DNA of 22,070 nucleotides from positions 1 to 22,070 of IMG/VR virus record IMGVR_UViG_3300019828_000317; one strand, written 5' to 3'. Below the pieces are notes generated by a model. The model was not told the DNA's origin and did no database searches. It saw only the letters and a program-made list of their open reading frames with translations. Position numbers and translations under genes: made by a program. Shown here in pieces: positions 1 to 22,070 of the stretch. The DNA is from a virus. Each line of letters starts with the position of its first letter. The first letter of the stretch is position 1.

Positions 1-262
1 GACAAGGTGCTAGATATATTGGTGGTGGAGCTCAAAATTTACAAACAGGTTTTAATCCTTTTTCAGGATATAATGCTTCAGCAGGTTTAACAAGAGGACT
101 TTTAACTAATCCGGTTAGTGATCAGGTGGTCTTGGTAAATTATTTTCGAACCAAGGAACTCAAGGAGTTCAAGGTGTAGGCGCAGAACCTCAAAGCATAG
201 AAGGATTTTTAACTCAAGACGCAGCTAAGAATGTAGGTTTAGAATCCCAAAGACTTGCTGAA
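1..262 (+). pseudogene. 5' part of GGRIG-repeat virion gene, frameshifted near position 125
   Basis: This stretch is the continuation upstream of the following coding region, not an untranslated leader. From position 3 the frame reads Gly/Asn-rich protein in the style of the downstream gene (ending ...NPVSDQ at 123-125), then degenerates and stops at a TAG at 177-179. The downstream frame has a TGA at 119-121 but is open from 122, reading GGLGKLFSNQ and continuing without a stop into the next entry. Joining the two frames at 123-128 (one missing G in a cag-gtggt context) gives a smooth protein. No canonical -1 slippery heptamer lies in the overlap window 122-177. A one-base deletion or a sequencing/assembly error is therefore likelier than programmed frameshifting. 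The true N-terminus is off the window. Confidence 0.7.
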
Positions 263-2128
263 TTGGCTTCTCAAAATCAAAATCAATTTATAAAAAATTC
301 ACCATCAGCTATGAATTCATTTAAATCAATTATAAGTTTTGACACATCTGCAGCAGAAAAAGGAAATGCAGCATTAGATCTTTTAAAAAGAGGAGGTCAA
401 GCAGCTTTTACAAAACCAGGTCCAGGCGGAAAACCTATGCTTGACAAAGCAGCAGTATTGGGAGCAGTAGCTTTCACAGCTTCATACATTGAAGCTAAAG
501 CATTGGCAGAGGATGCTGGAGTAGAACTTACAGAAGAAGCTTACGATGAAGCTAAAAAAACAGAAAAACAAGAAGAGTACGCAGGTTACTTAACTAATTT
601 CTTTGGTGGTAAAAAAGATGGTGGTAGAATAGGTTATGGAAATGGTGCTAATGAATTTATGTCTGAACAAATGATGCTTGAAAGTAATCCAGGAGCTGCA
701 GAATCAGGTTCTCCTATTACAATAGACACGACTATGACAGGTTTAATTAATAAGTATAATACTTATAAAAAATCTGCACCAGGCGTATCTGAAGAAACAA
801 GAATATTTTTAAAAAATGATCTTTTAAAATCATTGGAAGATGCAGGGATTTCTCAAGAAGAATTTATGATGAGACTCTCTGAAGATAAAGAAATGAGAGC
901 TAACGGTGGTAGAATAGGTTACGGTTTAGGTAATTTAGTTAGGGGATCTGCGGGAGTATTTCAACCAACATCAGCTTCAATGAGTGCGGGAGATGCACCC
1001 TCATTTGAAGGGGGTAGTGGTATGGGAGGAATGATTGCTGACCTTATTAGAAAAAATCCACAAATGTTTAGTAGTTCACAAAATACTTCTCCAGTTAATC
1101 AAGGTGATCAAGGTTTTGTTAATCAAGGTTCTAATAAAATGTTTTCTAATTTTTTTAGTAACCCAAACATATATAATCAATTTATAAAAAACAAAAAAGA
1201 TTTCATAGATCAAAACTTAAATCTAATAGATGATAGAGAAGAAGTAGCTCAAGGTGGCAGAATAGGATTTAAAAAAGGATCGGACCCTGTGTATGAAATA
1301 TACTTAGAAGATTTAGAAGCAGGTACAATACCTTCAGATAAAAGTTATAATGAATATTTAGACGACATAGAAGAAGATCCTGATTATGATTATTCTTATG
1401 CAAAAGGTGGCAGAGTGAGCAGAAAATTTGGTTCACCTGAAGAAGGTGAAAGAAGTGGCGTTATGGAAATGCTAGCTGTGGATGTAGATGCAGGTGGTGA
1501 TGACAAAGAAGAAAATATGATGATGGCGGATATTTCATTTAACTCTGCAGAAAAAAGTTTTTTATTTAAAAATTTAGCTAAATTAGGTGGAGCAGATAGA
1601 AGTATAAATATGCCTAAATTGTATGGTATTTTAAAAAATCCTAACAATCCTAGAAATTTAGAAGATGCAAGAATGTTAAAAGCTTTTATAGAAATTAAAA
1701 TGCCAGGTTTAAAAAACGGTGGTAGAATAGGTCTTAAAAATGGGACAGGTGGCAATAGAGTCTCGCAATTACTAATATTAAGAGACGAAGCACTTAGTAA
1801 AGGTGAAGACACTTCTATATTTGACGCAGAGATTTTTCAATTGACGGGTAAAACATTTAAATCAATAGGTGGAATAAGTGAAATTCCAACGGGTCAACCT
1901 AGATTAAATCAAGGTGGTGTTTCTGAGAGAGATTACAGAGAAACAGGTGGATTCGTTCCAGTTGGAATCAAAGAGAGAGCCGATGATGTACCTGCTATGT
2001 TATCTAAAAATGAATTTGTTATGACTGCAGATTCAGTAAGAGGTATCGGAAACGGTAGTATAGAAGAAGGTTCAAAAAAATTATATAACACAATGAAACA
2101 AGCTGAACAAAAAGGAAAAATAGCATAA
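263..2128 (+). CDS. GGRIG-repeat virion-associated protein (C-terminal part)
   Basis: The open frame gives 621 aa from a TTG at 263, but that start is probably an artefact because the frame continues upstream to 122 (see the frameshift entry). Seen directly: the five-residue motif GGRIG at residues 120-124, 215-219, 331-335 and 486-490, a variant GGRVS at 382-386, and a weaker Gly-Gly site at 551. These separate otherwise dissimilar, charged segments of about 50-115 residues. The C-terminus carries DDVPAMLSKNEFVM (about 574-587), which resembles the D-VPAML-GEFV motif found in large phage tail or tape-measure type proteins. The stop overlaps the next start (TAATG), so translation is probably coupled. 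Likely a structural or ejected protein by position at the head of a virion gene run. The exact role is not recognised. Confidence 0.75.
   Translation: MASQNQNQFIKNSPSAMNSFKSIISFDTSAAEKGNAALDLLKRGGQAAFTKPGPGGKPMLDKAAVLGAVAFTASYIEAKALAEDAGVELTEEAYDEAKKTEKQEEYAGYLTNFFGGKKDGGRIGYGNGANEFMSEQMMLESNPGAAESGSPITIDTTMTGLINKYNTYKKSAPGVSEETRIFLKNDLLKSLEDAGISQEEFMMRLSEDKEMRANGGRIGYGLGNLVRGSAGVFQPTSASMSAGDAPSFEGGSGMGGMIADLIRKNPQMFSSSQNTSPVNQGDQGFVNQGSNKMFSNFFSNPNIYNQFIKNKKDFIDQNLNLIDDREEVAQGGRIGFKKGSDPVYEIYLEDLEAGTIPSDKSYNEYLDDIEEDPDYDYSYAKGGRVSRKFGSPEEGERSGVMEMLAVDVDAGGDDKEENMMMADISFNSAEKSFLFKNLAKLGGADRSINMPKLYGILKNPNNPRNLEDARMLKAFIEIKMPGLKNGGRIGLKNGTGGNRVSQLLILRDEALSKGEDTSIFDAEIFQLTGKTFKSIGGISEIPTGQPRLNQGGVSERDYRETGGFVPVGIKERADDVPAMLSKNEFVMTADSVRGIGNGSIEEGSKKLYNTMKQAEQKGKIA
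620..1732 (+). repeat. Dispersed 15-bp repeat encoding GGRIG
   Basis: The exact 15-mer GGTGGTAGAATAGGT occurs at 620-634, 905-919 and 1718-1732, always in the same reading frame. The last two copies also share the preceding AAC. Related copies with synonymous or near-synonymous changes are at 1253 (GGRIG) and 1406 (GGRVS). Spacing is irregular (about 285, 348, 153 and 312 bp), so this is neither a tandem array nor a CRISPR. The coding-frame constraint and the synonymous variants suggest selection on the peptide rather than on the DNA. Confidence 0.8.
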
Positions 2129-3021
2129 TGGCTGCAACAGATTACACACAAACAACAAGACGAGCTCCTTTTATAGAAGCGGCTCAAGAAAATTACGTAG
2201 ATTTATTAACACAACAAGTTGGTAGAGCTCCTGGCTCTGCTGGTGTACCAACGTTAGGTCAACTTGGACCACAGATTGCTGGACAAAACGTTTTAACACA
2301 ACAAGCTCAACAACAGGCAGCTACTCAAGGGGGTTTAGGTGCATTAACTTTTGATCCCACAACAGGTGCTGTAACAGGTACAGGTCAAGGTACAGGTGTC
2401 TCAGGGTACCAACCTTACTTGACTCAAGCAGGTCAGTACTCAGGACCACAAGCTTACCAACAATTTATGTCGCCTTATCAACAAGATATTATAGACACAA
2501 CTCTTACAGATTTTGATTACCAAACTGCACAAGGTGTTCCTCAATTAGCAGCGAATGCAATTAATGCGGGGGCTTTTGGTGGAGGACGTGAGGGAGTAGC
2601 TTCAGCTCAATACGCTTCAGATAGAGGTATGGATAGAGCACAGTTACAAGCTACTATGTTAGGTCAAGGATTTACTCAAGCAAACATGTTAGCGAACCAA
2701 GGTTTTGATCAACAAAGAAATTTAGCATCATTACAACCTTCTTTGGCCGCGTCTTCAATACAACAACTGGGTGCAGCTGGAACAGGAAACTTAGCTTACC
2801 AACAAGCTTTATTAGATGCTCAACAACAACAAAATCAACTAGCTTACAATGAACCTTTAAGTAGAATCCAGGCTTTCGGATCAGGGATTGCAGGACAAGC
2901 AAGTGGAACACCTACTACTGTTACAAATCAAGCTATGGGACAACAAGGTGGGCCTTTATCACAAGCTTTATCTGCTGGACTAAGTGCTTATGGTTTAGGT
3001 AGCATTTTCGGAGGAAATTAA
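2128..3021 (+). CDS. Gln/Gly/Ala-rich virion protein, 297 aa
   Basis: The start ATG overlaps the preceding stop (TAATG), as does the stop with the next start. The protein is rich in Gln, Gly and Ala and has almost no Lys. The middle (about 140-195) has NAGAFGGGREGV followed by alternating RAQLQ/GFTQAN/GFDQQR segments, a pattern I associate with phage structural proteins of this gene neighbourhood. There is a poly-Gln patch near 231-237, and the C-terminus is small and hydrophobic (ALSAGLSAYGLGSIFGG). No enzyme motif is visible. By position and size it could be the counterpart of the small internal-core protein of T7-like phages, but this is analogy of layout, not homology. Confidence 0.75.
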   Translation: MAATDYTQTTRRAPFIEAAQENYVDLLTQQVGRAPGSAGVPTLGQLGPQIAGQNVLTQQAQQQAATQGGLGALTFDPTTGAVTGTGQGTGVSGYQPYLTQAGQYSGPQAYQQFMSPYQQDIIDTTLTDFDYQTAQGVPQLAANAINAGAFGGGREGVASAQYASDRGMDRAQLQATMLGQGFTQANMLANQGFDQQRNLASLQPSLAASSIQQLGAAGTGNLAYQQALLDAQQQQNQLAYNEPLSRIQAFGSGIAGQASGTPTTVTNQAMGQQGGPLSQALSAGLSAYGLGSIFGGN

Positions 3022-4529
3022 TGTATTATAAAAGACCATCCTTTAAAAGAGGCGGATCTACAGGGATTGCTCAACTAACTCCTAGCAGACAAGGATATGC
3101 TGGTGGTGGAAACATAGCTCCTAGAGTTCATGCTAGTATGGGTTTCCCAAATTTTGGTGTAGGTCAAGGAGATAATACAGCTTACCAGAACTATATGAAA
3201 AACGTAAGAGAAGACAGGGCTGCACCTATTAGAGAAACAAGCGGTATAGAAGAAATTTTAAGCGGTTCGGATAACAGAAGATCACAATTTTCAGAAACGA
3301 TGACTGTTGAAGACCTTTATAAAAAAAGAGGTGAAAAACTTAAAAGATCGGCAGATCGGGTAGAAGAAACATTTGGAGGTGGTAACACTTACATTGATAG
3401 AAATAATATTAAAAGAAGTAGACAAACGGGAGAAGTTATAACTGACACTGCTAGTAAGTCTGGTATTGGTCAACTAACGTTCACAGAAGCTGATGACATA
3501 AGACAAAACTATCAATTTAACCAAGCGGATGAAATTGTAGAAAGAGCTAAGGACGATAAAACAACAATTGAATTAGGTGCACAGGATAACTCTATTACTT
3601 TAGATCCATTAAAAGAAATTGAAAGAGAAAAAAATTTTTTAAATAATCTATTGCAAAATAAAGGATTGGAAAGAGGTGAAGCTGCATTGGTTGCAGCAAA
3701 AGCGATTGGAACAGCAGGGTCCTTTAAAGATAAACTAGATGCTGCGGTTGATATGGCATTACCTATTGTTAGAAAAAGAAATGAACAAGATAAAGCTGTT
3801 ACATTGACTGCATACAAAGCATTTAAAGAAAAAGAAGCAGCACAAGCGAAAGCACAAGCTGATGCAGGTGAACCTACTCGTGAGTTAAAAAACATTAATT
3901 TAATGGCACAAGCTATAAAAAACCAAGGGGACAAAAGAGACCTTTCAGTTATTCGAGATGAATTAGTAGTTAGCCAAAGTGGAATGAACTCCGATGTTAA
4001 AGAGCTACTGTATAAATCAACTGGTAACGTTATAGAGGCAGTAGAGGATATAGACAAACAACGAAAACTTCTTGCCGTAGAAAACGCTAAAAAGAAACCT
4101 AACGAAAAAAATATAGAAACAATAACAGAAAAAATTAGAAAGTATGAAGCGGATTTAAAAAGGATACAACTTTTAGGTAAAGATTCTTTTGATAAAATAT
4201 TTGGTGATCTTACAGAAGGTTATTTTGCAGAAGGTGGAAGAGTAAAAAGACAATTAGGTTCACCTGAAACAGGAGAACAAATAGTAGAGACAGAAGATAC
4301 TGTAGTAAGTATGCCTGGAGGTTCTGTACCAGAAAAACCTGTTTTAAATTTATCTTATGATGAATTAAGAAATAGATTACCTAAATCAATCACGGATGAT
4401 ATTATACAACTTTTAGCAAATAGTGAAGAGGCTTTACAAGAATTTGCATATATTACATCTCAAGATGATGTAAATAGTTTTAATGTAAAATATGGAGTTA
4501 ACTTAATCATTCCTCCAACAACTGGATAG
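3021..4529 (+). CDS. Coiled-coil virion protein with GGRV-GSPE block, 502 aa
   Basis: Starts at the ATG overlapping the previous TAA. The N-terminus is Gly/Arg-rich (FKRGGSTGIAQL, then GYAGGGNIAPRV). Residues about 95-400 are strongly charged and look helical or coiled-coil, with many Lys/Glu/Ala. Near residue 403 it carries AEGGRVKRQLGSPETGEQ, which matches a block (AKGGRVSRKFGSPEEGER) in the GGRIG protein two genes upstream, so the two share a module. No catalytic motif, signal peptide or membrane segment is seen. Its place between a small Q-rich protein and the 1421-aa giant suggests an internal or ejected virion component. The function is otherwise unknown. Confidence 0.75.
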   Translation: MYYKRPSFKRGGSTGIAQLTPSRQGYAGGGNIAPRVHASMGFPNFGVGQGDNTAYQNYMKNVREDRAAPIRETSGIEEILSGSDNRRSQFSETMTVEDLYKKRGEKLKRSADRVEETFGGGNTYIDRNNIKRSRQTGEVITDTASKSGIGQLTFTEADDIRQNYQFNQADEIVERAKDDKTTIELGAQDNSITLDPLKEIEREKNFLNNLLQNKGLERGEAALVAAKAIGTAGSFKDKLDAAVDMALPIVRKRNEQDKAVTLTAYKAFKEKEAAQAKAQADAGEPTRELKNINLMAQAIKNQGDKRDLSVIRDELVVSQSGMNSDVKELLYKSTGNVIEAVEDIDKQRKLLAVENAKKKPNEKNIETITEKIRKYEADLKRIQLLGKDSFDKIFGDLTEGYFAEGGRVKRQLGSPETGEQIVETEDTVVSMPGGSVPEKPVLNLSYDELRNRLPKSITDDIIQLLANSEEALQEFAYITSQDDVNSFNVKYGVNLIIPPTTG

Positions 4530-4537
4530 GAGGCTAT

Positions 4538-7500
4538 ATGGCTTTTGAGTTTAAAGAGTTTAAAAGTTTTACGGACGACGGTATAGAAGAAGCTAGGGGT
4601 CAAGATGTTGGTCTTACCGATTATATTTTTGATGTTCCTTTAGGAATAGTTAAAGGAGCCAGTCAAGCAATAGAAGGTTTGTTAACTATGGGTGCAATGC
4701 CTATAGATTATTTAGCAAACACTAATTTAATATCTAATATTGAAAAGCTTTTTGATAAAATAACTCCTGATACAAATACAGCTTTAGGAGACATCACTTC
4801 TGTTTTGGTACAGTTTGGAGTTCCTTATGTAGGTGCTTTAAAACTAGCTAATGGTATGAGCAAACTTAAAGGCTTAAGTACCATGACTAAATTAAATGCT
4901 CCGGGTATGACTAGAGCGTCTCAAGGTATGGAACTTGCAAAACGTGCAGGATATTTTGGAGGTGTGGGAGGGATTACTGATTTTGCAGTTTCAACACCTA
5001 GTAAATTAGGGACCTTATCTGATTTCACTGGACTAACTGAACAAACTGATTTCGAAGGTTTGGAAGGTTCAGAAAGAGCAGTAGAAACTCTTAAAGGTAA
5101 ATTAAAGTTTGGAGCAGAAGGTGCATTAATAGGAGGAGGAGTTACCTTACTTCCACAGGCAGCTTCGGTAGGTTTTAGATACGGAATATTACCTGCGTTA
5201 AAACCTATAGCTTATGCAGGAGGAAAAATTTTAGAATATGGAGTGAATGCACCTTTAACGAAGGGCATTAATCTTCTTGTAGGCACTAAAGGAGAAAAGA
5301 ATTTTTTAAAAGATCTTCTTATAAGTGGAGGAAACCTAGCAGAAAGTGCGGGCAAAAAAATAGGGTTATTAGATGAAAAAGGATTAGCTAAAGATTGGAG
5401 ACACACTCCTATAGAAGGTGGATTGATCAACACTATTCAAAGGGGCCTAACAAGAGCTGCCGACCAGTTTAGATCTCCTGTCGCTGGAGAGATAAAATAT
5501 ATTCAAGAAAATGTTTTAGCTAAATTGGATTCGCAACAAAAAACTTTAAAAAGCATTGGGGGAAGTTTGGAAAGTAAAATGAAAGATATAGTAAATAATT
5601 ATAAAATTAAATTTGATGATGGAGAATCTCTTTTAAAACTGCAAATAGAAAACAATAAAGTTAAACAATATATTTTAGCTGTAGGGGAAAAAAATAAAAC
5701 TTTAGCTGATGATATTTTAGAAACTATCCCTAAAGATTTAAGAGAAAATACTAAATTATTTACAGAAGCTGTTATGAAAACACAGGATAAATATAAATTA
5801 TTTATGGGAGGGTTGGATGGAACAAAAGCAGCGGTTTTGGATTTTGACGTTTTTATGAAACAGAATTTTGCAGCTTTCAATAATAAAAGATTTAAATTCA
5901 ATCCTTTAATAGAAAAAGGGGTAGTAAATTTTTTTAAAAATGAAATAATTTTAAACAATCCGAACTCTGTAAAAGAATTAGAAAATTTAGCCAAACAAAC
6001 TGGAAAAACAGTAGATGACTTGGCTACTCAACAAGCAAAAGATCAAGTTTTAAATTTTAAACAAAATATTATTAAAAGTGATCAAAATCCCGAAACTCTT
6101 TTTAAATATCTTAGAGACACAGTAAATCCTAAAGGAATTAAAAGTATTTTAAGTGAAGGAGAACAGGTTCCTGATCTTATGAAAAGATTTTTATCGGTCG
6201 AAGAGGGTAGAACTGTTGAAGAACTAACAAAAGCAGGAGCTAAAGATACGGCAGGAAAAGCTATAACTAAAGAAGTAGAAACAACAAACTCTATTATCGC
6301 CGGATTAAACGTTGTCTTGGCACAAGGAAAACAAATGTATGGCAAAAGTGCTTATGATTCTATTCTTAAAGCAGGGTTGAATACGCCTTTAAATCCAAAC
6401 GGAGTTATTCATACTGCTGAAAGTATATTGAGAAAAAGAATTAAAGATGGGCCGGGAGTAATGTCTAATCTACAAAAAATTGGTCAAAGAGAAAGATTGC
6501 CTCAAATAATCCTAGACGAAAGTGAGTTGTTTCAAGGAAAGTATTTTACCTCTCCTGAGATAGCTAACGCATTAACGGGAGCAAAAGAAATAACAGCAGG
6601 TCTCTATACTCTACCTTTTTATAAAAGTTTAATGTCTATTAAAGCAGGTGCTCAAATATCTAAAACTATTTTATCACCTATGACACAAGTTAGAAACTTC
6701 ACTACTGCTGCACTGTTTCCTGTAGCCAATGGTTTAATAGGGGGCCGTATAGGGTTTAAAGATGCATGGTCGTTAACAGGACAAGATATATTTCAAGGTT
6801 TAAAAACAGATGTTGAAAAAATAGCTAAAATAGAAAGAATAATTAAAAGAGGAATTGTAGATCAAAACATAAATGTTCAGGAGATGAAAAGAGTTTTAGA
6901 AAAAGCTAAGGGTGGTGAGATTAGTTTTAATAGGATGATGAATACAAACATCATGCAAAAATTAACTGATATCTACCAAGGAGCGGATAACTTTTGGAAA
7001 ATATACTCCGATAATTTTTATCAAGGTAGTTTAAAAACAGCTTTTGGAGATCCTGCTGCTATTATAATAGGAGCTAAACAAGGTACAAAAGCTTTTGCAA
7101 ATGAACAAAGATTTTTTAAAGACATTGATGAATGGTTTAAAACAGTTACAGATAGAAAATTTAATTCTGTCAATGAATTAACGGGTGCTACTAAAACTCC
7201 TTTAGAAGCTATCGAAGAAGCTTCTGCTTATCTGGTCACTAATACAATACCTACTTACAGTAAAGTTCCTCGTATTATTGAAAATATTAGAAATTTGCCT
7301 TTAGGTAATTTTGTAGCTTTCCCAGCTGAGATACTAAGAACTTCATCTAATATATTAATGATAGGAGCTAAAGAATTAACCAGTACCAATCCTTTTATTA
7401 GACAGATGGGAGCAAAAAGACTTGTGGGTTTATCCACAGTTTTGGGAGGTTTAGGATACACTACGAAAAAAGGAGCTCAGTATCTAACAGGTGTTGATGA

Positions 7501-8803
7501 TGAAACAATGAATGCATTTCAAAATTCTTTTGCACCACCTTATCAAAAAAATTCTACTTTAGTTCCTTTAACTGCTCCAGACAGTGAAGGCAAATTTAAA
7601 TATTATAATTTTTCTTACTCCAATCCTTATGATACTCTAGTACAACCTGTAAACGCTATTCTTGCGGCATACGGTGAAGGAAGATTAAAAGGAGATAGCG
7701 CATCTACAATTGTAATGAATGCTTTATTTGGAGGAGGTATAAACCCCAACAAAAGAAAAGGAGCTATTGTAGAATTCTTAACTCCATTTATATCTGAATC
7801 TATAGGTACTGAAAGAGCTGTCGATGTAACAATAAGAGGAGGCAAAGACTCAAGAGGTAAAACTATTTACTATAAAGATTTAGATGCTCCTGATGTTATT
7901 GTAGCAAAATCTTTAAATCATATTTTAGGAGGATTAACTCCAGGAGCTGTAACTTCTGCTACTAGGATTTGGGATGGTGCAACACAACGATTTACAGATT
8001 ATGGAACTCAAAGAGATATGGCATCTGAAGTAGTGGCTTTGATGTCGGGGGTCAGAGTCGAAGAAGCTAAACCTTTATCAAGTGTTCCTTTTATTTTAAC
8101 GTCTTTTAATGGAGACAAAAACAACATGAGAAGTAAGTTTGCAAAAAAAGCTTATTCAGCGAGAACTAGACCAGAAGAAAAATTAGGAGCTTATAAACAA
8201 TATTTATTAGAATCTTATAATTCTCAAAATAAAATGTATCAAACTATTCGAGACGCGGAAAAATTAGGAGTGGATACACGAAAATTAAAAGAACTTTTTA
8301 GTGAAAGATTAACTAAATCCGAAGTAGAAGGATTATTTAGAGGGATATTTAAAGTTCCTGGATATAGTAAAAATGCTTTTGAGGCGGCTGCAAAAAGATT
8401 AGAAAATGAGGACCCTTTTTCATCTGGTATTATCCAAGATCAAAATGATGTAGTTATGGATATATTTGATGACATAAAACGAGATTTAAGAAGATTTGAT
8501 TTAGGTCAATCAGACAATTTATTTAACAGCACTATTGATGAATTATTAAGTCCAGGTGTTGTAGAAACTAGAGAGCTACTGGATCAAACTGTAGCCCCAA
8601 CAGGAGGGGATATTTTCCAATCTCAAGTTTCTTTACCAGTAGATCCTAGAAAAAACGTAGCGGTATCTTCACAAGTAACAAACACAGGGGGCCAGGTAAT
8701 GGCTAATGCTAATTTAGGTTCTAGGTATTTAAATGGAATTGATTATAATAGAATGAACACTGCACAAAAAGCAGATTACGTAGATAAGGTATTTAAAATA
8801 TAA
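4538..8803 (+). CDS. Giant internal/ejection-type virion protein, 1421 aa
   Basis: A strong Shine-Dalgarno site (GGAGG at about 4529-4533) precedes the ATG. This is the largest gene in the window. Residues about 89-110, 194-235, 690-740 and 970-995 are hydrophobic or Gly/Ala-rich and could enter a membrane. The rest is Lys/Glu-rich and helical. The block ILSPMTQVRNFTTAALFPVANG (about 709-730) looks like the conserved core I associate with very large proteins of marine phages, and a GGRIG pentapeptide follows at residues 735-739 (nt 6740-6754). Size and position parallel T7 gp16, which is ejected into the cell envelope, but I see no lytic transglycosylase motif at the N-terminus. The call as an ejection protein is inference; that it is a virion protein is likely. 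Confidence 0.75.
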   Translation: MAFEFKEFKSFTDDGIEEARGQDVGLTDYIFDVPLGIVKGASQAIEGLLTMGAMPIDYLANTNLISNIEKLFDKITPDTNTALGDITSVLVQFGVPYVGALKLANGMSKLKGLSTMTKLNAPGMTRASQGMELAKRAGYFGGVGGITDFAVSTPSKLGTLSDFTGLTEQTDFEGLEGSERAVETLKGKLKFGAEGALIGGGVTLLPQAASVGFRYGILPALKPIAYAGGKILEYGVNAPLTKGINLLVGTKGEKNFLKDLLISGGNLAESAGKKIGLLDEKGLAKDWRHTPIEGGLINTIQRGLTRAADQFRSPVAGEIKYIQENVLAKLDSQQKTLKSIGGSLESKMKDIVNNYKIKFDDGESLLKLQIENNKVKQYILAVGEKNKTLADDILETIPKDLRENTKLFTEAVMKTQDKYKLFMGGLDGTKAAVLDFDVFMKQNFAAFNNKRFKFNPLIEKGVVNFFKNEIILNNPNSVKELENLAKQTGKTVDDLATQQAKDQVLNFKQNIIKSDQNPETLFKYLRDTVNPKGIKSILSEGEQVPDLMKRFLSVEEGRTVEELTKAGAKDTAGKAITKEVETTNSIIAGLNVVLAQGKQMYGKSAYDSILKAGLNTPLNPNGVIHTAESILRKRIKDGPGVMSNLQKIGQRERLPQIILDESELFQGKYFTSPEIANALTGAKEITAGLYTLPFYKSLMSIKAGAQISKTILSPMTQVRNFTTAALFPVANGLIGGRIGFKDAWSLTGQDIFQGLKTDVEKIAKIERIIKRGIVDQNINVQEMKRVLEKAKGGEISFNRMMNTNIMQKLTDIYQGADNFWKIYSDNFYQGSLKTAFGDPAAIIIGAKQGTKAFANEQRFFKDIDEWFKTVTDRKFNSVNELTGATKTPLEAIEEASAYLVTNTIPTYSKVPRIIENIRNLPLGNFVAFPAEILRTSSNILMIGAKELTSTNPFIRQMGAKRLVGLSTVLGGLGYTTKKGAQYLTGVDDETMNAFQNSFAPPYQKNSTLVPLTAPDSEGKFKYYNFSYSNPYDTLVQPVNAILAAYGEGRLKGDSASTIVMNALFGGGINPNKRKGAIVEFLTPFISESIGTERAVDVTIRGGKDSRGKTIYYKDLDAPDVIVAKSLNHILGGLTPGAVTSATRIWDGATQRFTDYGTQRDMASEVVALMSGVRVEEAKPLSSVPFILTSFNGDKNNMRSKFAKKAYSARTRPEEKLGAYKQYLLESYNSQNKMYQTIRDAEKLGVDTRKLKELFSERLTKSEVEGLFRGIFKVPGYSKNAFEAAAKRLENEDPFSSGIIQDQNDVVMDIFDDIKRDLRRFDLGQSDNLFNSTIDELLSPGVVETRELLDQTVAPTGGDIFQSQVSLPVDPRKNVAVSSQVTNTGGQVMANANLGSRYLNGIDYNRMNTAQKADYVDKVFKI

Positions 8804-8805
8804 TT

Positions 8806-9495
8806 ATGGCAACATTAAAGGAACTATCAGAGATATCGGGAGTATCAACACCTAGAACTATTGGTGAGCAGGTTTATGCGGACCAACAAATAAATAATCA
8901 ATATTCAGACGTAGCCCCAGGTGATTTTGGATACACTGGGAACACACAAAAAAACAGCCAGTTTTACGATCCTTTTCATTCTAACTTTCAAAGATTAACT
9001 CAACCTCTTTCAAATACTTTTAATAAATATGCACCACAAATTGCTGGAGGTATTATGAGTTTGGCTTCAGGTATTCCCGGACTAGGTATGTTAATGGGTG
9101 CATTTAAACCCGACCCTTACGCACAAAATAGATTAGATATGTATGGTGGTTACGGACAATTTGGACAACAAGATAAATTTGGTTACAACGTGGGTTCAAC
9201 TCTTATGCAAAATAATTTTATGCAACCGGGAAGTAATTCTTTTAGATCTTATGCATTAGAAGGATTAGGTGGTTTGAACCAACAACTTGCAAATGATTTT
9301 TATCAAGATAATTATGGCTTAACTTTTGATCAAGTTAAATCAGATATACAAAACAAACAAAATCCTTTTGGTCCACAACCTACAAATATAGGAACATCAG
9401 ATTACTATGGAGGAGACAATAATAACAACTCAGGTGGTAGAAATGAAACAGGTTTTGGTGGAGGGTTTGGAAGAGATCCAGATGATAAAGCATAA
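8806..9495 (+). CDS. Gly/Asn/Gln-rich virion protein, 229 aa
   Basis: The ATG lies three bases after the stop of the giant gene, and the TAA overlaps the next ATG. The protein has a hydrophobic stretch at about 78-100 (APQIAGGIMSLASGIPGLGML) flanked by polar regions rich in Asn, Gln, Gly, Tyr and Phe. It ends in a low-complexity Gly/Asn tail. No recognised domain. The composition resembles the 297-aa protein upstream and suggests another virion or ejected component. Confidence 0.7.
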   Translation: MATLKELSEISGVSTPRTIGEQVYADQQINNQYSDVAPGDFGYTGNTQKNSQFYDPFHSNFQRLTQPLSNTFNKYAPQIAGGIMSLASGIPGLGMLMGAFKPDPYAQNRLDMYGGYGQFGQQDKFGYNVGSTLMQNNFMQPGSNSFRSYALEGLGGLNQQLANDFYQDNYGLTFDQVKSDIQNKQNPFGPQPTNIGTSDYYGGDNNNNSGGRNETGFGGGFGRDPDDKA

Positions 9496-9671
9496 TGAAA
9501 AGGTCTGCAGCACAAAGAATCGAAGATCATGAAAAACTTTGTAGAATAATGCAGAAACAAACGTTTGAGCAAATAAAAGAAGTTAAAGAAAGAATTTATA
9601 GAATGGAAAAGATGATAATTAGCGGAGCAATAGGTATAATAATTGCTTTACTTCTCAACGTGATAAAATGA
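9495..9671 (+). CDS. Small coiled-coil plus C-terminal membrane protein, 58 aa
   Basis: The ATG overlaps the previous stop (TAATG), and the TGA at 9669-9671 overlaps the next ATG at 9668 (ATGA). Residues 5-40 form a charged amphipathic helix with heptad-like spacing. Residues 40-57 (MIISGAIGIIIALLLNVI) are a single membrane span ending in one Lys. This architecture matches small XhlA-type or holin-accessory phage proteins. A true holin role is uncertain because the endolysin lies about 10 kb away. Confidence 0.7.
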   Translation: MKRSAAQRIEDHEKLCRIMQKQTFEQIKEVKERIYRMEKMIISGAIGIIIALLLNVIK

Positions 9672-10045
9672 AGAATAGTTTACTCGTACATAAGCACTTA
9701 ATTGTGCGAGCTGAATCCATTAAACCTCCTAAAGATGAAGAACAACTTAAAGAATGGATGAAAGAATTTGTAGATTCTATCAACATGAAAATATTTATGG
9801 GTCCTTATGTTAAGTATTGTAACATGGAAGGTAACCGTGGAATAACAGCTGTTGCAATCATTGAAACTTCACACATTGCTATGCATATTTGGGACGAAGT
9901 AAGTCCTGCTTTAATGCAATTTGATGTCTACAGTTGTAGTGAACTGAATGTAGAAAACATTTGTAACAAAATTAAACAAGACTTTGATATAGAAAAAATA
10001 GAGTACAAATTTCTTAACCGTGAAACTGGACTCCAAGATATTTAA
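9668..10045 (+). CDS. speD: S-adenosylmethionine decarboxylase (SpeD)-like proenzyme
   Basis: 125 aa, the usual size of prokaryotic class 1b SpeD. The self-processing site is visible as ETSHIAMH: Ser68 would become the pyruvoyl group after cleavage of the Glu/Thr-Ser region. His73 matches His68 and Cys90 matches Cys83 of the Thermotoga enzyme. The Ser-to-Cys distance is 22 here against 20 there, so there is a two-residue insertion before the catalytic Cys. Classical activity removes CO2 from S-adenosylmethionine to feed spermidine synthesis in the cytoplasm. Some SpeD homologues, phage ones included, are reported to act instead on arginine or ornithine, so the substrate is open. No speE or other polyamine gene is in the window. 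The start overlaps the upstream small membrane gene, and the 3' end overlaps the opposing helicase gene by 4 bp. Confidence 0.85.
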   Translation: MKNSLLVHKHLIVRAESIKPPKDEEQLKEWMKEFVDSINMKIFMGPYVKYCNMEGNRGITAVAIIETSHIAMHIWDEVSPALMQFDVYSCSELNVENICNKIKQDFDIEKIEYKFLNRETGLQDI

Positions 10046-11472
10046 ATCCAGTCTTTAAGTTCTTCTCCCATTACTTCACTAGCGATATTAATCTTTTTAC
10101 GTAAAGCTTTTACAATTCTTTCATCTACCGTTTTCTCAGCAATAATGTCTATGTAAGTCATTTTTCTAGTCTGACCAATACGATTTATTCTAGCCTCACT
10201 TTGAGTACGTTTCTCAAGGTCATAACCATTAGAATAATAAATCATAACGTTAGCTTCTGTTAAAGTAATTCCATAGCCACCGGTTTGAGGGGTACCTACC
10301 AAGAATCTAATTTTAGAGTCTGGGTCCTGAATTTCTTTAATAGCTTTTTGTCTGTCATCGGTAGAAGTGGATCCATAATAAGTCATCACGGAACCCGGAT
10401 ATACTTTTTCAACAGCTTTAACAATTGAATCTATATCGTGTCTCCAGTGGGCCCAAATAATAGCCTTACCTTCCACCTCTTCTAATATATCCATCAACGC
10501 ATTTATTCTTTCGTTTTTAATTATTTTAAGAGTACCATCGTCTGCTTTAAAGTGACCACAGGTAATTTGTTGAAGTCTCATTAGTTGTACTAATGCTGTC
10601 GAAGTAGTCATTAACTTACCTTCCATTTGAGCAAGAGCTACCTTACTCATTTGATCATAAAGTTTTTGTTGCTCAGGACTTAGTTGAATAATTCTTTTCT
10701 GATAAGTATATTCAGGTAAATCTAAACAATCTTCTTTAAGAACACGATCAGAAAAAGTACTTATTTTTTCTGAAAGTTCTCCTAGATTTTGATAACCAGT
10801 AACTACTTGGACACTGTGTGTAGGTAATCTCATAGTAGTCATTTTGGCATATCTAGTTCTAAACGCATAATAAGAAGTAAAGTCTAGTAAACTTTCATCT
10901 AAAAACTCGCATTGTTTATATAAGTCTAAAGGTGATTTAGTAACTGGAGATCCTGTAAGGATTCTTCTGTAGTTTGCAAACTCTCCTAAAGAACAAATAT
11001 GTTTAGTACGTTTAGCATCTGGGTTTTTAATAGTAGTAGACTCATCTATTGCCATTAATGTTCGATGACATCTTAGAAATTTAGCAGCAAATTCTACACC
11101 TTTAGAAGTACTAAAAGCATCTACATTCATAATTAAAATATGTAAATCTTCACCTGGTTCAAATAAAGTATCTAATTTTAATTGTTGTCCTTTATTTATA
11201 TTAGCTTGCCATAAAACCATTTTTTTATCTATATGGTCTACCATATGAATAGGGATTTCAGAATCAAACCAATTTTTATAAACTCCTTTAGGTGCTACTA
11301 AAAGGAGGCCATTAATTTTACCTTTATCATAAAGCATAGAGACATTGTCTATTAATACTTTAGATTTTCCTGTACCCATTTCCATAAAGTAAGCAAACAC
11401 TTCTTTATTCCATGATTTTTCTAACGCAGTTATTTGATGCGCGTATGGTTTTGTTTTAAATTTATAGTTCAT
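10042..11472 (-). CDS. SNF2-family (SF2) DNA helicase/ATPase
   Basis: 476 aa from the ATG at 11472. The frame stays open to 11583, but the MNYKFKTKPYAHQ start is preferred: it begins right at the helicase Q-like region and has a purine-rich site (AGAAAGAAG) just upstream. An earlier start would add a hydrophobic leader overlapping the promoter and the divergent gene. Motifs: Walker A EMGTGKS (31-37), motif II DEST (143-146, in place of DEAH/DESH), motif III LTGSP (172-176), helicase C with GGYGITLTEANVMIYY, and motif VI QSEARINRIGQTR. The layout is that of compact phage SNF2-like translocases acting on duplex DNA in replication or recombination. It is the only leftward gene and has its own candidate promoter at 11487-11528. 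Confidence 0.9.
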   Translation of the reverse strand: MNYKFKTKPYAHQITALEKSWNKEVFAYFMEMGTGKSKVLIDNVSMLYDKGKINGLLLVAPKGVYKNWFDSEIPIHMVDHIDKKMVLWQANINKGQQLKLDTLFEPGEDLHILIMNVDAFSTSKGVEFAAKFLRCHRTLMAIDESTTIKNPDAKRTKHICSLGEFANYRRILTGSPVTKSPLDLYKQCEFLDESLLDFTSYYAFRTRYAKMTTMRLPTHSVQVVTGYQNLGELSEKISTFSDRVLKEDCLDLPEYTYQKRIIQLSPEQQKLYDQMSKVALAQMEGKLMTTSTALVQLMRLQQITCGHFKADDGTLKIIKNERINALMDILEEVEGKAIIWAHWRHDIDSIVKAVEKVYPGSVMTYYGSTSTDDRQKAIKEIQDPDSKIRFLVGTPQTGGYGITLTEANVMIYYSNGYDLEKRTQSEARINRIGQTRKMTYIDIIAEKTVDERIVKALRKKINIASEVMGEELKDWI

Positions 11473-11486
11473 AATATTTCTTCTTT

Positions 11487-11528
11487 CTATTGACAGTGAT
11501 ACCATAACCCTGTAGTAGATGTCAATAG
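11487..11528. promoter_or_regulatory. Perfect 9-bp inverted repeat with face-to-face TTGACA boxes
   Basis: CTATTGACA (11487-11495) and TGTCAATAG (11520-11528) are perfect reverse complements separated by 24 bp, in the gap between the leftward helicase gene and the rightward 11538 gene. Each arm contains a consensus -35 TTGACA, one pointing right and one left. Leftward, TTGACA-N18-TATCAC is a reasonable promoter for the helicase. Rightward, TTGACA-N17-TAGTAG has a poor -10. Both would transcribe across the same 42 bp, so they would be mutually exclusive, or the repeat may be the operator of a dimeric repressor. Confidence 0.55.
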
Positions 11529-11537
11529 GAAAGTTAT

Positions 11538-11930
11538 ATGGGATTAACAACATTAAATACAATACCAACACAAAGCAATCCATCGGTTGTTTATATTATA
11601 CAAGAATTACCCGGTACTAAAGCAGGTGCTCCTAAATTTAATATTATGGGTGCGCAAAAATATGGTACTTTAAAAACATTATTACCAGAACACTCACAAA
11701 TTATTTTGTCTCCAGGACCTTTAATTTTTAAATTAAGGAAACTTTTAGATAAATATACTACTAAGGATTTCTTACTACTTACAGGCGATCCCGCAATTAT
11801 AGGTGTTGCGTGTTCAATTGTGGCAGATAAAACTGGTGGTAAATTTAATCTATTAAAATGGGATAGACAGGAAAAAATGTATTACCCAATAGAAATTAAT
11901 TTATATGAAAAAGGAAATCTCGAAGAATAA
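11538..11930 (+). CDS. Conserved-looking phage protein of unknown function, 130 aa
   Basis: An AGGAAAG site at 11527-11533 is well placed for the ATG. The sequence alternates hydrophobic strands and short helices. Its features are VVYIIQELPGTKAGAPKFN near the N-terminus, a LSPGPLIFKLRKLLDKY helix, and DFLLLTGDPAIIGVACSIVAD, followed by a basic/aromatic segment KWDRQEKMYYPI. The LLLTGDPAIIG segment looks like a small alpha/beta fold, but no nucleotide-binding motif is complete. It is the first gene of the rightward replication block and could be an early gene. I recognise the type from pelagic phage genomes only as a hypothetical protein. Confidence 0.75.
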   Translation: MGLTTLNTIPTQSNPSVVYIIQELPGTKAGAPKFNIMGAQKYGTLKTLLPEHSQIILSPGPLIFKLRKLLDKYTTKDFLLLTGDPAIIGVACSIVADKTGGKFNLLKWDRQEKMYYPIEINLYEKGNLEE

Positions 11931-11932
11931 GC

Positions 11933-11960
11933 TTGACATAGGATATTATGACATTATATT
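11933..11960 (+). promoter_or_regulatory. Sigma70-like promoter of replication module
   Basis: TTGACA (11933-11938), 16-bp spacer, TATATT (11955-11960, 5/6 match to TATAAT). It starts three bases after the stop of the 130-aa gene and about 40 bases before the 12003 ATG. The spacer holds TAGGATATTAT (11939-11949), an 11-mer repeated exactly in the promoter at 21041-21074. Likely read by host RNA polymerase and driving the coiled-coil, SSB-like, primase and helicase genes. Confidence 0.65.
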
Positions 11961-12002
11961 AGAAGAATTAATAACTACGACTACTAGAAAGGTAAAAAGA
12001 AA

Positions 12003-12557
12003 ATGAGTATAAATTTAGAAGAAGACAAAATCGATTCATTGGCAAATGCTAATACCAATGACATCAAAGAACTATCTAATCAGGTTATTAAATTAAGAGA
12101 CCTTGAAGATGAGTTTGCTTCCAAAGAAGAGGAATTAAAAAAATTAAAAAATGATATGGATGTTTTATCAGGGGAAGTTATTCCTACGATGATGACAGAA
12201 ATGAACATATCAAAATTCAGTTTATCAGACGGTGCTGGTGTAGAAGTCAAACCCGTCTATGGTGCTTCAATTTCTATAGCTAAGAAAGAAGAAGCATTCA
12301 ACTGGCTTCGTAACAACGGCTTGGGTGATCTTATTAAAAATGAGATTACTGTTTCCTTTGGTCGTAACGAGGATAACAAGGCAGCAGAATATGCTGGCCT
12401 TGCACAAGGTCAAGGATATCAACCCGTCCAGAAATTAAAGGTTGAGCCCATGACACTTAAAGCGTTAGTTCGTGAGCGTCTCGAATCTGGAAAAGAGATG
12501 CCCACGGATTTATTTAATGTGTTCGCAGGAAACCGAACCAAAATAACAAGGAAATAA
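12003..12557 (+). CDS. Coiled-coil protein upstream of SSB-like gene, 184 aa
   Basis: An AGAAAGG site lies about 10 bases before the ATG. Residues about 20-60 are a heptad-rich coiled coil (LEDEFASKEEELKKLKNDM). The middle (about 75-125) looks like a compact beta/alpha region, and the C-terminus has EPMTLKALVRERLESGKEM followed by DLFNVFAGNRTKI. This C-terminal motif is one I associate with proteins found directly upstream of SSB-like genes in phages of several hosts. That suggests a replication accessory or host-takeover factor. Molecular function unknown. Confidence 0.75.
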   Translation: MSINLEEDKIDSLANANTNDIKELSNQVIKLRDLEDEFASKEEELKKLKNDMDVLSGEVIPTMMTEMNISKFSLSDGAGVEVKPVYGASISIAKKEEAFNWLRNNGLGDLIKNEITVSFGRNEDNKAAEYAGLAQGQGYQPVQKLKVEPMTLKALVRERLESGKEMPTDLFNVFAGNRTKITRK

Positions 12558-12562
12558 TAAAA

Positions 12563-13342
12563 ATGAACAAAGAACCAACAATAAAAGAAAACACTGCATT
12601 GTCCACGAATGTTAATTTCGAAGCTGATGCAACTATTCAAACTGGAATGATAACACAAGAAGATCTTGCGTTACCTTTCCTTAAAATACTAGGCCAACTT
12701 TCTCCTGAAGTGAACAAGAGAGATGGTAAGTATGTCCAAGGAGCAGAACCTGGAATGATTTATAATTCAGTAACAGGTGAACTTTTTGGTGGTGAAACTG
12801 GAGTCCCAGTGATTCCATGTTACTACAAACTCGAATACGTTGAGTGGAAAGATAGAGGAAAAGATGGATCTGGTGCGCCAGTAAAAATCTACCCTTCGTC
12901 TAGTGACATTATGACTAAGACTACAAGAGGTGGTGACTTTAAAGATAGATTACCTAACGGTAATTATATTGAGAAGACTGCGCAACACTTTGTAGTAGTA
13001 GGAAGTAGCTCACCAACAACTGCATTAATTGCCATGAAATCTACACAATTAAAGATTAGTAGAAAATGGAATAGTATGATGCAGAGTATTAAAATGCAGG
13101 GAAAAAATGGGTTGTTTACCCCTGCAACTTTTAGCCATCTTTATCAGCTAAAAACTGTACAACAGTCTAACGACAAAGGTACATGGTTTGGTTGGGAAGT
13201 GAGTAAAAATGGTCCTATTGAAGACGCAGGTATGTATCAACAAGCCAAAAGTTTTTCTGAAAGTATCTCTAAAGGAGATGTTGAAGTTAAGCATGGTGAG
13301 GATGATACAGCTAAAGCTTCTGATGGAGCAGCTCACTACTAA
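12563..13342 (+). CDS. Probable ssDNA-binding protein
   Basis: 259 aa, starting five bases after the previous stop. Features: a central beta-rich region with IPCYYKLEYVEWKDRGKDGSG (about 89-109), a basic patch STQLKISRKWNSMMQSIK (about 155-172), aromatic residues, and a short acidic, flexible C-terminal tail (residues 236-259). An acidic tail is typical of SSB proteins, which use it to bind partner proteins. The IPC...W..RG pattern matches a phage protein family commonly placed beside primase and helicase genes. The position, immediately before primase, fits coating of single-stranded DNA at the fork. SSB identity is inferred; a recombination-mediator role is the main alternative. Confidence 0.6.
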   Translation: MNKEPTIKENTALSTNVNFEADATIQTGMITQEDLALPFLKILGQLSPEVNKRDGKYVQGAEPGMIYNSVTGELFGGETGVPVIPCYYKLEYVEWKDRGKDGSGAPVKIYPSSSDIMTKTTRGGDFKDRLPNGNYIEKTAQHFVVVGSSSPTTALIAMKSTQLKISRKWNSMMQSIKMQGKNGLFTPATFSHLYQLKTVQQSNDKGTWFGWEVSKNGPIEDAGMYQQAKSFSESISKGDVEVKHGEDDTAKASDGAAHY

Positions 13343-13347
13343 ATAAA

Positions 13348-13400
13348 ATTCCCTATCCGGTGGGAATAACTCGGGGCGTGAAGGGAGACTGGATCGCCCC
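13348..13400 (+). other. Twin GC-rich hairpins between SSB-like and primase genes
   Basis: Two adjacent stem-loops in the 67-base gap. The first is ATTCCC (13348-13353) pairing with GGGAAT (13362-13367) across an 8-base loop. The second is GGGGCG (13373-13378) pairing with CGCCCC (13395-13400) across a 16-base loop. The GC content is far above the surrounding DNA. No U-run follows, so a standard intrinsic terminator is unlikely. It could be a structured 5' leader controlling primase translation, an RNA processing site, or a replication-start signal. Function unproven. Confidence 0.55.
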
Positions 13401-13409
13401 ACAATAAAG

Positions 13410-15035
13410 ATGGAAATGGAAAAAAGATATATAGAAATATTCACAGGTCTAAAAAGAGACTATGGTTACGCAGACATAACTTCTGCATTCAAAGATCCTT
13501 CAACAGGAAAACTAAAATTAAAATATGGCTGGGCAGCTAAAGAATTATTAGACTCTGATTACATAGCCCATCTAGAAGGTAAAAAATCTATAGGAGTTCA
13601 ACCCTGTAATGACGATGGCCTAGCACACTTTGGTGCAATCGATATAGACTCAGATGAGTATGACAACTTTGATTTAAGAAAGTATTTAGAAATTATTGAT
13701 AAGAAAAACATTCCAGTAGTTCCGGTTAAATCTAAAAGCGGTGGTCTTCATATATATGTGTTTTTTAAAGAACCTGTTAAAGCTAGCTATGTTAGAAATT
13801 TTTTAGATAAATTATTGTTTACATTTGGCTTAAAGGCTTCTACAGAAATATTTCCTAAGCAGACTCAGTTGGGAATGGGATCAGATGGTAAATTTATCAA
13901 CGGTAATTTTATTAACTTACCTTACTATAACCGTAATGAAAGAGTTGGTTTAAACTTAGATGGTACGGAGTTTACCTTGGAACAGTTTATAAAAGTTGTC
14001 GAGGCTAACAGAAAAACAAGAGAAGAACTAGAAGAATTTGCAACAGAGTTGATGAGATTAGAGTTGACAGGAGGTGCAGATGAGTTTGCAGATGGGCCTG
14101 TTTGTTTGCAAAGACTTTCTAAATCTAAGTTAGATGATTACAGAGATAGATTTATTTATAATTACATGGTGTTTGCTAAAAAGAAATACCCAGATAATTG
14201 GGAAGAGAAACTTTTAGAAGGCGCTAGAAATTATATTGTTTATGATAATATTTGGGGTGATGAGAAAGTAAAACAAAAGATTAAAGCTTATAAAAAAGAC
14301 ACGGCAGGACATACTTGTTCAGAGGAACCGATTGTTAGTATGTGTGTTAAATCAGAATGTTTAAAAAGAAAGTTTGGAGTAGCTTCAGATAAAGTTAAAA
14401 AGTTCCCTGCACTTTCTGCCTTAATAAAAATAGATTATTCACCAGAACCAGAGTTTAGATTCACTGTTCATTATGTTGATAAAATTGAAGGAGAAGCCTC
14501 TCAACAAATAATAGCTAAAGATATAAATTACATCATGGACCAGGAAAAATTAAGAAGATTAATAGGAGCCCACACACCTATTCCACCACCACGGATCAAG
14601 GGTGATGATATGCAGAATGTTTTAGACGTTCTTTGGCAAGGAATGAAAACAGAGAAAGCTCCTCCAGGAACTTCTCCAAAAGAAATCTTACATAAACATT
14701 TAGAAGATCATATCTATGGAGTGCCTGCAGTGAGTGATGCTTCCTTTAGAAGTGGTAGTACTTTAATTGACGATGGCTACGCTTATTTTGTGTTTGATCC
14801 TTTCTATAATTATTTAAAGAATAAAGAATGGAAATCTAAAATAGATAGAACGGGTCAAATGATGATTGATTTCTTTGATGCTAAATTAAAAGATCTAAAA
14901 AGATATCCTAAAAAAGAAACAGAAAAAAAATCACATAACCCTGTCAGATGTGTGAAAATATCAATAGCTCATTTTCCAAAAGAGGAAAATAAAGTTGAAC
15001 TAATAGCAATGAAAAAAAAAGAGGATATATTATAA
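13410..15035 (+). CDS. Archaeo-eukaryotic-type (AEP) DNA primase
   Basis: 541 aa; an alternative ATG lies two codons in (13416), and neither has a strong Shine-Dalgarno site. The AEP catalytic signatures are in order: AIDID with metal-binding Asp78 and Asp80, SKSGGLHIYVFF with His114 (108-118), and a third-motif region around TEIFPKQ...INGNFINLPYY (145-173). Downstream, Cys232, Cys303, Cys312 and Cys317 form a PriL/PriCT-like four-cysteine set that could hold an Fe-S cluster or zinc, with a helical segment between (DRFIYNYMVFAKKKYPDNWEE is typical). The C-terminal 200 residues are helical and of unknown role. It synthesises primers for the family A polymerase. The next gene starts one base after its stop. 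Confidence 0.85.
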   Translation: MEMEKRYIEIFTGLKRDYGYADITSAFKDPSTGKLKLKYGWAAKELLDSDYIAHLEGKKSIGVQPCNDDGLAHFGAIDIDSDEYDNFDLRKYLEIIDKKNIPVVPVKSKSGGLHIYVFFKEPVKASYVRNFLDKLLFTFGLKASTEIFPKQTQLGMGSDGKFINGNFINLPYYNRNERVGLNLDGTEFTLEQFIKVVEANRKTREELEEFATELMRLELTGGADEFADGPVCLQRLSKSKLDDYRDRFIYNYMVFAKKKYPDNWEEKLLEGARNYIVYDNIWGDEKVKQKIKAYKKDTAGHTCSEEPIVSMCVKSECLKRKFGVASDKVKKFPALSALIKIDYSPEPEFRFTVHYVDKIEGEASQQIIAKDINYIMDQEKLRRLIGAHTPIPPPRIKGDDMQNVLDVLWQGMKTEKAPPGTSPKEILHKHLEDHIYGVPAVSDASFRSGSTLIDDGYAYFVFDPFYNYLKNKEWKSKIDRTGQMMIDFFDAKLKDLKRYPKKETEKKSHNPVRCVKISIAHFPKEENKVELIAMKKKEDIL

Positions 15036-16475
15036 GTGCCGAAAGTAACTAAAATATATGGTCCTCCTGGCACAGGTAAAACAGAGAAACTTATTAGAAG
15101 AGCGATGGCTTATATTCGAATAGGTACCCCTATTAATAGTATAGGTTATTTTGCATTTACTCGTAAGGCTGCTCATGAAGCAAGGGATAGAATGCTTTCA
15201 AAGAATCCACAATATAAGAAAAAAGAATTAAGATACTTTCAAACTTTACATTCTTTAGCTTTCCATACATTAGGTTTAAGAGAAGAAAATGTTATGCAAG
15301 ATTATCACTACAACGATCTTGGAAAAATTCTAAGTATAAGAGTCAATGCTAAAAAAGATGCCGATGCTTCTCCTTATTTAAGTTGTGACAATGAATACTT
15401 TCAAATCATTTTAAAGGCCAAAGAGAAAGGGATTTCAGTGTGGGATGAATACTGTACAGGAGAACATTCTTCTAATGTAGAACCTGACTTACTTAAACAC
15501 ATAGAAGTAAACTATAATCAATACAAAGTTAATAATAATCTAATAGATTTTGCAGATATGATTAAGAAATTTCTATCTAAACCAGAGTTGTGTCCAAGTT
15601 TTAACACAGTCTTTATAGATGAAGCGCAGGATCTTTCTCCCATTCAATGGGACATGTATGACTTATTAAAAAATAATTCTAAAAATGTTTATTTAGCGGG
15701 GGATGATGACCAGGCAATTTATGGTTGGGCGGGTGCAGACGTAGATAGATTTATAAAAGAACCTGCTGAAGAAAAAGTACTTTCAAAATCTAGACGTATA
15801 CCTATAGCCGTGCAGGAAATATCCGAAGTCATTACAGAAAGAATTCAGGGATTGAGAGCAACTAAGAATTATTTACCCAGAAATGAACAAGGTTTATGTA
15901 GTAAAATCAATAGTTTAGAGAACGTGGACCTATATAATGGTAAATGGTTGATTCTTACTAGAACAATTTCTAGAGCAAAAGAAATATGTGATTTATTGAA
16001 AGTTAAAGGTTTATATCATGAGAATAAGCATAGGAAAAGTTATGACACTAAATTATACAAAGCCATTATTAACCACAGCAAATGGTTAAATGGTGAAGAT
16101 ATTCCCGACACTGGTTTAGAAGATATTAAAGAGTATATGGGTGAGAGAGAATTAAAAAAAGATCTGAAATGGTATGAATGTTTTGATACCGCTTCTGCCG
16201 ATGAAAAAATATACATTAGATTAATGCTATCTAATGGAGAAAAATTAAGTAACGAAGCTAGGATTAAAGTATCTACAATTCATGCAGCTAAAGGAGGAGA
16301 ATGTGAGAATGTAATATTAGTATTAGATAATGCTAAAAAAATAAGAGAAGCTACGGCTCATAGTATAATAAAACGTGACGAAGAGCACAGAGTATGGTAT
16401 GTAGGGTGTACGAGAGCAAAAAGAAATTTATATTTAATGAGAGCAAAAATAGAAAGGAAGGGTTACCAGTTATGA
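15036..16475 (+). CDS. UvrD/PcrA-like superfamily 1 DNA helicase
   Basis: GTG start directly after the primase stop, with AGGAT nearby. Motifs: Walker A GPPGTGKT (9-16), Ia FTRKAA (41-46), Walker B FIDEAQD (193-199), motif III GDDDQAIYGWAGAD (222-235), an Arg-rich motif IV (SRR, about 252-254), motif V VSTIHAAKG (412-420) and motif VI YVGCTRAKR (455-463). At 479 aa it is shorter than cellular UvrD (about 720), lacking most of the accessory subdomains. It probably moves 3'-5' on ssDNA and unwinds the fork or recombination intermediates with the primase and polymerase. No replicative DnaB-type helicase is visible in the window. The stop overlaps the next ATG (ATGA). Confidence 0.9.
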   Translation: MPKVTKIYGPPGTGKTEKLIRRAMAYIRIGTPINSIGYFAFTRKAAHEARDRMLSKNPQYKKKELRYFQTLHSLAFHTLGLREENVMQDYHYNDLGKILSIRVNAKKDADASPYLSCDNEYFQIILKAKEKGISVWDEYCTGEHSSNVEPDLLKHIEVNYNQYKVNNNLIDFADMIKKFLSKPELCPSFNTVFIDEAQDLSPIQWDMYDLLKNNSKNVYLAGDDDQAIYGWAGADVDRFIKEPAEEKVLSKSRRIPIAVQEISEVITERIQGLRATKNYLPRNEQGLCSKINSLENVDLYNGKWLILTRTISRAKEICDLLKVKGLYHENKHRKSYDTKLYKAIINHSKWLNGEDIPDTGLEDIKEYMGERELKKDLKWYECFDTASADEKIYIRLMLSNGEKLSNEARIKVSTIHAAKGGECENVILVLDNAKKIREATAHSIIKRDEEHRVWYVGCTRAKRNLYLMRAKIERKGYQL

Positions 16476-16720
16476 CACATAAAGATATATTTAACGATTC
16501 ATTTCCACAAGATAAACAGATAGGTGGATCCCATTACAAAAAATTTTTAATTCAACCTTATGAATTTATTTCAAAGAATGCTTTGTCATTCTTCCAGGGC
16601 AACGTAATTAAATATGTTTGTCGTTATAAAAACAAAGCAGGAATACAAGACCTTGAAAAAATAATTCATTACTGTGAATTAGAAATTAAAACAATGAAAG
16701 ATACAGGTACGAAAAAATAA
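16472..16720 (+). CDS. DUF3310 family protein
   Basis: 82 aa from the ATG at 16472, which overlaps the helicase stop and has a strong AAGGAAGGG site. The same frame extends upstream to 16394, but that part lies inside the helicase gene and is not family-like. The signature is clear: IGGSHYKKFLIQPYEFI, then FFQGNVIKYVCRYKNKAG and QDLEKIIHYCELEI. DUF3310 proteins are common in phages, alone or fused to nucleotide-metabolism enzymes (as in T7 gp1.7). The link to nucleotide kinase activity is unproven for a stand-alone copy. Confidence 0.85.
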   Translation: MTHKDIFNDSFPQDKQIGGSHYKKFLIQPYEFISKNALSFFQGNVIKYVCRYKNKAGIQDLEKIIHYCELEIKTMKDTGTKK

Positions 16721-16887
16721 TGAACCTTTTTTTACGAATAAGATTAAAATTAGAAGCTGAGAAAAAAAGAACAGAGAGACTCTATAAAGAAAATCAAGTA
16801 ATGAAAAGAAGATTACTTAAATATGAAAAGCAAGGTATGCTATACCACAACAACAAGAAAGGTTTAAATGAAAGTACCTCTATTTGA
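16720..16887 (+). CDS. Small basic helical protein, 55 aa
   Basis: The ATG overlaps the preceding TAA (TAATG), and the 3' end runs 20 bases into the polymerase gene in another frame. The predicted protein is one long Lys/Arg/Glu-rich helix (residues 1-40) with a short polar tail. No recognised family. The coupled start and the otherwise empty 147-base interval support translation, but coding status is only likely. Confidence 0.5.
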   Translation: MNLFLRIRLKLEAEKKRTERLYKENQVMKRRLLKYEKQGMLYHNNKKGLNESTSI

Positions 16888-18724
16888 AGCGCAGACAGAA
16901 TGGATTGAACCAGAGTTTTATCCTGATCTAAGACAGTACGACGAGATTGCAATTGACTTAGAGACAAGAGATCCTGATTTAAAATCTAAAGGTAGTGGCG
17001 CAATTATTGGCAATGGAGAAGTTGTAGGAATTGCTGTAGCTGTACCTGGTAAAAAGTTTTATTTTCCTATTGCTCACGCATCTGGGCCAAACATGGATCG
17101 TAAGAAAACCTTAAAATGGTTTCAAGATATTTTAAATACACCAGCAGTAAAAATATTTCACAATGCAATGTATGACGTTAGTTGGATTAGATCTATGGGT
17201 CTAAAGATTCAGGGACAGATCGTAGACACTATGATTGCAGCCAGTTTAATTAATGAGAATAGATTTAGATTTGATTTAAATAGTTTAGGTTGGGATTATT
17301 TAGGCCATGGTAAAAACGAATCAGCACTTAATGAAGAAGCAAAGTCTAGAGGACTAGATCCTAAAGCAGATATGTGGCAGCTTCCAGCGCTTCATGTTGG
17401 AGCCTATGCAGAAAAAGATGCAGAACTTACTTTAGAACTTTGGCAGGTGTTTAAAAAAGAAATTACTCACCAGGATATTGAGTCTATTTTCGAACTCGAA
17501 ACGGATTTATTTCCTTGCTTAGTCGATATGCGTTTCTTAGGTGTCCGGGTAGACCTTCAAAAAGCTCAAGAATTAAAGCGAGCACTAGTGATAAAAGAAG
17601 AAAACTTACTCCAACAAATAAAAATAGAAACTGGAATAGATGTTCAGCTAATGGCTGCAAGAAGTGTTGCCAAAGTTTTTGATAAATTAAAGTTACCTTA
17701 TGAACGAACTGCGAAATCAAATGCTCCATCCTTTACTAAAAATTTTATTATTAATCATGAACACCCTATAGTTAGAATGATAGCTGAGGCTAGAGAAACT
17801 AATAAGGCACATACTACGTTCATTGATACCATAATTAAACATGAACATAAAGGCAGAATCCATGCTGATATAAACCAAATAAGATCTGATCAAGGTGGGA
17901 CAGTGACCGGTAGATTCAGTTACTCTAATCCAAATTTACAACAACTTCCAGCTCGAAATAAGGAACTTGGACCTATGATTAGATCCATATTTCTTCCAGA
18001 AGAAAAACATAAATGGGGTAGTTTCGATTATTCACAACAAGAACCACGTCTTGTTGCACACTATGCAGCGCTTCATAAATTTCCATCTGTCAATGATGTT
18101 ATAGATAGTTATGAGAATGATACTTCAACAGATTTCCACCAGGTAGTTGCAGACATGGCAAAAATCCCTAGATCTCAAGCCAAGGTAATTAACCTAGGAT
18201 TATTTTATGGTATGGGTAAAGCAAAATTACAAGCAGAACTTGGAGTATCAAAAGAAAAAGCAGCAGAATTGTTCGAGACGTACCACGCTAAAGTTCCCTT
18301 TGTTAAGCAACTAACTAATAGTGCTTCTAATCGTGCCCAGGAGCGTGGCCAGATTCGAACCTTACTGGGACGATTATGTAGGTTTCATTTGTGGGAGCCT
18401 AATCAATTTGGTATGCATAAAGCATTGCCTCATGAAGAAGCATTGCAGGAACACGGACCAGGGATAAAAAGAGCTTACACTTACAAAGCTTTGAATAAAT
18501 TAATTCAAGGATCCGCAGCAGACATGACAAAAAAAGCTATGTTAGATTTATATAAAGAAGGTATAATAGCTCACGTACAAATTCATGATGAACTTTGTGT
18601 TTCAGTAAAAGATGAGAAACATGCAAAACAGATTAAAGAAATCATGGAAGACTCCGTCTCTTTGGAAGTTCCCAACAAAGTAGACTACGAATTTGGAGAA
18701 AACTGGGGTGAAATAAATGGTTGA
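16868..18724 (+). CDS. polA: Family A DNA polymerase with 3'-5' exonuclease
   Basis: 618 aa: exonuclease plus polymerase domains, without the 5'-3' nuclease of cellular Pol I. Proofreading residues: IAIDLE (Asp30, Glu32), FHNAMYD (Asp103), YAEKD (Tyr180, Asp184). Polymerase motif A FDYSQQEPR (Asp387, Glu392, Arg394), motif B RSQAKVINLGLFYG (Arg435, Lys439, Tyr447), motif C IHDE (Asp574, Glu575). Leu443 occupies the site of E. coli Phe762, an interesting variant because that residue sets nucleotide discrimination and, in virioplankton surveys, correlates with replication style. An AGAAAGG site precedes the ATG. No DnaJ-like insert is seen. It is the replicative polymerase of this phage, working with the neighbouring primase, SSB-like protein and helicases. 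Confidence 0.95.
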   Translation: MKVPLFEAQTEWIEPEFYPDLRQYDEIAIDLETRDPDLKSKGSGAIIGNGEVVGIAVAVPGKKFYFPIAHASGPNMDRKKTLKWFQDILNTPAVKIFHNAMYDVSWIRSMGLKIQGQIVDTMIAASLINENRFRFDLNSLGWDYLGHGKNESALNEEAKSRGLDPKADMWQLPALHVGAYAEKDAELTLELWQVFKKEITHQDIESIFELETDLFPCLVDMRFLGVRVDLQKAQELKRALVIKEENLLQQIKIETGIDVQLMAARSVAKVFDKLKLPYERTAKSNAPSFTKNFIINHEHPIVRMIAEARETNKAHTTFIDTIIKHEHKGRIHADINQIRSDQGGTVTGRFSYSNPNLQQLPARNKELGPMIRSIFLPEEKHKWGSFDYSQQEPRLVAHYAALHKFPSVNDVIDSYENDTSTDFHQVVADMAKIPRSQAKVINLGLFYGMGKAKLQAELGVSKEKAAELFETYHAKVPFVKQLTNSASNRAQERGQIRTLLGRLCRFHLWEPNQFGMHKALPHEEALQEHGPGIKRAYTYKALNKLIQGSAADMTKKAMLDLYKEGIIAHVQIHDELCVSVKDEKHAKQIKEIMEDSVSLEVPNKVDYEFGENWGEING

Positions 18725-18726
18725 TT

Positions 18727-19377
18727 ATGGCTTATTTAAATGCAAACATACCACCGCTTTACGCGCAAATTAGGAAGGAGTTTTTATATGACAATAAAAA
18801 ACATCATGGAGAAGTTGAAGATTGTGTTATCTTTGGCATCACATCTATGGGAGGCCGTGCGATTTTATGGCACGCTCTTATGGAGAATGGTGCGATCTTT
18901 TATAGGTTGCCAATTACGGCTTTTATTCAACGTGGTTTTCAACCCGAAAATGTTCCCATTAAAAGACTTGATGAACTGGAACTTTGGAATTCTTTTAGTT
19001 ATCACCCTGCTGTTACTTCTTGGGCTATTTTAAGCGCAGCTTCAGGAAAATACATAGGTAAGGATAAAAAATGGCATCACGGTACTTATCTTTTTACTGT
19101 TGACTGGGCCCACCCAGATGCTAATATCCTAGACACTGATCACTCAGAGATCCCACACGAACATAAGTGTGCACACATTATCGCTTTAGATAATGGAAAT
19201 TATGCTGCTCAACCCAATAATAGATGCATTTGGGACTTACCTTCTTTTACGGTTAAGGACAATATCCCTGATTGGAAAGTCCAAACATCGGAATGGAATG
19301 TAGAAGACACGGGAAACTGGAAGACCCAGGATACCGATAATTTTTTTTATGAGATAGAGGAGAAGAAAAATGATTAA
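18727..19377 (+). CDS. Unknown protein downstream of DNA polymerase, 216 aa
   Basis: The frame opens with a TTG at 18721; the ATG at 18727 is preferred, three bases after the polymerase stop. The protein is rich in His, Trp and aromatic residues. Notable segments are VEDCVIFGITSMGGRAILWHALMENG (about 29-55), the HHGTYLFTVDWAHPD region (about 115-130), SEIPHEHKCAHIIALDNGNYAAQPNNR (about 139-166), and a Trp-rich tail (DWKVQTSEWNVEDTGNWKTQ). The clustered His/Cys suggest possible metal binding, but I recognise no family. The tight link to polA suggests an early or middle gene. Confidence 0.75.
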   Translation: MAYLNANIPPLYAQIRKEFLYDNKKHHGEVEDCVIFGITSMGGRAILWHALMENGAIFYRLPITAFIQRGFQPENVPIKRLDELELWNSFSYHPAVTSWAILSAASGKYIGKDKKWHHGTYLFTVDWAHPDANILDTDHSEIPHEHKCAHIIALDNGNYAAQPNNRCIWDLPSFTVKDNIPDWKVQTSEWNVEDTGNWKTQDTDNFFYEIEEKKND

Positions 19378-19510
19378 TAATGGAATATGTACAAGTTGCG
19401 ATCATAGACATAGAGGAAAAAACGAATGTTCTTTCTGTGATTGTGTGTGGCAACATCAAGAGCCTGAAAAAAAATCTTGGCTTAAAAAAATAATCAACTG
19501 GTTTAAATAA
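19370..19510 (+). CDS. Cys-rich mini-protein with amphipathic C-terminus, 46 aa
   Basis: An AGAGGAGAAG site precedes the ATG, which lies eight bases inside the previous gene. Five Cys in C-x2-C-x9-C-x2-C-x-C (7, 10, 20, 23, 25) suggest a zinc knuckle. The C-terminal KKSWLKKIINWFK is a short amphipathic basic helix that could touch a membrane. No family recognised. Confidence 0.65.
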   Translation: MINNGICTSCDHRHRGKNECSFCDCVWQHQEPEKKSWLKKIINWFK

Positions 19511-19511
19511 A

Positions 19512-19670
19512 ATGATGGTTAAGTGTAAAACTTGCGGCCATGGGTGTCATTGCAGTGAAGATAAAATAGACTCCGAACACTACACGCCTTTAATGGATTT
19601 GTGTGAATGTAAACAATGTTTACATGAAGTAAAAGAAATTGAATATGAGGAGTGTTTATCATGTCAATAA
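19512..19670 (+). CDS. Cys-rich mini-protein, 52 aa
   Basis: Begins at ATGATG just after the previous stop. It has nine Cys, in three groups: C5, C8, C12, C14; C31, C33, C36; and C48, C51. With nearby His this could hold one or two zinc ions. The rest is acidic. It pairs with the other Cys-rich peptide immediately upstream but is not clearly homologous to it. Function unknown. Confidence 0.6.
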   Translation: MMVKCKTCGHGCHCSEDKIDSEHYTPLMDLCECKQCLHEVKEIEYEECLSCQ

Positions 19671-19700
19671 AGGTAATTAATTAATATGGAGGGTGTTTAT

Positions 19701-19787
19701 ATGGAACCAGAAATGAATTACAAATTTACAGCTATATTAATAGTAGCTATATGTTTATTAGCTTTATTTGGAGGTCCAGTACGATGA
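19701..19787 (+). CDS. Single-span membrane peptide, 28 aa
   Basis: A strong GGAGGGTG site at about 19688-19695 selects the ATG at 19701; an in-frame ATG at 19686 would overlap that site. After seven polar residues, residues 9-24 are a single membrane span (TAILIVAICLLALFGG). The TGA overlaps the next ATG (ATGA). Holin-like in size and place, but too short for a firm call. Confidence 0.55.
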   Translation: MEPEMNYKFTAILIVAICLLALFGGPVR

Positions 19788-19996
19788 AATTTACTTTAAT
19801 ACTATTTTTATGTTCTTTTATTAATAACGAATGCCTACCTCCACAAGAGATAAAACAACATTATAATTCGTGGAAAGAATGTACACTTGCAGCATTAGAA
19901 ATATCTACAGAAATAATGTTTTCTCAAGAAGAAGAGTTTGTTAATAAAAACAAAGTAGCAACTAAATTTATATGTAGAGAAATAGGTACTATTTAA
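19784..19996 (+). CDS. Small exported Cys-containing protein, 70 aa
   Basis: The start is set at the ATG at 19784, coupled to the previous stop; the longer open frame from 19751 runs through the membrane peptide gene. Residues 1-14 are a short signal-like sequence (MKFTLILFLCSFIN) followed by NECLPPQ. Cys17, Cys33 and Cys64 could form disulfides outside the cytoplasm. There is no proper lipobox (LFLC lacks a small residue before Cys). The pattern of signal, C-x-PP, YNSW..C and KF.C resembles a small family often present in marine phage genomes with unknown role. The setting before the endolysin suggests a lysis or envelope role, perhaps spanin-like, unproven. Confidence 0.7.
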   Translation: MKFTLILFLCSFINNECLPPQEIKQHYNSWKECTLAALEISTEIMFSQEEEFVNKNKVATKFICREIGTI

Positions 19997-20185
19997 TTGA
20001 CTAGGAAAACTAACACAGTTTTAATTGGATTATTGGGTACAATCCTTATGGGTCTTAGCACCTGGGTAATTATTACACTCGTGGAACTCCAAGTTTTAGT
20101 AATGATGATTCAACAGGAGCTAATGGACCTTGACAAGGTTATAGGTAGAATATATTCTCATATGGACCGATTATCACAACGATGA
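19997..20185 (+). CDS. Putative holin or lysis accessory membrane protein, 62 aa
   Basis: TTG start immediately after the previous stop; the TGA overlaps the endolysin ATG (ATGA). Residues 8-33 form a hydrophobic span (VLIGLLGTILMGLSTWVIITLVEL), followed by an amphipathic helix to the C-terminus. A one-span protein with a coiled tail coupled to an endolysin gene suggests a holin or spanin-type component. Residue-level evidence is limited. Confidence 0.6.
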   Translation: MTRKTNTVLIGLLGTILMGLSTWVIITLVELQVLVMMIQQELMDLDKVIGRIYSHMDRLSQR

Positions 20186-20676
20186 AACTTTCCAAAAATT
20201 TCCATCTATCAGAGATGACTAAAAGCCAACAAGCTGTTCGTATGGGACTTAATAATAATCCTAGTGAGCAACAGGTAGAGAACCTAAAAACACTATGTGA
20301 GAGGGTCTTACAGCCAACCAGAGAGCATTTTGGCAAGGTTGTGACCGTGAGCTCAGGCTTTAGAGATGAGGTTTTAAATAATGCTTTAGGGGGATCTGAT
20401 AACTCTCAGCACTGTCTCGGAATGGCGGCCGATATAGAAATATTTGACGTGCCTAATAATGAATTAAGTGACTGGATTAAAGAAAATCTCATGTTTGATC
20501 AATTAATATTAGAATATTTTGATCCCGCAGATGGTCCCAATTCAGGATGGGTTCATGTATCTTACAATCCTACTATCTCTTTAAACAGAAAAGAATATTT
20601 GATGGCATCTAAAAAAAATGGTAAGATCGAGTACAAACCTATTATGGGATTAAGTACAGATAGATATGTCAAATAA
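20182..20676 (+). CDS. Peptidase M15 endolysin (D-Ala peptidase type)
   Basis: 164 aa, the usual size of a single-domain M15_3 enzyme. The zinc-ligand pattern is visible: SQHCLGMAADIEI gives His77 and Asp84, and GWVHVSY gives His125. Glu111 in LILEYF is a candidate general base. The region PTREHFGKVVTVSSGFR (about 45-61) is typical of the family. There is no signal peptide, so release through a holin is expected. It cleaves peptide cross-links or stem peptides of peptidoglycan at lysis. The start is coupled to the upstream membrane protein, and the 3' end overlaps the next gene by 11 bases. Confidence 0.88.
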   Translation: MKLSKNFHLSEMTKSQQAVRMGLNNNPSEQQVENLKTLCERVLQPTREHFGKVVTVSSGFRDEVLNNALGGSDNSQHCLGMAADIEIFDVPNNELSDWIKENLMFDQLILEYFDPADGPNSGWVHVSYNPTISLNRKEYLMASKKNGKIEYKPIMGLSTDRYVK

Positions 20677-20914
20677 ATTTAAAAATGTAAGTAATTCTTT
20701 TAGTAATATTGACACTGTTCAAGGTCATTGCGAAGAATGTAAAGAGTTTACTATATTAGTTGCTATTATTCCTGAGTTCTATAGATGCACAGGTTGTGGT
20801 GCAGACACTAAACAACATATCAATGGACGAATAAGATATTTAAAATTAGACGAATCAGAAATTAAATTTATAAAAGAAAACCCTACCCCTAAAAATGGCC
20901 AAGCAAAATTTTAA
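20666..20914 (+). CDS. Zinc-ribbon protein, 82 aa
   Basis: Two CxxC knuckles, HCEEC (about 21-25) and CTGC (about 41-44), separated by a beta-hairpin-length spacer (EFTILVAIIPEFYR), make a classic zinc ribbon. The C-terminus is charged and helical. Its ATG lies inside the endolysin gene. Zinc ribbons bind nucleic acids or proteins; no specific role is recognised. The next gene starts inside its last 20 bases. Confidence 0.75.
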   Translation: MSNKFKNVSNSFSNIDTVQGHCEECKEFTILVAIIPEFYRCTGCGADTKQHINGRIRYLKLDESEIKFIKENPTPKNGQAKF

Positions 20915-21026
20915 ACTGTATGTGCCTAGAGAAGCTCCTAAAAAACGTAAGGGCATTCATAAAAAAAGTAAGAATAAGGCAGAAAAAAGGCAGAAATCTA
21001 TGAAGCGTTATAGAGGTCAAGGATAA
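20895..21026 (+). CDS. Highly basic small protein, 43 aa
   Basis: The ATG at 20895 overlaps the end of the zinc-ribbon gene. It is extremely basic: FKLYVPREAPKKRKGIHKKS, then a Lys/Arg-rich helix ending YRGQG. This PREAPKK...HKKS...YRGQG pattern is one I recognise from many marine phage genomes as a hypothetical protein. It is probably a nucleic-acid-binding peptide. It closes this transcription block; the next promoter begins 15 bases later. Confidence 0.65.
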   Translation: MAKQNFKLYVPREAPKKRKGIHKKSKNKAEKRQKSMKRYRGQG

Positions 21027-21027
21027 G

Positions 21028-21078
21028 TTAAATAAGACGCTTGACATTAAATGGAATATTTTGTAGGATATTATTTAA
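21028..21078. promoter_or_regulatory. 8-bp inverted repeat flanking the 21041 promoter
   Basis: TTAAATAA (21028-21035) and TTATTTAA (21071-21078) are perfect reverse complements enclosing the -35 and -10. The arms are all A/T, so chance is a real alternative in this AT-rich DNA. The downstream gene encodes a ribbon-helix-helix protein, so an operator for autoregulation is plausible. Confidence 0.35.
21041..21069 (+). promoter_or_regulatory. Sigma70-like promoter of the regulatory operon
   Basis: TTGACA (21041-21046), 17-bp spacer, TAGGAT (21064-21069, 4/6 match). The -10 is part of TAGGATATTAT (21064-21074), which is also present at 11939-11949 in the other TTGACA promoter. Both promoters are preceded by GC directly before TTGACA. 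Drives the RHH, 93-aa, DnaJ-zinc-finger and alpha-CTD genes. Confidence 0.6.
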
Positions 21079-21102
21079 TTAACAAATGAAAGGTTATAAC
21101 AA

Positions 21103-21273
21103 ATGACTGACTTTAATAAGTACAAAAACATATCTATCAAATTAGATGTGTACGCAAAGATAGATAAGATTAGTAAAGTCTTGGTACCTGATGATCCAAA
21201 GATCTCACGTGCTCAAGTGGTGACTATTCTTGTCAACAAGGAAGCAAAGAGACTAAACGGAAAACTAAAATAA
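21103..21273 (+). CDS. Ribbon-helix-helix (Arc/CopG-like) DNA-binding protein, 56 aa
   Basis: GAAAGGTTATAACAA precedes the ATG. The strand NISIKLD (9-15) is followed by a first helix VYAKIDKISKVL (16-27) and a second helix ISRAQVVTILVNKEAKRL (34-51), the RHH order and length. The alternating polar residues on the strand (Asn9, Ser11, Lys13) would contact the DNA major groove in a dimer. As first gene of the operon behind a promoter with flanking inverted repeats, it may be an autorepressor. Confidence 0.6.
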   Translation: MTDFNKYKNISIKLDVYAKIDKISKVLVPDDPKISRAQVVTILVNKEAKRLNGKLK

Positions 21274-21291
21274 CAATAGGAGATAGAAAGT

Positions 21292-21573
21292 ATGAAATAC
21301 ACATTAATAAAAAAATCAAAGTACTATAGCGGAATAGTTAAAGAAGCAGACACTTTTGATCAGGCAGTTAAATATAAGGTAGCCTCAGAGATGATGGAAG
21401 ACAATCAAGATGGTCAACCCATGATTCATAAGTTTCATATCATGATAGATATTGATGATGCATTTAAGTATGTGAATGCATCAATCGATGACCACGAAAA
21501 ACCTTTGATGTTAACACCTGACATGGAAGTTAAACTAACACCAGAAGGTGTGTACGTAAAGGTTGCATCATGA
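21292..21573 (+). CDS. Unknown protein, 93 aa
   Basis: An AGGAGA site precedes the ATG. The protein alternates strands and helices (YTLIKKSKYYSGIVKEADTF, HKFHIMIDIDDAFKYVNA, MEVKLTPEGVYVKVAS) and is acidic overall. No family recognised. The last codons overlap the next start (ATGA at 21570-21573). Confidence 0.7.
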   Translation: MKYTLIKKSKYYSGIVKEADTFDQAVKYKVASEMMEDNQDGQPMIHKFHIMIDIDDAFKYVNASIDDHEKPLMLTPDMEVKLTPEGVYVKVAS

Positions 21574-21743
21574 AGTCTGGATATATAATTTGCACTAGAT
21601 GTAAGGGAAACGGATTTTTAAGAGTCCCTTATAAAGCTGCTCGAGAGGAGGTCACCGTTCAATGTGACCTCTGTAATTCTCAAGGGGAAATTCCAGAAGG
21701 TTTAGAAGAAGAGGCAACTGAGGAAACAGAAAGCATACAATAA
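21570..21743 (+). CDS. DnaJ-type zinc-finger mini-protein, 57 aa
   Basis: Start coupled to the previous stop by ATGA. One full DnaJ cysteine-rich module is visible: CTRCKGNG (8-15) and CDLCNSQG (32-39), i.e. two CxxCxxxG halves that bind one zinc. The tail (40-57) is strongly acidic. There is no J-domain, so it is not a co-chaperone on its own. Similar free-standing zinc modules (e.g. anti-TRAP) bind other proteins. It is likely a protein-interaction factor, and the partner is unknown. Confidence 0.7.
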   Translation: MKSGYIICTRCKGNGFLRVPYKAAREEVTVQCDLCNSQGEIPEGLEEEATEETESIQ

Positions 21744-21762
21744 CTATACAGAAAGGAAACTA

Positions 21763-22070
21763 ATGGAACTATTAGAAAAAAAAATATCAGAACTAGAGAT
21801 GCCTGTAAGAACACACAGTTCTTTCCAGAGAGCATTATTGAATCATATGCCTGAACTTAAGACAATAAAAGATTTGATTTTATCTACGGAATGGGAATTA
21901 CTTAGAATGCCAGGTTTTGGTCGTAAGTCTTTAAATGATGTCAAAGATGCTTTGAAAGAAACTGGATTATATTTAGGTATGGAAGAAAAAGACTTACCTA
22001 AAGATATGGATGCTATTTCTAGAGAATTTACTTATAAGGTAATTGAGCATGCTGAAGAAGCCAGTAAACA
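21763..22070 (+). CDS. Stand-alone RNA polymerase alpha C-terminal-domain homologue (3' end off window)
   Basis: GAAAGGAAAC precedes the ATG at 21763; 102 codons are seen before the window ends. The sequence aligns along nearly the whole alpha-CTD fold: SELEMPVR (9-16) corresponds to E. coli DLELTVR ending at Arg265, STEWELLRMPGFGRKSL (41-57) to RTEVELLKTPNLGKKSL, and ETGLYLGM (66-73) to SRGLSLGM. DNA-contacting residues Arg265, Gly296, Lys298 and Ser299 are kept (Arg16, Gly53, Lys55, Ser56), Glu302 becomes Asp59, and Asn268 becomes Ser19. No alpha N-terminal (assembly) domain precedes it. Such a free domain could bind UP elements or host activators and redirect or block host transcription; this function is inference. 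An extra charged helix follows the domain. Confidence 0.8.
   Translation, partial: MELLEKKISELEMPVRTHSSFQRALLNHMPELKTIKDLILSTEWELLRMPGFGRKSLNDVKDALKETGLYLGMEEKDLPKDMDAISREFTYKVIEHAEEASK

Follow-up and report, generated by a model that had tools for sequence, protein, structure and literature searches.

Two probable antiparallel, interlocked sigma70-type promoters between divergent helicase and gp32-like genes of HTVC023P-type pelagiphages

Overlapping divergent promoters and the pelagiphage gap

The tetA and tetR genes of Tn10 are read from divergent promoters that overlap within a short intergenic stretch, under the control of TetR acting through operators. In the prokaryotic bidirectional promoters described by Warman, Grainger and colleagues, the -10 elements are shared or overlapping and the two transcription starts lie 7-25 bp apart, commonly 18 bp (PMC12825309, PMC10268837). 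The nearest precedent that we found for the locus reported here is the Pc/Pr pair of pLS20, in which two antiparallel promoters likewise occupy the same DNA and the polymerase itself is a possible regulator (PMC4207663).

We analysed a virus record of 22,070 bases (the window), which is classed here as a relative of the HTVC023P-type pelagiphages because its best named-phage matches are Pelagibacter phage HTVC027P, phage 023Pt_psg01 and HTVC023P. The hosts of pelagiphages are the commonest bacteria of the ocean. The feature of interest lies in a 65-bp gap (11473-11537) between two divergent genes, both as originally predicted, with the early-type label of the second being putative: a leftward gene (10042-11472, minus strand, start at 11472) for an SNF2-type superfamily II helicase (PF00176, 6.6e-19; PF00271, 1.2e-11; phrog_62) and a rightward gene (11538-11930, plus strand, start at 11538) for a Pam3_gp32-like protein (PF23992, 6.3e-30) with no assigned function. 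The rightward order begins with this PF23992 gene and continues with DUF7307, Pam3_Gp34, an AEP-TOTE primase, a UvrD helicase and a family-A DNA polymerase. At its other end, the helicase gene is met by a convergent S-adenosylmethionine decarboxylase gene (9668-10045), which overlaps it by 4 bases. Elsewhere in the window, the proteins encoded at 263-2128 and 3021-4529 carry recurring GGRIG or GGR motifs (e.g., NGGRIGYG, QGGRIGFK and NGGRIGLK), and a 56-aa protein encoded at 21103-21273 looks ribbon-helix-helix-like by eye and has no Pfam or PHROG match.

Inside the gap, CTATTGACA (11487-11495, plus strand) and TGTCAATAG (11520-11528, minus strand) form the perfect 9-bp inverted repeat CTATTGACA-N24-TGTCAATAG at 11487-11528. 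Two TTGACA boxes, one in the left arm on the plus strand (11490-11495) and one in the right arm on the minus strand (11525-11520), point inward at each other across 24 bp, exactly as had been claimed. The left box would serve as the -35 element of a rightward promoter, and the right box as that of the leftward helicase promoter.

As in the E. coli bidirectional promoters, the DNA is pseudo-symmetric, a sigma70 polymerase could engage it in either orientation to make divergent RNAs, and binding in the two orientations is predicted to be mutually exclusive. Unlike those promoters, the gap has separate -10 elements and two consensus -35 elements that face each other, and about 35 bp would separate the expected starts in the window (median of 36 bp in clusters with two arms), outside the range of 7-25 bp. 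One group of relatives (L118, with an estimated 19 bp) and HTVC027P look closer to the form with a shared -10, with a forward promoter that is statistically unsupported. At pLS20, each -10 coincides with the -35 of the other promoter, and a regulator, RcoLS20, is known together with flanking operators (PMC4207663); here, in contrast, the boxes are nested, and no DNA-binding regulator was recognised among the scanned proteins of the window, which covers only part of a larger genome. A short gap with divergent promoters that overlap is also a feature of tetA/tetR, whereas the TetR/operator control of that system has no counterpart shown in the pelagiphage gap. A literature search returned no report of such a promoter arrangement in pelagiphages, and judging from the sequences compared, it represents a known class of promoter in tidy form and is kept across many relatives.

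Conservation of the arms and their -10 elements

A 9-bp inverted repeat is by itself a weak signal and only mildly unusual. Perfect inverted repeats of at least 9 bp with loops of 3-40 nt appeared in 153 of 20,000 shuffles of the gap (0.8%); the exact pattern, which was defined post hoc, was absent from 100 dinucleotide shuffles. The significance of the arms derives from their conservation among relatives and not from the repeat. With the gp32-like protein and the helicase as queries, 158 loci were gathered, which comprised 105 distinct gap sequences and helicases that were 71-100% identical. The original prediction had proposed a search for the same symmetric pair in relatives, and this search was successful: GTCAA of the right arm is kept in 101 of the 105 orthologous gaps, and TTGAC of the left arm accompanies it in 76, with an inter-arm distance of 23-30 bp, mostly 25-27 bp, in gaps that have both arms. 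Phage 023Pt_psg01 carries the arm pair at the same place. Among the four gaps scored as lacking GTCAA, one (L107) has its flank missing, and that of HTVC027P is cut at the record end, where the following base, the first of the gp01 ATG, completes the motif if the record is circular; L149 and HTVC023P lack GTCAA. In full-length relatives (57-60 kb), the helicase/gp32-like gap holds no more than one such pair; a loose arm pattern gives chance matches elsewhere in some records, and a control pattern finds as many or more. On a quick helicase tree with several weakly supported forks, the two-arm, one-arm and no-arm states require 7 changes, the two-arm state is seen both in the ingroup branches that diverge deepest and throughout the window's clade (30 of 30), and several separate groups have lost the left arm and kept the right one. 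At one locus (L069), the helicase start and the gp32-like gene are about 580 bases apart and both arms remain, suggesting an insertion just beyond the putative promoter pair.

Elements at the -10 position were sought by a model-free positional test, in which the position of TAT relative to each -35 was weighted over 39 sequence clusters and compared with 500 shuffles. This test was adopted after a strict E. coli -10 matrix had given weak-to-no signal, the rightward -10s scoring on a par with shuffled spacers (mean p 0.49) and the leftward ones only modestly above them. Downstream of the rightward -35, TAT peaks at 17 bp in 50% of clusters, against 23% as the highest value at any offset in the shuffles; for the leftward -35 the peak spans 17 and 18 bp, with 36% and 42% of clusters, again against a highest shuffled value of 23%. 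Since the clusters are related by descent, these shuffles overstate the certainty somewhat. The leftward promoter of the window has an extended -10, TGG-TATCAC (11496-11504, minus strand), at a spacer of 18; TGnTA occurs at a spacer of 17-18 in 38/38 close relatives and in 11 of the 39 clusters overall (null mean 1.0, maximum 4.9). The rightward candidate (11511-11518, plus strand) is poor, being either TGTAGT (11511-11516, spacer 15) or TAGTAG (11513-11518, spacer 17), a place that is taken by TATAAT or TATAAC in many close relatives. Both -10s of the window match TATAAT at 4/6 positions only, and a promoter scan of the window listed neither of the two putative interlocked promoters. An anchoring test, which asked if the -10 keeps its distance to its own -35 or to the opposite arm, did not discriminate.

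Lineages that lack the left arm give a further view of the helicase promoter, which often appears near-perfect in them: the L102 and L148 groups have TTGACA-18-TATAAT, and none of 200 shuffles was as good. No forward promoter in such lineages was backed by shuffle statistics; TTTACT/TTTATC boxes with a shared -10, picked out by eye, were not supported (shuffle p 0.085-0.65).

These data suggest that the two boxes are real -35 elements, as originally claimed, with a -10-like sequence at proper spacing after both across relatives. The gap thereby shows the arrangement of overlapping divergent sigma70-type promoters, namely antiparallel -35/-10 pairs on the same DNA between divergent genes, with the -35 elements evident in the window and the -10 elements across relatives. 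From these comparisons, the leftward helicase promoter is well supported and the rightward one moderately so, and in the window's clade the helicase promoter is the better supported of the two, given its extended -10.

The arms are bordered by CTTTC and GAAAG, which are likely the ribosome-binding sites of the two genes. The helicase site is probably AGAAAGAAG (11480-11488, minus strand), with CTTTC left of the -35 in 39/39 clusters, and that of the gp32-like gene is probably AGGAAAG (11527-11533, plus strand), with GAAAG no more than 20 nt to the right of the -35 in 36/39 clusters. The 16S rRNA of alphaproteobacteria terminates in a CUUUCU-like tail. At two loci (L080 and L062), AGAAAG still adjoins the -35 box and the helicase start codon lies about 17-30 nt away, farther than usual.

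Proposed working and alternative readings

We consider it likely that the feature consists of two antiparallel, interlocked host sigma70-type promoters. Each TTGACA would overlap the region where the opposite promoter starts its RNA, with both -10s lying between the -35 boxes. From the -10 positions, leftward transcription is expected to start at 11488-11490 (minus strand), about 16 nt before the helicase ATG, and rightward transcription at 11523-11525 (plus strand), about 13-15 nt before the gp32-like ATG. The predicted starts, near 11489 and 11524, would yield diverging RNAs with leaders of 13-17 nt, one for the helicase and the other for the gp32-like gene. Host RNA polymerase, presumably with a sigma70-type factor, would occupy the site in only one of the two orientations at any moment; simultaneous binding of two polymerases is unlikely because each expected start lies inside the opposite -35 or next to it. 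In its simplest working, the pair would provide low-to-moderate basal transcription of both genes from minimal DNA, and real competition would arise only once one direction turned strong. The inverted repeat would then be the appearance of two face-to-face TTGACA boxes, its 9-bp extension belonging to the window's clade. The relative HTVC027P lacks its own RNA polymerase and uses that of the host throughout (PMC12753301), which fits host-type promoters; RNA-seq data of infection by this phage, whose helicase is gp87 and whose gap has no left TTGACA, are public (PRJNA1253180). A conserved host-type promoter pair at the start of the replication module would offer a concrete, testable entry to the transcription of these phages, and the relatives, with two -35 arms, one arm or possibly a shared -10, may serve as a natural series for the evolution of antiparallel promoters.

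Whether such a pair forms an either/or switch is a separate matter. It had been proposed that polymerase bound in one direction silences the other as a built-in device, so that the helicase or the gp32-like protein is expressed and never both, a reading that is compatible with two interlocked promoters rather than exclusive of them. The expected start of each promoter within or beside the -35 of the other would suit such a switch, and overlapping divergent promoters may form switches if they are unequal and regulated, as in pLS20 Pc/Pr (PMC4207663). However, five E. coli bidirectional promoters that were tested are too weak at the basal level to compete, and interference shows up only on activation (PMC12825309). 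In the pelagiphages, moreover, the rightward -10 of the window is poor, no regulator was found among the window proteins scanned, and the arrangement is altered in several lineages. The genes past gp32 also have a conserved promoter of their own, TTGACA-16-TATATT (11933-11960, plus strand), which was found by the promoter scan with 11/12 matches and is kept in 38/38 close relatives; it lies between the gp32-like and gp33-like genes and serves those from 12003 on (gp33-like, gp34-like, primase and others), and therefore the divergent pair alone does not choose between helicase and replication. The HTVC027P study gives all early genes of that phage as having unknown functions (PMC12753301), which suggests that the annotated helicase of that phage is not early. 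The claim of a built-in switch is thus not supported, and we regard it as rather unlikely. A related and bolder reading, that the interlocked promoters act by themselves as a timing or choice device between helicase and gp32-like protein, through occupancy alone or with one phage factor, and have been repeatedly reshaped toward a shared -10 in some lineages, seems to us quite unlikely as well.

The symmetry had also been thought to suit a dimeric repressor, and an operator bound by such a repressor, or by an activator, on the symmetric arms would explain the perfect 9-bp symmetry in the window's clade and the symmetric CTTTC/GAAAG flanks found in nearly all clusters. These flanks, however, read as ribosome-binding sites, and the sixth base of the arms shows no significant co-variation (Fisher p 0.195), while the base that precedes TTGAC is identical on the two sides in only 10/30 clusters, being asymmetric in most. 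Arm symmetry beyond the hexamers is for these two reasons regarded as a clade trait. Neither a symmetry kept by co-variation nor a fixed spacing was found among the relatives: the inter-arm distance is variable, several lineages have lost the left arm alone and retained the right one, and no complete relative has more than one copy at the helicase/gp32-like gap. Because of this lack of significant co-variation, the variable spacing, the separate loss of the left arm and the single copy, two interlocked promoters are favoured over an operator or a hairpin; the suitability for a dimeric repressor is disfavoured, and an operator appears improbable.

An RNA hairpin formed by the two arms, acting as an attenuator or in translation control, is very improbable. 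Either strand folds better than its shuffles (z -2.5 to -3.2), but neither RNA would hold both arms, because the expected transcripts start inside the far arm, and no significant arm co-variation and no Rfam match were found, the left arm being gone in many relatives. A chance inverted repeat of no importance, to which the six repeats of 9 bp or longer that the 22-kb window contains (maximum loop 40) and the chance frequency of TTGACA (15 against 15.7 expected) might lend some colour, is already contradicted by the conservation over 105 gaps and the positional -10 signals and is hardly credible.

A second locus with the same design

The design CTTTCTATTGACA...TGTCAA...GAAAGG was also found at 1506-1545 in L202, 1416-1456 in L185, 4593-4634 in L213, 7718-7759 in L219 and 4384-4425 in L223. 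It sits there between two other small divergent genes, which are not homologous to the helicase and gp32-like pair, and -10-like boxes occur in both directions; in the three records checked for this (L202, L185 and L219), it is close to the terminase. The L202 terminase shares 60-67% identity with the terminases of HTVC023P-type phages; given this, the idea that the terminase-side loci belong to unrelated phages was dropped, and more likely they are another gene pair carried by that phage type.
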